A DNA stretch of 64,000 bases from the NCBI GenBank assembly GCA_001899685.1, contig MKWG01000030.1:108082-172081 (forward strand). The letters are read 5' to 3'. The stretch comes from Sphingobacteriales bacterium 44-15. Its GTDB lineage: Bacteria; Bacteroidota; Bacteroidia; Chitinophagales; Chitinophagaceae. The notes beneath the pieces were generated by a model. That model searched no databases. It had not been told where the DNA came from and saw only the letters and a list, made by a program, of their open reading frames with translations. Made by a program: the position numbers and the translations under genes. Of this stretch, positions 1 through 64,000 are shown piece after piece; the stretch's first letter is position 1; each line of letters begins with the position of its first letter.

Positions 1-3
1 TAC

Positions 4-89
4 ACGTGGCGCATGGAAAAAAAATACGCCGGTAGATATCAGCATGAGCAAAGGGGGTACCACCGGTGTGAAATAGTAATACGTGGCGC
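4..89. repeat. 9-bp direct repeat pair at broken gene end
   Basis: The word ACGTGGCGC occurs at 4-12 and again at 81-89, next to the point where the ATPase reading frame is cut off. It could be the footprint of an insertion or deletion, or coincidence. No gene is visible in the 76 bases at the window edge. Confidence 0.3.
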
Positions 90-241
90 TATGTTATGTT
101 CTCAAAGCTGACATAGGGTTTACTGTTGAATAAGGTCCTTGCTAATGTTGTTTTTCCGCTTTGCCTGGGACCCAATAAGCCTATCGCAGGAAATTTGCCT
201 GCCAGCTCCTTTATTTTATCTGCCACCGCCCTGGTTACCAT
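89..241 (-). pseudogene. N-terminal remnant of a DUF4143-type AAA ATPase
   Basis: About 50 residues beginning MVTRAVADK, with a clear Walker A motif (GPRQSGKTT) followed by the YVSFEN segment that comes just after it in DUF4143-type ATPases. The reading frame then stops, whereas full-length family members run to roughly 370-400 residues, so only the nucleotide-binding N-terminus is left. The frame opens upstream at a TTG (283), but the ATG at 241 fits family starts better. It could be a decayed gene or one truncated by rearrangement; no continuation is seen in the first 88 bases. Confidence 0.6.
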
Positions 242-266
242 TTTATAAAGGCACACTAAATACTTG

Positions 267-295
267 ACAAATATGGAATCCAATTCCGTATTTGT
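267..295. promoter_or_regulatory. imperfect palindrome upstream of ATPase fragment
   Basis: A 29-bp dyad (ACAAATATGGAAT, centre, ATTCCGTATTTGT) with only one or two mismatches lies 26-54 bases upstream of the ATPase fragment. Size and placement suit an operator for a dimeric repressor. Function is inferred only from the symmetry. Confidence 0.3.
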
Positions 296-463
296 TAAAT
301 ATATTTATAATAATTTGTATATCAATTAGGTGTGCTAAGAGCTTGCAGACTTCTAACCTTCCACTTCTTATATATTCTGGTAATAGTAAATGGGAATTAG
401 CGGTAACCGCTTTGAAAATCAGATATCTTTTGGAGCGTAGATAGTTGATAAAGGATAATTTCC

Positions 464-1378
464 CTATTTCTTCTTTTTCAGTGAAGCCCGCACTTTTTTT
501 ACAAAGGCAACAGGTACTGCTGCGACATCAGCAGCCTGTGCATCGGGGAGTCCCAACTTGGTTATCAGATTGCGAACTTCCTCGGCCTTACCTTCGGCTT
601 TCCCTTCAGCTTTCCCTTGTTGAAGAATTTTCCTGGTTTCCCTTTCCTTTATCATTTCTACGATGCCCATATGTCTGCTTTTCGGGGTGATGGAATCAAT
701 TGTTTTATCAAAGTTAATATTATTGCCGGGATCGGCAAAGGCAACATAATTACGGATAAAATAGAATATACCCCTGATGGTGGACTTGGAAAAGTTCCGT
801 TCCAACAGATTCCTGGTCAGCCCCAGCTTCAAATCTAATAATGCCTCGTCTGTTAGGCGGTTGCGTTTTAAAGCGAGCAGCGCGGTGAGAATAACAAATG
901 CAAAAGGATTACTGCTCTTGTGCAGCTCGTCTTCACTTTGATCAAGTACCTTGTAAGTATTGAACCGGTAGCGAATTTCCGTTCCCAGAAATTCGGAATG
1001 GTATGCCGTAGGGTGGAATTTCCTGTCCCTGTCTGTTAGCAGCACAATAGCTGTGATCCGTTGCCGGTAGCGGTCAAAGATGCGGTAGTTGTATATATAC
1101 ATCCGCTCTTCAAAGTACTTATCGGCATAGCCCTGCACTTCTACATGCACCAGCACCCACTGCTCATTTCCTTCACGGGTGTAGGCTTTTACCAGTTTGT
1201 CAACGTATTTGGGTGATTCAGGATCACTTTCTATAGTAATCTGCGCCATCTCCTTGTCGAGGTATTCAAAGCCTTTTTTCATATCGAATATCTCATCGGC
1301 ATTGCTGAAAAAGAAACGGAGGAAATCGGCAAACAGATCTTCCAGTATACCTTTCCACAGGCTGTCGTCAAATTTCAT
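464..1378 (-). CDS. Rpn family PD-(D/E)XK nuclease / putative transposase
   Basis: A 304-residue protein of the recombination-promoting nuclease (Rpn, transposase_31-like) type. The N-terminal half carries the nuclease core: VDKLVK followed about 20 residues later by the strand VLVHVEVQG, which supplies the E-x-Q form of the PD-(D/E)XK site. The C-terminus has the charged repeat GKAEGKAEGKAEE and ends in a Lys run. These proteins are thought to nick or cut DNA and raise recombination; many also look domesticated. A paralogue at 62573-63535 shares the same architecture and a nearly identical tail (ADV..VPVAFVKKVRASLKKKK here). Single gene, convergent with nothing recognisable. Confidence 0.8.
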   Translation of the reverse strand: MKFDDSLWKGILEDLFADFLRFFFSNADEIFDMKKGFEYLDKEMAQITIESDPESPKYVDKLVKAYTREGNEQWVLVHVEVQGYADKYFEERMYIYNYRIFDRYRQRITAIVLLTDRDRKFHPTAYHSEFLGTEIRYRFNTYKVLDQSEDELHKSSNPFAFVILTALLALKRNRLTDEALLDLKLGLTRNLLERNFSKSTIRGIFYFIRNYVAFADPGNNINFDKTIDSITPKSRHMGIVEMIKERETRKILQQGKAEGKAEGKAEEVRNLITKLGLPDAQAADVAAVPVAFVKKVRASLKKKK

Positions 1379-1477
1379 GGTTAGCTGTTATGATTGCAAG
1401 TTAGGCTTTATGATGCGCTAAACGATAGGCTGTGCCCGACAGGGTTCTGAACCTTCTTCCGAAAGTCCGGAACCTCA

Positions 1478-4318
1478 CTACAAAAACTTCCCTGTATAAC
1501 TCTCTTTCACTTTCTTTAACTCTTCCGGCACTCCCGCAAACACGAGGTTGCCTCCCTGGTCGCCGGCTTCAGGACCGAGATCAATTACCCAGTCCGCACT
1601 TTTTATGACGTCGGTATTATGCTCGATCACCCAGATGGAATGCCCCTGGTCTATCAATGCATTGAATGAAGCAAGCAACTTATTGATATCATAAAAATGA
1701 AGACCGGTAGTAGGCTCATCAAAAATAAAAAGTATATGCCCCTGCGCTTTGCCCTTCCCGAGAAAAGAAGCCAGCTTAACCCGCTGCGCTTCGCCACCGG
1801 AAAGCGTATCGCTCGACTGTCCCAGCTTGATATAGCCCAATCCCACATCAGCAAGCGGCTTGAGTTTGGCAATAATATCTTTTTCATCCTTAAAGAATTG
1901 CAACGCTTCGTCAACGCTCATTTCCAAAACATCATATATATTCTTATCCCTGTAGGTTACCTCCAGCACTTCATCCTTAAACCTTCTGCCATGACATACC
2001 TCGCAGGTAAGATGCACATCAGCCAGGAACTGCATTTCCACTACCTGTTCCCCTTCGCCCTTACAGGCATCGCAGCGGCCACCTTCCACATTAAATGAAA
2101 AGTGTTTCGGCTGAAAACCATTGATCTTGCTCAAAGGCTGTTTGGCGTACAGGTCCCTTATTTCATCATACGCCTTAATATAGGTTACCGGGTTACTGCG
2201 GGAAGATTTTCCAATAGGATTCTGATCTACCAGCTCCACCTGGGTAATATAATCAATATCCCCACTGAGAGATTTGTGCAGACCTACCTTTTCCACAAAT
2301 TCGCCTTTTATCTTTTTCAGGGCAGGATAGGCAATCTGCTTAACAAGCGTAGTTTTCCCACTGCCGCTCACACCGCTGATGACACAGAGCACATTCAGCG
2401 GTAATTCAACGGTAATATTTTTCAGGTTGTTCTGCCTGGCCCCTTCCACCACAACAGATCTTTTCCACTTGCGGAGATGAGCCGGTCTGTCAATTGACAA
2501 TTCTCCTTTCAGGTACTTACCGGTAAGGCTGTTTTTGTTATTAATAATAGCATCGTAGTCCCCCTCGGCGATCACTTCGCCGCCCAAATGACTTGCCAAC
2601 GGTCCCATATCAATGATATGATCCGCCTCACGCATCATCATTTCATCGTGCTCTACTACTACCACTGTATTATTAAGATCTCTGAGTTCCTTTAAAACTT
2701 TGATCAGCCGGAGTGTGTCGCGGGAGTGGAGGCCAATGGAAGGCTCATCAAGTATATACAGCGAGTTGGTAAGGTTGGAGCCCAGGCTTCTTGTCAACTG
2801 GATACGCTGGCTCTCGCCACCGCTCAGCGTGTTGGCCAAACGGTTTAAAGTAAGATACCCCAGACCCACATCCAGCAATACCTGCAACCGCTGCCTGATC
2901 TCTATCAATATTCTTTTCGCCACCTGCTTTTCATAGTCTGTGAGCCTGAGCGCTTCAAACCATTGCTGCAGGTCGTTCACCTGCATTTCGCACAGCTCGC
3001 CGATATGCTTTCCTCCCACTTTCACATACAATGCTTCCTTTCGCAGGCGATAGCCTTTACATTCCGGGCAGATGGTTCTGCCCCTGTACCGTGAAAGCAG
3101 TACCCGGTATTGAACTTTGTAAAGATTCTGTTCCACTTCTTTGAAAAAATCATTGATCCCATGAGCATAACTATTCCCCTTCCACAGCTCATCATACTGT
3201 TGGCGGGTAAGCTCCATCACCGGCTTATGCACAGGAAAACCAAAATGTTTGGCACCTCTTATAAACTGCTCTTTCCATTGTCCCAGCTTCTCCCCTTTCC
3301 AGGGAGCCACCGCTCCTTCGTATACGCTTAAGCGTTGGTTGGGGATCACCAGCTCGGGATCAATACCTAACACCTGTGAAAATCCCTCACATACCGGGCA
3401 GGCACCGTAGGGATTATTAAAGGAAAAGAGATTGGGAACAGGCTCTTCAAATTTTATCCCGTCCCTTTCAAATTTGTTGGAGAAGCTCATAGTACGTTCA
3501 CCGTTCACTTCCAGCAGCATCTCCCCTTCTCCTTCAAAAAAAGCCGTATTCACCGAATCAGCCAGGCGGTGCATATCATCCTCATCAAAATCCTTTACTA
3601 CTATCCTGTCTATTAATATATATATACCGGTCTCCTTATCCTTATTGAATTTTTTCTTCAGCTCCGCATCTTTCTTCTCCAGCATATCTTCAATCCTCAA
3701 CATTTCCCCTGACTGTCCTTTGGCAATGATATAAAGTCTTGAGAATCCTTTTTGCAACAAAATATTCAGCTCTTCCCTTGTATTGCGTTTGCCCTGCTGC
3801 CTGAAGGCAGAAAGGATCAATACCTTATCGCCCGCCTGCAAGCCGGCAATTGCCTGCACCACATCATTCACATCATCTTTTTTTACTTCCTCACCGCTCA
3901 CCGGAGAGATCGTCCTGCCGATGCGTGCATACAGCAGCCTGAGGTAATCATATATTTCCGTCATGCTGCCCACAGTGGAACGGGGCGTCCTGGTAATGAC
4001 TTTTTGTTCGATCGCTATTGCCGGGCACAGCCCTTTTATGAAATCCACATCAGGTTTATTCATCCTGTTGAGGAACTGGCGGGCATAAGCGCTCAGGCTT
4101 TCCGCATACCTTCTTTGTCCCTCGGCAAAAAGCGTATCAATAGTCAGGGAAGATTTTCCCGAACCGGATACTCCCGTTACTACCACCAGGTTATTCCTGG
4201 GAATCTTCACGGAAATATTTTTCAGGTTATGTACCCTTGCGCCTTTGATAAATATTGCATTATCATTGCCGTGGCGCTGAGACGAAGTCTTTTTCTTTTG
4301 AGAAGTAGTTGCTGCCAT
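1478..4318 (-). CDS. uvrA: excinuclease ABC subunit A
   Basis: The DNA-damage recognition ATPase of nucleotide excision repair, acting with UvrB and UvrC on bulky lesions. The 946-residue length is normal. Two ABC modules are complete: Walker A motifs [10 protein letters not shown] near the N-terminus and [10 protein letters not shown] in the second half, and ABC signatures [11 protein letters not shown] and [11 protein letters not shown]. Zinc-binding CxxC pairs are visible (CPVC, CPEC, CDAC, CEVC). The N-terminus carries a short Ser/Lys/Gln-rich extension before the conserved [13 protein letters not shown]. Monocistronic as far as seen; the next gene upstream is divergent. Confidence 0.97.
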
Positions 4319-4479
4319 AAGAAGAGCAACGAAATTAATACTAAAATGTTTAGTTTAATCAGGATGTGGGAAATAAGGGGATGATATCAAATGATATTAT
4401 TGTATTGAGGGGGATTTATTTAATATTTTGCCATTTATCGAAGATTTTCAGATGTTAAGCGAAAATTATTTAACAAAAG

Positions 4480-4510
4480 TTTGGTGGAATAAAAAAAAAC
4501 TATACTTTAG
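4480..4510 (+). promoter_or_regulatory. Bacteroidota-type promoter of the sigma factor gene
   Basis: TTTG at 4480-4483, a 19-base spacer, then TACTTTAG at 4503-4510. This is close to the Bacteroidota housekeeping consensus (TTTG, about 19 bases, TAnnTTTG). It predicts a start of transcription near 4517 and a leader of about 120 bases. Confidence 0.65.
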
Positions 4511-4514
4511 CAGT

Positions 4515-4612
4515 CCCAATATCGTACGAAAGAAACTAGAATTAAAACATTACCGCCTATCTGGTATTACTTCTACTTCTTTGCAGTTCTGATATTGGGA
4601 TATCAAAATCCC
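4515..4612 (+). promoter_or_regulatory. leader with mutually exclusive hairpins before sigma factor
   Basis: CCCAATATC (4515-4523) is perfectly complementary to GATATTGGG (4591-4599). The second arm also forms a local hairpin with ATATC (4591-4604), and its GGG plus AT can instead pair with ATCCC (4608-4612). These pairings compete, and the last lies just ahead of the start codon. A regulatory role is inferred from the structure only. Confidence 0.4.
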
Positions 4613-4636
4613 AACCATTAAAAACCGTAGAAGTTT

Positions 4637-5218
4637 ATGAATTCCCTAACCAACCTGCCTGATCAGCAACTGATCAACCTCTTCATGAGCGGAGATGCGT
4701 CTGCGCTCGAAACACTTATCGTTCGTCACAAAGACAAGATTTACACTTCCATCTTCCTGCTTGTCAAAGACAAGTATCTGGCGGAAGACATCTTCCAGGA
4801 TGTTTTCATCAGGGTAATTGACACTGTCCGCAGTGGCCGTTATACGGAAGAAGGTAAATTCCTGCCCTGGGCTATGAGGATCGCCCATAATCTTTGTGTG
4901 GATCACTTCCGCAAAGTAAAGCGCACACCTACCATCAAAACCGGTGATGACCGCGACATCTTTGAAGTGATCAATTTTTCAGAAGACGGGGTTGATCGCC
5001 GTATGATGCAACGTCAGAGCCATGATCGTGTTCGCGAAATGCTTGATCGCCTTCCTGAAGATCAGCGCGAAGTGATCATTCTCAGGCATTATGCAGAATT
5101 AAGTTTCAAAGAAATCGCTACCATGACAGACTGCAGCATCAACACTGCGCTCGGTCGTATGCGGTATGGTTTAATCAACCTGCGCAAAATGATGCAGGAA
5201 AAACAAATTGCACTGTAA
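4637..5218 (+). CDS. ECF-type RNA polymerase sigma factor
   Basis: A 193-residue sigma-70 family protein with region 2 (the YLAEDIFQDVFIRV and FLPWAMRIAHNLCVDHFRK segments, which bind core polymerase and the -10 region) and region 4 (LPEDQREVIILRHYAELSFKEIA, a helix-turn-helix for the -35 region). No anti-sigma gene lies next to it; the downstream neighbour is convergent. Orphan ECF-like factors of this length with long leaders are common in Bacteroidota. Start ATG at 4637 gives the expected region 2 spacing. It is followed by a strong hairpin terminator, so it is probably monocistronic. Confidence 0.92.
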   Translation: MNSLTNLPDQQLINLFMSGDASALETLIVRHKDKIYTSIFLLVKDKYLAEDIFQDVFIRVIDTVRSGRYTEEGKFLPWAMRIAHNLCVDHFRKVKRTPTIKTGDDRDIFEVINFSEDGVDRRMMQRQSHDRVREMLDRLPEDQREVIILRHYAELSFKEIATMTDCSINTALGRMRYGLINLRKMMQEKQIAL

Positions 5219-5237
5219 AATTTTACTATCCGGAATG

Positions 5238-5268
5238 AACGGGGCTGTATACAAATACAGCCCCGTTT
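5238..5268 (+). terminator. rho-independent-like terminator after sigma factor
   Basis: A perfect 13-bp stem (AACGGGGCTGTAT with its complement) closed by the 4-base loop ACAA, 20 bases after the stop codon, followed by a T-rich stretch. Confidence 0.8.
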
Positions 5269-5280
5269 CTTATTATCGTA

Positions 5281-5364
5281 GTGAATAGTGGTAAGTGATA
5301 AGTAGTAAGTCGTCTCACATTTCACCTTTCACGTTTATCGTTTCGCGTTTATCGTTTCACGATC
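5281..5364. repeat. 7-bp periodic array 1, inverted halves
   Basis: Twelve consecutive 7-base units in unbroken phase. The left four are variants of GTGRTAA (5281-5308), the centre is GTCGTCT, and the right units are variants of CACNTTT or ATCGTTT (5316-5364). The two halves are roughly reverse complements of each other. The right half matches array 2 at 25 of 29 positions (5312-5340 against 17284-17312). The array ends 4 bases from the stop codon of the DsbD-like gene. Confidence 0.8.
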
Positions 5365-5368
5365 CCCA

Positions 5369-5851
5369 CTACCCGCCAACCGGCACTTTAAAGCTCACCT
5401 CCGCAGGAGGAAGACATTTTTTGTCGTCACAAACCATAAATTCTACCGTGCCTCCTACATTGGTCTTTACTTTCGACTTCAATTGCACGGTCTGCACAAA
5501 ATCAACCTTATTTTCATAAAAGCTCACGTCGCCGCCCCACACTTCCTCATGCTTCTTGATCACTTTACCTACTTCTTTCGGCTTTCCGTTCAATACTACC
5601 AATGGATTTTTGGTAAAAACAAAGGAAGTGGGTACCGGCCCGTCTACGCCCAGGTTTTGTGCATAGATGTGAAATTTGCCGTCAATAGTAGCCGTAAAGC
5701 GTAGCTCATACGTTTTATCGTTGATCTTTTTGGATGTAAAATCCCATTTTACCATCTTTGCCGATCCATCCTGGGCAAAAGCAAATGCCGTGATCATCAT
5801 CAGCACAAAGGCGCTAATAAAGCTCTTTATCATAGTATCAATGCGTTTCAA
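5369..5851 (-). CDS. secreted stand-alone DsbD alpha-like domain protein
   Basis: A 160-residue protein with a signal peptide (about residues 8-26, ending AFAFA) and one beta-rich domain. The motif FMVCDDKKCLPP holds the cysteine pair typical of the N-terminal (alpha) domain of thiol:disulfide reductase DsbD, which passes electrons to periplasmic partners. The membrane and thioredoxin domains of DsbD are absent, so it must rely on another membrane reductase or serve a different role. Such solo domains are frequent in Bacteroidota. Its 3' end abuts heptamer array 1. Function inferred from the family; moderately sure. Confidence 0.75.
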   Translation of the reverse strand: MKRIDTMIKSFISAFVLMMITAFAFAQDGSAKMVKWDFTSKKINDKTYELRFTATIDGKFHIYAQNLGVDGPVPTSFVFTKNPLVVLNGKPKEVGKVIKKHEEVWGGDVSFYENKVDFVQTVQLKSKVKTNVGGTVEFMVCDDKKCLPPAEVSFKVPVGG

Positions 5852-5918
5852 CCATTAATAAACGAAATACCGGGCAAAAAATGCCGGCAATCCTCTTAAA
5901 CTTTTGCAAAATCCCCTT

Positions 5919-6596
5919 TTAAGCCGGTACAGCTTTTTCTGAAAACAGCAGGTCTTTCAGCACTTTCACTCCATCCACATTACCAAGAGCAGCATTACAG
6001 GCTCTTTCTGGATGTGGCATCATGCCAAAAACATTTCCTGCGGCATTAGATATACCTGCAATATTGCGCAGGCTGCCATTAGGATTGGCTTCAGAAGTAA
6101 TATTGCCGTTTTCATCACAATAACGGTAAATTACCTGTCCGTTTGCTTCCAGCTTATCCAGCGTGGCATTATCCGCATAAAATCTTCCCTCGCCGTGGGC
6201 AACAGGAATTTTCAGTACAACATCATCATTACCCCTGATGAAAATATTCCTGCAAACAAATTTCATATTTTCATTTCTCAGCAAAACACCGGGCAGCAGT
6301 CCTGCTTCACATAAGATCTGAAAGCCATTGCAAACACCCAGTACTTTTCCCCCTTCGCCGGCAAAATTGATCACACTTTGCATCATAGGGCTGAACCTGG
6401 CTATAGCGCCGCAGCGCAGATAGTCGCCATAAGAAAAGCCGCCAGGGAGCACAATGCAATCTTCCGTAGTGAACATGCTGATATCCTTGTCTTTGTGCCA
6501 AAGCGTTATTACTTCATAACCCAGATCTTTGCTCAGTGCATCTATCATATCTCTGTCGCAATTGGATCCAGGGAAAACAACTACTCCGAATTTCAT
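5919..6596 (-). CDS. purQ: phosphoribosylformylglycinamidine synthase, glutaminase subunit
   Basis: The glutamine amidotransferase subunit that feeds ammonia to PurL in the fourth step of purine synthesis. At 225 residues it is the usual size of the separate PurQ found with small PurL, not the fused large form. The nucleophile Cys89 sits in GVCNGFQIL and the His/Glu of the triad in MMPHPER (His195, Glu197). No purL or purS is adjacent. Starts at ATG 6596 directly on the conserved [14 protein letters not shown]. Confidence 0.96.
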
Positions 6597-6718
6597 ACTG
6601 CGGGGGTTTATACTGCAAAGGTAGGATGCGGCAGCCGAAAATTTACCTTTTTACCTGAGTTTGGGAACAAACACATCTAAAATATTGCAAAAAGGCTGGG
6701 GCGCTGCCGGTCCTGCTC

Positions 6719-7744
6719 TTAACCTTTAGTAACAGGCAGCCATACATTAAGCGCAACGATAAAAGCAACGAACAGCCAATGCAGCACAATGGGTATCCAT
6801 TTCTTTCCGGCATAGAAATAAGTATATGCATGAAAAGCTGCAAAGGGAAGCGCACATAATATCCAGTATTCAAAGCCGGCGGCAGGGTTGATAAAAGGAA
6901 TAAGCAGGGTAATGATCAGGTAGATAAGCATAAGGCTCCAGCTTTTTCTCGCCTGGATCAGCATGCGCAGCATATTGCCCTGGATATAGAAACCACTGAT
7001 CAAAAAAGGAATGATCATTAAAATAATAGCCACCCATGCGCGGATATCCTGCCGGAATTGCGGAAGGCTCACCGACACTGAAGGCAGGTAAGTAAGCGGG
7101 TTCCAGTCTTTGATAAGGAACAAATAGGCAAACAGGAAATAATAAGGGGTAAGCACACCTAAAACAGCGATCAGCCATTCACTCAGCCGGAACGGGCGCA
7201 TGATAATAAGCGCACAAAAGATCAGCACAGTAAATCCTATAGCCGGGAAATACAGGAAAGAAGCCAGCCCTACTGCCAGCCCGGTATTAAATACAAGCGC
7301 CTTGGGACCGGAATTATTGAACAGATCACTTAAAGAAGCCCAAACCCATACCAGCAAACTGTTAATGATGAGCGTGGAAGACAGTTGCCACCATTCAGGA
7401 AATAAAGCAGTGATAAATATATAAGCCATTGCCGGAAGAAAATTAGGCTTCGGCAATAACTTCTGCCTGTTGATATAATTACTGAAAATAATAGCCTGTG
7501 AAAGCACCAATACCAAAACGATCAGCGGGTAAATGACCGGGGCAGATTTTCCTGCCGGCTCCAGAAAAGCAAGCAGCTTGTGAAAAACAAATCCATCAGT
7601 GTCGCGTGCAACAGGTATATGCGGATGCATAAAGGAGTATAGCTTCAGCAAAAAAGCATATATGAGCAACAATACTATATTGACCGGGGAGTTAGTCTGG
7701 AAATACCTGATCACAGGAATATATTTAAAAATCAATTTTGGCAA
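6719..7744 (-). CDS. DUF6427 family polytopic membrane protein
   Basis: A 341-residue integral membrane protein with about 9-10 hydrophobic segments. It begins with the motif YFQTNSPVNIVLLLIYAF, typical of a Bacteroidota family of unknown function (DUF6427). In this phylum it is often found near pur and upp-type genes; here purQ lies downstream on the same strand. Its start codon overlaps the end of the upstream secreted protein by 20 bases, which points to co-transcription. No catalytic motif is visible. Confidence 0.8.
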   Translation of the reverse strand: MPKLIFKYIPVIRYFQTNSPVNIVLLLIYAFLLKLYSFMHPHIPVARDTDGFVFHKLLAFLEPAGKSAPVIYPLIVLVLVLSQAIIFSNYINRQKLLPKPNFLPAMAYIFITALFPEWWQLSSTLIINSLLVWVWASLSDLFNNSGPKALVFNTGLAVGLASFLYFPAIGFTVLIFCALIIMRPFRLSEWLIAVLGVLTPYYFLFAYLFLIKDWNPLTYLPSVSVSLPQFRQDIRAWVAIILMIIPFLISGFYIQGNMLRMLIQARKSWSLMLIYLIITLLIPFINPAAGFEYWILCALPFAAFHAYTYFYAGKKWIPIVLHWLFVAFIVALNVWLPVTKG

Positions 7745-9254
7745 AACAAATGTAATTCCTGTACATACAGGGTATTACCACCTGCCTTGCTCCTACCTGT
7801 TTGCCATATTTAGGTAAAAATTCATAATCCTTATCAAGGTTTTTTAGCGTGGGAGCGCGGTCGATCTGCCCGTTGGGGGTAACACCCTGCTCCGTCAGCA
7901 GCTTCATGCGACGCTCCTGCTGGTTATAGAGGAAGCTGATCTCGCTACCCTTGTTATATACCATATAAGATAAGGAATTATCAGAGTTGTCATCAAAATT
8001 GCTCTTGTGCAGCACATTGCTCCATTCTATGGTTGCATTCGGATCAAACGAAAAAACAGTAATGTTCTCGCTGTAATAACGGGTATTATTTCCATAATAC
8101 CTGTTCCAGGGGCTTCCATAGCCATAGGGACTCCAGTAATAGCTGCTGTATGGCGAATAAGGTGAATACATATAAGGACTGTATAGATAATCATACCTGT
8201 TCCATCCTCCGCCTCTTGAAGTAGTATAGTACAGCTCGCATACTACAACAAAACCACCATCGCGCTTAGGCATGATCTGCCGGATAAAATAGTCGTTAAA
8301 CGCTGTTTTAGCCGAAGTATTTTCCGATTTTGCATTTTCCTTCAGGTCATCACTGAAAATATTATAGCTCTCAGCATTAATACGGTTGTTCTCCTTATTC
8401 CAGACCGCTATATACAATCCTTCCACATTTCCTCTCCGCTGCTTGTAATACAGTGAGCTGATAAGGATATTCTTATTTATATTATCTGCCTTGATCTTCA
8501 CTTCGTCGAGAAAATTCTTATTCAGCGGAATATTATATGCACTGAACGTATCAGCGGCAGCGGGCTTTATCATCAGGTCAACATAAGTAATATTATCTCT
8601 GCTGCCGTTTCTCCCGCATTTTGCAAAAACAAAATCACCGTCATTATCCACTATAAAATCACTGAATACCGCATCTCTCTGCTGCATGATCACCGGCAGG
8701 CGGGTTTTCTTTTTGAACTCCATTTTATCGTTATACAGCAATATAGTGAAGAAGTAGTTTTTTTCATTTCTTTTATTGATCTTAAAGATCACGATCTGTT
8801 GCTTGTTCTCGCTGTAAATCGTGGAATATATCTTATTATCCCCTCCCCCGGTCTGTGTGGTATCAATTTCCACAGGGCCCACAAGCTTATTGCCTTCGGC
8901 ATCCATCTTTACCACATTACAGTATACCACATTCCTTTTCTGGTACTGGTATATCATGTAAAAAAAATCAGGATATTGAACAAAATCCACGTTGATCAGC
9001 TTATCAGGCAAAAAGTCAAGATTGATCTTGTTCTTCAGCTTCATATCATTATCAAATACCGACAGATCATTTTTAGACCTGTAATTTTTGTAAATGAGTA
9101 TATTATTATTGAGCTTTCCGATGATCTCAAAATTCACCTGCCGGTAATCATCCCGGCCCGGCTCAGAATAATGTATACGCTGGGCGCCGGCAAAAAAAGG
9201 GAGCGCAATAGCCAGTAATGTAACTATCTTTTTATATATCTGCATGACCTGCAT
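7725..9254 (-). CDS. secreted protein of unknown function with Tyr/Pro-rich loop
   Basis: A 509-residue protein with a signal peptide (about 24 residues ending FFAGA) and a beta-rich body full of DxxG-type turns, as in beta-propeller or periplasmic solenoid proteins. Around residue 360-400 there is a striking stretch of Tyr, Ser, Pro and Gly (SPYMYSPYSPYSSYYW and on), which breaks the otherwise ordinary composition. I do not recognise the family. Overlapping the DUF6427 gene by 20 bases suggests they work together at the envelope, but that is inference. Confidence 0.7.
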   Translation of the reverse strand: MQVMQIYKKIVTLLAIALPFFAGAQRIHYSEPGRDDYRQVNFEIIGKLNNNILIYKNYRSKNDLSVFDNDMKLKNKINLDFLPDKLINVDFVQYPDFFYMIYQYQKRNVVYCNVVKMDAEGNKLVGPVEIDTTQTGGGDNKIYSTIYSENKQQIVIFKINKRNEKNYFFTILLYNDKMEFKKKTRLPVIMQQRDAVFSDFIVDNDGDFVFAKCGRNGSRDNITYVDLMIKPAAADTFSAYNIPLNKNFLDEVKIKADNINKNILISSLYYKQRRGNVEGLYIAVWNKENNRINAESYNIFSDDLKENAKSENTSAKTAFNDYFIRQIMPKRDGGFVVVCELYYTTSRGGGWNRYDYLYSPYMYSPYSPYSSYYWSPYGYGSPWNRYYGNNTRYYSENITVFSFDPNATIEWSNVLHKSNFDDNSDNSLSYMVYNKGSEISFLYNQQERRMKLLTEQGVTPNGQIDRAPTLKNLDKDYEFLPKYGKQVGARQVVIPCMYRNYICFAKIDF

Positions 9255-9336
9255 TAGCTTTTTATAAATTAAATATAACTATCCCTCTGCAAATTAGACG
9301 CTTTTTTCAGATTGGCAGGGGTATTGCATATTATTT

Positions 9337-9366
9337 TAACCAATTTGTAATTTACCTATACCTTTG
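9337..9366 (+). promoter_or_regulatory. kup promoter with perfect -7 box
   Basis: TACCTTTG at 9359-9366 fits TAnnTTTG exactly. The upstream box is weak (a T-run around 9334-9337, about 21 bases away). It overlaps the TTG at 9364, which argues against translation from that codon. Confidence 0.45.
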
Positions 9367-9414
9367 GCGTTTTTACCGGAGAGTTATAGAAAATATCTTA
9401 ACCAGCAATCAGCC

Positions 9415-11376
9415 GTGGGCAAACATACTAACAGGGCTACCTTAGCCGGTCTTATTATAGCGCTTGGTATCATTTACGGGGATATAGGCACTTCACCACT
9501 GTACGTATTTAATGCTATCATTACAGACAGAGCCATCACGGAAAACCTTATTATCGGCAGCCTTTCCTGCATCATCTGGACGCTCACCCTGCAAACGACC
9601 GTCAAATATGTGGTACTGGTATTAAGGGCCGACAATAAAGGCGAGGGTGGCATTTTCGCCTTATATGCATTGGTCCGCAGGCGAAGGAAATGGCTGGTTA
9701 TCCCCGCAATGATAGGTGGCGCCGCGCTGCTGGCAGATGGTATGATCACCCCCCCTATCACTATCACCTCGGCTGTTGAAGGGCTTCAGAAAGTACCTGT
9801 TTTTCACAATATCAATCATTATATTATTTATATAGTAATTGCTATTGTTTCGCTTTTCTTCTTTCTCCAGCAGTTTGGCACAGCATCTATCGGCAAATTC
9901 TTTGGACCGATAATGACGGTATGGTTCAGCATGCTTGCCATTTTTGGCGCCGTCCATGTCTTCGATGATCTTTCTATCATGAGGGCATTCAACCCGTACT
10001 ATGCCATAAAGCTGCTTTCCCACAATCCCGGAGCGCTGTGGATATTGGGCGCTGTATTCCTTTGTACCACGGGAGCAGAAGCGTTATATAGTGATCTTGG
10101 TCACTGCGGAAGGGAAAATATCCGCATTTCCTGGATATTTGTAAAAACGTGCCTGCTGTTCAACTACCTCGGACAGGGTGCAAGCCTGCTAAAAAACCAC
10201 CTGGATATCCCCGCAGGACCTCATGACAGCATTAACCCTTTTTATGATCTCATGCCCGACTGGTTTATTATCCCGGGAGTAATTATAGCTACAGCCGCAG
10301 CCATTATCGCAAGCCAGGCAATGATATCAGGCTCTTTCACCCTGATAGGTGAAGCTATCCGCCTTAACCTTTGGCCACGCCTGAAGATCCGTTACCCTTC
10401 GGAGGAAAAAGGACAGTTGTTCATCCCTTTTTTAAATACTATACTGTTCTGCGGCTGTCTGGGTGTTGTATTATATTTTCAAACATCATCGCGTATGGAA
10501 GCAGCTTACGGGCTGGCAATTATAGTTACCATGCTGATGACTACCATACTCTTTGCCAACTATCTTGTAAACCACAGGGTAAAAGCGGTATGGATATATA
10601 CTTTCCTTATTGGCTACATGCTCATTGAAGGAGTGTATCTCTCTGCCTTATTATTAAAATTTACGCACGGCGGGTATTTTACGGTGATCATAGGCGGGGG
10701 AATGTTCATGATAATGTATATATGGTTCCGCAGCCGGAAGATCAAAAACAGGTATGTGGAATTTGTGCGTCTTGAAGATTACCTCCCGATGATACAGGAG
10801 CTGAGCAATGACCCCTCCGTATCCAAGTACGCCACACATCTTATCTATCTTACCAGCGCCAATAATCCCAAAGAAATCGAGCATAAGATCATTTATTCCA
10901 TCCTCAACCGCAAGCCCAAGCGGGCGGATATCTACTGGTTTGTGCATGTAGACACATTGGACAATCCCTATACCTGCGAATACGAAGTGCAAACCATTAT
11001 TCCCAATGAAGTAATAAGAGTGGAGTTCAGGCTTGGTTTCAGGGTAGAGCCGCGTATCAACATTATGTTCAGGAAAGTTGTGGAAGATATGGTCATCAAT
11101 AAAGAAGTGAATATTACCAGCCGGTACGAAAGCCTCCAGCGCAACAATATCGCCGGCGACTTCCAGTTTATTGTTATGGAGAAATTCCTCAGCATGGACA
11201 ATGAGCTGCCCTTCTGGGAAACGCTTATCATGCGGGGATATTTCTGGATAAAGGAGATCAGCTTATCAGAAGAAAGAGGCTTTGGACTGGATGCCAGCTA
11301 CGTTACGGTAGAGAAATTCCCGCTGATCGTGGCTCCGCTTACCAACCTCAATCTCAAAAGAATATATAACGATTAA
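9415..11376 (+). CDS. kup: Kup-type potassium uptake transporter
   Basis: A KUP/HAK/KT family K+ transporter (about 653 residues from this start), probably a proton symporter. It has the family signature GIIYGDIGTSPLYVF near the N-terminus, about 12 membrane segments over the first two-thirds, and a hydrophilic C-terminal domain from about residue 450 ending in VEKFPLIV. The frame opens at TTG 9364, but a perfect -7 promoter box overlaps that codon; the GTG at 9415 gives the usual short N-terminus just before the first helix, so I prefer it. Monocistronic, followed by a dispersed repeat. Confidence 0.93.
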   Translation: MGKHTNRATLAGLIIALGIIYGDIGTSPLYVFNAIITDRAITENLIIGSLSCIIWTLTLQTTVKYVVLVLRADNKGEGGIFALYALVRRRRKWLVIPAMIGGAALLADGMITPPITITSAVEGLQKVPVFHNINHYIIYIVIAIVSLFFFLQQFGTASIGKFFGPIMTVWFSMLAIFGAVHVFDDLSIMRAFNPYYAIKLLSHNPGALWILGAVFLCTTGAEALYSDLGHCGRENIRISWIFVKTCLLFNYLGQGASLLKNHLDIPAGPHDSINPFYDLMPDWFIIPGVIIATAAAIIASQAMISGSFTLIGEAIRLNLWPRLKIRYPSEEKGQLFIPFLNTILFCGCLGVVLYFQTSSRMEAAYGLAIIVTMLMTTILFANYLVNHRVKAVWIYTFLIGYMLIEGVYLSALLLKFTHGGYFTVIIGGGMFMIMYIWFRSRKIKNRYVEFVRLEDYLPMIQELSNDPSVSKYATHLIYLTSANNPKEIEHKIIYSILNRKPKRADIYWFVHVDTLDNPYTCEYEVQTIIPNEVIRVEFRLGFRVEPRINIMFRKVVEDMVINKEVNITSRYESLQRNNIAGDFQFIVMEKFLSMDNELPFWETLIMRGYFWIKEISLSEERGFGLDASYVTVEKFPLIVAPLTNLNLKRIYND

Positions 11377-11386
11377 AAGCCGGGGG

Positions 11387-11490
11387 AATGACGTTGAGCT
11401 GACAGCAGCCGCAGATTGCTTCGCCACGCGCCGGTAGTGATCCTTAAAATACATGCGGCATTTGCAAACAGGCAAGACGCTGAGTTAATG
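11387..11490 (-). repeat. dispersed intergenic repeat, copy A
   Basis: Read on the minus strand this stretch closely matches 57286-57385, sharing GTATTTTAA, GGCGAAGCAATCT and CTCAACGTCATT in the same order and similar spacing. Both copies sit just after a stop codon (kup here). The words resemble a known class of Bacteroidota intergenic repeats (GAAGCAATCT/AATGACG type). The rest of 11377-11610 shows no gene. Confidence 0.65.
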
Positions 11491-11610
11491 TATACTTTGC
11501 TTTATAGAAGCTGGGACAATTTTTATCTTACAGGAAAGGCGTTACCTTCAGCTATACATCTTATGAAATTGCGCCAGCACAGGAATCATGGTCTCAAATC
11601 TTATATCCGG

Positions 11611-12324
11611 TCATCCGGTCACAAGCGTACCTACGTGCTCGCCTTTCACCACCCTTAGCAGGTTCCCGGGTTTATTCATGTCGAAAACAATAATAGGGAG
11701 TTTGTTTTCCATACATAAGGTAAAAGCCGTCATGTCCATCACCTTCAGGTTTTTATCAATACATTCTTTAAAACTGATAGTATCGTATTTTTTAGCGTCA
11801 GGATCTTTTTCGGGATCGGCAGTATAGATGCCATCCACCCTTGTACCTTTTAAGATCACATCCGCTTTTATTTCAATAGCTCTTAACGAGCCCGCAGTAT
11901 CTGTTGTAAAATAGGGATTACCTGTGCCTGCCCCGAAAATCACCACTCTCTTTTTTTCCAGGTGGCGCATCGCCCTGCGGCGGATATAAGGCTCGGCAAT
12001 CTGTTCCATTTTAATAGCGCTGAGCAGCCTTGTGAATAACCCTTCCTTTTCCATGGATGCCTGTAGGGCCATGCCGTTGATAACAGTAGCCAGCATGCCC
12101 ATATAATCGCCATGCGCTCTTTCTATACCGGTTTCAGATTCATTCATTCCCCTGTAAATATTGCCGCCGCCAATCACTATTGCCACTTCTACTCCTGCAT
12201 CATGAACCGATTTTATTTCCTGTGCATATTGTTTCAATACCACAGGATCCAAGCCAAAGCCGCTGTTACCAATTAGTGATTCACCGGAGAGCTTCAGAAG
12301 GATGCGCTTATATTTTTGTGCCAT
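11611..12324 (-). CDS. pyrH: UMP kinase
   Basis: Phosphorylates UMP to UDP in pyrimidine nucleotide synthesis; a hexameric amino-acid-kinase-fold enzyme regulated by GTP and UTP in bacteria. The 237-residue length from ATG 12324 is standard, starting [17 protein letters not shown], with GGGNIYRG (phosphate binding) and [13 protein letters not shown] (nucleotide loop). A longer in-frame reading up to 12375 would add residues not seen in the family and would run past the promoter, so it was rejected. Often followed by frr, but not here. Confidence 0.96.
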
Positions 12325-12345
12325 AGAGAGGAAAAATTTGCGTTG

Positions 12346-12375
12346 CGAAGATAGGGAACTAATATTGTCTGCCAA
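12346..12375 (-). promoter_or_regulatory. pyrH promoter
   Basis: On the minus strand TTGG (12372-12375), an 18-base spacer, and TATCTTCG (12346-12353), one mismatch from TAnnTTTG. It predicts a short leader of about 20 bases before the ATG at 12324. Confidence 0.5.
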
Positions 12376-12790
12376 TTGTTTAAAATCTGCTTGGCAAAAC
12401 TTATTTCATTTTACTCCAATAATATTTCATGAACCATTGGCTAAAATATTTTGGGGTTTTGTATCCCATGCCGCATCGTACAAAAGATTAAGTGATCTGT
12501 AATACCTGCTCTCTATCCAGGTATACCCCGTAGCCGGCATTTGCTGCTCTTTACATAATATCAAGATTTGACTTGTAAGAGAATACCGTTTCAAACGTGA
12601 ACCTTTTTTTATTCTGTAACCCGAAAAATTCGGCAAAAGAGATAATACTTTTTCGTGAGGGATTAACTTTAACCGATTGAATTATCGTTGTCTTTCCCGG
12701 GCCATTAGACACGGCAAAAATCAGGAGGTGGAGTTGCTCAGATTGATCGTCTTCATTCGCTAAAGTTACAAAAGGTAAATAAATGCATCA
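12376..12790. other. intergenic stretch without a supported gene
   Basis: About 415 bases between pyrH and the response regulator. A minus-strand frame of 69 codons (12427-12636) is open but has no recognisable motif and unremarkable codon use, so it is not called. The sequence is AT-rich and no strong hairpin was seen. Confidence 0.5.
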
Positions 12791-13480
12791 TCACACCCAG
12801 TTATTCTTATGCGCCAGGCTGATGACCTGCGCTTTGGAATTCACATGCAGCTTTTCGTAAATATTGGCAATATGTTTACGCACCGTCAGCACACTGAGAT
12901 TAAGCGCGGAAGCGATCCTTTTTGCATCCCAGCCATTTACCATCTGCTGTAATATTTCTTTTTCTCTTTCAGTGATCACAGGTGGCAGGCCAGATCCCTG
13001 CTTTACTTCCTTCTCCCCTCCTGAGCGGCTCAGCAACTGAAGCGCTTTTCTGGCAATCGGCGGGCTCATTGGCGCTCCTTCATATTGTATGACATTAATA
13101 ATCGCTTCTTCAAGCATGGCAGCGCTTTCGTGCTTGAGGAGATAACCCGAAGCGCCCGCCTTTATAGCGTCAAAGATCTTTTCATCATCATCAAAAACAG
13201 TCAATACAATAAAATGGATCTGGGGATACAAAGCCTTTGCCAGAGCAATAGTTTGTATGCCATCCATTTCAGGCATTTCCAGGTCCATAAAGATCACCCG
13301 CGGCAGCAGTTGATGAGGAAGCCCTTTCAGCTCTTCCAGGCATTCGTTACCGTTTTTTGCCACAAACGAAATACTATAGCCTTCCAGTTGACTTATCTTC
13401 TGAAGAAAAGTATTCCGGTTGATGGCATTATCCTCTGCAAGGGCTATGATGATAGATTGATGCTGGCTCATATATTGCAA
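12791..13480 (-). CDS. NarL/FixJ (LuxR-type) response regulator
   Basis: A 229-residue two-component regulator. The receiver domain (residues 10-130) has the acidic pair ED near residue 16 and the phosphoacceptor Asp66 in VIFMDLEMPEMDG. The C-terminal HTH (about 165-229) has the LuxR pattern TEREKEILQQMVNG..AKRIASALNLSVLTVRKHIANIYEKL. A start at the second Met (13471) is also possible. It lies 30 bases after the histidine kinase gene and is surely its partner. Likely targets are its own operon and the divergent lipoproteins, both of which carry a NarL-like inverted heptamer upstream. Confidence 0.93.
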   Translation of the reverse strand: MQYMSQHQSIIIALAEDNAINRNTFLQKISQLEGYSISFVAKNGNECLEELKGLPHQLLPRVIFMDLEMPEMDGIQTIALAKALYPQIHFIVLTVFDDDEKIFDAIKAGASGYLLKHESAAMLEEAIINVIQYEGAPMSPPIARKALQLLSRSGGEKEVKQGSGLPPVITEREKEILQQMVNGWDAKRIASALNLSVLTVRKHIANIYEKLHVNSKAQVISLAHKNNWV

Positions 13481-13510
13481 TTTCGCTTAAATAAGATTAA
13501 AAGAGAATAA

Positions 13511-15493
13511 TCAATTTGTAGTAGGCGTTATTACCACAGCAGTTCCGGTGGGGATATTTTGAAGCCAGACAATATCCCATCCGCTATCCGCTGCCCGTTG
13601 TTGCATATTGGTCAACCCATTGCCTTTTTGCTTCTCTGAAAAATGCTCCGGCGTACCTTTACCATCGTCGCTGATAGTGATCTTCCATCCTGCCGCGCTG
13701 CTCGCTATTGTAACTATTATTTCCTTTGCCTTACCATGACGAAGTGCGTTGTTGATGGCCTCCTGCATTATCCTGAAAAGATGAAATGCATGAGAAGGGG
13801 TAAGCATCCTGTTTTCCTCAATTTGTTCCATTACATTGAGCGCAGTATCGGGATAGCTTGGCTGTATGCGCTGAATAAAGATCTTGATCCTGTCGCTGAT
13901 GTCTATAAGCGACAGTCCTTCTTTTTTCAAAGCCCATATAGTGTCATTCAACTGCGACACTATCGCCTGGGAATTATTGCGCAGCTCATGAAGCGCAGCT
14001 CCACTGCGCAGGTTCTTTACTTCGGGAATGACCAGATCCAGGTTGGAAACAATGGATGCGGCATAAGCGCCGAGATTATCATGCAGATCTGCAGCTATAC
14101 GTTTGCGCTCATTTTCTTCCGCTTTGGCAACCGACTGCAGTGCAAGATCCTTCTCTTTTTCAAGCATCATTGCCATTTTCATTTTCTCGCGTTTTTGATA
14201 CCCGTAAAATAAGATCACCGCAACAACTGCTGCAAAGAAGACTATTCCCATCACCGCGTAAAAAAGATTGTTCTTCCTGGTAATGGACAGTTTCTGCTGT
14301 ATGATGGTGTTCTCTTTTTTTTGTACTTCATACTTTGTTTGCAGCTCAGCTATTGCCTGAGCTGAATTGTACTGGTAAAACGAATCTTTGGCTTCGAGTA
14401 TCTGCTCAAGGGTATGCTGGTATGCTGCGGCGTCGCCGTTTTCCTTATAGCAACGGGCAAGCATCTGGTAGTAGTCGAGCCTTATAGTGATTGCATTACT
14501 GAAGCTCATAGCCGTATCCGGGCCGGGAGAGCGCACATCGCCAACTACCAGGGCATCTTTACAAAGTTGGATCGCTTTTTTTACCTGGTTGGTCTGAAGG
14601 TAAAATTCCGCGAGACTGATATTATCTCCGGCATACATAGCGCCATCGCCCAGTGTTCTCCTCAGCGCTATCATATCTTTGAGAGACTGTTCTGCTTCCC
14701 GGAAATTTCCTGCTGCAGTAAGGATAGAAGCCTGCCTTTGCAGGGCAAGGGCAAGGCTTGTCAGGTTTTCTACCTGCCTGAAAAGCCTGATACCATTCTT
14801 TATGTAAAAAATAGCTGAATCTGTTTTTCCCAACTGGTGGTAAGCATCCGCTACATTCACCAGAACAGCAGCTCTCACCGGTATGAACCGTGGCGTGCCA
14901 CCTGCAGCCAATAATGCCCTCGACAACCATTTAAGCGCATCCTGCGGATGGCTGCGCGCAAGCGCAATAGATCCTATCGAATTGGTGTTCTCGCTCAATA
15001 TAAGTGAATCTTTGTAAGCTTCGGCTTCGCTTACAATTTTATACAGTATAGCTAATGCTTCCTGGAAATGGGAGCGGCTGGCATACGCCATGGCCTTAAG
15101 CCTTGATGCTTTAAAATAAATACTTCGCTCTTCCGGCTTCGTAACACTATTAGCGGTAATAACAGGATCCACTGTGAAAATGGTGCTGTCTGACCATCCC
15201 CACCTGAAATAATCATAAGCCACAGCCAGCTCTGCAAGATCTTTCAGCCTTTTAGAGCTTTTTATTTTTACTGCCAGTTCTCTCGCTGCAAAAGAAAACT
15301 GATCCAGTGTATCCCGGGGTATGCTTTTATATTCTTCACAAAGCGCCACCATTGCCTCAAGCTTTTGTTCATCTCCTCCGGCAACATATATGGCATGGCG
15401 CAGGCTGTCAATATACTTCGTTTGTCCTGCAATATTACTAATGCCGGTAAAGAACATGCTATATATCAGCGCATATCTGTAATATCTATTCAT
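13511..15493 (-). CDS. TPR-containing sensor histidine kinase (HisKA_3 type)
   Basis: About 660 residues from ATG 15493, which begins a signal-like hydrophobic N-terminus (MNRYYRYALIYSMFF); the frame is open further upstream but that would spoil the signal. The periplasmic part is a run of TPR-like helices (about 130-390). A membrane helix (FYAVMGIVFFAAVVAVILFYG, about 400-420) and a short coiled coil follow. The dimerisation helix carries the phosphoacceptor His (RIAADLHDNLGAYA, about 468), and the ATPase domain has EAINNALRHG and DDGKG...KGNGLTNMQQRA. Partner of the adjacent LuxR-type regulator. Confidence 0.93.
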   Translation of the reverse strand: MNRYYRYALIYSMFFTGISNIAGQTKYIDSLRHAIYVAGGDEQKLEAMVALCEEYKSIPRDTLDQFSFAARELAVKIKSSKRLKDLAELAVAYDYFRWGWSDSTIFTVDPVITANSVTKPEERSIYFKASRLKAMAYASRSHFQEALAILYKIVSEAEAYKDSLILSENTNSIGSIALARSHPQDALKWLSRALLAAGGTPRFIPVRAAVLVNVADAYHQLGKTDSAIFYIKNGIRLFRQVENLTSLALALQRQASILTAAGNFREAEQSLKDMIALRRTLGDGAMYAGDNISLAEFYLQTNQVKKAIQLCKDALVVGDVRSPGPDTAMSFSNAITIRLDYYQMLARCYKENGDAAAYQHTLEQILEAKDSFYQYNSAQAIAELQTKYEVQKKENTIIQQKLSITRKNNLFYAVMGIVFFAAVVAVILFYGYQKREKMKMAMMLEKEKDLALQSVAKAEENERKRIAADLHDNLGAYAASIVSNLDLVIPEVKNLRSGAALHELRNNSQAIVSQLNDTIWALKKEGLSLIDISDRIKIFIQRIQPSYPDTALNVMEQIEENRMLTPSHAFHLFRIMQEAINNALRHGKAKEIIVTIASSAAGWKITISDDGKGTPEHFSEKQKGNGLTNMQQRAADSGWDIVWLQNIPTGTAVVITPTTN

Positions 15494-15550
15494 GCAGCCA
15501 TTGTTAAACAACGGATAAAAATAATCAAAGTGATGCATGAAAAAGCGGTA

Positions 15551-15566
15551 TACTACAAATTATGTA
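15551..15566. promoter_or_regulatory. NarL-like 7-2-7 operator candidate, kinase side
   Basis: TACTACA-AA-TTATGTA: two inverted heptamers, both starting TAC, separated by 2 bases, 58 bases upstream of the histidine kinase ATG. Read on the minus strand it supplies a TTTG that could act as the -33 box, with TCACTTTG 22 bases further on. It matches the copy at 15852 at 18 of the first 20 positions. Confidence 0.55.
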
Positions 15567-15851
15567 TTTTCCTGCTTTGGCAACCACACCTGAACAAAAT
15601 TTTTCCTGTCTGCATTTCTATTATCTCCCAACTGCATTGACAGGTAATCGTAGCATTATAAATGCTGGCAAAAGCTTCATAATTATCTTCTTCTTTATTT
15701 TTTATTGCGTGTTGCAGGCTATTAATAAGACGGATTTGTGTTCTCCCGGTAAAAGAAAAAAGCATCAGCAGAAGTATCCGTGTGTAACGACAAGTGATAG
15801 TTATATAAATGCTGAAGCAAAAGTAAAAAAACTTTTCCCGTTAAGAACGGG

Positions 15852-15898
15852 TACTACAAATTGAGTATTTAAATGCTATCTCCCCTTAGATACTTTTA
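15852..15898 (+). promoter_or_regulatory. NarL-like operator and promoter of lipoprotein pair
   Basis: TACTACA-AA-TTGAGTA (15852-15867) is a 7-2-7 inverted heptamer pair. It runs directly into a promoter: TTTA at 15868-15871, 19 bases, TACTTTTA at 15891-15898. The site therefore covers about -45, the usual place for a class II activator. A third TACTACAAA word follows at 15899 without the second half-site. The remaining 15571-15851 shows no gene. Confidence 0.6.
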
Positions 15899-15927
15899 TA
15901 CTACAAAACCAATTCAATCTTTAAGTT

Positions 15928-16506
15928 ATGGCACACATTACAAAAAATCAAACCTTAGTTTATGTAACAATATTAATAGCAATATTAACATTGGTTTCCT
16001 GTAAAAAAACAAGCCGGGATGATAATAATAACCCCGAAAATACTGCCATTGAAAACAACCTTACAGAAAATAGTTATAGCGTAAACGGAACTGTAGTAAA
16101 CGGCAGTTTCGCTCCTTTTTCCGATATCACGAACGGAGTAAGCAATTGTAACGGCTACCCTAACACAAATTGTTTTTACATAAAGTTCAGCGGACGCGGG
16201 TTACCTAAAGCAAGCGGCATTTATGATATAGTATGGGAAGTGGGTAACCGCGATGATGCTAAAGAAATAACAGTGAGTTATAATAATTATTATACAGATA
16301 ATTTACCCAAAGGAATTTTTAGTGCCTACGATTCCATTGTTCATTTCAGCAATATTCCCGCTGTCACACAAAAGGCCATTGTAACGGTCGCCAACGGAAA
16401 AGTAAATATAAAATTCACTAACCTGAAACTATACGGCACCAACGATCCTTCGACTGGCGCTAAATATACTGCTGTTTCCGTTTCGGCAAATATTGCAGCG
16501 AAATAA
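15928..16506 (+). CDS. lipoprotein of unknown function, paralogue 1
   Basis: A 192-residue protein with a lipoprotein signal (lipobox LVSC, Cys at residue 25), then an Asn-rich linker and a beta-rich domain. Motifs shared with the next gene include ENN/NLxEN, FSGRGLPKASGIYDIV and VTQKAIVTVANGKVNI, so the two are tandem duplicates. No family recognised; probably an outer-membrane surface lipoprotein. The promoter and NarL-like operator upstream suggest control by the neighbouring two-component system. Confidence 0.8.
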   Translation: MAHITKNQTLVYVTILIAILTLVSCKKTSRDDNNNPENTAIENNLTENSYSVNGTVVNGSFAPFSDITNGVSNCNGYPNTNCFYIKFSGRGLPKASGIYDIVWEVGNRDDAKEITVSYNNYYTDNLPKGIFSAYDSIVHFSNIPAVTQKAIVTVANGKVNIKFTNLKLYGTNDPSTGAKYTAVSVSANIAAK

Positions 16507-16549
16507 TGGCTTACTCAACCCTATTCTCTAATATCAATCAATATTAAAC

Positions 16550-17092
16550 ATGAAGCACTTTTTAGTTTATTTGCCAATATTATTGTTTACATTGGTATGT
16601 TCTTGTAAAAAAGCCCCCTCTGACAATGAGAGCCGCAGCGGAGAAAATAATAATCTGGCAGAAAACAATTTTATAATTAATGGAACTAAGTATGAAGCTA
16701 ACACTACCAGTTACTTCGATTTAAACAATGAAATAACCTCTTGCTACCAGATAAACCCTGACGGCTATGGTGGGTTTGATACAAAATATTGCATACATGT
16801 TTTCTTTAGCGGAAAAGTACTGCCCATAGCAAGCGGCTCTTATGATGTGGTTTTTTTCAGCAACCTTACCGCTGATAACAATGATAAAAAACTATCGTTA
16901 ACGATTTACCAAAACAACGATGCATTTTATTCCTTTGATGCAAAAACGTATCAAAACCCTGCTGCCGGGGTTACGCAAAAAGCTACCGTTACGGTGGCAA
17001 ATGGGAAAGTAAATGTTAGTCTCACCAATATTAAGCTGTTTAATACCAGCCCGTCACCCATTACACTAAGCGCAAATATTTTACTTAAATAA
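16550..17092 (+). CDS. lipoprotein of unknown function, paralogue 2
   Basis: A 180-residue lipoprotein (lipobox LVCS-C region, Cys at about residue 18-19) beginning 43 bases after its paralogue. It shares FSGKVLPIASGSYDVV and GVTQKATVTVANGKVNVSLTNIKL with the first copy but differs in the N-terminal linker and mid-region, so the duplication is not recent. Likely the second gene of a two-gene transcript. Function unknown. Confidence 0.8.
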   Translation: MKHFLVYLPILLFTLVCSCKKAPSDNESRSGENNNLAENNFIINGTKYEANTTSYFDLNNEITSCYQINPDGYGGFDTKYCIHVFFSGKVLPIASGSYDVVFFSNLTADNNDKKLSLTIYQNNDAFYSFDAKTYQNPAAGVTQKATVTVANGKVNVSLTNIKLFNTSPSPITLSANILLK

Positions 17093-17252
17093 GTATGCTT
17101 TTAAAATAAGTCAACTCATCCACGGAGAGTAGTTGATATAAAATGGAGATCTTTTTTCTATGGTTAAAAGTAAATAACAACTTATAGCACTTAATAAAAA
17201 ATCTAAGATTGGTACTACTATAGAGTTATTTTTAATCTTCATCTAGTGCTAT

Positions 17253-17315
17253 GTCAAACGTGAAATGGGAGAGGTGAAAGCTTGTCTCACGTTTCACCTC
17301 TCACGTTTCACGAAA
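17253..17315. repeat. 7-bp periodic array 2, self-complementary
   Basis: Nine 7-base units in phase: GTGAAAN-type on the left (17253-17280), CTTGTCT in the centre, CACGTTT/CACCTCT on the right. The halves pair at 18 of 20 positions (17260-17279 with 17293-17312), giving a hairpin about 60 bases downstream of the argH stop codon. Same family as array 1. Confidence 0.8.
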
Positions 17316-17376
17316 ATGAACAGACATAATTTGCTTGACTTGACACTAGTTGCTTTGCCTATGTTATTTATTCATA

Positions 17377-18675
17377 CTAAAACTTCCCCATCACCTTTTC
17401 CATTTGTGCCACAATACCGTCATTGCTCAAATTGCCGATACTCCCTTCATGTGTGTGATGCAATTGCTTTTTGTAATCGAAATTGAATTTGCCCTGCTCA
17501 ATATCATTGCCCACCTGGCGGTAAGCATCACGGAAGGAAATGCCTTTGTTTACCAGCTCATTCACCGCTTCCACGCTGAACAGGTATTTGTATTTCTCGT
17601 CATCCAGTATATTGTCCTTAATGCTGATGTTCGACAACATTAGTTTTGTCATCTGTATGCAGGCTTTCAATTCCTCAATAGCGGGAAACAAAATCTCTTT
17701 GGTCAACTGCATATCGCGGTGGTAACCTGAAGGAAGGTTGTTAATGAGGAGCGTCAGCTCATTTGGAGTTGATTGTATCCTGTTGCATTTTCCTCTTATC
17801 AGCTCAAATACATCCGGGTTCTTTTTATGCGGCATAATGCTGCTGCCGGTAGTGAGCTCACTGGGAAAAGAAATAAAGCCGAAGTTCTGGTTGATATACA
17901 GGCAGGCGTCCATTGCCAGTTTACTTAAGGTTGCCGCTACGCTGCTGATACCTATGGCAACTATCTTCTCCGTTTTGCCCCGGCTCATCTGCGCATATAC
18001 TGAATTGTAGTTCAGCGCTCCGAATTGCAATAGTTCTGTTGTAAGCGTTCTGTTCAGCGGAAATGATGAACCATATCCTGCACCACTACCCAGCGGGTTT
18101 TTATTAGCTACCTGGTACGCGGCAGCCAATAGTTCCATATCGTCGGTCAGGCTTTCTGCATAAGCGCCAAACCATAACCCGAATGATGAGGGCATAGCTA
18201 TCTGGAGATGCGTATACCCCGGCAATAATTTGTCTTTGAATTTTTCGCTCTGGCTGATGAGCAGATCAAACAACTCTTTCACTTCATCTTTTATCGCCAG
18301 CACTTCAGCGCGGAGATACAATTTCAGATCCACTGCCACCTGGTCGTTCCTGCTTCTGCCGCTATGTATTTTTTTACCGGCTTCGCCAATGCGTCGGGTA
18401 AGGAGGTATTCTACCTGGGAATGCACGTCTTCTATACCTTCTTCTATCGCAAATTTCCCGGTCAGCACCTCCTTCAATATATCTTCCAGTCCTCTCACAG
18501 CGTCAACAGCATCCTGCTCATTCATCAGCCCCACTTCTTTCAGCATTTTTACATGGGCTATAGATCCCTGTACGTCGTATTGCGCCAGCAACAGGTCAAA
18601 TTCTTTATCCCTGCCTACTGTAAATTTTTCAATCAGTTCGTTTACCGAAGAATTATCTTTTTGCCAGAGTTTCAT
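17377..18675 (-). CDS. argH: argininosuccinate lyase
   Basis: Splits argininosuccinate into arginine and fumarate, the last step of arginine synthesis. The 432-residue protein has the fumarase/aspartase superfamily signature GSSIMPHKKNPD, HSGRSRNDQVA and the TGKF..EEGIEDVHSQVE region. It is the last gene of the arginine operon, separated from argE by a four-helix-bundle gene and two heptamer arrays; array 3 begins at the base next to its ATG, so its leader consists of repeats and no Shine-Dalgarno is seen. Confidence 0.96.
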   Translation of the reverse strand: MKLWQKDNSSVNELIEKFTVGRDKEFDLLLAQYDVQGSIAHVKMLKEVGLMNEQDAVDAVRGLEDILKEVLTGKFAIEEGIEDVHSQVEYLLTRRIGEAGKKIHSGRSRNDQVAVDLKLYLRAEVLAIKDEVKELFDLLISQSEKFKDKLLPGYTHLQIAMPSSFGLWFGAYAESLTDDMELLAAAYQVANKNPLGSGAGYGSSFPLNRTLTTELLQFGALNYNSVYAQMSRGKTEKIVAIGISSVAATLSKLAMDACLYINQNFGFISFPSELTTGSSIMPHKKNPDVFELIRGKCNRIQSTPNELTLLINNLPSGYHRDMQLTKEILFPAIEELKACIQMTKLMLSNISIKDNILDDEKYKYLFSVEAVNELVNKGISFRDAYRQVGNDIEQGKFNFDYKKQLHHTHEGSIGNLSNDGIVAQMEKVMGKF

Positions 18676-18724
18676 GTTTGTGAGTTGGAGGTTTCAAGAT
18701 ACAGGTTTCAGGTTACAGGTTGCA
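18676..18724. repeat. 7-bp periodic array 3, abutting argH start
   Basis: Seven units in phase: GTTTGTG, AGTTGGA, GGTTTCA, AGATACA, GGTTTCA, GGTTACA, GGTTGCA. It starts at the base adjacent to the argH start codon. It is the inverted partner of array 4; the inner ends TGCAGGG (18721-18727) and CCCTGCA (19261-19267) are perfectly complementary. Confidence 0.8.
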
Positions 18725-18727
18725 GGG

Positions 18728-18801
18728 CATTTCAATTTTTTGTCTCGTACACAATTTATGAGCCGGGAAACACCTGTCTCCCACTTGCAAAAATTGAAAT
18801 G
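18728..18801. repeat. 14-bp inverted repeat beside array 3
   Basis: CATTTCAATTTTT(T)G at 18728-18742 pairs with CAAAAATTGAAATG at 18788-18801, with one extra T in the left arm. It lies between the four-helix gene stop and array 3 and may act as a terminator-like or processing hairpin. Confidence 0.5.
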
Positions 18802-18823
18802 TGTCCGTTTCAAAATGAATATA

Positions 18824-19213
18824 TCAGGGTTTTGCTGATGGATATTCATTGAGATTGTCAGAGACCCATTGAGTATATTTGTTAATTTGCTTACTAAGTG
18901 ATTCATAATCATCTCTAATCTTCTTATATAAAGCGTTATCAGTTAATGATTTTGTTTCGTACAAAAAATCAAGATGTATAATTATTTCATCACATTCAGC
19001 ATGAGCGTATATAAGAAACTTAATAAAATCCGCCTTGTACTTCTTGCGTCCATAGCCTTCAACAATAGATGAAGTGATACTTTTGGATGAACGCCTTATC
19101 TGTGATCCTTCTTCAAACATTTCAAATTTTGGCAATCCCAATGTGATTCGGTGGATTTCAATGGCAAGCCTTTTAGACAAGGGGTAAATCTGCAGATCCC
19201 GGTAACTTTTCAT
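18824..19213 (-). CDS. four-helix bundle (S23/IVP-type) protein
   Basis: A 129-residue all-helical protein with the family pattern YRDLQIYPLSKRLAIEIHR..., RRSSKSITSSIVEGYGRK, and FLIYAHAECDEIIIHLDFLYE. The family is the same fold as the proteins encoded in 23S rRNA intervening sequences and the Avd accessory proteins of diversity-generating retroelements; a nucleic-acid role is suspected but not settled. It is inserted between argE and argH, in the operon's direction, inside a pair of inverted heptamer arrays. No reverse transcriptase is nearby. The match to the family is clear; the role is unknown. Confidence 0.85.
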   Translation of the reverse strand: MKSYRDLQIYPLSKRLAIEIHRITLGLPKFEMFEEGSQIRRSSKSITSSIVEGYGRKKYKADFIKFLIYAHAECDEIIIHLDFLYETKSLTDNALYKKIRDDYESLSKQINKYTQWVSDNLNEYPSAKP

Positions 19214-19260
19214 GGTTAAATTTTTTAGAAGACTGTAAATTTATTACAATCTTGCCTATC

Positions 19261-19295
19261 CCCTGCACCCTGAGCCTTGAGCCTTGAAACTTGTC
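19261..19295. repeat. 7-bp periodic array 4, abutting argE stop
   Basis: Five units in phase: CCCTGCA, CCCTGAG, CCTTGAG, CCTTGAA, ACTTGTC. The last unit overlaps the argE stop codon. It is the inverted partner of array 3, with the four-helix gene between them. Confidence 0.75.
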
Positions 19296-20391
19296 ACCTC
19301 ACCGCCTTGCCCAACAACTCCACATACAACCTTACTCCTTCCCTGATCTCATTTACAAAAATAAATTCATCAGCGGTATGGCTTCTGGCAGAATCTCCCG
19401 GGCCAATCTTGAGCGCAGGAAAAGGCATCAGCGCTTTGTCGGAAGTGGTGGGAGACCCGTAATAGGTCCGACCAAGCTCCAATCCGGATTTTACCACCTG
19501 ATGATCAACAGCAATGGACGAAGACCGCATCCGCAGACTTCTTGGCGTGATCTCACAGGAGACATTGCTTTGAATCACAGCAAGCAGCTCTTCAAAAGTA
19601 TACAGCTCATTCACCCTGATATCCACTACAAAGCTGCACTGAGAAGGTACTACGTTATGCGCTTTATTTTCTGTTTGAACTACCGTAACGCTCATCTTGA
19701 CAGGACCAAGCAGATCAGAGACTTTTGGAAACCGGTACGTGCTGAACCAGTTAATATCTTTAATGGCTTTGTATATCGCATTATCACCTTCTTCCCGGGC
19801 GGCATGCCCTGCCTTGCCTGTTGCCACGCAATCCAGTACCAGCAGCCCTTTTTCTGCAACAGCCATCTGCATCTGTGTAGGCTCCCCCACTATCGCCCAC
19901 GCTATACCCTTATGCTCAACAGCACTGAGAAAGGCTTTGTTATGAAGCAACATTTCTATACCACCGCTGCCGGATATTTCCTCCTCTGCTGTAGCGGCCA
20001 GTATAATGTTATGCGAAAGGTTTTCTTTTTCATAGAAATACAGAAAAGCGGCGATGAGCGATACAAGCGCTCCACCCGCATCATTGCTCCCGAGCCCGTA
20101 AAGCTTTCCATCCTTTTCCGCGGGACTGAACGGATCCAGCGTATACCCTTTATTGGGTTTTACCGTATCATGATGGGAATTCAATAAAATGCTCGGTTTC
20201 TCAGGATCAAAATGCTTATTGGCAGCGTATACATTATTGCCTATGCGGAAATGCGGCAGTCCTTTCTGTGCCAGGAACAGGCATATCGCAGCAGCGGTAT
20301 TATCTTCTTCCTTACTATAAGAAGGAGTGGCTATTAATTCTTTCAACAAATCAATTGCCTCATCTGCCAGTATGGAAATATTGTTATTCAT
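19294..20391 (-). CDS. argE: M20 family acyl-ornithine deacylase
   Basis: Zinc-dependent M20 peptidase-family enzyme expected to remove the acyl group from acyl-citrulline or acyl-ornithine in this pathway. The 365-residue protein has the metal ligands in LLNSHHDTVKP, GLGSNDAGGALVS, the catalytic TAEEEISGSGG and the late His of ARSHTADEF. In operons with an acyl-ornithine carbamoyltransferase the deacylase acts on acyl-citrulline, so argE is used in that broad sense. Its start overlaps the end of argB by 8 bases (translational coupling). Confidence 0.88.
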   Translation of the reverse strand: MNNNISILADEAIDLLKELIATPSYSKEEDNTAAAICLFLAQKGLPHFRIGNNVYAANKHFDPEKPSILLNSHHDTVKPNKGYTLDPFSPAEKDGKLYGLGSNDAGGALVSLIAAFLYFYEKENLSHNIILAATAEEEISGSGGIEMLLHNKAFLSAVEHKGIAWAIVGEPTQMQMAVAEKGLLVLDCVATGKAGHAAREEGDNAIYKAIKDINWFSTYRFPKVSDLLGPVKMSVTVVQTENKAHNVVPSQCSFVVDIRVNELYTFEELLAVIQSNVSCEITPRSLRMRSSSIAVDHQVVKSGLELGRTYYGSPTTSDKALMPFPALKIGPGDSARSHTADEFIFVNEIREGVRLYVELLGKAVR

Positions 20392-21184
20392 TGCTAATGG
20401 TTGTACCAGACTCCCCGTTTATTAACTGCTCAAGCAGCTCTGCTTTCCCGATAATAACTTTTTTTACACCGCTGTCCAGGGCTGCAAAAGCATTATCCAG
20501 CTTGGGGATCATGCCGGCAAATATTTTTTGCTGCGCTTTCAATTCCCGGAATGAAGAAGGGTCTATTGCCGGGATAACAGTGCTGTCATCATTGGCATCA
20601 AGCAATACCCCGCTTTTTTCAAAAGAATAGATCAGTGATACATCATATACTGCAGACAATGCTTTTGCCGTTTCCTGTGCAATGGTGTCTGCATTGGTAT
20701 TGAGCAATTGCCCTTTTTTGTCATGGGTAATGGGCGCCAGCACTACCGTCATTTGTTGCTCCAGCAGGGCTTTCAGCAGATCTGTATTCACCTCATTAAT
20801 ATCACCTGCAAATCCATAGTCTACATCTCCTTTCGCAGTTCTTTTATGCGCTAAAATTACATTCCCGTCCGCACCGCTCAGTCCTATGGCATTACATCCG
20901 TTTGCCTGCAGTTGCGCTACTATATTTTTATTGATATACCCGGCATATACCATGGTAACTATCTTCAGCGTCTCCGCATCCGTGATTCGTCGCCCGTCCA
21001 CCAGTTGCTGCTCAATTCCCATCTGCTCCGCCAGTCTGGTAGCCAGCTTACCGCCGCCATGCACAAGCACGAGGCCTCCGTTATTGGCAATGGATTGTGT
21101 TGCAAAAGACTTAAGAAACGCAGCCAGCTTCTCTTCATCGTCTATGATATTGCCTCCGATCTTTATAACATATATTTTCTTCAT
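20384..21184 (-). CDS. argB: acetylglutamate kinase
   Basis: Phosphorylates N-acylglutamate, the second step of the pathway. From ATG 21184 it is 266 residues, beginning MKKIYVIKIGGNIID, with the substrate loop LVLVHGGGK and the GLSGADGN motif of the amino-acid-kinase fold. An in-frame reading extends to 21298, but that part overlaps argF' and has no family resemblance, so the internal start is chosen. It begins 13 bases after the argF' stop. Confidence 0.95.
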   Translation of the reverse strand: MKKIYVIKIGGNIIDDEEKLAAFLKSFATQSIANNGGLVLVHGGGKLATRLAEQMGIEQQLVDGRRITDAETLKIVTMVYAGYINKNIVAQLQANGCNAIGLSGADGNVILAHKRTAKGDVDYGFAGDINEVNTDLLKALLEQQMTVVLAPITHDKKGQLLNTNADTIAQETAKALSAVYDVSLIYSFEKSGVLLDANDDSTVIPAIDPSSFRELKAQQKIFAGMIPKLDNAFAALDSGVKKVIIGKAELLEQLINGESGTTISNE

Positions 21185-21197
21185 GCTTATCTGTATG

Positions 21198-22166
21198 CTA
21201 CTGGCGAAGCAGGCGCGATAATATTGCCTGGGCAGCCCACACCCTGTTGGAAGCCTGCTGTGTAATAATGCTGTTTGCACCATCAAGTATCTCATCACTT
21301 AATTCCACATTTCTTCTCACCGGCAGGCAGTGCATCACTTTGGCATTATTGGTAATGGATAATTTATCACTGGTCAGCATCCACTCAGGATCATTGCAAT
21401 AGATCTTACCGTAGTCTTTATACGTGCTCCAGTTCTTGACATACACAAAATCTGCATCTTTCAATGCTTCTTCCTGGTTGTGTGTGATAGCAGCGCCTTT
21501 GGTAAATTGCTCATCCAGTTCATAATCTTCAGGATGGGTAATAGTAAAATCAGCTTCACCCCACGCATTCACCCATTGTGCAAAGCTGTTGGCCACGCAT
21601 TGCGGCAGGGCCTTTACATGCGGCGCCCAGGTGAGCACGATTTTGGGTTTACGATTTGTGGTTTGAGGTTTATGGTTTTGCAATACTTCGGTCATTGTAA
21701 TGATATCTGTAAGGCTTTGCAAAGGATGAAGTGTAGCGCTTTCCAGGCTCACTACCGGTATGCCTGCATATTTAATGAACTGCTTTATATACAGCTCACT
21801 GTAGTCATCTTCCCTGTTTTTCAACGCGGGAAAAGTACGGATACACAGGATGTCAAAGTACTTCCCCATGATAGGCGCAGCATCCTTTACATGCTCTACC
21901 TTGCTGCCGCTCATGATGGCTTCTTCTTCAAATTCGAGCGCCCAGCCTTCGCTGCCTACATTGAACACAATAGGCTCCATACCGAGGTTCTGTGCTGCTA
22001 TCTGCGTGCTGAGCCTCGTACGCATGCTCGGATTCAGAAATAACAGACCAATGCGTTTATCCTTTCCCAGTAATCTGTCTTTGAACGGATCTGCCTTATA
22101 CGCCAGCGCTTCCTTTACAATGGCATTGATATCGGGAATATCTTTTACGGAAATAAATTGTTTCAA
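21198..22166 (-). CDS. argF': N-acylornithine (succinyl/acetyl) carbamoyltransferase
   Basis: Carbamoylates an N-acylated ornithine rather than ornithine; this variant is typical of Bacteroidota and Xanthomonads. The 322-residue protein has the carbamoyl-phosphate motif SMRTRLST, the HPLQS motif and the late HCLPVRR. Position 90 in SGSKVEHVKDA is Val; by memory of the family this site is Pro in the Bacteroides succinylornithine enzyme and Glu in the Xanthomonas acetylornithine enzyme, so a succinyl substrate seems somewhat more likely. Residues 163-174 (QNHKPQTTNRKP) are encoded by a heptamer array and look like a roughly 7-residue insertion relative to the Bacteroides enzyme. Confidence 0.9.
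   Translation of the reverse strand: MKQFISVKDIPDINAIVKEALAYKADPFKDRLLGKDKRIGLLFLNPSMRTRLSTQIAAQNLGMEPIVFNVGSEGWALEFEEEAIMSGSKVEHVKDAAPIMGKYFDILCIRTFPALKNREDDYSELYIKQFIKYAGIPVVSLESATLHPLQSLTDIITMTEVLQNHKPQTTNRKPKIVLTWAPHVKALPQCVANSFAQWVNAWGEADFTITHPEDYELDEQFTKGAAITHNQEEALKDADFVYVKNWSTYKDYGKIYCNDPEWMLTSDKLSITNNAKVMHCLPVRRNVELSDEILDGANSIITQQASNRVWAAQAILSRLLRQ
21645..21680. repeat. 7-bp periodic array 5, inside argF' coding sequence
   Basis: Five units in phase on the plus strand: GGGTTTA, CGATTTG, TGGTTTG, AGGTTTA, TGGTTTT. They encode the KPQTTN-type segment of argF'. Three units are 21 bases, so such an insertion keeps the reading frame. Confidence 0.7.
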
Positions 22167-22189
22167 TGTAGCAGCATTTAAATAGTTAG

Positions 22190-22210
22190 GAAACCTGCTG
22201 GGCAGGTTTC
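22190..22210. repeat. small palindrome between argD and argF'
   Basis: A 9-bp stem (GAAACCTGC with GCAGGTTTC) and a 3-base loop fill most of the 59-base gap. It has no U-tract, so it is more likely a REP-like palindrome or RNA stability element than a terminator. Confidence 0.55.
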
Positions 22211-22225
22211 GATCAAAATCCAGGA

Positions 22226-23404
22226 TCAGGCATCTGCTTCCACCACGGCAGGCTCATTATTAGTGCCGGTCATTACCGCTATTTCCTCTCTGAGCGCTTC
22301 GATAAAATCTTCCGCATCTCTTCTTTTCAGAGCAAGTGACGGCAACAGGCGGATCACATTAGGCTTGGCTTCACCCGTGAATATTTTTTGATTAAGCAGC
22401 AGGTTTTTCCTGAGGTCTTTTAAAGATTCAGGCACGTCGAAACCTATCATCAGTCCCCTGCCTCTCACATTCTTCAATTCGGGGATATTATTCAATTCCT
22501 CTTTCAGGTATTTGCCTACCATCACCGCATTGCCCAGCAATTTTTCCTGCTCCAGCACTTCTAATACCGCTATGGCGGCAGCACAGGCAAGATGGTTGCC
22601 GCCAAAAGTGGTGCCCAGTTGAAAATGTTTTGGTTTGATATGCGGCGCTATAATGATGCCTGCCACCGGGAATCCATTACCCATACCCTTGGCCATTGTA
22701 TATATATCCGCTTTCACCCCGGCAAAATCATGACTGAAAAACTTACCGCTCCTGCCATACCCGCACTGTACGCTGTCTGCTATATATACAGCGCCATATT
22801 GATCGCAGAGGCTGCGGATCTTCCTTAAAAAATCCTCATCGGCTACATTAATGCCGCCCACTCCCTGTATGCCTTCAATAATAACGGAAGATATTTCTTT
22901 GCCGTTCTTCTTAAAACAATCTTCCAGCGTCTGCTCATCATTAAACGGCAGGAAGATCACATTATCGGTTTCATTCACCGGGGCAACATAATTTTTATTA
23001 TCCGTTACCGACACAGCCAGCGATGTTCTCCCGTGAAAGGATTTGCTGAAAGCGACTACTTTTTTTCTTCCGTTGTGAAAAGAGGCAAGCTTCAGGGCAT
23101 TTTCATTTGCCTCAGCGCCGCTGTTGCACAAAAACAACTGGTAATCTTCTTTGCCCGATAATTTACCAAGCTTTGCAGCCAGCTCTTCCTGCAGGGGGAT
23201 TCTGATAGAATTGCTGTAAAAAGCAATTTTCTTAAGCTGTTCCTCAATGCGCTGTACCCAGTGAGGATGGGTATGTCCTATGGATATTACAGCGTGACCG
23301 CCATACAGGTCAAGGTACTGCTCGCCTTTATCATCCCACACATAAGAGCCTTTTGCTTTTACGATGGCTATATTGTTGATCGGGTATACGTCGAATAGAT
23401 TCAT
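22226..23404 (-). CDS. argD: acyl-ornithine aminotransferase
   Basis: PLP-dependent class III aminotransferase that converts N-acylglutamate semialdehyde to N-acylornithine. The 392 residues include LFLCNSGAEANENALKLA (phosphate binding), SFHGRTSLAVSVT, YIADSVQCGYGR (Asp to the PLP ring nitrogen) and TMAKGMGNGFP with the Schiff-base Lys. The C-terminus has a short non-conserved tail (NNEPAVVEADA). The gene lies after a 277-base gap holding heptamer arrays 6 and 7, the longest gap in the operon. Confidence 0.94.
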   Translation of the reverse strand: MNLFDVYPINNIAIVKAKGSYVWDDKGEQYLDLYGGHAVISIGHTHPHWVQRIEEQLKKIAFYSNSIRIPLQEELAAKLGKLSGKEDYQLFLCNSGAEANENALKLASFHNGRKKVVAFSKSFHGRTSLAVSVTDNKNYVAPVNETDNVIFLPFNDEQTLEDCFKKNGKEISSVIIEGIQGVGGINVADEDFLRKIRSLCDQYGAVYIADSVQCGYGRSGKFFSHDFAGVKADIYTMAKGMGNGFPVAGIIIAPHIKPKHFQLGTTFGGNHLACAAAIAVLEVLEQEKLLGNAVMVGKYLKEELNNIPELKNVRGRGLMIGFDVPESLKDLRKNLLLNQKIFTGEAKPNVIRLLPSLALKRRDAEDFIEALREEIAVMTGTNNEPAVVEADA

Positions 23405-23436
23405 GTTATGATTTGATTATTAGTTTGTGAATAGGT

Positions 23437-23478
23437 GTCAGATAGCTATAAGCTGTGAGCTATGGGCTATGAGCTATA
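23437..23478. repeat. 7-bp periodic array 6, upstream of argD
   Basis: Six units in phase: GTCAGAT, AGCTATA, AGCTGTG, AGCTATG, GGCTATG, AGCTATA. Positions 23444-23468 are the reverse complement of 23646-23670 at 24 of 25 bases. Confidence 0.85.
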
Positions 23479-23633
23479 GGCACATCGTCGTAAAAGCTTC
23501 ATAAAAACTATCAGCATCATTGTCTCTGTTACATTTGAAAATTTCACTACAATATTTTTTAATATACAAATAGATCAGTCAGCAAAAAATATTCTTCCTT
23601 CCTTGACACTTATATCAGGACAAGGCGCTAATA

Positions 23634-23670
23634 CTGTCAGCGATCAGCCCATAGCTCACAGCTGATAGCT
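23634..23670. repeat. 7-bp periodic array 7, downstream of argC
   Basis: Five units in phase (CTGTCAG, CGATCAG, CCCATAG, CTCACAG, CTGATAG), the inverted partner of array 6. The 177 bases between the two hold no reading frame of note. In the operon transcript they would form a long-stem loop between argC and argD. Confidence 0.85.
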
Positions 23671-23681
23671 CCTCCCTTCCC

Positions 23682-24671
23682 TCAGAACCCCGCCGCTTTC
23701 AGCCTCAACCCCGCCGCTTCGTCAATCCCAAACATCAGGTTCATATTTTGCACTGCCTGCCCGCTGGCGCCCTTCAGTAAATTATCTGTAATAGAATGGA
23801 TCACTAATTTGCTGCCCACTTTTTCTAACTGGATAATAGCTTTGTTGGTATTCACCACCTGCTTTAAAAAGATAGGCTGATCGCTTACGAACGTAAAGGC
23901 GGCGTCTTTATAGAAATTCTTATACAGTGTTACAAGCTCTTCATAGCTGCTTTCGCAGTGTATGGTAGAACTAATAAATATTCCTCTTGCGAAATCACCA
24001 CGCCAGGGCACAAAGTTGAGATCAATATCAGCCGCAGGCTGCAATTGCAATAACGACTCCCCTATTTCCCCGAGGTGCTGGTGTGTAAGTGTTTTATAGG
24101 CCTGTATATTGTTGGCTCTCCAGCTGAAATGCGATGTCGGCGTAAGCTTTTGCCCTGCACCGGTGCTTCCTGTTATGCCGGTAGTATATATTTCATCGAG
24201 CAATCCCGCTTTGGCAAGAGGCAATAACCCGAGTTGTATAGTAGTGGCAAAACAACCAGGGTTAGCGATATTATCAGCTTTCCTGATCTGTTCCCTGTTT
24301 AATTCCGGTAAACCATACACGAACTTACGGTTACCTGTAACCGATTGTTTGCTTAACCGGAAATCATTAGCCAGGTCAATGATCTTTATATTGTCTGCAA
24401 CCTGGTTTTCTGATAAAAATTTCTTCGATTCTCCATGCCCCAGGCACAGGAACAAAAGGTCAACACCACCACCTAATCCCGAAAGATCATTAGTGAACAA
24501 TAGTGAAGTTTCCCCAAACAGATCCTCGTGAATAGCTGCAACCGGTTTCCCGGCATTGCTCCGGCTGTGAATAAAACCGATCTCCGCAGCAGGATGATTA
24601 ATGAGCAACCTGATCAGTTCTCCTCCTGTGTATCCTGCACCTCCGATTATTCCGATTTTAATTTTCTTCAT
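23682..24671 (-). CDS. argC: N-acyl-gamma-glutamyl-phosphate reductase
   Basis: NADPH-dependent reduction of N-acylglutamyl phosphate to the semialdehyde. The 329-residue protein has the dinucleotide motif GIIGGAGYTGGELIRLL at the N-terminus, the catalytic Cys in NPGCFATTIQLG and the TGSTGAGQK/HLGEIGE regions. It starts 23 bases after argG. Downstream the operon continues past the inverted heptamer arrays into argD. Confidence 0.95.
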   Translation of the reverse strand: MKKIKIGIIGGAGYTGGELIRLLINHPAAEIGFIHSRSNAGKPVAAIHEDLFGETSLLFTNDLSGLGGGVDLLFLCLGHGESKKFLSENQVADNIKIIDLANDFRLSKQSVTGNRKFVYGLPELNREQIRKADNIANPGCFATTIQLGLLPLAKAGLLDEIYTTGITGSTGAGQKLTPTSHFSWRANNIQAYKTLTHQHLGEIGESLLQLQPAADIDLNFVPWRGDFARGIFISSTIHCESSYEELVTLYKNFYKDAAFTFVSDQPIFLKQVVNTNKAIIQLEKVGSKLVIHSITDNLLKGASGQAVQNMNLMFGIDEAAGLRLKAAGF

Positions 24672-24694
24672 GTCAAATAATATTGGGCTGATAT

Positions 24695-25894
24695 TTACTT
24701 ACCGGCAGCATCTTGCTTTACAAGTTGATAGATAGACGTCTGATTACCGAATATCTTACTGAACCCTCTTACATCTTCACCGGTAAAGCCTGTATTCATT
24801 TCACCGTATTTTCCAAATTTGCTGTTCATCAGGTCGTATGGCGATGCAATACCAATGATCTGGAAACGATAGGGATGCAAATATACGAATGCATCTCCGG
24901 TCACATGCTGTTGGGAATTTTCGAGAAATGCCTCTATATCACGCATTACGGGATCCAGTATCTGGCCTTCATGCAGCCAGTTGCCGTAAAACTGAGCAAG
25001 CTGGTCTTTCCAGTTCAGTTGCCATTTGGTGAGCACATGCTTTTCCAGCGCATGATGCGCTTTCAAAATGATCATCGGAGCCGCGGCCTCAAATCCCACA
25101 CGCCCTTTTATCCCGATAATGGTGTCTCCAACGTGTATATCGCGGCCTATGCCGTAGGGACCAGCAATGCTTTGCAGGTATTGAATAGCTTCCGTGGGAT
25201 GGTCAAATTGCTTATCATCCACAGCAACCAGTTGTCCTTCCTTAAAGCTAAGCTTTACTTCCCGCTCTCCCGTGGCAGTTACCTGTGTAGGCCAGGCTTC
25301 TTCGGGCAACATTCCTTTGGAAGACAAAGTTTCCTTACCGCCCACACTGGTACCCCAGAGCCCTTTGTTGATAGAATATACGGCTTTTGCAAAATTCATT
25401 TCCACGCCTTTCTTCTTCAGGTAATCAATCTCTTCCTCGCGGCTCAGCTTCATGTCCCTTATCGGCGTGATGATCTCTACGCCGGGGATCATGATATGAA
25501 AGATCATGTCAAAGCGCACCTGGTCGTTGCCCGCACCTGTGCTGCCATGCGCCACGGCATCAGCCTTAAGCTTCTTAACGTGTTCGGCTATATGCAATGC
25601 CTGGCTCAGCCTTTCGGCACTTACGCTTAAGGGGTAGGTATTGTTCTTAAGCACATTCCCGTATATAAGATATCTGATAATGGCATCGTAATAAGACTTC
25701 ACCGCATTTACGGTAGTATGGGTTTTTACCCCCAGCTTATAGGCGTGCGCTTCTATTTTCTTCAGCTCTTCCTCGTCAAACCCGCCTGTATTAACGATCA
25801 CAGAATGTACTTCATACCCCTTGTCTTCGGTTAAATATTTTACGCAAAAAGAAGTATCTAATCCTCCGCTAAATCCTAATACAATTTTTTTCAT
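24695..25894 (-). CDS. argG: argininosuccinate synthase
   Basis: ATP-dependent joining of citrulline and aspartate. From the Met at 25894 it is 399 residues, starting MKKIVLGFSGGLDTSFC with the PP-loop SGGLDTS; HGSTGAGNDQVRF and the GKETLSS segment are also visible. A start at 25921 would add nine residues not seen in the family. Second gene of the operon, 47 bases after the GNAT gene. Confidence 0.95.
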   Translation of the reverse strand: MKKIVLGFSGGLDTSFCVKYLTEDKGYEVHSVIVNTGGFDEEELKKIEAHAYKLGVKTHTTVNAVKSYYDAIIRYLIYGNVLKNNTYPLSVSAERLSQALHIAEHVKKLKADAVAHGSTGAGNDQVRFDMIFHIMIPGVEIITPIRDMKLSREEEIDYLKKKGVEMNFAKAVYSINKGLWGTSVGGKETLSSKGMLPEEAWPTQVTATGEREVKLSFKEGQLVAVDDKQFDHPTEAIQYLQSIAGPYGIGRDIHVGDTIIGIKGRVGFEAAAPMIILKAHHALEKHVLTKWQLNWKDQLAQFYGNWLHEGQILDPVMRDIEAFLENSQQHVTGDAFVYLHPYRFQIIGIASPYDLMNSKFGKYGEMNTGFTGEDVRGFSKIFGNQTSIYQLVKQDAAGK

Positions 25895-25941
25895 ATCCGG
25901 TCTGGTTTGTTTGAAATACAAAAAATATGGTTAAGGCAAAA

Positions 25942-26658
25942 TCACAGGCTGAACAAAAAGCTGAATATTCCTGCAAGCCCCCTTTTTTTAGGGGTTTCTT
26001 CCTTTTCTTTCTTGAGGAATGGCTGCAGCAGCTTCCATTTTTTTATGCGCATAAACCGCTCATAGAGCTTGGAATGCTGTTGAAAATCCTCTTTGGTTTC
26101 TTCGGGTGTATAGTGATCTTTAGGATCGTACAGCATGGCAGTGCATAAGCAGTTCTTCCGTTCCTTGCTCATGAGAATGTCATAATTGACACAGCTTTTG
26201 CAGCCGGCCCAGAAAGCTTCATCCTGGGTGAGCTCTGAATAAGTTACCGGTTCATAACCCAGCTCTGAGTTGATCTTCATCACAGCCAGACCGGTAGTAA
26301 GCCCAAAGATCTTGGCTTCGGGGTACAGCTTACGGCTCAGCTGGAAAATTTTTGCCTTTATGGCACGCGCTAACCCGCCTTTGCGGAAAGGGGGCGCAAC
26401 AATCAGACCGGAATTGGCCACATACTGCCCGTGGCTCCAGGTCTCTATATAGCAAAATCCCGCCCAGACCCCTTCTTTGCTGAAAGCTATTACCGCCTTG
26501 CCTTCCCGCATTTTCTGCTGGATATACTCAGGGGTTCTTTTAGCGATACCCGTCCCCCTCGCTTTGGCCGACGAAGCCATCTCATCGCAAATGATCTGCG
26601 CGAAGTCAAGGTGACTCTCGTTGGCAATCAATACCTGAAATTGTTCCTGGGTTTTCAT
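25942..26658 (-). CDS. GNAT acyltransferase, likely first arginine enzyme
   Basis: A 238-residue GNAT protein with the acyl-CoA binding segment APPFRKGGLARAIKAKIFQL (the R/Q-x-x-G-x-G/A pattern) and a cysteine-rich stretch GCKSC...CLC around residues 158-178 that could bind metal. It is the first gene of the arginine operon; no argA or argJ is present, so it is the natural candidate for N-acylglutamate synthase (acetyl- or succinyl-). The Lys/Glu-rich tail ends in a hydrophobic FSFLFSL. Assignment rests on context and the fold. Confidence 0.75.
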   Translation of the reverse strand: MKTQEQFQVLIANESHLDFAQIICDEMASSAKARGTGIAKRTPEYIQQKMREGKAVIAFSKEGVWAGFCYIETWSHGQYVANSGLIVAPPFRKGGLARAIKAKIFQLSRKLYPEAKIFGLTTGLAVMKINSELGYEPVTYSELTQDEAFWAGCKSCVNYDILMSKERKNCLCTAMLYDPKDHYTPEETKEDFQQHSKLYERFMRIKKWKLLQPFLKKEKEETPKKRGLAGIFSFLFSL

Positions 26659-26783
26659 TTTCGTTTTTAAAGCTTAATACTGGTCATGTAGGTTAAATTA
26701 TTGGAAAAGCACCGGTTTTATGGCAATATTGGCCATGGCAACTTTTACCCCACTGGTGAGAAGTGCGTTATGTTAAGTTGGTA

Positions 26784-26915
26784 TCAACGTCGTACCCTGA
26801 AGGGGGTTTGAGGACAGAAAAAAACTGCTCCGGGCAGAACAGGAAAAACCCCACGCAATGTAGTATCCGGGAGAGCCGGTACGTCAGCGATTACTGTGGT
26901 GAGATTTTTTTGCAT
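26784..26915 (-). CDS. candidate leader peptide of the arginine operon
   Basis: A 43-codon frame (MQKNLTTVIADV... ending FRVRR) that stops 126 bases before the GNAT start. Four Arg codons are present (CGT, AGG, CGA, CGT), three of them in the last four codons. A weak hairpin followed by seven Us (CTGC-loop-GCAG, near 26821-26837) lies inside the frame, ahead of the Arg cluster. That is not the classical attenuator order, so a regulatory role is only a suggestion. Nothing else is seen in the surrounding 26659-27029. Confidence 0.3.
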   Translation of the reverse strand: MQKNLTTVIADVPALPDTTLRGVFPVLPGAVFFCPQTPFRVRR

Positions 26916-27029
26916 TTTCAGTTCAATATAAAGCTGTGCTTTTAGTAAAATTTTTGACGATGCAAAGAAAATACATTTTTTAGTTGCAAGTCTATTTTTT
27001 ATGTGAAATTTTAATAATCAAATGCAAAT

Positions 27030-27785
27030 TTACAGGCATACCGGCACACTGTGCACCGCAGCGCTCATTTCGCGGATCAGGGAAGGGTCTTTTTCGATGG
27101 CATTGCCCACCACGATCAGGTCGGCGCCGGCTTTGCAATTCCGGTAAGCTTTCTCCGGGTCGGTTATCCCGCCGCCCACTACCAGGGGTGCTGCTATCAC
27201 CCCGGCCACATTTTCTATCATATTTTCGGAAAGGGCTCTCCTTGCCCCGCTGCCGGCATCCATATAGATCAGTTTCATCCCCAGCATTTCCCCCGCCATA
27301 GCCGTGCACATGGCAATTTCGTTCTTGTCTGAAGGAATGGGAGCCGCATTGCTGATATAGGAAACCGTAGTAGGAGCACCCCCGTCTATTACCATATAAC
27401 CTGTGGAAATGATCTCCAGCCCGCTTTGCTTTACAAAAGGGGCAGATATTACATGCTGCCCGATCAATAGCTCCGGGTTACGCCCCGAGATCAGAGAAAG
27501 GTATAACAGGGCATCGGCGTGCCGGGAAACCTGGGAGGGCGTGCCGGGAAACAGGATGACCGGGATATTGCTTTCCCGCTTTATCCGGATCACCACTTCA
27601 TCCAGGTGATTGGAAATAACAAGACTGCCGCCTACCAGCAGGTAATCCACGTTGGCTGCTGCAGTCAGCGCTGCCAGTTCTCCGATCTTTTGTTCATTCA
27701 CTTTGTCGGGATCAATAAGCACAGCGAAAGACTTTCTTCCTTCCTTTTTTTTTGCAGCAATTCCCTGGTATATGCGGTTGGTCAT
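27030..27785 (-). CDS. geranylgeranylglyceryl phosphate synthase family protein
   Basis: A TIM-barrel prenyltransferase that joins a polyprenyl diphosphate to glycerol-1-phosphate through an ether bond. From the Met at 27785 it is 251 residues (MTNRIYQGIAAKKK...), with SFAVLIDPDKV, GGSLVI, YMDAGSGA and APLVVGGGITDPEKA/DLIVVGNAIEKD phosphate-binding strands. Bacterial members are known in Bacteroidota (group II GGGPS). The frame is open to 27926 but those residues are not family-like. What it makes in this cell is not clear; no other archaeal-type lipid gene is adjacent. Confidence 0.88.
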   Translation of the reverse strand: MTNRIYQGIAAKKKEGRKSFAVLIDPDKVNEQKIGELAALTAAANVDYLLVGGSLVISNHLDEVVIRIKRESNIPVILFPGTPSQVSRHADALLYLSLISGRNPELLIGQHVISAPFVKQSGLEIISTGYMVIDGGAPTTVSYISNAAPIPSDKNEIAMCTAMAGEMLGMKLIYMDAGSGARRALSENMIENVAGVIAAPLVVGGGITDPEKAYRNCKAGADLIVVGNAIEKDPSLIREMSAAVHSVPVCL

Positions 27786-28017
27786 TCTGTTCCTTTGTAT
27801 ACAAAAATGCAAAAAAGTTTTTGTTACGATTACCTTTAGTTTTTCCGAACTTCGTAAAAATATCATTATAATTAGGGAAACTACGTGAATGTTATATGAT
27901 TTAGAAAAAAACCTCTGCTTATCCAAATTTTTTTATCACGAGAGTGTGCAAAAAAACTGTAATACACTGCGGGATTGCATCTCTCGGACTTTTCCACAGC
28001 CTGTTAATATTTAGGAG

Positions 28018-28048
28018 TTTGGTGAACGGTCCCGTCCTGATACTTTCG
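28018..28048 (+). promoter_or_regulatory. promoter of the ribonucleotide reductase gene
   Basis: TTTG at 28018-28021, exactly 19 bases, TACTTTCG at 28041-28048 (one mismatch to TAnnTTTG). The predicted leader is about 57 bases. No cobalamin riboswitch core was recognised in 27786-28111, the rest of which is AT-rich and empty. Confidence 0.65.
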
Positions 28049-28111
28049 CTTTCTGCTTACCATTTGGTAACATTTTAACCGGTAGTTTTCTGAAATAAAC
28101 TCGTTGCTGTT

Positions 28112-31100
28112 ATGAATAAAAAAAATAAAAGCGAAGGCTTGAAGTATCCCCGTCTCTTTACGCGGGACGATATAGATGTGTTTGACCAGTTTGAGTATGA
28201 CTATCGTACTTCGGTAATCCGCAACCCCAACGGTGAGATCGTATTTGAAATGAAGAACGTAGAAGTACCGAAACAGTGGAGCCAGATCGCAACAGACATT
28301 CTCGCACAAAAATATTTCCGCAAAGCCGGCGTGCCCCAGCCAGACGGGTCAACAGGCCGGGAAACTTCCGTAAAGCAGGTAGCGCACCGTATGGCGAACT
28401 GCTGGAAAGCATGGGGTGAACGGTATGGATATTTTGCATCCAAAGAGGATGCGCAGGTATTTTATGAAGAACTGGTATATTGTATATTGAACCAGGCATG
28501 CGTTCCCAATAGCCCGCAATGGTTTAATACCGGCTTGTATGAAAGCTATGGCATCAAAGGCAAACCGCAGGGCCACTATTATGTTGACCCGGCAGATAAT
28601 ATCCTGAAAAAGTCTACCTCAGCTTATGAGCGCCCACAACCCCATGCCTGCTTCATACTCAGCGTGGAAGATGATCTTGTCAATGATGGCGGTATCATGG
28701 ACCTGTGGGTAAGGGAGGCCCGCATCTTTAAATATGGCAGCGGAGTAGGCACCAATTATTCTAATATCCGCGGAGAAGGAGAAAAGCTGAGCGGCGGCGG
28801 CACGTCCTCCGGTCTCATGAGCTTTTTAAAGATAGGCGACCGCGCAGCAGGCGCTATTAAAAGCGGTGGCACTACGAGGCGCGCCGCCAAGATGGTATGC
28901 CTTGACCTGGACCATCCCGAGATCATGAGCTTTATCAACTGGAAAGTGGAAGAAGAGAATAAGGTGGCTGCCCTGATCAATGCGGGATACGCTTCCGATT
29001 ATGAAGGAGAAGCCTACAAAACAGTAAGTGGGCAGAATTCTAATAATTCCGTACGTATACCTAATGCGTTTTTTGAAAAACTACAACATAACGAGGATTG
29101 GGAGCTTAAATCGCGCACCGATGGAAGAACAATGAAAAAAGTCCCTTCCAGGGAAGTGTGGAACCAGATTGCTTACGCAGCGTGGCGTTGTGCAGACCCG
29201 GGTACCCAATACGACACCACCATTAATGAATGGCATACCAGCCCCAAAGGTGGACGTATCCGGGCCTCCAACCCCTGCAGCGAGTATATGTTTCTTGACA
29301 ATACCGCCTGCAATCTGGCTTCTGTTAACCTGCGCAAATTTTTCAATGAAGACAACAATGTATTCGATGTAAAAGGATTTGAATACACGGTAAGGCTCTG
29401 GACCACTGTGCTTGAAATATCGGTGCTCATGGCCCAGTTCCCTTCAAAAGAAGTGGCGCAGCTTTCTTATGACTACCGCACCCTCGGGCTCGGCTATGCC
29501 AACCTGGGCTCTATGCTCATGGTAAGCGGCATCCCTTACGACAGCCCGGAGGCAAGGGCTATTGCAGGGGCTATCACCGCTATCATGACCGGTATAGCGT
29601 ACAAGACCTCTGCAGAGATGGCCGCCCATCTCGGGTCTTTTGCAAGATTTGAGGAAAACAGGGAAGACATGATGCGTGTAATGCGCAATCACCGCCTCGC
29701 TGCTTACGATGCTGATGAATATGAGCAACTGAGCATCAAACCGCGGGGCATTCACGCTAAATATTGCCCCGATTACCTGCTTAAAGCCGCATGCAATGCC
29801 TGGGACGAAGCCGTGGAGCTTGGTGAAAAATATGGCTACCGCAATGCGCAGGCTACCGTGATCGCTCCCACCGGCACCATTGGCCTGGTAATGGATTGCG
29901 ATACCACCGGTGTGGAACCTGATTTCGCCCTGGTGAAATTCAAAAAGCTGAGTGGCGGCGGTTATTTCAAGATCATCAACCAGTCTGTTCCCCAGGCGCT
30001 GAAAAACCTGAAATATACTGACAAGGAAATTGATGCTATCATTAAATATGCAGTAGGCTCAGCCAGCTTTGCGGGAGCGCCATTCATCAACTCGCAAAGC
30101 CTCAGTGAAAAAGGGTTTATTGCAGACGAGATCAAAAAGCTGGATAATGCGCTCGCTTCTGCTTTCGAGATCGGCTTTGTTTTCAACAAATTCACGCTTG
30201 GCGAGTCCTGCCTGGAAAGGCTTGGCTTTACCCCGGAACAATACAACGACTGGAACTTCAACCTGCTGGAAGCGCTTGGCTTTACCCCGGAGCAGATAGA
30301 AGCAGCTAATGACTATATCTGCGGAACAATGACCATAGAAGGCGCCCCGCATTTGAAAAAGGAACATTATGCAGTGTTTGACTGTGCCAATAAATGCGGC
30401 AAAAAGGGAGAGCGCTATATACACGCGCATGGGCATATACGCATGATGGGCGCCGCGCAGCCATTCATCAGCGGGGCTATTTCCAAAACCATCAACCTGC
30501 CGCACGAAGCAACAGTAGAAGAAATTGCCGACAGCTATATGCTGAGCTGGGAATTAGGATTGAAAGCATGCGCACTATACCGGGATGGCTCCAAGCTCAG
30601 CCAGCCGTTAAGTAACAAGAGCGATTCCAAAAAATCAAAAGATAAAGACACAGCAACTGAAGGCACCGCCGGGCATGATACACCATTGATCGATATGGGT
30701 AAGCTGACTGTTGATGAACTGCTGGAAGAGCTGCATAAGCGCATGCAGGAATCAACAGATACCAAGCTGAAGCGCCAGTTGTCGAGGATCGTGGAAAGAA
30801 AACAGTTGCCTGCCAAACGCAGGGGCTTTACTCAAAAAGCCAAGATCAACGGGCAGGCGCTCTTTTTGAGAACAGGAGAGTACGGCGACGGCACATTAGG
30901 AGAAATATTCATTGATCTTGCAAAAGAAGGATCTACCCTCCGCAGCCTGATGAACTGCTTTGCCATATCTGTGTCAGTAGGCTTGCAATACGGCGTACCG
31001 CTGGAAGAATTTGTAGAAAAATTTGTGTTCACCAAGTTTGAACCCGCCGGAATGGTAGATCATCCCAATATCAAGTCTACCACTTCTATTGTGGACTTCG

Positions 31101-31453
31101 TATTCCGTTGCCTGGCTTATGAATACCTGGGAAGAACAGACCTGGTGCATGTGTTGGACAAACCGGAGGTGGACAACCTGGGAAATGATGACTGGGATGA
31201 TATTCCCACAGGACTGGAGTATGCTCCGAAACCTGCATTGAGCGATGTAAGGGTCATCGGTCCATCGGGTAGCGGGCAGTCCTCCGCCAAAACACAGAAA
31301 GCATTATCTGCAACCAGCATAAATGTAGTAAGCGAGCACCTGAAAAGTATGCAGAGCGATGCCCCGGCATGTAATACCTGCGGGCATATCACGGTAAGAA
31401 GCGGCACCTGCTACAAATGCTTAAACTGCGGCAACAGCATGGGCTGTAGCTAA
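28112..31453 (+). CDS. nrdJ: adenosylcobalamin-dependent (class II) ribonucleotide reductase
   Basis: Reduces ribonucleotides to deoxyribonucleotides with a B12-derived thiyl radical, with or without oxygen. The 1113-residue protein has the class II core: PNSPQWFNTGL, HACFILSVEDD, GSGVGTNYSNIRGEGE, SGGGTSSGLMSFLK, NPCSEYMFLDNTACNLASVNL (catalytic Cys) and PTGTIGLVMDCDTTGVEP. A long C-terminal extension ends in a Cys-rich zinc/redox tail (CNTCGH...CYKCLNCGNSMGC). Start ATG 28112 follows a good promoter. Single gene. Confidence 0.96.
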   Translation: MNKKNKSEGLKYPRLFTRDDIDVFDQFEYDYRTSVIRNPNGEIVFEMKNVEVPKQWSQIATDILAQKYFRKAGVPQPDGSTGRETSVKQVAHRMANCWKAWGERYGYFASKEDAQVFYEELVYCILNQACVPNSPQWFNTGLYESYGIKGKPQGHYYVDPADNILKKSTSAYERPQPHACFILSVEDDLVNDGGIMDLWVREARIFKYGSGVGTNYSNIRGEGEKLSGGGTSSGLMSFLKIGDRAAGAIKSGGTTRRAAKMVCLDLDHPEIMSFINWKVEEENKVAALINAGYASDYEGEAYKTVSGQNSNNSVRIPNAFFEKLQHNEDWELKSRTDGRTMKKVPSREVWNQIAYAAWRCADPGTQYDTTINEWHTSPKGGRIRASNPCSEYMFLDNTACNLASVNLRKFFNEDNNVFDVKGFEYTVRLWTTVLEISVLMAQFPSKEVAQLSYDYRTLGLGYANLGSMLMVSGIPYDSPEARAIAGAITAIMTGIAYKTSAEMAAHLGSFARFEENREDMMRVMRNHRLAAYDADEYEQLSIKPRGIHAKYCPDYLLKAACNAWDEAVELGEKYGYRNAQATVIAPTGTIGLVMDCDTTGVEPDFALVKFKKLSGGGYFKIINQSVPQALKNLKYTDKEIDAIIKYAVGSASFAGAPFINSQSLSEKGFIADEIKKLDNALASAFEIGFVFNKFTLGESCLERLGFTPEQYNDWNFNLLEALGFTPEQIEAANDYICGTMTIEGAPHLKKEHYAVFDCANKCGKKGERYIHAHGHIRMMGAAQPFISGAISKTINLPHEATVEEIADSYMLSWELGLKACALYRDGSKLSQPLSNKSDSKKSKDKDTATEGTAGHDTPLIDMGKLTVDELLEELHKRMQESTDTKLKRQLSRIVERKQLPAKRRGFTQKAKINGQALFLRTGEYGDGTLGEIFIDLAKEGSTLRSLMNCFAISVSVGLQYGVPLEEFVEKFVFTKFEPAGMVDHPNIKSTTSIVDFVFRCLAYEYLGRTDLVHVLDKPEVDNLGNDDWDDIPTGLEYAPKPALSDVRVIGPSGSGQSSAKTQKALSATSINVVSEHLKSMQSDAPACNTCGHITVRSGTCYKCLNCGNSMGCS

Positions 31454-31686
31454 GTATACTTATTTTAATTAGGACGGTTAGGAATATAAACCTACACAAA
31501 TCCGTTCCGATTCTTCGGGATGGATTTTTTTTGCCCGCCACGGTGTATTTACCATAAATACATGAATCTGCCCCTGCTGCTCATTTGTATGAGCAAGCCC
31601 TGCGGCAAATAAATATAGTGAGCTTATATTGTTTTTATTTGCAGGTAAAATTGCTGAAATTTATTTTTGTTAATCATCCCGGAGCC

Positions 31687-31709
31687 GTGGTTCGTGTCTC
31701 ACGAACCAC
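31687..31709. repeat. REP palindrome, left of RAYT gene
   Basis: Perfect 10-bp stem GTGGTTCGTG / CACGAACCAC with loop TCT, 21 bases beyond the transposase stop codon. Preceded by CC, giving the same CCGTGGYTCGTGTCTCACGARCCA word as the right-hand copy, in opposite orientation. Confidence 0.85.
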
Positions 31710-31729
31710 ATAGGGGTACATGTCATATA

Positions 31730-32284
31730 TTAAAACTCCCCTCTCAAATCTTTCAAAAAGTCATAATCTTTTATACCAAGCTCATAAAACCTTACTGATG
31801 AGTATGTATAATTTATATAGTCATCTACTAATTGCCAATGCTTTGCTGTAGGATTTTGATGCAGATAATCCAATTTTTGATAAGCAACTTCCGGAGAATA
31901 TAAGTGAATTGGTAATGGATCGCGTTGCCAGAACTCATGCAGCTTATTACTGGCATCTACTGCATACAGACGAAGCAAAGCCGGGTTTTCACGTAGCAAT
32001 AGTTTCCTGAATTCGTGAGCGGTATATTTCAGAAAGGAACCTTGTGCAGTTTCTTTCCCATTCATATCATTTATCCGCCATATTGCATGAATATGATTTG
32101 GCATAATCACAAAGGCGAATACATCAATCTTACCTGCATTACTTAAATACCTAAAGGAGTTGATAATTATATCTTTATATCGGTCATCCATCAATAGTTT
32201 CATCCAGTTGTTGATAGTAGCCGTCCAAAAATATACTTCACCAATACGGATAAATGATTTGCGGTGTTTTTCCTGGTAGTCCAT
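31730..32284 (-). CDS. REP-associated tyrosine transposase (RAYT)
   Basis: A 184-residue Y1 HUH-type nuclease of the RAYT/TnpA-REP family. The metal-binding HUH motif is NHIH (His64, His66) and the catalytic Tyr is Tyr140 in LDYLHQNP; FWQRDPLPIHLYS is the usual preceding segment. These enzymes cut and join REP palindromes in single-stranded DNA and are usually single-copy, domesticated genes. Here REP palindromes in opposite orientation flank it at 31687-31709 and 32353-32373, and a related one sits at 42666-42688. All motifs are intact. Confidence 0.93.
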   Translation of the reverse strand: MDYQEKHRKSFIRIGEVYFWTATINNWMKLLMDDRYKDIIINSFRYLSNAGKIDVFAFVIMPNHIHAIWRINDMNGKETAQGSFLKYTAHEFRKLLLRENPALLRLYAVDASNKLHEFWQRDPLPIHLYSPEVAYQKLDYLHQNPTAKHWQLVDDYINYTYSSVRFYELGIKDYDFLKDLRGEF

Positions 32285-32352
32285 ACAGTACTAAATTTAC
32301 GGTTTTTTGCACCGATGAGATATATTACCTGTGAGTATTACACTGAAGGTGA

Positions 32353-32373
32353 TGGCTCGTGAGACACGAGCCA
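32353..32373. repeat. REP palindrome, right of RAYT gene
   Basis: Perfect 9-bp stem TGGCTCGTG / CACGAGCCA with loop AGA. Reverse-complemented it reads CCGTGGCTCGTGTCTCACGA, the same word as the left copy apart from compensating stem changes. Confidence 0.85.
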
Positions 32374-32468
32374 CGGCGAAAAGATTTCTTCATCCATCGA
32401 AATAATCTTAGCACGACATGGTTTGGCGTTGTGACAATATATTTTTGATACTAAATTTTAAACAACAG

Positions 32469-33089
32469 GTGGAGAAAAAAATAGTCAGACCGCTCGATTT
32501 CAGCTGTACCGGAGATTTAGAGCAAATATTTCGCCCGGGCCCCGTACATACTAAAACATACTTTATTACCGGGCGGGAGGCTGTGGGAAAAACGTCCTTC
32601 CTTTTAAAGTTAGCACGATACCTGGAAGAAGAATTTCACGATGCAAAAATTTTATATATCGGCCATGACCGACGCGCCCGCTATTGGACCCATATCATAT
32701 CCGAAAAATTTAAAGAGAATAATCCGGACGCTTTAAAGGCTGTAAGATTTTGTTATCTCAGCGGGGGTAAATCCATCAAATTCTTAACGGGGCACGATCT
32801 TTTAACTGACAGGAATTGTGATGGTTCTTCCCTGAATATAAAATGGGATTTCGTTTTAATTGACGGCATTGATTATGCCTTAACCAGGAACACTTTCATA
32901 AGCAAATGGCGTTTTAAAAGGTATTATACTAAAAGGCAACTACAATTGAAAACCTGCTTTTTTATCACTTACAAAAGAGGCAAACACAAGCACCCCTTTA
33001 TTAACAATAAGCACGTTGAATACTGGCATTTGGAAAGACCGGAATATATAGAAGGCCAGACGAGGGGAAACACTATATTATACACCTAA
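32469..33089 (+). CDS. P-loop NTPase of unknown function
   Basis: A RecA/DnaB-like ATPase of about 206 residues. Walker A is GREAVGKTSFL, a hydrophobic Walker B-like strand ends in KWDFVLIDGIDY, and the C-terminal part is very basic (KRYYTKRQLQLK, KRGKHKHP). The frame is open from an ATG at 32418, but the GTG at 32469 (VEKKIVRPLDF) removes a stretch that overlaps the REP flank and looks non-coding. It is the first gene of the plus-strand accessory cluster that follows. Function unknown; a DNA-transaction or defence role is inference from context. Confidence 0.65.
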   Translation: MEKKIVRPLDFSCTGDLEQIFRPGPVHTKTYFITGREAVGKTSFLLKLARYLEEEFHDAKILYIGHDRRARYWTHIISEKFKENNPDALKAVRFCYLSGGKSIKFLTGHDLLTDRNCDGSSLNIKWDFVLIDGIDYALTRNTFISKWRFKRYYTKRQLQLKTCFFITYKRGKHKHPFINNKHVEYWHLERPEYIEGQTRGNTILYT

Positions 33090-33273
33090 ATGTTATACAC
33101 AATTTTATTTTTTATGCTGCGGGCATTTACAGCGTGAGGCTCCGGCGAAAATTACAATAAAGGCTTGCTATACCCGTTACAGAGATTGGAGTTATTGCAA
33201 TAATAAGTATTGTATAGTTTCAAAAGGAAGAGAAACCCTGTATTGTAATTCACTACAACATTTTAATATACAA

Positions 33274-34398
33274 GTGCAATATTATAAACCAACCCTGGAA
33301 ACAATAGCTTCATTTGCTAAAGAATTTGCAAATATTAGAAGCAAACTTTCAAAAGAGCGGAGTAAAAACAAAGAAAATTTCAACTTTTTTACAGCACTTG
33401 TAAACGGTAAAAACACGAAAGAACATATTGAAAAATATCACTCAAATTTCATAGGTTATCTCTTAAACCCCAAAGAAAACCATGATTTTGGAAGCTTTTT
33501 TTAAGATCAATTCTTGAGCACACTCAATTTACAACCCCAAAGAAATTTAATTTTAGAACGGGAGAAGCAAACAGATGGCGGACGATTTATTGATATTGTA
33601 TTAGAAACCCCTGATAAAGAATGGGGACTTTTTATTGAGAATAAAATCTATTCTCAAGAACAGCCAAATCAAATGAAAGATTATGTAGACTTTGCCGGGA
33701 AAAAGTACAAAACAGGGATCGCTATTTACCTTACGCTTAAAGGGAATCACCCCGAAAGCCTTGATATTAACGAGGACTGCAATGGTAAGATAAAAGTCAT
33801 TCTAATGTCTTATAGGCAGATAGTAGAATGGTTGAAGAATTGCTGCGAGAATGAGAATGTGGGAAGACATATTCATGTAAAGAGTTGTTTACAGCAATAC
33901 ATTTATATTATCGAAAATATTCTCTCAGTTATGGATCGTGAAACAAAAGAAATATTGAATTTTCTAAAAGAAGGAAAGCATAAAACGAAAGAAATGATTG
34001 GCAATCTTTCTGTGTTCGTTTTAGGAGCAAAGACGTTAATAGCAGAAATAAGGAACAAATTTCATGACGAGCTGAACAAAAAGATAGAGGAATTGGCCCG
34101 ACAAAAAGGTTTTCCGGATGGATATGAAATTGTACTTCATCGGGGGGCAGATTATTATGATGGAAATGAAGATAAAACCTTTGGCCCGTTATTCTCAATA
34201 AGAAAGCCTGATGACAGGCAAACGGAATGCTATGGCTTTGATATTAATCATAACCATATTCACTATGGCTATGATATTGATAAAGGAAATGCAATATTAT
34301 TTGATGCTTATGAAACAGAAAGCTGGTCTTCTTTAATTGAAAGTACGTCGAACGACATAGTAGAAAAATCTTTATCAATTGTTTCAGGCAAACTATAA
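33274..34398 (+). pseudogene. PD-(D/E)XK nuclease (PDDEXK_4-like) split by an in-frame stop
   Basis: Two frames in the same phase, separated only by a TAA at 33502-33504 (...GSFF-stop-DQFLSTL...). Together they make one protein of about 374 residues. The nuclease core is plain: FIDIVLETPDKEWGLFIENKIYS, i.e. D at the start of a strand followed by E-x-K. The N-terminal EHIEKYHSNFIGYLLNP matches the family start. The first part begins at a GTG (33274). Either the gene is freshly inactivated, or it is read through, or the downstream part restarts at TTG 33514 without its N-terminus. Overlaps the next gene by 20 bases. Confidence 0.75.
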
Positions 34399-34933
34399 AA
34401 ACAAAACAATCACCGCCATTTCTGATACGCACGGCAATCATAGGGAATTAAAAATCCCCGAAACGGATTTTCTGATCCATTGCGGCGATACCTGTACAGA
34501 TGGCAACGAAACACAGCTAAAAGATTTTTTTGACTGGTTTGGTACACAGCCTGCGCAGTATAAAATTTTTGTGGCGGGCAATCATGATTTACCTTTTGAT
34601 TTAGAGCCGGGATACGCCGCAGGCCTTGTACCGGCAGCTGTTATTTACCTGGAAAACAGGAGCATTGTTATAAACGATATCTCGTTTTATTCGGTGGCGG
34701 CAAGGCCCTGGCTGCATGATTTGCCGCCGCAAATAGAAAAAATTGGTTTTTTGCTTACGCATGGTCCGCCATATACTATTTTAGACAGGGGCATTGGTTG
34801 CAAAAACCTATTGAAATTTGTAAAACGACAAAAGCCTGTATATCATTTGTTCGGGCATATTCATCAACATGCGCAACAGCATATAGTAAGGGATGGTATT
34901 TCTTTTGCCAATCTCTGTTGTTTAGGTTTATAG
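34379..34933 (+). CDS. calcineurin-like metallophosphoesterase
   Basis: A 184-residue dinuclear-metal phosphoesterase with all five motifs: DTHGNH, HCGDTCTD, GNHD, THGPP and GHIHQH. The pattern (FGHIH with an ILDRGIGC segment) resembles the MPPED/Rv0805-like group, which act on cyclic nucleotides or phosphodiesters. Starts at a TTG that overlaps the nuclease gene by 20 bases, so the two are translationally coupled and probably act together. The conserved core begins at once (NKTITAISDTH), so no large N-terminus is missing. Confidence 0.85.
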   Translation: MFQANYKNKTITAISDTHGNHRELKIPETDFLIHCGDTCTDGNETQLKDFFDWFGTQPAQYKIFVAGNHDLPFDLEPGYAAGLVPAAVIYLENRSIVINDISFYSVAARPWLHDLPPQIEKIGFLLTHGPPYTILDRGIGCKNLLKFVKRQKPVYHLFGHIHQHAQQHIVRDGISFANLCCLGL

Positions 34934-35022
34934 TTCATGCCACACTGAATAAAATTATGATAAACAGACTGCTTGTTAACAAGCTATATCCGCAATTCAT
35001 GCCAATAAATTAATATTTAGCA

Positions 35023-35940
35023 ATGTCCAAACGAGCTTATATATCCCGATATTCGCTGACCTTAAAAAAGCTAAAAGCAAAACCTTATTCCAGTTATGAG
35101 GAGTTACGGCAGTATATAGAAAATCAGCTCGACTACCTGCAAATGCAGGATGATGCGCTGAACATCGGCTTTTCCAGGCGAACGCTCCAAAGGGATATCA
35201 AAGAGATCAGTAATCTTTTTGGGGTTAACATTGAATATTCGAAATCGAAAAAAGGATATTTTATCAGCCAGGACAAAGCTGAAAATATGAATTTCCAGAG
35301 GATGATGGAAGCATTTGATATATTCAATTCTTTAAATCTTGCACAAGATATAGCTCCTTTTATTCATTTCGAAAAACGAAAACCGCAGGGAACAGAAAAC
35401 CTGCATGGCTTAGTTCATGCCATCAGGCACAAACTTCAAATCAAATTCACCTATCAAAAATTTTGGGAAGAAGCATCAAGCCTAAGGGTTGCTGAGCCTT
35501 ATGCCTTAAAGGAATTTAAAAACCGCTGGTACGTTATGGCTAAAGACCGGAAAGACAATAATATTAAAAGCTTTGCCCTTGACCGTTTGACCAACCTTGA
35601 AATCACCGATCAAACTTATAAATACCCCGGTAATTATGATATTGAGCAGAACTATCGCTATTGCTTCGGTATTATCTGTCCCAATGATGAAGAGCCGGCA
35701 GACATTATTTTGTCATTTGATCCGTTCCAGGGTAAATACATCAAAACATTGCCTTTGCACGATACCCAGCAGATCCTGATAGACGATGATGAAGAAACGA
35801 GAATTAAGCTGAAGCTCTGCCTTACTCATGATTTATTTATGGAATTACTCTCCTTCGGCGACAATATGGAGGTAATTGAACCAAAATCATTGGCTGACCA
35901 GATAAAACAGGCCCATAAAAAAGCTTATCAGCTGTATTAA
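35023..35940 (+). CDS. WYL-domain transcriptional regulator
   Basis: A 305-residue protein with an N-terminal winged-helix/HTH part (about residues 1-85, RRTLQRDIKEISNLFGVNIEY) and a WYL domain (about 125-195: GLVHAIRHKLQIKFTYQKF...EPYALKEFKNRWYVMAKD). WYL regulators bind nucleic acid or small ligands and frequently control defence systems (BrxR/CapW type). It ends the plus-strand cluster ATPase-nuclease-phosphoesterase-regulator, 89 bases after the phosphoesterase. Role as the cluster's repressor is inferred. Confidence 0.88.
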   Translation: MSKRAYISRYSLTLKKLKAKPYSSYEELRQYIENQLDYLQMQDDALNIGFSRRTLQRDIKEISNLFGVNIEYSKSKKGYFISQDKAENMNFQRMMEAFDIFNSLNLAQDIAPFIHFEKRKPQGTENLHGLVHAIRHKLQIKFTYQKFWEEASSLRVAEPYALKEFKNRWYVMAKDRKDNNIKSFALDRLTNLEITDQTYKYPGNYDIEQNYRYCFGIICPNDEEPADIILSFDPFQGKYIKTLPLHDTQQILIDDDEETRIKLKLCLTHDLFMELLSFGDNMEVIEPKSLADQIKQAHKKAYQLY

Positions 35941-36104
35941 CTGTCATTTCCTACCCGCTGAAAACCAGTGCATTTGCGATAAAATGCTGATTTTCCCCGA
36001 TTTTGGCGGCTCGTCGCAGATAGGGGTATTCTTATAGAATAAGCGGCTTTATACTTCTTTTAACAAATCCTTGTTGCTTTCTTTACATTCTAAACCTCAG
36101 AATA

Positions 36105-36221
36105 ATGAAAAGAGTAATTGCTGTATTTGTTTTTATTATTTTTCTTTCGTCATGTGCTCAATCTATAACACCATACCAGGCCGCAAACGGCGGGTACAAG
36201 AGATGCAGAAACCTCAGGTAG
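36105..36221 (+). CDS. small lipoprotein, 38 residues
   Basis: MKRVIAVFVFIIFLSSCAQS: a lipoprotein signal with lipobox LSSC at residue 16, followed by only about 22 mature residues ending KRCRNLR with one more cysteine. Tiny lipoproteins with this SPYEAA..K-C-x-x-LR type of ending are common and unannotated in Bacteroidota. Function unknown. It is followed by 168 empty bases containing the palindrome AAGTTTAAACTT (36358-36369). Confidence 0.6.
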   Translation: MKRVIAVFVFIIFLSSCAQSITPYQAANGGYKRCRNLR

Positions 36222-36389
36222 CACCTGGGCTGTTTTAGTATACTTTTCAAAACCTGGATTTCCCCTATTACCCGGTTGTATCCCCGGATTTAAGAACCTT
36301 AAAGAAAGGGATCAGCAAGTAAGCAAGTTTAAATTTCTGCAGAAAGATAATAAGCGGAAGTTTAAACTTTTCTTTTTTATCTTCATGCC

Positions 36390-36917
36390 ATGCAGGCAAC
36401 CATCATGTATAAAAAGCCCCAGGTGCTCCAGGCGCTCCGCTATCATTTTATAAGTAAGAGAGAGATCAAGCTGATGATCATTATTGTGAACGTATTCGCC
36501 ATTATCTCGGCAGCTTTATTTGCTTATAAAAAAGTCACTCCCCTGGCATTCCTGGTAAGCTCCCTGGTATGGATAATGATCATGCTGGCCTTTTGGTGGT
36601 GGCTGCCCTCTACTATTTATAAACGATCTGTTACTTTCAAAGACAGGTTTAATGTAAGGCTTGAAGAAAATCATTTTTTTATAGACAACGGGCGTGGCAG
36701 CTCAAAGTCGTGGGCATGGAGGGAATTCAGCGAAATGATCGAGACCCCCAACTTTTTTCACCTGTATTTCAACCCGCGAAGTTTTTTTTTACTGCCTAAA
36801 GATGCATTTGCCAACAGCGATGAGATACATGAGGTAAGACATTTACTGAGAGAGCGGATCGGAGCCGCTAAAGGAGAATATGCTGAAAGCTACCCCAACA
36901 AAAAACCGGATGCATAG
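36390..36917 (+). CDS. YcxB-like family membrane protein
   Basis: A 175-residue protein with two membrane helices (about 28-45 and 50-75) and a C-terminal YcxB-like beta domain (VTFKDRFNVRLEENHFFIDN...SKSWAWREFSEMIETPNFFHLYF). The family is widespread and of unknown function. A start at the second Met (36405, MYKKPQVLQAL) is equally good. Its last codons overlap the terminator of the convergent ileS-dksA operon. Confidence 0.75.
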   Translation: MQATIMYKKPQVLQALRYHFISKREIKLMIIIVNVFAIISAALFAYKKVTPLAFLVSSLVWIMIMLAFWWWLPSTIYKRSVTFKDRFNVRLEENHFFIDNGRGSSKSWAWREFSEMIETPNFFHLYFNPRSFFLLPKDAFANSDEIHEVRHLLRERIGAAKGEYAESYPNKKPDA

Positions 36918-36928
36918 AACGCATCCGG
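36900..36928 (-). terminator. terminator of the ileS-dksA-like operon
   Basis: On the minus strand an 8-bp stem (CCGGATGC / GCATCCGG) with a 7-base loop is followed at once by TTTTTT (36905-36900). It overlaps the last codons and stop of the convergent YcxB-like gene. Confidence 0.75.
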
Positions 36929-36955
36929 TCAGGTAAAATAATTTATTGTAACCGG

Positions 36956-37837
36956 CTATTGAATATTAGGATTTCTGGCGTATCCCATTTTCGCTTCAAT
37001 GCTCAGTGTGGCATGTGGCACAGCACGCAGGCGCGCTTTATCAATCAGCTTTCCTGTCACCCTGCAAATACCATAAGTTTTATTCTCTATGCGCATCATT
37101 GCTTTCTCCAGGTGATCAATATACTGGATCTGCCGGCTTGCCATCTGGCTCAATTGCTCACGTTCCATGCTGATGCTGCCGTCTTCCATGGTCATATATC
37201 TGTTTTCGCTTTCATCCCCTCCCATATCATCTTTGCGGGTAATGAGCCCCTGTAAATAGGCTAATTCCTTTTTGGCTGCCTCTAATTTACGCTGTATCAA
37301 TTCCTTAAATTCCGACAATTCCACGTCGCTATATCTCATTACTGGTCCGTTTTGTTGTGTTTTAGGCTTATCAAGCACAGATTGTGTAAATTCCGGTTCG
37401 TATTTCCTGGCATTGCTTGTGCTTAACTTTGGGATCACCACAGGTTTAGCCGGTTTTTCAACCTCAGTCTTAAGCTTTTCTTTTGCCACTTTTTTAATTT
37501 GTTCAAACTTTGAAGGAACTTCTTTTACAGGGACGTGAACAGACTTTTCCTGTTTTTTAACGGCTTCCTTTTCCTTCACATCTTTAGGCGCCACCTTTTT
37601 TGCAGGGGCAGGCGGGTGTTTCACCGGTGCGGATTTGGCTTTCTTCGCTACATCTTTTTTTACTGGCTTTGCAATCGCTTTCTTAGCTTCTGGCTTGGCA
37701 GTTTTAGCCGGCTTAACTGGTTTAGCCGCTTTTTTAGGAGCACCCTTAGCCACTTTTGCAGCTTTCTTGGGGGCAGCCTTCACAGCTTTGGCTTTGTTAG
37801 GAGCCGCTTTTTTTGCTGGTTTTTTGTTGGTTGCCAT
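36956..37837 (-). CDS. DksA/TraR-family protein with histone H1-like tail
   Basis: Residues about 165-293 form a DksA/TraR-like domain: a helical part (ELIQRKLEAAKKELAYLQ...GQIQYIDHLEKAMMRIENKTYGIC) and the degenerate finger YGICRVTGKLIDKARLRAVPHATLSIEAK, with only the first of four zinc cysteines. DksA proteins bind RNA polymerase and tune the stringent response. Residues 1-135 are almost all Lys, Ala, Pro and Val in PAKKAA/KPAK-type repeats, like the tail of histone H1 or bacterial Hc1, which suggests DNA binding. Co-transcribed with ileS (4-base gap) in front of a strong terminator. Confidence 0.85.
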   Translation of the reverse strand: MATNKKPAKKAAPNKAKAVKAAPKKAAKVAKGAPKKAAKPVKPAKTAKPEAKKAIAKPVKKDVAKKAKSAPVKHPPAPAKKVAPKDVKEKEAVKKQEKSVHVPVKEVPSKFEQIKKVAKEKLKTEVEKPAKPVVIPKLSTSNARKYEPEFTQSVLDKPKTQQNGPVMRYSDVELSEFKELIQRKLEAAKKELAYLQGLITRKDDMGGDESENRYMTMEDGSISMEREQLSQMASRQIQYIDHLEKAMMRIENKTYGICRVTGKLIDKARLRAVPHATLSIEAKMGYARNPNIQ

Positions 37838-37841
37838 GCAT

Positions 37842-40800
37842 TTATGCTTTTTTGGTAACTAAAATTTTTAAAGATATGTCATTTACTTCAATCTCCGTTC
37901 CATCTGTTATGTCCGGTAACCATTCTAATTTATCTGCCAAAATTTCCGCGCAAATATATGTATTAAATTCAGTGATAGACGGTTTGAGTATTGGATTTTC
38001 TGACAGTTTTACCAAAATCCGGTCGGTAAGGTCATAGCCGTTATCCTTTCGGATTTTTTGGATCCTGTTTACTATTTCCCGGGCATTTCCCTCATTTTCC
38101 AGCTCCGGGGTAATAGTTACATCCAGGGCTACTGTCAGCAATCCCTTATTAGCTACTGTCCAGCCCGGGACATCTTCACTTTGTATCTCCACCTCGGATA
38201 GCGCAACAGGTATTATCTCTCCATCTATCTTAAGCTCGTATACTCCTTCTTTCTCTATTTTCCGGATATCTTCCTGCGCAAATCCTGCCAACGCTGTACT
38301 GACAGCCTTCATCCGGGGACCTAATTTTTTCCCTAACGCTACAAAATTGGGCTTTATCTTTTTGCTGATGAACCCATTATCTCCTGTTATATACTCAACC
38401 TCCTTAATATTAGTTTCATTTTTAATAAGATCCGCTATCTTCTCAATCTGGCTTTTCATAGTATCGCCAACCACGGGGATCAATACTTTCCGGAGGGGCT
38501 GACGAACCTTTATATTTACTTTTTTGCGAAGCGATAGTATCAGCGAAGAGATATCCTGCGCCAACTGCATTCGTTCTTCCAGGGCCTCATCAATTACTGC
38601 ATCATCCGGTTCGGGAAAGCGGGAATGATGTATTGAGGAAACATCAAACCTGCCGCTTATGGCATTCAGGTTATTGAACAGCGCATCACAGAAGAATGGG
38701 GCAACAGGCGCCATCAACTGCAAAACAGTTTCAAGGCATTCATAAAGTGTTTGATAAGCGCATATCTTATCATGCTCATATTCACCTTTCCAGAAGCGGC
38801 GGCGGCACAAACGCACATACCAGTTGCTCAGGTGCTCATCTACAAAATCTTCTATAGCCCTGCCGGCATGGGTGGGCTCATAGTCATCCATATAAGCGGC
38901 AACTTTCTTCTTTAAGCTGTTCAATGAAGAAAGTATCCAGCGGTCAATTTCCGGTCTGTCGGACAGGGGGATATAGGCTTCTTTAAAGGCAAAGCCATCC
39001 ACATTGGCATATAGTGCAAAAAACTGGTAGGTATTGTACAATGTGCCGAAGAATTTACGCTGCACTTCCTTAATACCCTCAATATCAAACTTCAGGCTGT
39101 CCCAGGGCGAAGCGTTGGTGATCAGGTACCAGCGGGTAGCGTCAGCGCCGAATTTTTCAATAGTGGCAAAAGGATCTACTACATTGCCAAGCCGCTTGCT
39201 CATTTTATTGCCATTCTTATCCAGTACCAGACCATTGGAAACGCAAGTCTTATATGCCAGGCCGGGGTACTTCTCATCATTCGCCTCAATACCGGACCTT
39301 TTCAGCTCTTCCTGCACGGATTCTTTGAGCAGGCTGCCCAAAGCATGCAAAGTATAAAACCACCCGCGGGTCTGGTCTACGCCTTCGGCGATAAAATCCG
39401 CGGGATAATTCTGTGCAAACACTTCTTTGTTCTCAAACGGAAAATGCCATTGCGCATAAGGCATAGCGCCGCTGTCAAACCAAACATCCACCAGGTCGGG
39501 CACCCGCTTCATAGGCTTCCCGCTTTTGCTCACGAGTATTACTTCGTCAACATAGGGCTTGTGAAGATCGAGAATGCCATCATGCAAATAATTTTTATTT
39601 ACATCGCCGCCCAATACTTCGCCGGCTTTCCTTATCTCTGCATTCAGCTCTGCTATTGAACCAATGCATATTTCTTCATTGCCATCTTCCGTTCTCCAGA
39701 CCGGCAACGGAGTGCCCCAGTAGCGGCTCCTGCTCAGGTTCCAGTCCACCATATTCTCCAGCCAGTTGCCAAAGCGGCCTTCTCCGGTTGATTTGGGTTT
39801 CCAGTTGATCGTTTTATTCAACTCAACCATCCTATCCTTTAAAGCGGTTGTTTTTATAAACCAGGCATCCAAAGGATAATAAAGCACAGGCTTGTCCGTA
39901 CGCCAGCAGTGAGGATAATTGTGCTCGTATTTTTCTATTTTAAAAGCACGGTTTTCCTTTTTCAGCTTCACGCAGATATCTACATTCACATCGGCATAAT
40001 CCTTTTCATCTTTGTAGTTTTTTACATAGCGGTTACTGAATTCCCCCAGCCCTTCTATAAACTTTCCGGTTCTGTCTACCATGGTAAGCATACCAATATT
40101 GTATTTCCTGCCTACCCTGTAGTCGTCTGCGCCAAAAGCAGGTGCAGTATGTACCACACCGGTACCATCTTCAGTAGTCACGAAATCTCCGACAAGAACG
40201 TGGAACGGCTTTGCCCCCGGTGTCTGTTCTTCCACCACCGAAAGAGAGTTGGCTTCATAAGGAAGGAGTTGCTCATATTGCAATCCTTCCAGGTCTTTTC
40301 CTTTGCAGTTTCCTAATACCTGCCATGGCAGGTATTTTGCTTCGGCAGTATATTGCTCAAAATCACCATTTTCATCCTCAGTCTTAAAATATTTCCCCAG
40401 CAGCGCCTTAGCCAGCACCACATTTACAGGCAGATGCGTATAAGGATTGAAGGTTTTTACCAGTACATAATCAATATTGGCGCCTACGGTCAAACCCAGG
40501 TTAGAGGGGAGTGTCCAGGGGGTTGTCGTCCACGCCAGGAAGAAAATATCCCCGCCGTGTGCCGCATCAAACAAGAACCTGCTTTTTTCATCGCTCACCG
40601 CTTTAAACATGGCTACTACAGAAGTATCCTTTACCATTTTATAGGTGCCGGGCTGGTTGAGCTCATGAGAGCTTAACCCTGTGCCGGCGGCAGGTGAATA
40701 TGGCTGAATACTCACACTTTCATATAATAAATTTTTATTATATAATACACTCAGGCACCACCACAGGGTTTCTATATAATTATTCTCGAATGTTACATAC

Positions 40801-41246
40801 GGATTTGACAGGTCAACCCAGTAACCCATTTTATTAGTCAGTTCATCCCATTTATCCTTGTATTTCAATACCTCTTTACGGCAGGTAGCATTATATTCCT
40901 CTACCGATATCTTTTTCCCGATATCCTCTTTGGTTATACCCAGCATTTTTTCTACCCCAAGTTCCACCGGCAACCCGTGCGTATCCCAGCCTGCTTTCCG
41001 CTTTACCTGGAACCCTCTCATTGTTTTGTAGCGGCACACCAGGTCTTTCAATGTCCTGGAAATAACATGATGTATACCGGGCATCCCGTTTGCGCTGGGA
41101 GGCCCTTCATAAAACACAAAGGCAGGAGCGCCTTCGCGCAATGCCACACTTTGCTCAAAAGAATGGTTATCAGTCCACTTTTCCAGGATCTCCTTTTCTA
41201 TCGCCGGCAGGTTTAACCCCGCGTATTCTCTATATTTTAATGCCAT
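37842..41246 (-). CDS. ileS: isoleucyl-tRNA synthetase
   Basis: Charges tRNA-Ile; class I synthetase of 1134 residues, usual for Bacteroidota. The HIGH-type motif appears as GIHHVISRTL within PSANGMPGIHH, and KMSKRLGN is the KMSKS-type loop. The editing domain (GTGVVHTAPAFGADDYRVG) and the anticodon-binding C-terminal half are complete. The eukaryote-like form (KMSKR, long C-terminal domain) is the type often linked with mupirocin resistance; this is family knowledge. Followed 4 bases later by the dksA-like gene. Confidence 0.97.
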   Translation of the reverse strand: MALKYREYAGLNLPAIEKEILEKWTDNHSFEQSVALREGAPAFVFYEGPPSANGMPGIHHVISRTLKDLVCRYKTMRGFQVKRKAGWDTHGLPVELGVEKMLGITKEDIGKKISVEEYNATCRKEVLKYKDKWDELTNKMGYWVDLSNPYVTFENNYIETLWWCLSVLYNKNLLYESVSIQPYSPAAGTGLSSHELNQPGTYKMVKDTSVVAMFKAVSDEKSRFLFDAAHGGDIFFLAWTTTPWTLPSNLGLTVGANIDYVLVKTFNPYTHLPVNVVLAKALLGKYFKTEDENGDFEQYTAEAKYLPWQVLGNCKGKDLEGLQYEQLLPYEANSLSVVEEQTPGAKPFHVLVGDFVTTEDGTGVVHTAPAFGADDYRVGRKYNIGMLTMVDRTGKFIEGLGEFSNRYVKNYKDEKDYADVNVDICVKLKKENRAFKIEKYEHNYPHCWRTDKPVLYYPLDAWFIKTTALKDRMVELNKTINWKPKSTGEGRFGNWLENMVDWNLSRSRYWGTPLPVWRTEDGNEEICIGSIAELNAEIRKAGEVLGGDVNKNYLHDGILDLHKPYVDEVILVSKSGKPMKRVPDLVDVWFDSGAMPYAQWHFPFENKEVFAQNYPADFIAEGVDQTRGWFYTLHALGSLLKESVQEELKRSGIEANDEKYPGLAYKTCVSNGLVLDKNGNKMSKRLGNVVDPFATIEKFGADATRWYLITNASPWDSLKFDIEGIKEVQRKFFGTLYNTYQFFALYANVDGFAFKEAYIPLSDRPEIDRWILSSLNSLKKKVAAYMDDYEPTHAGRAIEDFVDEHLSNWYVRLCRRRFWKGEYEHDKICAYQTLYECLETVLQLMAPVAPFFCDALFNNLNAISGRFDVSSIHHSRFPEPDDAVIDEALEERMQLAQDISSLILSLRKKVNIKVRQPLRKVLIPVVGDTMKSQIEKIADLIKNETNIKEVEYITGDNGFISKKIKPNFVALGKKLGPRMKAVSTALAGFAQEDIRKIEKEGVYELKIDGEIIPVALSEVEIQSEDVPGWTVANKGLLTVALDVTITPELENEGNAREIVNRIQKIRKDNGYDLTDRILVKLSENPILKPSITEFNTYICAEILADKLEWLPDITDGTEIEVNDISLKILVTKKA

Positions 41247-41329
41247 ATATACCGAAAAATGTTGGCGAAGTTACAGAAATAAAGGCTTTCATAAGCCAGG
41301 CATCCTGCACTCTGCCCGGCGGGGCATTA

Positions 41330-41414
41330 CAAATTGTCGCTGCAATTTTAATTGCCCTCCCCCCTTTTATTCCCTCTCCGCGCAGCAGAGAGGGAAAAGC
41401 GGTGCGACAATTTG
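41330..41414. repeat. 85-bp palindromic element
   Basis: Ends CAAATTGTCGC and GCGACAATTTG are perfect inverted repeats, and the interior has CCCTCTC...GAGAGGG. Size and symmetry fit a small non-autonomous repeat. Confidence 0.55.
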
Positions 41415-41964
41415 AAATGTGCCCCCCTGCCCGGACAGACCAGGGACATTTAAAAACCCGGTATCTGTTTTATACCCGAAACGATCAATTGAATAACCGG
41501 TATGACCTACGGGCTATTCTTTTGCAGAAAAATAATAACCGGAAAAAATTAAGCAGTGCAGGTAACAACCGGGATATAAATTGTTATGTTGTCAATGCTG
41601 TCCCGGAATGATATCTTCCGCAACAAACCGGTGGTATTATTCCGCTTTTAACTTTAATTAACAATGGCTAAGCAAAAACACTTAATCTCATATTTAATTT
41701 TACATTTCCGAATTACAACGTTTCTGGCATGACGTTGTAAACAAGATTGTACATATAAATAAGGACACTTATGATAATAAACAGAAGATGATTATAGTCT
41801 AAACATTAAATCTCTTAAAAAGAAAAAATATTTTTATCCACAGAAATAACATTTTGGCACAGTTTCTGAAAATGAATGCATTGCAATGCCAGCAGTATGA
41901 TGGTATGCAAAAAATATGGAAACAATAAATAAAAACTATTATTTACAGGTATAAAGTTTTTCCA

Positions 41965-41985
41965 GGGTTTAGGGATTAGGGATCG
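41965..41985. repeat. 7-bp periodic array 8, short
   Basis: Three units in phase, GGGTTTA, GGGATTA, GGGATCG, next to the hairpin that precedes the nitroreductase stop codon. No inverted partner is seen nearby. Weakest member of the array set. Confidence 0.5.
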
Positions 41986-42013
41986 AGGGGAGCATTCATG
42001 CTCCCTTCTTCTT

Positions 42014-42598
42014 TTACCGCACCCATCTTACTTTTTCGTTAACAGGTTTTCTTATCCCGGAAGTAGAGGGTATTGCTACATAACCGATATAGAAAAAGCC
42101 CAATAGTTTATCTTCCTCACCAAGATCAAAGAAAGATTTCGCTGATGACCTGTAAGTTATTCCTCCTGTAGTCCAGTATCCACCCAACCCGTATGCCGTA
42201 ACGGAAAGATAAATGTTTTGCACAGCACAGGCTACTGCTTCAATGTCTTCCATCTCAGGTATACGCCTGTTATCACCACGCTTCATTCCTATAGCAATAA
42301 TATGAGACGCCTTCAACGGCTGTTTTTTGAGCTTGGTGAAAGTGGCCTCATTAAAAGCATCGCCGGTCTCCGATCTGTAAAGGGTGCTCTGAAAGTCTGC
42401 AAGCTGTTGCAACCCGTCGCCGCAGAATACGGTAAACTGCCAGGGCTCATTACGGCCATGGGTAGGCGCCCAGGTAGCATTGATCAATATCTCCCGGATT
42501 ATTTCATCCGGCACTGCTTTGCCCTGTTCAAACTGATCGGGAAATACTGAGCGCCTGTGGCGGATAAGATGGTTGATTATAGCTGTATCGTATTGCAT
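42014..42598 (-). CDS. nitroreductase family protein
   Basis: A 194-residue FMN-dependent oxidoreductase fold: RHRRSVFPDQF at the N-terminus (FMN phosphate), APTHGRNEPWQFTVF, and a C-terminal GLGGYWTTGG...LLGFFYIGY. The physiological substrate of this family is usually unknown (quinones, nitro compounds, flavins). Starts at ATG 42598 on the conserved MQYDTAIINHLI. It lies 98 bases downstream of the HemJ-like gene, with a REP-like palindrome between, so co-transcription is uncertain. Confidence 0.88.
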   Translation of the reverse strand: MQYDTAIINHLIRHRRSVFPDQFEQGKAVPDEIIREILINATWAPTHGRNEPWQFTVFCGDGLQQLADFQSTLYRSETGDAFNEATFTKLKKQPLKASHIIAIGMKRGDNRRIPEMEDIEAVACAVQNIYLSVTAYGLGGYWTTGGITYRSSAKSFFDLGEEDKLLGFFYIGYVAIPSTSGIRKPVNEKVRWVR

Positions 42599-42665
42599 AT
42601 ATTGACTATGAAAAAAAGTAAAAGCTCAGCGGACGCATTTCATTTTCCGCTCCGTACAAAGCTTT

Positions 42666-42688
42666 CCGGTTGGTGAGACGCCAACCGG
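42666..42688. repeat. REP-like palindrome, third copy
   Basis: CCGGTTGG, TGAGACG, CCAACCGG: a perfect 8-bp stem around the same GTGAGAC core as the REPs beside the RAYT gene, but with different stem sequence. It sits between the HemJ-like and nitroreductase genes. Confidence 0.6.
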
Positions 42689-42696
42689 TGGCCGGT

Positions 42697-43248
42697 TTAC
42701 CTGCGCTTCGACCGGGTAATCTTATATATTTTTATAGCGCTCATCAGCATCACAATAAATGCTATAAGCCCGGCCAGCCCCCACACCACGCTCATGTTTT
42801 GTTTTACAACCACCAGCATCACTATCGCCACAAGAAAAATGGTAGCGATCTCATTCCATACCCTCAACTGTTGGGAAGAGTAACGGAAAATACCTTTTAC
42901 CTGGCTGCGAAATATACTGTGCTCTATCAAAAAATAGATATAGAGCAACAGCACAAATACAAGCTTCAATAACAGCCACTGCCCCTCTTTTTGAAAAAGC
43001 ATAGTGTGCCACCCGCCCTTTACCATAACCGTGAGCCCTAAAATGAGCGTGAGCACAGCAGAAGGCCAGGTGATGCCGTACCATAATCTTTTCATCATCA
43101 GTGTAAACTGCTCCTGCAACACTTTCCGGGCAGGCTGCGGCTTATCATTTGCTTCCGTATTGTATACCAGCAGGCGGGGCATGTAAAAGAGCCCGGCAAA
43201 CCAGGTAACCACGAAGATGATATGCATTGCTTTTAAATAGGGATACAC
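42697..43248 (-). CDS. hemJ: HemJ/CopD-like membrane protein
   Basis: A 183-residue protein with four to five membrane helices, starting AMHIIFVVTWFAGLFYMPRLLVY, the signature of HemJ, the oxygen-independent protoporphyrinogen IX oxidase; the conserved His, Trp and Arg of helix 1 are present, as is a Lys/Leu-rich helix (LLLKLVFVLLLYIYF). In Bacteroidota such proteins are often annotated as CopD. No other haem gene is adjacent. It starts 7 bases after the flippase gene ends, so the two may be co-transcribed. Confidence 0.8.
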   Translation of the reverse strand: MYPYLKAMHIIFVVTWFAGLFYMPRLLVYNTEANDKPQPARKVLQEQFTLMMKRLWYGITWPSAVLTLILGLTVMVKGGWHTMLFQKEGQWLLLKLVFVLLLYIYFLIEHSIFRSQVKGIFRYSSQQLRVWNEIATIFLVAIVMLVVVKQNMSVVWGLAGLIAFIVMLMSAIKIYKITRSKRR

Positions 43249-43255
43249 CGTTATC

Positions 43256-44740
43256 TCATTTAATAAACCTGCCTATAACAGGCAGCTTTTGAAATTCTCT
43301 TTTTTCTACATTTATCACAAATAAAATAAATCCAAGCAACATTGCAGTGGCTAATCCGATGCTGAATATGGTATTACCCCATACATAGGTCAGCCATTTA
43401 TGCAGGAAAAACAGCATCACTACAATAGCCATATATGCCAGTAGCTTTTTCCAGGCATAAGGAACAGGATATTTCTTTTGCCCCCACACAAAGCAGGCCA
43501 CCATCATGCTACCGTAGCAAAAAAAAGTAGCCCAGGCACTGGCCACATAGCTATAGCGGGGAATAAAAATATAATTGACAATGATAGTAAGCAGCGCCCC
43601 CCCTATTGTTATCCATGCGCCCGACATGGTGTTATTGGTGACCTTATACCATACTGCAAGATTATAATATATGCCGAGGAACATATTAGCCAGCAACAGG
43701 ATGGGTACCACTTTCAATCCCTTCCAGAGCTCCGGGTTTTGGATAAAGTATTTCCAGATGTCGAGGTATAATGCCACAAAAAGGAACATGACGCTTATGA
43801 CAATCACAAAAAATTTCATCACCCTGGCATAAGTCTTTTGCGCATTTTCGCCGGTAGAGTGCTTAAAGAAAAAGGGTTCGGCACCCAGTCGAAAGGCCTG
43901 TATGAATACCGTAATGAGAATAGAAAGCTTGTAACATGCCCCATACGTGCCTATTTCCAGTTTGGATACGCCCATCCATCCCAACATAAGCCTGTCCATC
44001 GTTTCGTTGATCATCCCGCCAAATCCTACAATGAGCATAGGCAAAGAATAAACGATCAATTCGCGCCAGAGCCGGTAATTGAATTTCCATTTGAAATCCT
44101 TAAACTCTTTCCAAAGCAGGAGCAGGACAAACGCGGATTGTATAACATTGGCCAATATCACAAAGGTGATCCCGAAATTCTTATTATTCAATACCGCAAA
44201 AAAGCTATTGGGATCAGCGGCAGCAAGCCGGGGAGTAACCGAAAGAAAGAAATACAGTAATGCTATATACAGGATCACCCCGCTTATTTTCACAAACGCA
44301 TATTTTATTGGCCGGCCGTCCTGCCTGAGCTTGGCAAAAGGAATAGCAGAAAGACTGTCAAAAGCTACTATCAGGATAGCCAGGGTGATATATTGCGGAT
44401 GGTCAGCAACATTAGTAATTACAGCAAGCGGGCTGGCGCATAGCAACAGCACTATGGTAAGCAGCACAGTAGACGTGATAATGGAAACACTGGTAGTGTT
44501 ATACAAATCATTTTTGAATTCCTCCCGCTGGCTGAAACGGAAAAAGCCGGTTTCCAGCCCGTACGTATATACTATATTAAGAAAAGACATCAGCGCATAT
44601 ACCAGCGTCATATCGCCATAGCTGCCACCACTGAGCTTGAGCGTGAGATAAGGGGTAAGGATATAATTAAGAAGCCGCGCTACTATGCTGCTTACGCCAT
44701 ACCATAAAGTCTGACCTGCTAATTGCTTGATTCCAGCCAA
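43256..44740 (-). CDS. oligosaccharide flippase (Wzx/MATE-like)
   Basis: A 494-residue membrane protein with about 14 hydrophobic helices, starting AGQTLWYGVSSIVARLLNYILTPYLT, typical of polysaccharide-transporter family flippases that move lipid-linked sugars across the inner membrane. The segment PMLIVGFGGMINETMDRLMLGWMG is the conserved second-half helix. No glycosyltransferase is adjacent, so its sugar cannot be named. Followed within 7 bases by the HemJ-like gene. Confidence 0.88.
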   Translation of the reverse strand: MAGIKQLAGQTLWYGVSSIVARLLNYILTPYLTLKLSGGSYGDMTLVYALMSFLNIVYTYGLETGFFRFSQREEFKNDLYNTTSVSIITSTVLLTIVLLLCASPLAVITNVADHPQYITLAILIVAFDSLSAIPFAKLRQDGRPIKYAFVKISGVILYIALLYFFLSVTPRLAAADPNSFFAVLNNKNFGITFVILANVIQSAFVLLLLWKEFKDFKWKFNYRLWRELIVYSLPMLIVGFGGMINETMDRLMLGWMGVSKLEIGTYGACYKLSILITVFIQAFRLGAEPFFFKHSTGENAQKTYARVMKFFVIVISVMFLFVALYLDIWKYFIQNPELWKGLKVVPILLLANMFLGIYYNLAVWYKVTNNTMSGAWITIGGALLTIIVNYIFIPRYSYVASAWATFFCYGSMMVACFVWGQKKYPVPYAWKKLLAYMAIVVMLFFLHKWLTYVWGNTIFSIGLATAMLLGFILFVINVEKREFQKLPVIGRFIK

Positions 44741-44867
44741 TAAAAATCTATTTTTGCAGCAAAAATAAGGTTTAATAAAAGCAATATGTCAAAGACCGGC
44801 TATTGTTCTTTTTTTTAAGCCATGCAACCAAAGTTTTATAATCAACTGTCTCTTAAAAAAAGCATTT

Positions 44868-45509
44868 ATGATGAAAAATTTACTACTCCTGCTTTTCATT
44901 TGCCTGTTTACCGGCACACACCTTCATGCCCAGGTATACGACAGCCAGGTAGAGTTCAATAAGGCCAAACGTTCGGTCAAAACCATGGAAGTCTCCCAGG
45001 GGTCAGACATAGTGGAAGATGCCATCAAAAGCAAGATGGCTAAAAGCGGGTATAAGCCCAGTGAAAGCAAGGGCTGGATGGTCTTCAAAAATGTAAATGA
45101 TCCGGAGATCAGCAGCGAGACCTGCGACCTGTATGTAAAAGTTGAGCGCAAGAGCAGAAAAGAAAAGGAAAACAGCGTGGTTTATTTTTTTGTAAGCAAA
45201 CCGGGAGATAATGTGACCCCTGTAGGGTTTGCTGACAATATGCTCGTAACAGATGGATTTTCCGGGCAGGTAAAAGCCCAGGCTGATGCTGCCAAACTGG
45301 AAAAAGATATTGCTGAACAGGAGGAGACCGTACGTAAAACCCAGAAAAAGTATGATGACCTGGTAAAAGAGCAATCTTCACTCGAAAAAAAGATACAGGA
45401 CCTTCAGGCTGATCTTGAAAAAAATAAAAAGAAACAAGAGGAACAATCCCAGGAGGCCGAAAACCAGCGTAAAATACTGGATCAGCTGAAGTCAAGAAGA
45501 AATGGCTGA
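44868..45509 (+). CDS. secreted coiled-coil protein of unknown function
   Basis: A 213-residue protein: signal peptide (residues 1-21, ending LHA), a compact domain (22-130) that reads as an alpha/beta fold, and a long C-terminal coiled coil (about 135-213, AKLEKDIAEQEETVRKTQKKYDDL and on) rich in Lys, Glu and Gln. No family recognised. Monocistronic, convergent with the GH127 gene 32 bases away. Confidence 0.75.
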   Translation: MMKNLLLLLFICLFTGTHLHAQVYDSQVEFNKAKRSVKTMEVSQGSDIVEDAIKSKMAKSGYKPSESKGWMVFKNVNDPEISSETCDLYVKVERKSRKEKENSVVYFFVSKPGDNVTPVGFADNMLVTDGFSGQVKAQADAAKLEKDIAEQEETVRKTQKKYDDLVKEQSSLEKKIQDLQADLEKNKKKQEEQSQEAENQRKILDQLKSRRNG

Positions 45510-45541
45510 CGCCAGTAATAGATTGATTTACAATAAGTTTT

Positions 45542-47395
45542 CTATTTCTTTTCTACTGCCGGGATCCATACCGATGCGAATCCACTTGTTTGACCTCCGT
45601 CAGCATATGGAACCAGTATCAAAGGTTTACTTTGGGAGGTATTATCAAATAGCCTTATCGCGTAAGCCTGCTTACCTATCCATTCCGGAGGAAGCTTATC
45701 TTTAACAGCAATAAGACCGGGGCTAATAAAGTATTTCCCCTTTTCTTCAAAATTAAATGCGGGGTTTAAAGATGCATCAATAGTTAATACCTGAGGACCT
45801 CTCTTTATAGCAACATAATCAGGATAGCTTGGTCCTCCCTGAATTATCTTTACGGGTATATCAAAAGTCACAAAAATCTTGTCCCCTCTCTTCCATTTAC
45901 GATCAACGCTTACAATACCGGCAGCATCGGCTGTATATACACTTCCGTCAACGCTTACTTTAAAAGAGTTTGACCAAACAGGTTTACGCAACTGAAGAGG
46001 AAAGGAAATTGTACCATTTGTTGTAACCTCTATAGTAGCCTGTCCTTTTTCAGGAAACCTGCTTTGTATTGAAAATGTTACGGAATGCTCTTTGTGCGCT
46101 GAAGTACTTATCGTATCAGTAATAATTGCCGATTCATACATCAGTATAGCCGGTTTATTATTTAGCTTTCCATAGTTTAAATACGGGATAAGTGAAATAC
46201 CTCTTGGCACGCTGGAAAGACAACAGGTAATATTACAGCTATAGGGTTTTGCTCCTATGAGGGGAGTATAATAACTAACACAACCTGTTTCAGGGTTTTC
46301 TGCGCCTATCAGGTGATTATATACTGTCTTCTCAATTTCATTGTAATACTTTAAATCACCAGTTATGGCAAACAGTTGCATATTAAACTGGATCCAAGTA
46401 ACTGTGACACAACCTTCTCCCATATGGGCAGCAGTGTCAGCCTGCAAAATATGGTCTTCTTTAAACCTTTCATGATCACTTGTTGTACCGGTTATATATA
46501 ATCTCCTGGAAACAATATCATCAAAAGCGATCCTGGATGCCTCAAATAATTTTTCTTCTCCGGTAACACGGTACAACTTTAATATTCCAACCAGGTTAGA
46601 AAGCATTTCGTATGCTTTTCCATTGGCAACTTTATCAACCTGTTTTTTTGAAAGCAGGGTTTCAATAATATCCGGTCCCCGATCCTGGTAATAGGAACGT
46701 ATAATGTAATTACAGAAATCAAGATATTTTTTATCTCCGGTCCAGGTATACAAATCTACCATAGGATCTATTACGGAAGTAGCAGCCATACCCACATGCG
46801 TGCCCGACTTAATAATATCTCTCTTGTTCCCTGAATCTCCAAACACCCGGCATAGCAGATCGCCAACATTTTTAGCGGCAGTTAAAGCCTGCAAATCACC
46901 TGTTACCCGGTAATAAGCAAGTAACCCTACCAAATTATATTTATGTGACCACACGTCCCATGACGTCCAGTAATTTTCGGGAAGATAAGTGCCTAAATAG
47001 CCATCGGGCAGTTGAGAGCTGATCAATGTTTTTACCATATTGTCCATCTGCGTTTTAAGCGCCGCATCTTTTGTTACCTTCCATGTATTGGCCGCACTTT
47101 CAAGATATTTTCCAATATGTTCTCCAATCCAGGGATGCTTTCCGGGGCGATGTATGTATCCTTCCACCAGGCTTTTTTCATCTACCTGCAATAATCTTTT
47201 TTTAAGATTATTTATATAATATGTACCGAGATATCCATTCAGTTCGTTTTGTTGGGGTAAATAAGCATTCCACTTTGATTCAACTTTATATTTAACCGGT
47301 TGTAATGGCAGTTCACTTTGAGATTGTGCCATAATCGCAGACGGAAACAACAAGCCAACAATAACAACTAACTGCTTTCTTTTTAAAAAACTCAT
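45542..47395 (-). CDS. GH127-type beta-L-arabinofuranosidase, secreted
   Basis: A 617-residue protein of the DUF1680/GH127 family, with a signal peptide (1-23). The zinc/nucleophile site is preserved: Glu327 and Cys329 in HMGEGCVTV and the pair Cys391-Cys392 in NITCCLSS, which correspond to Glu338, Cys340, Cys417 and Cys418 of Bifidobacterium HypBA1, where a cysteine is the nucleophile. It should release L-arabinofuranose from plant glycans, though relatives act on other sugars. Last gene after a GRP transporter and ribokinase on the same strand (120-base gap), so a pentose-use operon. Confidence 0.85.
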   Translation of the reverse strand: MSFLKRKQLVVIVGLLFPSAIMAQSQSELPLQPVKYKVESKWNAYLPQQNELNGYLGTYYINNLKKRLLQVDEKSLVEGYIHRPGKHPWIGEHIGKYLESAANTWKVTKDAALKTQMDNMVKTLISSQLPDGYLGTYLPENYWTSWDVWSHKYNLVGLLAYYRVTGDLQALTAAKNVGDLLCRVFGDSGNKRDIIKSGTHVGMAATSVIDPMVDLYTWTGDKKYLDFCNYIIRSYYQDRGPDIIETLLSKKQVDKVANGKAYEMLSNLVGILKLYRVTGEEKLFEASRIAFDDIVSRRLYITGTTSDHERFKEDHILQADTAAHMGEGCVTVTWIQFNMQLFAITGDLKYYNEIEKTVYNHLIGAENPETGCVSYYTPLIGAKPYSCNITCCLSSVPRGISLIPYLNYGKLNNKPAILMYESAIITDTISTSAHKEHSVTFSIQSRFPEKGQATIEVTTNGTISFPLQLRKPVWSNSFKVSVDGSVYTADAAGIVSVDRKWKRGDKIFVTFDIPVKIIQGGPSYPDYVAIKRGPQVLTIDASLNPAFNFEEKGKYFISPGLIAVKDKLPPEWIGKQAYAIRLFDNTSQSKPLILVPYADGGQTSGFASVWIPAVEKK

Positions 47396-47515
47396 TTTCG
47401 AAAATTTAAAATATTCTATAACTGAATTTACCAGTTCAGATTTTGAAAAACATTAGAGTTTAGCTCAGTTCCCTCTATCCTTGTTACCTGTACCTTTCTT
47501 AAAAGAGATGACGAT

Positions 47516-48517
47516 TTAGTTCCCGGATGCGATCACCAGCCCCAGCCCTGCCACAAACAGGAGGAACATTGCAGCGATCATTTTGTGTACCGCACCTGTA
47601 GCGCCTTTAAACTCCTTCCAGATGAAAACACCCCACAATGCTGCCACCAGCGTAGCTCCCTGTCCTAACCCATAAGAGATGGCCGGACCTGCTTTACCTG
47701 CGGCAATCAGGTTGAACAGGTTGCCTATTCCCCAAACAACACCTCCCAGTACGCCTGCCCAGTGCAGGCTCCCCCCCTTAAAATAAGAAGCGTAAGCAAC
47801 AGGACTTCCTTCCAATGGTTTGCGCATAAGTATGGTATTGAAAAGAAGATTACTCAATAATATTCCTGCAGCAAAGACAACAAATGCAGTATAAGGGGTC
47901 ATCTTACCTGCAGCCGGCGAAGTGAAGTTTTCTATATCCATTCCGGAGGCAATAAATGGATAAAAGGTGGACATCAGGATGCCTGCTATGATAGAAATGA
48001 CGATCCATTTGGTCACTCCTCCTTTTCCTGATTTACCCACATGCTTACCGTATGCCAGCGCATTCACGATTATTGCAGCGGCTACCAGCAACACTCCAGT
48101 AAACAATAGAACAGGGTCGCCTTTGCTGAGCAGGATATAATTGATTATAACACCTATGATCAATGCCAGCCCGATACCTATCGGAAAAGCAACGGCCATG
48201 CCTGCACCGGCAATAGCAGCTGTCAGTAATATATTAGCAAGGTTGAAAACAACTCCGCCGATGATTGCATTAAGGATATTAGTATGTTCCGCCTGCGCAA
48301 TATCTTCCAAAAAAGGTCGCCCCCCTTCGCCATGACTTCCTATTGTAAACGCCGCAAGCAGCGAGCATAAAAAGATACCAATGACATAATCCCAGTAAAA
48401 CAGCTCGAAACGCCATTTCCGGCTCACGAGCTTTTGGGTATTTGCCCAGGAGCCCCAGCACAGCATGGTGATGAAGCAAAATGCAATCGCTACAGCATAG
48501 CTTTCTATTATAAACAT
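47516..48517 (-). CDS. GRP-family sugar permease
   Basis: A 333-residue inner-membrane protein with ten hydrophobic helices of the drug/metabolite superfamily, glucose/ribose porter (GRP/RhaT-like) group: MLCWGSWANTQKL at helix 1 and the second-half repeat GVVWGIGNLFNLIAAGKAG...GQGATLVAALWGVFIWKEF. Members import ribose, glucose or rhamnose with protons. It lies 31 bases after the ribokinase and before the GH127 gene, so ribose or another pentose is the likely cargo. Confidence 0.88.
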   Translation of the reverse strand: MFIIESYAVAIAFCFITMLCWGSWANTQKLVSRKWRFELFYWDYVIGIFLCSLLAAFTIGSHGEGGRPFLEDIAQAEHTNILNAIIGGVVFNLANILLTAAIAGAGMAVAFPIGIGLALIIGVIINYILLSKGDPVLLFTGVLLVAAAIIVNALAYGKHVGKSGKGGVTKWIVISIIAGILMSTFYPFIASGMDIENFTSPAAGKMTPYTAFVVFAAGILLSNLLFNTILMRKPLEGSPVAYASYFKGGSLHWAGVLGGVVWGIGNLFNLIAAGKAGPAISYGLGQGATLVAALWGVFIWKEFKGATGAVHKMIAAMFLLFVAGLGLVIASGN

Positions 48518-48548
48518 ATGGCAGATTTTACTTGTTCTTGAGTGCTAA

Positions 48549-49478
48549 CTAATCAATACCACCCAGGGTGTTTGCGATCAATTCATTACGGTATGGTATT
48601 GACGATTGAGCGCCCATTCTTGTAACGGAAATTGATGCGGCATCGCATGCAAATCTTACCGAATCAACGAGTGTCTTTCCCTCAGACAGCGCTACACTTA
48701 ACGCCCCATTAAATACATCACCTGCGGCAGTGGTGTCCATGGGTTCTACTTTACGCGCCTCAACCACTTCACATGCATCCCCTTCACAAATAATTGCACC
48801 ATAAGATCCCATGGTAACAATTACGCTCTTTACACCCTTTGCACAAATAAGGATTGCCGCTCTTTTTGCATCTTCAATATTGTTTACAGGTATCCCTGCA
48901 ATCATTGATGCTTCTGTTTTATTTGGAGTGAGAATATCTACCTGCCTCAACAATGTGGCAGATAGCGGCGCGGCCGGAGCCGGGTTTAAAATAACCTTCA
49001 CATTTTTTTCTTCGGCATAAGCTGTAACAAAATTTACAACGTCCATCGGGATTTCAAGCTGCAGCAAAACAATACCGGCATCAGCAATAACAGGCAGTGC
49101 TGCTTCCAGGTCTTTAACTGAAAGACCGGCATTTGCACCTGATGCAACAACAATGCTGTTCTCTCCCTGGTGATCTACGGTAATAAGCGCTACACCGCTC
49201 GGCAGCGTTTCATCAGACACGAGATAAGAGGTATCAATACCCTCATCTCCGAACAGTTGAGAAAACTGTTTTCCAAATACGTCGTTACCTAATTTGGACA
49301 CGAATATCACCTCTGCTCCAAGCCTTGCTGCAGCAACAGCCTGATTAGCTCCTTTACCGCCGGGGTTCATAAAAAAAGAGCCGGAAAGAACCGTTTCTCC
49401 CGGAACCGGGATATGGGAAGTTTTAACTACCATATCCATATTCGAGCTTCCAATAACAATTATTTTTCGTGAATGCAT
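48549..49478 (-). CDS. rbsK: ribokinase
   Basis: PfkB-family kinase that phosphorylates ribose at O5. From the Met at 49478 it is 309 residues: MHSRKIIVIGSSNMDMVV, NPGGKGANQAVAAARLG (substrate binding), and MDTTAAGDVFNGAL with the catalytic Asp and anion hole. The frame is open to 49541 but that part is not family-like. First gene of the pentose operon with the GRP permease and GH127 enzyme; no repressor is adjacent, though the divergent gene at 49692 could be related. Confidence 0.93.
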   Translation of the reverse strand: MHSRKIIVIGSSNMDMVVKTSHIPVPGETVLSGSFFMNPGGKGANQAVAAARLGAEVIFVSKLGNDVFGKQFSQLFGDEGIDTSYLVSDETLPSGVALITVDHQGENSIVVASGANAGLSVKDLEAALPVIADAGIVLLQLEIPMDVVNFVTAYAEEKNVKVILNPAPAAPLSATLLRQVDILTPNKTEASMIAGIPVNNIEDAKRAAILICAKGVKSVIVTMGSYGAIICEGDACEVVEARKVEPMDTTAAGDVFNGALSVALSEGKTLVDSVRFACDAASISVTRMGAQSSIPYRNELIANTLGGID

Positions 49479-49691
49479 ACAGCAAGAATTAGGTTGAATA
49501 TTTTTCAATCGCTTCTCAAAACTATCTATCACATCAACCAAGAAAAAATCATTTATTTATGATTTTGGTAACTTTAAACTGTAGTACTTCAAATAAATAA
49601 AATAATAAAACAATGATTTACAATAATTTGTAAAATTATAAATAGCTGAAAATTGTGAATTATTACTAATAGTAAATTTAAATTTCATCCT

Positions 49692-51155
49692 ATGGCTATG
49701 TTGGCTGCTATTCGTCTAATAAAATCTTTGTCGGGTTCGGAAAAAAGAGTTTTTAAACTGTATGTGAAGCGCCAATCAACAGAGCGATCCTACTTATTCC
49801 TTTTTGATTTGATAGATAGCAGCAACCCCAACTCATTACAAACAATAGAAACAACTTTCAAAAAAAAGTATCCGTCTGCTTCAATATATAATACGTCAAG
49901 ATACCTTGTCAAAATTATAACCGACTGTTTGATCCAGTTAAAAGCAGATAAAGATCAAACGTTTCAATTATACTTAGGATTAATGAGGTCAAGGATTTTA
50001 AAAGAACGGTCGCTATATGAAGAAAGCTACAATGAAATAAAAAGAACACGTTTAAAAGCTCACACATACCAGTATCCCATAGTAGAGTATCTTACCTACA
50101 GAGAGGAATTAAATTACCTGTCGGACAACAACTTCCATGAGACAACAGATAAGCGCCTGGTGGAAATTCAGATGAAGGCTAAAATGCTCCTGCGCGATGT
50201 TAATCATATACACGATCATCATTCTCTCTTTGAGTTACTCAAATACCGGCTGATACACGCAGGCAAAATTTCATCAAAAGAACAGCTTAGCAAGCTAAAT
50301 GATCTTGTTCTGAGCGAAATGGCACTCGTAACTAATAAACCAGCTAATAGCTTTGCTGCTCAGAAACTGCACCTGCTGTTTCAATCCTTCTTTTTTACTA
50401 ATGTCGGAGAATATACCTCAGCACTAAAAATATTTTCGTCGCTAAACCAACTGTTCGAAAAAAAACTGGAATTACTTGACAATCCCCCTTTTGATTATCT
50501 TTCTGCATTAAACGGCATACTCGACAGCCTGCACACGCTTGCGCATTTTGACAAAATGAATTTTTACATAGAAAAGCTGCATCAGTTACATCAAAGCATA
50601 TACCCCGAATATTTCAGAAGCCTGGTTCAAAAAATTTCGGTCCTCTATCAATTAATATCGCTTAATTCGAAAATGGAACTTTCGGAATCCGTAGCTTTGA
50701 TTGATTCATTAGGGAGAGACTGGATTAATCAATATAGTATGATAGATGAGGAGAAGCAATGGGAACTGTACTTCAACATTGCCAAATCGTATTTCCTGTT
50801 GAAGGATTTCAGGAAATCTCATCACTGGATCAACAATGCGATGCTGCGGCAACATTGCCATAAAAATTGGCTTATATGCAAAGCTACAAGGCTTTTGAAC
50901 ATTATTCTTTATTATGAGCGGGGAGAACGGGATTATCTTGAGTATGAAATAACAGCTTATAAGAGGTTTTTTGGCAAAGAACATTTACTAAAATCTGAAA
51001 TCATTCTATTAAAAAATATTAAATTTAAGATAAGAACCTCAGTACCGGGAAAAGCGAAGCTGCAACAGGCGCAAAATGATTTAAACGTCCTGCGCAAAGA
51101 CCAATATGAAATACAGTTGCTCAAACATTTTGATTTTTTGGCTTGGAACCCATGA
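49692..51155 (+). CDS. alpha-helical repeat protein of unknown function
   Basis: A 487-residue soluble protein, almost entirely helical, with TPR-like spacing in the C-terminal half (for example YFNIAKSYFLLKDFRKSHHWINNAML). It starts LIKSLSGSEKRVFKLYV, a pattern I have seen in Bacteroidota proteins of unknown function. No signal peptide or HTH is evident. AT-rich relative to its neighbours. Divergent from the ribokinase operon; no operon partner. Confidence 0.7.
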   Translation: MAMLAAIRLIKSLSGSEKRVFKLYVKRQSTERSYLFLFDLIDSSNPNSLQTIETTFKKKYPSASIYNTSRYLVKIITDCLIQLKADKDQTFQLYLGLMRSRILKERSLYEESYNEIKRTRLKAHTYQYPIVEYLTYREELNYLSDNNFHETTDKRLVEIQMKAKMLLRDVNHIHDHHSLFELLKYRLIHAGKISSKEQLSKLNDLVLSEMALVTNKPANSFAAQKLHLLFQSFFFTNVGEYTSALKIFSSLNQLFEKKLELLDNPPFDYLSALNGILDSLHTLAHFDKMNFYIEKLHQLHQSIYPEYFRSLVQKISVLYQLISLNSKMELSESVALIDSLGRDWINQYSMIDEEKQWELYFNIAKSYFLLKDFRKSHHWINNAMLRQHCHKNWLICKATRLLNIILYYERGERDYLEYEITAYKRFFGKEHLLKSEIILLKNIKFKIRTSVPGKAKLQQAQNDLNVLRKDQYEIQLLKHFDFLAWNP

Positions 51156-51418
51156 TTTTGTAACACATCCCCGGGGATCAATATCTACACCCTCTTAAAC
51201 CAACCTCTGTGTTTTTAAAACCGTATACTAAGCTGAGCGCCTGCAATATATCCTGCAGCTTTATGCAAACCTTATCTTCCGCCTGTTGAAAAACATAATT
51301 AAAAGTTGTTTAACTATATCTGTGTCAGCCGTTTTGATAACTTGCAGGCAGAGCTGAGATACAGAGATATACTGTGCCGGCGCCTGCGCAACGATTATTC
51401 ATCAGGTTTTTTGATTTT

Positions 51419-53860
51419 ATGGCAAGGTTGAGGCTCATTATTATTTCCGGCTTGCTGCTGTTAAGGATCTCCCAGTCCTTTAGCCAGGATCAATCCTGCC
51501 CGTTCAATATCAATTTTTCAGCAGGAGACCTTTCCGCCTGGTCTGCGCAAACAGGTCTGGTAAACGGTGCCACCCGGCAATATCCTGCACCCAATACAGG
51601 TGTATCGGTAATCTCCGAATACAGCCTTTCCACTACAGGCATAGAGGTCATAACCGCATCCAGTACCGACAAGTTTGGCGGATTTTCCACTATTCCCACC
51701 ATTAATGGGTATGCATACGGCTATTCCATCAAATTAGGATCAGATGCTACTTCCTGGGATCTTCACAATGATGAGCGCAGTCCCGGAGGATTTGTGCGAT
51801 CCGTAACTTATACGGTCAATGTCCCGGCCGGGTCCTCTTCGGTGCCTTATACTATGACTTATGCGTATGCCTTAGTGCTGGAAAACGGAACGCACAATTC
51901 TAATCAGCAACCGGTATTTACAGCAACTGTAAAAAGTCCTGCGGGCATTATCACCTGCGCTTCCCCTTCTTATTATCTCCCTACCCTTAACAATGCCGGA
52001 GGAGGGAACAACCAGACTCCCACCGGGGCAACCCTGGATTCCGCCGCCGCAATAGCCAACGGGTTTTCATTGAGCCCTACCCTGTTCCTTTCACATTCCG
52101 GGCAAAACAACAATAATGGGGTATTGCTGCAGGATGTATGGACCAAACCCTGGACAGAAGTAACCTTTGACCTGTCGGCTTACCGGGGTCAGCAGGTGGT
52201 ACTTACTTTTGAGGCCAGCAACTGTACTCCGGGAGCGCACTTCGCTTATGCATATATTGCGCTCCGCAATGACTGCTCAGGACTGCAGATCTCCGGGTAC
52301 AGGGATGCCTGCACAAATACCAATACAGTATATTCCATTCCGGCATTAGCTAACAGCACATATGCGTGGACAGTTCCTTCGGGATGGACAATAGTTTCAG
52401 GAGCCGGTACCAATATTATCACCGTAACTCCCGGCATCACAGGCGGTATTATTACGGCACAGGAAGTGAACAGTTGCGCCGACCTCAGGAGCTCCATCAC
52501 GGTAACCACATCGCCCCCGACAGTGGCAGGGAATGTTACCGGTGATAATACCGTTTGCGCAGGCGACAACAGCACCGCATTAATGCTCAGCGGCGAAACG
52601 GGAAATATACTTAAATGGGTGTCTTCAACAGACGGGGTCAACTGGTCCGGCATTGACAATACAACCCACCAATACACAGCCCTGGATCTTGGTGCTACCA
52701 CTCAATACCGGGCAGTTGTACAAAACGGGAGCGGTTGCCGTGTGGATACCAGCGCCGCGGCGATCGTAACGGTAGATCCCCGGAGCAATGGAGGCGCCCT
52801 GGACCCGGCCAATTTCTCAGTCTGCGCAACCCAGACACAAAATAATTTCATTACGCTGAATGGAAGCGTAGGCCAGGTTCAAAACTGGCAGTATTCTTAC
52901 GATAATAGCAGTTGGAACAACCTTTCCCCGGTAAATACCAATACACAGTACAATGCAGGCGCTGTTAATCAAACCACCTATTACAGGACTTTGGTGAAAA
53001 GTGGTTTATGTCCTGCCGACACCAGCACAGTCTCCAGAGTTCAGTATATAAACGTTCCGTTCCCTGCGGCGGCTATCACCCCTGATGCAGCTTCTATATG
53101 CTATGGGACCAGTACTCCGGTGAATGTTACCATTACTTCCGGCACCAATTATTCCTGGAGCAATACAGGTACGCTGGCCAATACCGGCAATGGAGTAGTG
53201 ACTTCCTTGCCGTATGCTGTCAACGCCACAGCTACTCCACAACAAAACACGGATTATATACTGAGCGTTACCAATGCAGGTTGTCCCAATACATTGCTGG
53301 ACACTTTTCGCGTTTCGGTTACTCAGCCTATCGTGGTGTTTGCCGGTAATGATACTTCCATTGTAGCCGGCCAGCCGTTGCAACTGAATGCTACGGTCAG
53401 CGACCCGTTGGCCAATCAATATAGCTGGACGCCTGCTATCGGGTTAAGTAATACAGATATTGCCAATCCTGTTGCCAGTTTGTTATCCCAGGCTGGTCGT
53501 ACTATTACCTATACCGTGAAGGCTACTACAGCAGAGGGCTGCTTTGGACAGGATGATATTAAAGTCGTGGTATTTACAACAGCGCCGGATATTTTTGTTC
53601 CCTCAGCTTTTACTCCCAACGGCGACGGGCTTAATGATATGCTACGCCCCATCGGTGTGGGTATTTCCCAACTCAATTACTTTCGCATCTATAATCGTTG
53701 GGGGCAGCTCGTATTCAGCAGCAGCGACCTGAAGAAAGGATGGGACGGCGCCATCAACGGCCGGGTACAATCCACGGCTACTTATGTATATATTGCCCAG
53801 GGAATAGATTATACCGGGAAGGTGATCAACAAAAAGGGAAGTGTTACTTTAATACATTAA
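51419..53860 (+). CDS. large secreted protein with type B T9SS sorting domain
   Basis: About 813 residues from ATG 51419, which starts a clean signal peptide (MARLRLIIISGLLLLRISQ); an upstream in-frame start would bury it. The body holds an N-terminal domain rich in Ser/Thr/Asn and several PKD/Ig-like modules with paired cysteines (for example NSCADLRSS, GDNTVCAGDNS, SGCRVDTS). The last 90 residues are the gliding-motility C-terminal domain (FVPSAFTPNGDGLND...YFRIYNRWGQLVF...GWDG), which directs export by the type IX system and release or attachment at the surface. Probable adhesin. Confidence 0.92.
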   Translation: MARLRLIIISGLLLLRISQSFSQDQSCPFNINFSAGDLSAWSAQTGLVNGATRQYPAPNTGVSVISEYSLSTTGIEVITASSTDKFGGFSTIPTINGYAYGYSIKLGSDATSWDLHNDERSPGGFVRSVTYTVNVPAGSSSVPYTMTYAYALVLENGTHNSNQQPVFTATVKSPAGIITCASPSYYLPTLNNAGGGNNQTPTGATLDSAAAIANGFSLSPTLFLSHSGQNNNNGVLLQDVWTKPWTEVTFDLSAYRGQQVVLTFEASNCTPGAHFAYAYIALRNDCSGLQISGYRDACTNTNTVYSIPALANSTYAWTVPSGWTIVSGAGTNIITVTPGITGGIITAQEVNSCADLRSSITVTTSPPTVAGNVTGDNTVCAGDNSTALMLSGETGNILKWVSSTDGVNWSGIDNTTHQYTALDLGATTQYRAVVQNGSGCRVDTSAAAIVTVDPRSNGGALDPANFSVCATQTQNNFITLNGSVGQVQNWQYSYDNSSWNNLSPVNTNTQYNAGAVNQTTYYRTLVKSGLCPADTSTVSRVQYINVPFPAAAITPDAASICYGTSTPVNVTITSGTNYSWSNTGTLANTGNGVVTSLPYAVNATATPQQNTDYILSVTNAGCPNTLLDTFRVSVTQPIVVFAGNDTSIVAGQPLQLNATVSDPLANQYSWTPAIGLSNTDIANPVASLLSQAGRTITYTVKATTAEGCFGQDDIKVVVFTTAPDIFVPSAFTPNGDGLNDMLRPIGVGISQLNYFRIYNRWGQLVFSSSDLKKGWDGAINGRVQSTATYVYIAQGIDYTGKVINKKGSVTLIH

Positions 53861-53944
53861 AGCAGCAGTTTAAACATGTGCTTGAAGAGAAGGATAATGA
53901 AGCTGCGATCTTATGTTTTTAATTGAAACGATACAGGAAAAATA

Positions 53945-54919
53945 CTATTTTGGGAGTACTTCTTCAAAAGTACCAATCCATTTCGCTCCTTCAAATTTCA
54001 CCCCATCAATTTCCACATAAGGGTCGGCAAATATGTTAAGCGGTGGACCTTTTTGTTCAGGTGATAAAATAACATCGCGCCCATGCGACAATGTAAGATA
54101 TACATTGCTCAAGGAGCCGAACAAATAATCGCGCAGTTCCGGGTGCTTATCTGCTTCTGATGCGTCAATAGTCACCCAGCCGGGCTTACCCGAATAAAAA
54201 CGTGCCCAGCAATGCCAGTCTTTTACCGATCCTCTTCCCACACCTTTTTTTAGCGGTAATCCAAAAACGTGATCGGCGGGAATGCCGGCATACCTGCATA
54301 CTCCGATAAAAATAGAATGATAGTCAGAGCAATCGCCGGTTTTGCTGTTACAGGCCCATAATACATCACCAAATCCTGCCCCGGGAGCCTTATAATTATA
54401 CACCATATTATCAATAAGATAATCATATATTTTTCTTGCAGCAGCTATCGGCTCCTTTGGCAATTGCAGTTGTTGATATAATCGCTCAACAGGTCCTTGC
54501 AGAGGGATAAGACGGTTTCCTGTAAGGTATACCTGCATGCCATTCGTTATTGGCTGAATGCCGGTTGCTTTTATGCTCTTAGCTTCAGGAACATTCTTCT
54601 CATTCAACGCTAACTGGTAGTGCAATACTACTTTCAGAGTATCAGATGGAGCTACACTTTTGAGATCAATTTCTTTATACAACATACGGTTACCATACTT
54701 ATGCTCCTGCGTAATCTGCCCGGCAGACTGATCTCCGGGTAAAAGTTTTACGTTCTGCCGTTCATCAGAAACCGCAACAGGTATCCACCACCTGACTTCC
54801 CTTGCACCCGGGGGCAGGTTGGTAATAAAAGCTGTATAAGTCAGGTTGACGTGGCGGGTAGTATCGGCGTACGCACCGCTTACAAGCAAAAGATTAATCA
54901 ACAGTAAGAACAGTTTCAT
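53945..54919 (-). CDS. secreted transglutaminase-like cysteine protein
   Basis: 324 residues from the Met at 54919 (MKLFLLLINLLLVSGAYA, a signal peptide); the frame is open to 54979 but the extra residues would disrupt the signal. The C-terminal transglutaminase-like core has the triad Cys in TGDCSDYHSIFIGVCRYAGIPA, His in VKDWHCWARFY and Asp in WVTIDASEAD. Such bacterial enzymes are usually peptidases or amidases rather than cross-linkers. The N-terminal half is a beta domain. Divergent from the AraC gene. Confidence 0.88.
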   Translation of the reverse strand: MKLFLLLINLLLVSGAYADTTRHVNLTYTAFITNLPPGAREVRWWIPVAVSDERQNVKLLPGDQSAGQITQEHKYGNRMLYKEIDLKSVAPSDTLKVVLHYQLALNEKNVPEAKSIKATGIQPITNGMQVYLTGNRLIPLQGPVERLYQQLQLPKEPIAAARKIYDYLIDNMVYNYKAPGAGFGDVLWACNSKTGDCSDYHSIFIGVCRYAGIPADHVFGLPLKKGVGRGSVKDWHCWARFYSGKPGWVTIDASEADKHPELRDYLFGSLSNVYLTLSHGRDVILSPEQKGPPLNIFADPYVEIDGVKFEGAKWIGTFEEVLPK

Positions 54920-55049
54920 ATACAAGGCATATAGAATGGAAATGCCAAACCAAGTTAATAAAAAATCAGCAGCCCGCACAGCTTACCTGCCGGTTTATCT
55001 GCTGTTGGCCCGGCTCAATAATTTTAAGTTTTCATACCTTTAATAAGCT

Positions 55050-55916
55050 ATGATCACTAATCTGTATAACGAGATATGGGCTGATCCATCCTACAATAAA
55101 ATAATAGGGAGCGGGTACCTGATCGTGGAATATAAATGTCCGATTGAAACGGAGAAATTCAAGTTGTTAACTGAAGAAAGTTTTATTATCTATACTATCA
55201 GCGGGGAGAAGGACTGGATAGCTTCCGGTAAAATATTCAAAGCGCAACCGGGAGATGCCCTGTTTGTAAAAAAGGGAGTGTATACCACAACGCAATACTT
55301 TGATGTAGATCATTGTATTCTTATACTCTTTATCAGTGATGATTTCATCAGGGATTTTATGATGGATAACCATTCATTTACGGTCAGCACCAAAGCATCC
55401 GGGATGGATGACCCCATCATTCCACTTCATGTTAGCGATACACTAAAAGCACTGTTCCATAGCATATTCGGCTACCTGAAAGCGACACCTGAAATTCCCC
55501 GGGAATTGCTTGAGTTGAAATTCAGGGAACTGCTTTACAACATTGTTTTGAATGCTCAGAACAAGGTGCTGACAGCCTATTTCTGTTCTTTAAAACATCC
55601 GGGGCGTAATTCACTGCAGCATGTGATGATGAATAATTATCAGCATGATCTTTCCCTGGATGATTTTGCACGCCTGTCGGGAAGGAGTTTGTCCTCTTTT
55701 AAAAGAGATTTTAAAAGTCTCTATAATATGCCGCCGGCAAAATGGCTTACCGAGAAGCGCCTTGAACTGGCTAAGAACCTGCTGCTGCATTCAGACATGA
55801 ATGTAAATGAAGTGTCCTTTGAGAGCGGATTTAAGAACCCGGCACATTTCAATAAAGTATTCAGGGATAAATATGCACTTCCTCCCCGCCAGTTCAGAAG
55901 CCGCTCCGGCAACTGA
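55050..55916 (+). CDS. AraC-family transcriptional regulator
   Basis: A 288-residue regulator with an N-terminal cupin-like ligand domain (residues 20-120, QPGDALFVKKGVYTT) and a C-terminal pair of HTH motifs (about 185-285: LDDFARLSGRSLSSFKRDFKSLYNMPPAKWLTEKRL and NVNEVSFESGFKNPAHFNKVFRDKY). The acyl-CoA dehydrogenase gene follows on the same strand after 110 bases and is its most likely target, or the divergent transglutaminase; neither is shown. Confidence 0.9.
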   Translation: MITNLYNEIWADPSYNKIIGSGYLIVEYKCPIETEKFKLLTEESFIIYTISGEKDWIASGKIFKAQPGDALFVKKGVYTTTQYFDVDHCILILFISDDFIRDFMMDNHSFTVSTKASGMDDPIIPLHVSDTLKALFHSIFGYLKATPEIPRELLELKFRELLYNIVLNAQNKVLTAYFCSLKHPGRNSLQHVMMNNYQHDLSLDDFARLSGRSLSSFKRDFKSLYNMPPAKWLTEKRLELAKNLLLHSDMNVNEVSFESGFKNPAHFNKVFRDKYALPPRQFRSRSGN

Positions 55917-56026
55917 TCCTTGTGATATATATTGTGTTTCCTGGACTTTTCACTTAAAAATTTGGGCCGTACAGCAAATCCCAAATGCGATCCGGTATTG
56001 AAATTTGTATTATTAAAATTATACAA

Positions 56027-57151
56027 ATGGAAACAATGATTGCACCCAATATCAATTGGGAAAAACGCACACACGAACTGGGAAAGATCTTTGCTGACCG
56101 GGCAGCACAGTTTGATAAAGAAGGACGGTTTGTTGTTGAAAATTATGCCGACCTGAAAGAGAACCGGTACTTCTCTGTATCTATCCCGGAGGAGTTGGGG
56201 GGCGATGGTCAACCGTTCGACCAGGTATGCAATATCCTCAGAAATATAGCGCATTACTGTGCTTCTACAGCCCTGTCGCTCTCCATGCACCAGCATCTTG
56301 TTGCCGCTGCTGTATGGAAGTACAGGAACAAAGGGGAAAGCGGCCCTATGCTGAAAAAAGTAGCGGATGGTCAATTGGTGCTTGTAAGTACCGGGGCAAG
56401 AGACTGGCTTGACTCTAACGGGAATATGGAAAGGACAGAAGGAGGCTATATGCTAACGGCAAAAAAATATTTTGCCAGCCAGTCTGCAGCCGGGGATATT
56501 GCCGTCACCAGCGCTCCGTATGAAGATCCGGAAAAGGGCTGGCAGGTATTGCATTTCTCCGTTCCGCTCAGCGCCAAAGGTGTTACCTTACTGGATGACT
56601 GGGATGTGCTCGGCATGAGGGCAACAGGATCGCAGACCATCGTTTTCGACAAGGTTTTTATCCCCGACGCTGCCATAGTGCTTGCAAGGCCGCGTACAGG
56701 CTATCATGCGGTGTGGGATCTTGTGATTGGTGTGGCAATGCCGCTGATCATGTCGGTATATGTGGGCATTGCTGAAAAAGCAATGGAAATTGCCATTATG
56801 CTCGGTAAAAAGTACCCGCGCAATCAGCCGCATTTGCCCTGCATCATCGGCAAAATGAACAATTCACTGGTAAGTGCGCAAACACAATGGAAGGCGATGG
56901 TGGCGAATGTGAAAAATTTTGATTTTCAACCTAACCAGGCAAATACCCTGGAAATGCTTAGCTTGAAATCAAATGTGGCCGAAGCATGCATCAGCACAGT
57001 GGATCAGGCCATGAATGCAGTCGGGGGACAGAGCTTTTACAAAAAAAATATCCTGGAGCGCCTTTTCCGGGATGTTCAAGGTGCAAGGTACCATCCGCTG
57101 CCGGAATGGGAGCAATACCGGTTTACCGGTGAGCGGTTATTGCAAGGTTGA
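56027..57151 (+). CDS. acyl-CoA dehydrogenase family protein
   Basis: A 374-residue FAD enzyme of the acyl-CoA dehydrogenase superfamily from the Met at 56027 (METMIAPNINW); an earlier Met at 55985 adds a poor, AT-rich stretch. The FAD-binding beta domain (LVLVSTGARDWLDSNGN, DDWDVLGMRATGSQTIVFDKVFIP) and the C-terminal helical bundle (GGQSFYKKNILERLFRDVQGARYHPL) are present. The usual YxGTxE catalytic-Glu region reads ARYHPLPEWEQY, as in members that are not classical fatty-acid enzymes, so a dehydrogenase or flavin monooxygenase role cannot be decided. Confidence 0.85.
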   Translation: METMIAPNINWEKRTHELGKIFADRAAQFDKEGRFVVENYADLKENRYFSVSIPEELGGDGQPFDQVCNILRNIAHYCASTALSLSMHQHLVAAAVWKYRNKGESGPMLKKVADGQLVLVSTGARDWLDSNGNMERTEGGYMLTAKKYFASQSAAGDIAVTSAPYEDPEKGWQVLHFSVPLSAKGVTLLDDWDVLGMRATGSQTIVFDKVFIPDAAIVLARPRTGYHAVWDLVIGVAMPLIMSVYVGIAEKAMEIAIMLGKKYPRNQPHLPCIIGKMNNSLVSAQTQWKAMVANVKNFDFQPNQANTLEMLSLKSNVAEACISTVDQAMNAVGGQSFYKKNILERLFRDVQGARYHPLPEWEQYRFTGERLLQG

Positions 57152-57285
57152 TTGCCGGAGACTGCTTCACCACTTTGGCGGCACCTCTCACAATTAAGCG
57201 TTCTATACTTGGTTCGCAGTGACGACGAGATTGTAGACTATTTGCATGCTTTAAGTATTGTGAAAGATAAAGAATTATCAACAAC

Positions 57286-57385
57286 CTTGCCGTCTTTGCG
57301 AGCCGCCATACGTATTTTAAAGATCAGGACTAATGCGCGGCGAAGCAATCTCAACATTTATCACTGCTGTTAACTCAACGTCATT
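57286..57385 (+). repeat. dispersed intergenic repeat, copy B
   Basis: Matches copy A at 11387-11490 in inverse orientation (shared GTATTTTAA, GGCGAAGCAATCT, CTCAACGTCATT, with an 8-base difference in the middle). It lies after the acyl-CoA dehydrogenase stop. The rest of 57152-57563 contains further degenerate fragments of the same type (GGAGACTGCTTCACCAC near 57164) and no gene. Confidence 0.65.
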
Positions 57386-57563
57386 GCTGCAATGATTGAG
57401 GCGCCGCCTAATTGTTAACTCGAACACGGCGAGGGTATTTGTATTTTGCCGTCAGCACTAAGGCAAAGTTTGTAATTTTTGAACCACACGGTCATTATGC
57501 TACCGTACCTATGGGAAACGGAATCTCAATCCCCTCATCAACTTTCTTTCATTGTAATACCTT

Positions 57564-58175
57564 TTAAGTAGCTGATAACGGACTGCCCTTCTTTACACAT
57601 TCACCCACATGCGTTACCTCCCTTACATCAACGAGGTGCGCGGCTTCTACCAGCTTTATCAAATGGGTGCAGACTGTTAGCGGGGCTGTTATAGAAGTGG
57701 TATCACTACAAAATGCATTTTCCACTACCTGCTCCCAGCACTGCAGCCAGCTATTGAGCGACTGGTAGCCGAAAAACTGCTGAAATGCCCGGTAGGGATC
57801 GCTATATTCTTTTTCTGACAGGCAGCGGGGAAATTCCTGCCACTCATCTGCATTTACATAATGGCTGCAATAGTATTTTTTATTGAAGATGTCTTCTTTT
57901 TTAATAGTAACCGCGCTGTGCTTTGTATGCCTCAAAGCATGGGCGGCTTTTATAAGCGAGCGGATGAGCTTGCTGTACAGCAACACATCGCCGGGCGAAT
58001 ATCCTTTATACATACCTGCCCCGCTGGCATGGCTCACCAGCTTTTTAATGAGCCGGCGAAAGTGGTACACATGCGCTTCGGAAAAAAAGCCGGCAATTAC
58101 CTGGTAAGGGTCTGTAATGCATTCACAGAGCCAGCATTGGGTGTTGAACGGGTCTTTGTGGTGTTTGGTTTTCAT
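57564..58175 (-). CDS. unknown protein, second gene of an accessory pair
   Basis: A 203-residue soluble helical protein with many His, Cys and Tyr residues (CWLCECITDPYQVIAGFF, HVYHFRRLIKKLVSHASG). I do not recognise it. It lies 50 bases after the 162-residue gene on the same strand and is likely co-transcribed. If the first gene is a toxin, this could be an immunity or antitoxin partner; that is speculation from gene order alone. Confidence 0.6.
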   Translation of the reverse strand: MKTKHHKDPFNTQCWLCECITDPYQVIAGFFSEAHVYHFRRLIKKLVSHASGAGMYKGYSPGDVLLYSKLIRSLIKAAHALRHTKHSAVTIKKEDIFNKKYYCSHYVNADEWQEFPRCLSEKEYSDPYRAFQQFFGYQSLNSWLQCWEQVVENAFCSDTTSITAPLTVCTHLIKLVEAAHLVDVREVTHVGECVKKGSPLSAT

Positions 58176-58203
58176 CTTTTTGTTTTTGAGTGAGGCTTAA
58201 ATA

Positions 58204-58234
58204 GACCTATAAGGTTTTGAAAACCTTATAGGTC
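58204..58234. repeat. 31-base near-perfect palindrome across a stop codon
   Basis: GACCTATAAGGTTTT, one base, then its exact complement. It contains the stop codon of the 162-residue gene (58226-58228). Palindromes of this CCTATAAGG type are common between genes in Bacteroidota; it may work as a bidirectional terminator or processing site. Confidence 0.75.
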
Positions 58235-58714
58235 TTGTTGCGGCGGCAGTACGCCGGGGAAGGCGGTGATGATCTCTCCGCCGGTGCTGGTAATGACGGT
58301 AATGGTGGTTACGGTATTGCCCGAAGTGTCGTGACCGAGCGGCGTGCCGGTATCCAGTACCCGCTGCAGGTGAGGGCTGTGCGATTCCGGTACGGGCAGG
58401 GGCGGTTGTTGACAGGCATCTCTTATGCAGGCCACAATTTGCGGTATGGGTATGGTAAACTTGCCGGTAAGCGGGTGGCGCGGCACTTTGTAGTAATGGC
58501 GCTCCAATATATGTGCCAGGGCTTTGCTGCTTAGGTACGAGCCTTTGCGCAGCAGCTTTTTACGATGCTTTACGGGCAGTTGCCAGATGAGCCCCTCCTG
58601 CAATTGCTGCAGCCAGCTTTGGGTATCTGCCAGCAGGAATAGGGCCTGCAGCCATTGGGTTTCGTTAAAATGGATGTTGGTGCTTTGTGCAGGTGTGGCA
58701 ACGGCGTTGTTCAT
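58226..58714 (-). CDS. unknown protein, first gene of an accessory pair
   Basis: A 162-residue protein, more GC-rich than its surroundings. A helical N-terminal half (TQWLQALFLLADTQSWLQQLQ) is followed by a basic stretch (KHRKKLLRKGSYLSS, HILERHYYKVPRHP) and a beta-rich end TVTTITVITSTGGEIITAFPGVL. That last pattern (two strands, turn, then ITAFPG) resembles the C-terminus of small BECR-fold RNase toxins, but the resemblance is slight. Preceded by a long structured leader. Function unknown. Confidence 0.6.
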   Translation of the reverse strand: MNNAVATPAQSTNIHFNETQWLQALFLLADTQSWLQQLQEGLIWQLPVKHRKKLLRKGSYLSSKALAHILERHYYKVPRHPLTGKFTIPIPQIVACIRDACQQPPLPVPESHSPHLQRVLDTGTPLGHDTSGNTVTTITVITSTGGEIITAFPGVLPPQQDL

Positions 58715-58750
58715 AACAAAAAAGTTTTAGGCTGGCACCCGCACAAAAAA

Positions 58751-58852
58751 GGCGTGGCGCTCAACTTACCGCTCTGAGGTACTGGTATACCGTGCAACGG
58801 ATAAGAGAGCTCACGCCTAGGTCGTGAGCTATTCTGCTTATCATCTCGTTGC
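58751..58852 (-). promoter_or_regulatory. structured leader with competing stems
   Basis: Upstream of the unknown pair. One stem pairs GCAACG (58794-58799) with CGTTGC (58847-58852), GATAAG with CTTATC, and AGCTCACG (58808-58815) with CGTGAGCT (58823-58830). A competing stem pairs GAGC..CACGCC (58807-58817) with GGCGTG..CTC (58751-58762) and, on the minus strand, is followed by TTTTTT (58750-58745), as in an attenuator. The gene starts at 58714. Confidence 0.5.
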
Positions 58853-59023
58853 TAAAGAAAATTACCAGTTTTCAGAGCGAGATTCAAAGCGAATTGCTTC
58901 AAATAATTTTATGAAGTAATCGCGAAAATAATTTCTTTGTAAATATAAATGGAAAAAATTGAAATGTGGTATATTGATACCACATTTATTTTTCCCCATA
59001 TTGAGACCTTGCTACAAATCGAC

Positions 59024-59275
59024 ATGATGGCTAAAGTTGTAGAAAGCGATTTTTTAGTCCAGTTTGGCAAGCAGCTTGAAAAGCTAAGAAAGAAGAAAGA
59101 CCTAAGCTACAGAAAGCTTGCACAAAATTGCAATATAGATTATAGCAATATTAGCAAAATTGAAAAAGGAACCGAAAAAGCTAACATTACTATGTTAACG
59201 TTACTGGAACTGGCTAAAGGTCTGGAAGTACATCCCAAAAAGCTGCTGGATTTTGAGTTTGATTTTGAGGATTGA
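59024..59275 (+). CDS. XRE-family HTH transcriptional regulator
   Basis: A compact regulator, about 83 residues from the Met at 59024 (MMAKVVESDFLVQFGKQLEKLR); the open frame extends upstream to 58949 with non-typical residues. The HTH_3 domain is complete (LSYRKLAQNCNIDYSNISKIEKGTEKANITMLTLLELAKGL). It could control the divergent unknown pair or the HEPN genes, or be a cassette passenger. The 59-base repeat copy 1 begins 9 bases after its stop codon. Confidence 0.85.
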   Translation: MMAKVVESDFLVQFGKQLEKLRKKKDLSYRKLAQNCNIDYSNISKIEKGTEKANITMLTLLELAKGLEVHPKKLLDFEFDFED

Positions 59276-59284
59276 AGTTAACAA

Positions 59285-59343
59285 AATTCATTAATTGTCC
59301 ATATGGGTACAAATGCCCATTTGGAAATATGTTGTTAAAGTTA
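59285..59343. repeat. 59-bp direct repeat, copy 1
   Basis: Aligns without gaps to 59939-59997, 47 of 59 positions equal, including GGTACAAATGC and AAATATGTTGTT. The two copies bracket the 178-residue HEPN-like gene, as cassette boundaries would. Confidence 0.75.
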
Positions 59344-59361
59344 TTTGCTGTGGTTTTATTG

Positions 59362-59898
59362 TCATAATGGAAGTTGTGTGCTAAAGAAGAAATTGCTCAT
59401 AATTGTTGAAATGAAAGTGTCATAGTCATTAAAAACTTTTTTCACTTTATTGAATATGTCTTCTGTCGGCACAATGATGTGTTTAATTTCTTTTGGATGC
59501 GTCAATTTATCTCTAAAATCTTTTATTTCCTTTAAGTCATTAAGTTTGGTTTGAAAATACTCTTCTTGCAATTTTTCTCTGTTCCAAGTCTTACATATTT
59601 GCTTAAAAGTTTTTTTGAATTTATCAAAAAATTTGTGCCTGTCATCATAGTCTTGATAACTATCGAACAAGTTATAATAATAAATATCAGCTTCAATCAA
59701 TGAAAATAAATTTCTAATACAGGTTCTACAAAGCATTTTGAATTTCGCTTCATCATTTTTATGAAATTCCGTTAAGTCTAACAACGTTTTAAAGTCTGCT
59801 TTGATAGTATTATGTAATGGAGGAAACTTTTGAATTATTGAAAACAATTTCCAAAATTCATTACTATCAGAAATGAATTTGTCATGTGTAAAGTCCAT
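59362..59898 (-). CDS. HEPN-like protein of unknown function
   Basis: A 178-residue helical, Lys/Phe-rich protein. The sequence RDKLTH near residue 133 fits the Rx4H motif of HEPN nucleases, and the segment IEADIYYYNLF fits a preceding HEPN helix. HEPN proteins cut RNA in toxin-antitoxin, abortive infection and CRISPR settings. The gene is AT-rich and lies between two 59-bp direct repeats, so it looks like a movable unit. Homology not proven. Confidence 0.5.
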   Translation of the reverse strand: MDFTHDKFISDSNEFWKLFSIIQKFPPLHNTIKADFKTLLDLTEFHKNDEAKFKMLCRTCIRNLFSLIEADIYYYNLFDSYQDYDDRHKFFDKFKKTFKQICKTWNREKLQEEYFQTKLNDLKEIKDFRDKLTHPKEIKHIIVPTEDIFNKVKKVFNDYDTFISTIMSNFFFSTQLPL

Positions 59899-59938
59899 AA
59901 AAATTACAGATAGCGTTCGAGTATTTGCGAAGGCAGGG

Positions 59939-59997
59939 AAATCATTGCTTGTCCAGCCCGGTACAAATGCTTAATTGAAAATATGTTGTTTAAGTTA
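59939..59997. repeat. 59-bp direct repeat, copy 2
   Basis: Partner of 59285-59343 (80% equal, no gaps). It precedes the start of the 178-residue gene by about 40 bases. Followed by CTTGCACACAGCTAATGTTA (60045-60064). Confidence 0.75.
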
Positions 59998-60092
59998 AGA
60001 ACTAAAGCTGAATATTGAACGTCGAGCCAGAACCGCTGTTGACGCTTGCACACAGCTAATGTTACCTTGTCTAGCCCTGCTTTTGCACTTTT

Positions 60093-60107
60093 GTTGGCAG
60101 CAACTTT
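60093..60107. repeat. 15-bp inverted repeat, left end of HEPN module
   Basis: GTTGGCAGCAACTTT, the exact reverse complement of 61733-61747. It lies 10 bases beyond the Swt1-HEPN gene stop. Confidence 0.75.
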
Positions 60108-60117
60108 TCGCAGATAC

Positions 60118-60912
60118 TTATTGTGTGATTTGCTTACACCAATCTTTAAAGTGTAGTATTACCCTGTCAAAATCGTCTGCAGATGGAATTACACCGTTGT
60201 GTGCTATAATGTTCCTAACTTTCTCTAGTTCTTCTAATCTTAGTTCTACAAATTTCATTTCGTCAATGAAAGGCTTAAAATCATTTTCAAATTTCCGAAT
60301 TATTTTTACTAAGTCTCCCCAATCAATATAGAACAATGGTGATGTTTTACCTCTGGGACTTAGCCATTTATTCTTAGTTTCTTTTTCCTTTCTTTCTTTA
60401 AGTTTCTTTTCGAGTTCTGAATTTTTGGCTTTGTCCCACCAATTTGCACCTATCTTTTTTGCCAATATATCATCTATGAAATTTCTAACTGAATTTTCTA
60501 AGCAATGAAGAATGATATATAACTCTGCCATCTTTTTTGCATCTTCTATATCTGTAGGCTTTAAAAATGGAGTGATTTTGATATTGGCTCTTTCTGTCAA
60601 AGAAATTTCTGTTTCTATAAGAGGCAAAAATCTTTTGTTTAATTCATCTAAAATCTTTCTATTAAGTTTATGTGTGTCCTTTTTCGTTCCTTTAGTTACT
60701 TTGCTGCTCTTGTTTAAATCTCTTTTTAAATAGGTCGGATTATAAGCAGATAGATGAGCATCGACAAAATATTGATTGATTTCTTTTACAGAAACATCGT
60801 GTTGTTTGGTTTTATATTGATGAAACCAAATAAAAGCTAATGCGACATTAAATTTCTGAGGTTCTTCTGAAATTTTGGCGGCATCACAGAATTCATTGAA
60901 AATATCTGTCAT
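60118..60912 (-). CDS. Swt1-type HEPN domain protein
   Basis: A 264-residue protein. The C-terminal half (about 130-264) is a Swt1-like HEPN domain: LENSVRNFIDDILAKKIGANWWDKAKN, then YIDWGDLVKIIRKF and the motif RNIIAHNG (Rx4H) in LEKVRNIIAHNGVIPS. The N-terminal part is helical with a basic patch (KRDLNKSSKVTKGTKKDTHK). Its ATG overlaps the stop of the zinc-ribbon gene by 4 bases (ATGA), so the two form one translational unit. HEPN proteins of this type sit in defence and toxin loci; RNase activity is expected but not shown. Confidence 0.78.
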   Translation of the reverse strand: MTDIFNEFCDAAKISEEPQKFNVALAFIWFHQYKTKQHDVSVKEINQYFVDAHLSAYNPTYLKRDLNKSSKVTKGTKKDTHKLNRKILDELNKRFLPLIETEISLTERANIKITPFLKPTDIEDAKKMAELYIILHCLENSVRNFIDDILAKKIGANWWDKAKNSELEKKLKERKEKETKNKWLSPRGKTSPLFYIDWGDLVKIIRKFENDFKPFIDEMKFVELRLEELEKVRNIIAHNGVIPSADDFDRVILHFKDWCKQITQ

Positions 60913-61697
60913 TTTTTATCTTTTTTTTCTTTGGGCTTTCTGCCAACTTTTGAATGCGTCCCTATCTGCCATTTATCTTTTAATTCTGTATTTGATATTT
61001 CAGCTAAGTATTTTTTTGCAGCATCTTTTCCTGGAGCTTTAAGTTCTACCATATCTGCATTAATTCCAATCAAAGGGTTATTTGTAAGCCAGAATCTTAG
61101 ATTACCATCTTCGACACTTGCGTTTTCGAGAATAGCAGTTAGTTCTTTTCTTGGGACATTTTCAATTCCTAAAAGAGATTTATAATAAAGAAAAATGATA
61201 GAAAGTCTGATGCCATAATCTCTTTTTGAACTAGCTTTTAGTCTTGTTTCAGACAATGTTGTTTTATCTCCATCTGTTTTAAAAATCTTTTTTAACTGAG
61301 TTACTTCAGGAGTGTCAACTGAATCCTCAACAACTTCGGCATCTTCTGTCTCAGTAACTTCAGGTTTATTAAAAACCCCACCATTAGAAATTAGCACAGC
61401 AGGTTTTTTTGTTGATATTTTATTGGATAATATAATACCAAAAGAATCACTAATGCTCTGCCCAACCGTATCTGTAAAATTAGCTTTGAAGTTGCGACTA
61501 TTCTTTGTTTCTGAAAACTCTATAGTGTTCATGTTTGGAGCTGTCGATTTATTACCAACTTCTTCTCCACAGTAAATACACGCTTTTGCATCTTTTAATA
61601 AAAGTTCGCTACAATTTTTACATTTAAATTGTTTTGAGCAACTAGGACAAAAAAATCCTTTGTCGGGGAGTGTATTGTTACAGTTTAAGCATTCCAT
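60909..61697 (-). CDS. double zinc-ribbon protein, partner of HEPN
   Basis: 262 residues from the Met at 61697 (MECLNCNNTLPDKGFFCPSC). Two zinc ribbons are packed in the first 50 residues (CLNC, CPSC, CKNC, CIYC). A Ser/Thr/Glu-rich linker follows (about 50-140), then a helical, winged-helix-like domain (YGIRLSIIFLYYKSLLGIENVPRKELTAILENASVEDGNLRFWLTN) with a basic tail (GRKPKEKKDKK). It likely binds nucleic acid or protein and presents the target to the HEPN partner; this is inference from the 4-base overlap. An upstream in-frame Met (61751) would run through the inverted repeat and is not used. Confidence 0.7.
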   Translation of the reverse strand: MECLNCNNTLPDKGFFCPSCSKQFKCKNCSELLLKDAKACIYCGEEVGNKSTAPNMNTIEFSETKNSRNFKANFTDTVGQSISDSFGIILSNKISTKKPAVLISNGGVFNKPEVTETEDAEVVEDSVDTPEVTQLKKIFKTDGDKTTLSETRLKASSKRDYGIRLSIIFLYYKSLLGIENVPRKELTAILENASVEDGNLRFWLTNNPLIGINADMVELKAPGKDAAKKYLAEISNTELKDKWQIGTHSKVGRKPKEKKDKK

Positions 61698-61732
61698 GAT
61701 AAAATATTTTAAAATTTTAGGGTGTGTCCAAT

Positions 61733-61747
61733 AAAGTTGCTGCCAAC
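61733..61747. repeat. 15-bp inverted repeat, right end of HEPN module
   Basis: AAAGTTGCTGCCAAC, exact complement of 60093-60107. With its partner it bounds 1.65 kb holding just the zinc-ribbon and Swt1-HEPN genes. Confidence 0.75.
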
Positions 61748-62572
61748 TCATAAATTTATGAAATCCAGGTTGAGAGGTTAAAAAAACGTCTTTATTTTCA
61801 ATGATTTATCATTCACTAAAAAAATGTTATTACACCAATACAACTTTTCAATATTCGCGTATAAACGTTTATAGTCGTTTCTACACGATAACCCGAATAT
61901 AGCTTCACCAGTCCAGCCATACGCTCCATTTTTGCAGTTTCCTGTAAAATCAAGCAAATACAAAGACATCGCAGCTTCGGTTAATACCGGCGCATGTTTT
62001 TAAAGCCACTAAAAATTTTGAAAAACGGGTTCGGGTAGTGGCAGGCAGTCAAAAGATTGAAGGATTAAAAAAGCACCTTCAAGGTAAGAAGTTTTTTGAT
62101 AATACCAAATATGCTACAGAACAGAGCAGTAATAGATCATCTCACTCCCGCTCCGACGCAGGTCTGCAAAGCTATTGTGTACTGGCTGACCTGATGCCCA
62201 TACGTTACATAATAATTAGCCCTCCTATATTGATTTTGCAGGCCAGGGCTGGCAGCATCGCTTAAATTACCATTATCGCGCCCGACTCTTTTTCATATTA
62301 AAACATTACATTTCTATTGAATATTTATTATTGTTTTTTAGCCAGGAGTCCGCCCCCGCCAGAATGGCTTCGTCGGGCTGGCGTGCCGGTACGGACGGGG
62401 AACTCCCATATCCCGAAGGCATTCGGGATTCATTCATCCATTGTGTATCCGCCTGCCGGAACGGGCAGGTTTTATGAATGAAAAATTTCATGTACGTTTG
62501 AATTGTTTTAATATAGCATACTACACCATTCTTGCTATGCATAAAAAACCTATAGCTAACCGGGACAATGCC
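61748..62572. other. intergenic region with gene debris and palindromes
   Basis: No supported gene. A 63-codon minus frame (61778-61969) and a plus frame near 62000-62110 (reading KNFEKRVRVVAGSQKIEGLKK when followed) look like fragments that I cannot assign. From 62347 there is a cluster of palindromes described separately. Confidence 0.45.
62347..62469. repeat. cluster of REP-like palindromes
   Basis: Three symmetric units in a row: GAGT..CCCC with GGGG..ACTC (62347-62405), TCCCGAA-ggca-TTCGGGA (62411-62428) and CCTGCC-ggaacg-GGCAGG (62452-62469). Such units are frequent between Bacteroidota genes. They sit upstream of the second Rpn gene. Confidence 0.6.
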
Positions 62573-63535
62573 ATGCCGCGCAAAAAAGACGATGCTCTTT
62601 TAAAAGCCGCTTTTGAAGAGCTTTTCCCTTACCTGCTTCGTTTTTGTTTTCCTGATGCGGATAAAGTGTTTGACTTCCGTAAAGGTTTTGTATTCCTTGA
62701 TAAGGAACTGACCGAATTGTTTCCCGAACTTAAAAAGCAGGGAGGAAGCAGGTTCGTGGATATGCTGGTAAAAACATTCTTAAAAAACGGAAAGGAAGAG
62801 TGGATATTGGTACATATAGAAATACAGGGCAGCAGCGTGAAAGGCTTCCCCAAACGCATGTTTCAATACTGGTACAGGATATACGACCGCTACGGAGTAG
62901 ATATAACCGCACTGGCAATATTTACCGGCAATAAGCGGCAGCAGCACCCGCATATCTTTCATAAAACATTTATGGGTACTGAAATTACTTACCGCTATAA
63001 TGCGTATCATATATTCGACCATTCCGAGGCAGAGCTCCTGGCGATGGACAACCCGTTTGCCCTGATCGTGCTGGCGGCACAGAAGGCGCTGTTACAGGGC
63101 AAAGTGGCTGAAGAAGAATTAGCGAGCCACCGGCTGACCGTAGCCCGTGCGTTGATACAAAGCAAAAAATTCAGCCATAACAAGATAAAGAGGCTGCTGC
63201 TGTTTTTGAAAAACTTCATCTATGTTGGAAACGAGGAAATAAACCGTAAATTTGATAACCAAATTGAACAATTAACAGGAGGAAAAATTACTATGGGTAT
63301 TATAGAAACTATAAAAAAAATAGAGCGGGAAGAGGGTATTGAAATAGGGATGAAGAAAGGTATAGAAAAGGGCATAGAGAAAGGAATGGAAAGGGGTATA
63401 GAAAAAGGCAAGCAGGAAGTCATTGAAAACCTGATCATCAAGCTGGGGCTTTCGGATAAGCAGGTAGCCGATGTTACCGAAATGCCGGTAAGCTTTGTAA
63501 AAAAGATCCGCGCCGCACTGAAAAAGAAAAAATAA
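62573..63535 (+). CDS. Rpn family PD-(D/E)XK nuclease / putative transposase, second copy
   Basis: About 320 residues from the Met at 62573 (MPRKKDDALLKAAFEELF), aligned with the start of the first copy; earlier Mets (62537, 62441) lie in palindrome-derived sequence. The nuclease core is VDMLVKTFLKNGKEEWILVHIEIQG (split here as VDMLVK and HIEIQG, D and E-x-Q). A long run of GIEKGIEKGMERGIEKG repeats precedes the tail ADVTEMPVSFVKKIRAALKKKK, which is nearly that of 464-1378. Role as in the paralogue: DNA-cutting, recombination-promoting, or domesticated. Confidence 0.82.
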   Translation: MPRKKDDALLKAAFEELFPYLLRFCFPDADKVFDFRKGFVFLDKELTELFPELKKQGGSRFVDMLVKTFLKNGKEEWILVHIEIQGSSVKGFPKRMFQYWYRIYDRYGVDITALAIFTGNKRQQHPHIFHKTFMGTEITYRYNAYHIFDHSEAELLAMDNPFALIVLAAQKALLQGKVAEEELASHRLTVARALIQSKKFSHNKIKRLLLFLKNFIYVGNEEINRKFDNQIEQLTGGKITMGIIETIKKIEREEGIEIGMKKGIEKGIEKGMERGIEKGKQEVIENLIIKLGLSDKQVADVTEMPVSFVKKIRAALKKKK

Positions 63536-63730
63536 AACTGATTAAAATCCGGTTTCATTTTTCCTGCTATATAAACGCTACACATATACGTAAGATTGAA
63601 TTTTTGAAACGCCCTCGCCCTATGCACAATAGCGCTTCAACCGTACAAGAGTGCGACGCAACCACAGCCTAATAGTAGCAACACAGCCCAGCCCATAAGA
63701 ATCTCCTTCTTCTCCACATTTCTTCCCCAA

Positions 63731-64000
63731 CTATTCTCTTTTAAACCCGATCATCTCCCTGTTTTTACCCGTTTGAAATTGAATTTTGCATCTGACATCT
63801 TCTATGCTGATCAAATCATCTGTATCGCCTAATACTTCATCAACCAGGCCATACTCTTTTGCTTCAACAGCATTGAAAAAATGGTCGCGGCGAAACATCT
63901 CTTCAATTTCATCTTTAGTGTGTCCTGAACATTTGCCGATCAGGTAAAATATCTGGTTTTGTAATCGCTCCTGTTCTTTGTAGGCAATGCGAACATCTTC
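63731..64000 (-). CDS. clpP: ClpP-like protease subunit, C-terminal part
   Basis: The reading frame runs off the right edge. The 89 visible residues (EDVRIAYKEQERLQNQIFYLI... ending IGFKRE) match the C-terminal part of ClpP-type serine proteases: an interface helix, then HTKDEIEEMFRRDHFFNAVEAKEYGLVDEVL, with the Asp of RRD in the place of the catalytic Asp. The last 25 residues beyond DLI are longer and less conserved than in the housekeeping ClpP, so a paralogue or ClpP-like protein is possible. The catalytic Ser and His lie outside the window. Confidence 0.75.
   Translation of the reverse strand, partial: EDVRIAYKEQERLQNQIFYLIGKCSGHTKDEIEEMFRRDHFFNAVEAKEYGLVDEVLGDTDDLISIEDVRCKIQFQTGKNREMIGFKRE

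Follow-up and report, generated by a model that had tools for sequence, protein, structure and literature searches.

S23-encoding intervening sequences (IVSs) of 23S rRNA are known from Coxiella burnetii and are cited as occurring in Leptospira too (PMC4990558). In the sections of that paper available, the Coxiella IVS is described as having, directly before the ATG of the S23 protein, two or three tandem heptamers and a further, degenerate copy, an arrangement that differs between strains; the RNase III site coincides with the beginning of the first heptamer. The same sections describe the Xanthomonas S23 protein as a toroidal homopentamer, and argue that the Coxiella protein is probably not made and that its ORF is decaying (PMC4990558).

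Standalone genes of the same family (PF05635 / TIGR02436), annotated as 'four helix bundle' or 23S_rRNA_IVP, are numerous and have no known function. They are named as lone proteins, and the descriptions compared give no frame of inverted arrays around them. A similar four-helix fold is found in Avd of the diversity-generating retroelements (4dwl, 8ub7; Foldseek E 0.13-0.45, probability 1.00), a protein that works with a reverse transcriptase and a template RNA. The kinship of S23 and Avd is noted in the part of PMC10053308 available. A study of cas loci lists 18 IVP genes, one of them between cmr3 and cmr2 (PMC3936711). This gene, like the one described here, lies between two genes of one operon, and so fits an S23 habit of operon junctions; in the sections available, however, the IVP genes are read as having a CRISPR-Cas-associated function and flanking arrays go unmentioned.

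Tandem heptamers in intergenic DNA near start codons have been described as TAACTGA repeats in Beggiatoaceae, Cyanobacteria and Bacteroidetes (PMC4679880). Unlike the arrays considered below, these are direct repeats of one fixed unit, and the available sections contain no mention of S23. In our own comparison, TAACTGA fits the 3'-arm pattern AACT+N3. A search of PMC titles and abstract openings, a scope outside which subscription papers fall, returned no earlier description of operon-borne S23 genes with a frame of heptamer arrays.

The locus analysed here lies in an arg operon of Sphingobacteriales bacterium 44-15, within a window of 64,000 nucleotides (the whole stretch of DNA under analysis). 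Its features are as follows.

17377-18675, - strand: argH, argininosuccinate lyase (PF00206), the downstream neighbour
18688-18730, - strand: 3' arm in the sense of the operon, a heptamer array whose end is 12 nt ahead of the argH ATG (lag-7 score, fold)
18728-18801, - strand: small AT-rich hairpin between the S23 stop and the 3' arm (inverted repeat 18728-18740 / 18789-18801)
18824-19213, - strand: intact S23-family (PF05635 / TIGR02436) four-helix-bundle gene, 129 aa (profile match and predicted fold)
19258-19300, - strand: 5' arm in the sense of the operon, a heptamer array starting within the final codons and stop codon of argE (lag-7 score)
19294-20391, - strand: argE-like M20 peptidase/deacetylase gene (PF01546), the upstream neighbour

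Farther upstream of argE, the Pfam matches of the genes are consistent with argB, argF, argD, argC and argG, and full-length orthologues of argH are present in 12/12 genomes of the genus (own genome counted). The S23 protein scores 87 bits against PF05635 (cut-off 33.8) and 90.6 bits against TIGR02436, 'four helix bundle protein'. Its AlphaFold2 model consists of four helices (pLDDT 92.7) and is closest in fold to XCC0516 (2gsc; TM 0.85/0.94), the best match, and to BT_0352 (2rld); every match with E <= 0.001 is an S23 protein. Against the orthologue in the relative G003, dN/dS is about 0.07, at a dS of 2.2 that is near saturation. Inspection of ORFs, Pfam matches and fold matches revealed no transposase or nuclease between the arms, where S23 is the sole gene, and no reverse transcriptase was found among the nine arg-region proteins scanned against Pfam. 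Rfam gives no window match that attains the gathering score, and the element is flanked by argE and argH, not situated in an rRNA gene. A search with a simple consensus, which is not specific to Bacteroidota and makes for a weak test, found no promoter or terminator belonging to the element itself.

The two lag-7 arrays (18691-18730 and 19255-19300) each score 17/21. When the two ends of the gap (80 and 149 nt) were dinucleotide-shuffled 2000 times, neither array's value was reached in any shuffle. The mutual complementarity of the gap ends has a score of 14, reached by 5/2000 shuffles, and varies between 14 and 17 across measurements. The 43-nt arms are complementary at 30/43 positions and a shorter, 29-nt pair at 72%. 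Profiles, model and shuffles thus confirm the preliminary description of this locus as a four-helix S23-type gene within inverted heptamer arrays in the arg operon. The gene does run in the direction of the operon, all three genes being on the - strand, and the coordinates bear out that the inner array ends, TGCAGGG (18722-18728) and CCCTGCA (19261-19267), are perfect complements. The statement that the arrays abut the argE stop and the argH start holds at the first, where the right arm overlaps the stop codon; at the second, the ATG is 12 nt beyond the left arm. The inverted repeat reported in addition to the arrays is also present, with 13 perfect bp and not 14. This AT-rich hairpin overlaps the end of the left arm; it was rejected as a shared part of the element because no counterpart is found in the G003 orthologue.

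A direct comparison with a 23S IVS is offered by the genome G453, in which an S23 gene lies inside the 23S rRNA gene, in two copies (L402 and L403) that are alike in that stretch. In L402 the Rfam model LSU_rRNA_bacteria is matched from 1 to 2925 over 3,299 nt, with the S23 gene in the middle, at a point which we take, from the 23S sequence, to be helix 45. The arms consist of TCAGGAA-type heptamers adjoining the S23 start and stop; their complementarity is 25 and their lag-7 scores are 13 and 16, one arm falling just below the usual cut. In an early subset of loci, a search with short sequence words, weak for loci of 3.3 kb, had found no S23 gene inside 23S rRNA.

The window element resembles 23S IVSs in having an S23 ORF in the sense of the host transcript (a transcript which, in the window, is inferred from gene order and strand), in a length of about 430-490 nt, in complementary ends able to form a stem around the ORF, and in its sporadic distribution. 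It differs in its location within a protein-coding operon, between a stop and a start codon. Heptamer repeats are a further likeness, resting on two IVS examples: they form the arms in L402 and lie in the 5' region in Coxiella, according to the sections of PMC4990558 available. On these two examples, heptamer arms are not confined to elements in mRNA. The earlier proposal of an IVS-like plan in an mRNA holds for its architecture, in which the analogy is strongly supported.

The inverted-array layout is general, being found around most of the S23 genes examined. Genes with PF05635 above the cut-off are present in 45/60 genomes of the family, 113/148 of the phylum and 12/12 of the genus (own genome in each), and in 58/398 genomes of the phylum of an alphaproteobacterial MAG. 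A first sample comprised 80 regions of up to 16 kb, hand-picked among the matches listed, plus loci returned by searches. It contained 156 near-full S23 genes, 155 of them with at least 150 nt on both sides. With thresholds of a lag score of 14/21 per side for arrays and a score of at least 14 for complementarity, arrays were present on both sides at lag 7 in 71/155 and at lag 8 in 16, as opposed to 0-3 at lags 4, 5, 6 and 9-13; lag 14, scored on both sides of 54/155, is an echo of lag 7. Among 681 other genes of long loci, arrays on both sides numbered 15 at lag 7 and four at lag 8. Arrays are thus far commoner near S23 genes than near other genes, the opposite of a case that the preliminary description had named as speaking against it. 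Flanks were complementary for 72% of S23 genes; the figure was 9% for 300 sampled control genes and 4% when S23 flanks were mispaired. In a further control of 155 small genes, similar in size to S23, lag-7 arrays stood on both sides in five cases and flanks were complementary in 10.

A second, named sample was made up of the best 80 of 571 confirmed stretches, 78 of which had enough flank. Here lag-7 arrays framed 44 genes, lag-8 arrays eight and lag-5 arrays two, with none at other lags, and flanks were complementary in 63/78 cases (mispaired, 30/233). Arms occur in this sample in MAGs labelled Desulfobacca, Deltaproteobacteria, Syntrophobacterales, Planctomycetaceae, Alphaproteobacteria and Chlorobiota, and weakly in Cloacimonadota; the frame is absent from a Nitrospirales (L251) and an Anaerolineales (L280) locus. 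Eleven such genomes, searched whole, gave 27 S23 genes from 30 of the matches listed, some loci repeating those of the second sample: 17/27 have complementary flanks, 13 have lag-7 arrays and one has lag-8 arrays, other lags being unrepresented. In the phylum of the alphaproteobacterial MAG (Pseudomonadota), outside rRNA, 43/59 are complementary, 30 have lag-7 and four lag-8 arrays, and other lags again give none; the set includes near-perfect elements, among them L358 with arms of 48 nt.

When the samples, which overlap and are not phylogenetically independent, were pooled and made non-redundant by identical protein, 255/344 S23 genes of Bacteroidota, Pseudomonadota and others (L402 included) had complementary flanks. 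Arrays on both sides were found at lag 7 in 178, at lag 8 in 29 and at either in 205, with 0-3 at other lags. The remaining 89/344 have no arms at the threshold used. A chance origin of the layout was rejected on the strength of the shuffles, the other lags and the mispaired flanks. Three S23 genes of the Pseudomonadota set (L390, L394, L404) have a perfect 21/21 lag-7 array on a single side.

The 255 elements with arms have a median length of 486 nt and arms of 31 nt, or about 4.4 units. In 92 lag-7 elements the unit of the 5' arm is A(72%) G(92%) T(57%) N4, and the units of 18 lag-8 elements start with AGT as well. The stop codon of the upstream gene is no more than 15 nt from the start of the arm in 182/230 elements with a same-strand ORF (of 255), and in 96 it falls within the arm, at a depth of up to 35 nt; in the first 112 elements the arm ends were a median of 5 and 7 nt from the adjoining genes. 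With genes called simply as longest ORFs, 107 Bacteroidota elements with arms are in sense between co-directional genes, 11 are antisense, nine lie between convergent or divergent genes and five at a contig edge. The corresponding numbers are 67, 0, 4 and 1 in the named sample and, less strictly, 20, 4, 13 and 6 in Pseudomonadota. As background, 938/1,219 adjacent gene pairs in the loci are co-directional.

The source genome contains six PF05635 genes above the cut-off, and all six have arrays on both sides, five at lag 7 and one at lag 8, each gene with its own repeat unit. A seventh match (L007), below the cut-off, has no arrays. At the five loci L001, L002, L003, L005 and L006, flank complementarity is 16-25 and direct similarity 9-12, hence the arrays are inverted. 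All six sites lie between co-directional genes: argE/argH, hisA/hisF, hemB/hemL, sdhA/sdhB, an ABC-transporter pair and an SGNH/amidohydrolase pair, the hem, his, sdh, transporter and SGNH names being read from translations, as the Pfam scan covered the arg-region genes only. The S23 gene at the transporter pair is antisense. The copy in the hisA-hisF gap (L005, genome G000) is broken by an in-frame TAG, and the hisA stop codon lies within the array.

Within the genus, an S23 HMM match (>=55 bits) is present in 9/11 resolved hisA-hisF gaps, 7/10 sdhA-sdhB gaps, 3/5 hemB-hemL gaps and 2/9 argE-argH gaps, nine further gaps that could not be resolved being left out of these counts. Presence at argE-argH is thus sporadic among close relatives. 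The empty site that the preliminary description had suggested looking for in the arg operon of relatives does exist, G011 having a plain argE-argH gap of 73 nt. The description had also named a case that would speak against it, namely relatives with the gene and no arrays; S23 stands behind argE in the two such relatives detected, G003 and L150 (a locus from another family), and both have arrays. The argE-argH gap of G007 contains a C-terminal piece of S23 by tblastn, though it is one of the seven of nine gaps without an HMM match. Arms persist where S23 has decayed or gone, in the hem (235 nt), sdh (210 nt) and arg (249 nt) gaps of G007, and argE-argH in G010 holds a 120-nt heptamer hairpin and no S23.

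S23 proteins are 50-97% identical within the his, sdh, hem or arg site and at most 32% identical between sites. Within-site dN/dS is 0.04-0.17 for pairs with computable dS, many of which have dS above 1. Two S23 subclades with two unit types are found at the his site (ATTTGAG-like in G007 and G009, GTTTATA-like in the other) and at the sdh site (ATGTGGAA-like in G001 and G006, ATTTGAAA-like in the other); in both switches the two arms differ together and complementarity is kept. Among cross-genome S23 pairs at least 70% identical, and taking ORFs within 1,400 nt as flanking genes, 85/92 have homologous genes on both sides, five on one side and two on neither. Unit similarity exceeds its baseline of 0.36 only for S23 pairs above 50% identity, where it is 0.45, and it reaches 0.67 above 70%. 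The correlation of unit with S23 has a Mantel r of 0.228 (0/999 permutations), falling to 0.013 for pairs of up to 50% identity. The repeat unit as a feature of the host genome was considered and rejected, as unrelated S23 pairs of the same genome are no more alike in unit than others.

The window S23 protein is 72% identical to the one behind argE in L150, compared with about 61% for the flanking Arg proteins, and both elements have a similar AGGTTNC-type unit. Downstream of S23 in L150 there is a NUDIX-type gene (a name read from its sequence) and then argH, so that argH is shared at one remove. The comparison is suggestive of a transfer of the element. It is not proof, because conservation of S23 is in general lower than that of its flanks (means of 60 and 72% over 340 pairs), S23 being the higher by more than five points in 24.

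Heptamer arrays also occur without S23. A further feature of the window is of this kind.

23442-23483 / 23646-23673, no strand assigned: S23-less inverted heptamer pair, unit AGCTATG, in the argC-argD gap (lag-7 scan)

No S23 remnant is detected in this gap by HMM. The same junction holds an S23 element in L150, and that S23 has 17 same-site relatives; the window pair (23442-23673) is probably an emptied or arms-only site. Two other heptamer hairpins were noted in the window, one at 5279-5361, where two inverted arrays stand nearly back to back with no S23 gene, and one at 17250-17314, just 3' of argH (L008 1374-1436). In 1.04 Mb away from S23 genes, at least 10 inverted-paired runs were counted at lag 7, one at lag 8 and none at lags 5, 6, 9, 10 and 11, the count being a lower bound, as it lists one of the three S23-less window hairpins and misses those at 5279-5361 and 17250-17314. 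Single lag-7 arrays are over-represented in the same DNA, with 106 runs compared with 47 at lag 6 and 49 at lag 9.

In folds of the operon strand, the window arms are paired with each other in the MFE structure as well as in the centroid (z -2.15, 20 shuffles), with little gain over a shuffled-arm control (paired 0.60 vs 0.44; -164.0 vs -163.8 kcal/mol). Arms were paired in the MFE structure of 37/45 sampled elements, as against 5/45 after arm shuffling. G-U wobble was considered as proof of RNA pairing and led nowhere: on the S23-sense strand, arm mismatches in the first 112 elements comprised 146 G-U and 135 A-C, and in all 255 elements (8,278 arm pairs) 254 G-U and 316 A-C (binomial p 0.011). 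Selection for RNA pairing should favour G-U, and its failure to exceed A-C argues against such selection; the arms may therefore owe their lasting complementarity to processes acting on DNA.

The explanation that we favour, and hold as a whole to be reasonably likely, is that the insert is an S23 gene in inverted heptamer arms and represents a selfish IVS-type element in an operon mRNA, since the same layout frames most S23 genes examined and one true 23S IVS. The element would be co-transcribed with the arg operon. Its arms would pair over about 0.5 kb, looping out the S23 frame and joining the argE stop to the argH start, and RNase III may then cut the stem as in rRNA IVSs, which are excised with no religation. 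Both cistrons would stay whole, because an intercistronic junction, like the tip of a 23S helix, would tolerate a cut. The element would be passed on by descent, with occasional transfer into the same junction. S23 may recognise its own arms, a putative binding that would account for the joint change of S23 subclade and repeat unit; counted against nucleic-acid binding, S23 is not basic, the domain having a median net charge of 0 and the window protein one of +3. A bolder proposal is offered only tentatively: standalone S23 genes might mostly be mRNA-borne IVSs, of which those of 23S rRNA form a minority branch. These would be site-specific selfish elements between the stop and start codons of operons, clipped by RNase III, and each subunit of their toroidal S23 pentamer would read one unit of the element's own heptamer array.

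On our analysis RNA processing appears to be the most likely mechanism, its main rival being a mobile element that acts at the level of DNA. According to this rival, the arms serve as terminal repeats whose recognition or copying takes place in DNA, in a hairpin or cruciform, the mRNA stem is a by-product, and template switching and slippage, not RNA selection, keep the arms complementary. It would account for mismatches without G-U bias, for arms that outlast S23 at three sites in G007 (hem, sdh and arg) and at the arg site in G010, for whole-unit differences at his and sdh that keep both arms complementary, and for the excess of S23 identity over that of the Arg flanks in the L150 pair, as expected from movement. 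We nevertheless find it rather doubtful, as the arms enclose no transposase or nuclease but only S23, whose fold matches at E <= 0.001 are S23 alone, sense orientation is strongly preferred in Bacteroidota, and the similarly built 23S IVS is cut as RNA according to the sections of PMC4990558 available.

That S23 is kept by the host as a domesticated regulator, binding the heptamer arms to control expression of the downstream gene, seems unlikely. The low within-site dN/dS (0.04-0.17, with many dS above 1), the retention of the same operon junction by close S23 relatives, the joint change of unit and subclade and the position of arms at the downstream start codon would all suit such a role. A regulator would hardly be so patchy within a genus (arg 2/9, hem 3/5, sdh 7/10 and his 9/11 resolved gaps), however, nor would decayed copies such as the G000 his copy with its in-frame TAG be expected, and the flanking genes belong to unrelated pathways. 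Mere coincidence, with heptamer arrays as common intergenic repeats of Bacteroidota among which S23 genes happen to lie, is highly improbable. The excess of single lag-7 arrays in control DNA (106 vs 47 and 49) and the S23-less hairpins of the window itself fit this idea, but at the same cut of 15/21 there are at least 10 inverted-paired lag-7 runs in 1.04 Mb as against 46/155 S23 genes, unrelated S23 genes of the same genome do not share units, and the pattern recurs in other phyla.

Inverted arms of 7- or 8-nt units, operon junctions and site-bound clades together make S23 genes a definable element with predicted ends. This physical frame makes the long-open nature and movement of IVSs directly testable, and viewing S23 genes as parts of an element offers a reason for their presence in cas and biosynthetic operons. 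By the same view, processed inserts may be present in the mRNAs of many bacterial operons.

Some further gaps and arrays are of a less regular kind. In G002 and G005 the argE-argH gap (L010, L011) contains several lag-7 arrays of differing units, apparently as nested inverted pairs, with no S23 HMM match. The sdhA-sdhB gap of the same two genomes (L236, L237) is 846 nt long, has no S23 and ends in what appears to be another coding sequence, so that this junction may be a general insertion spot. Within the window, a lag-7 array at 21648-21680 lies inside the coding sequence of argF (OTCace), where the protein reads NHKPQTTNRKPK compared with KEKRRPK in the L150 homologue, as if the array had been absorbed into the frame.
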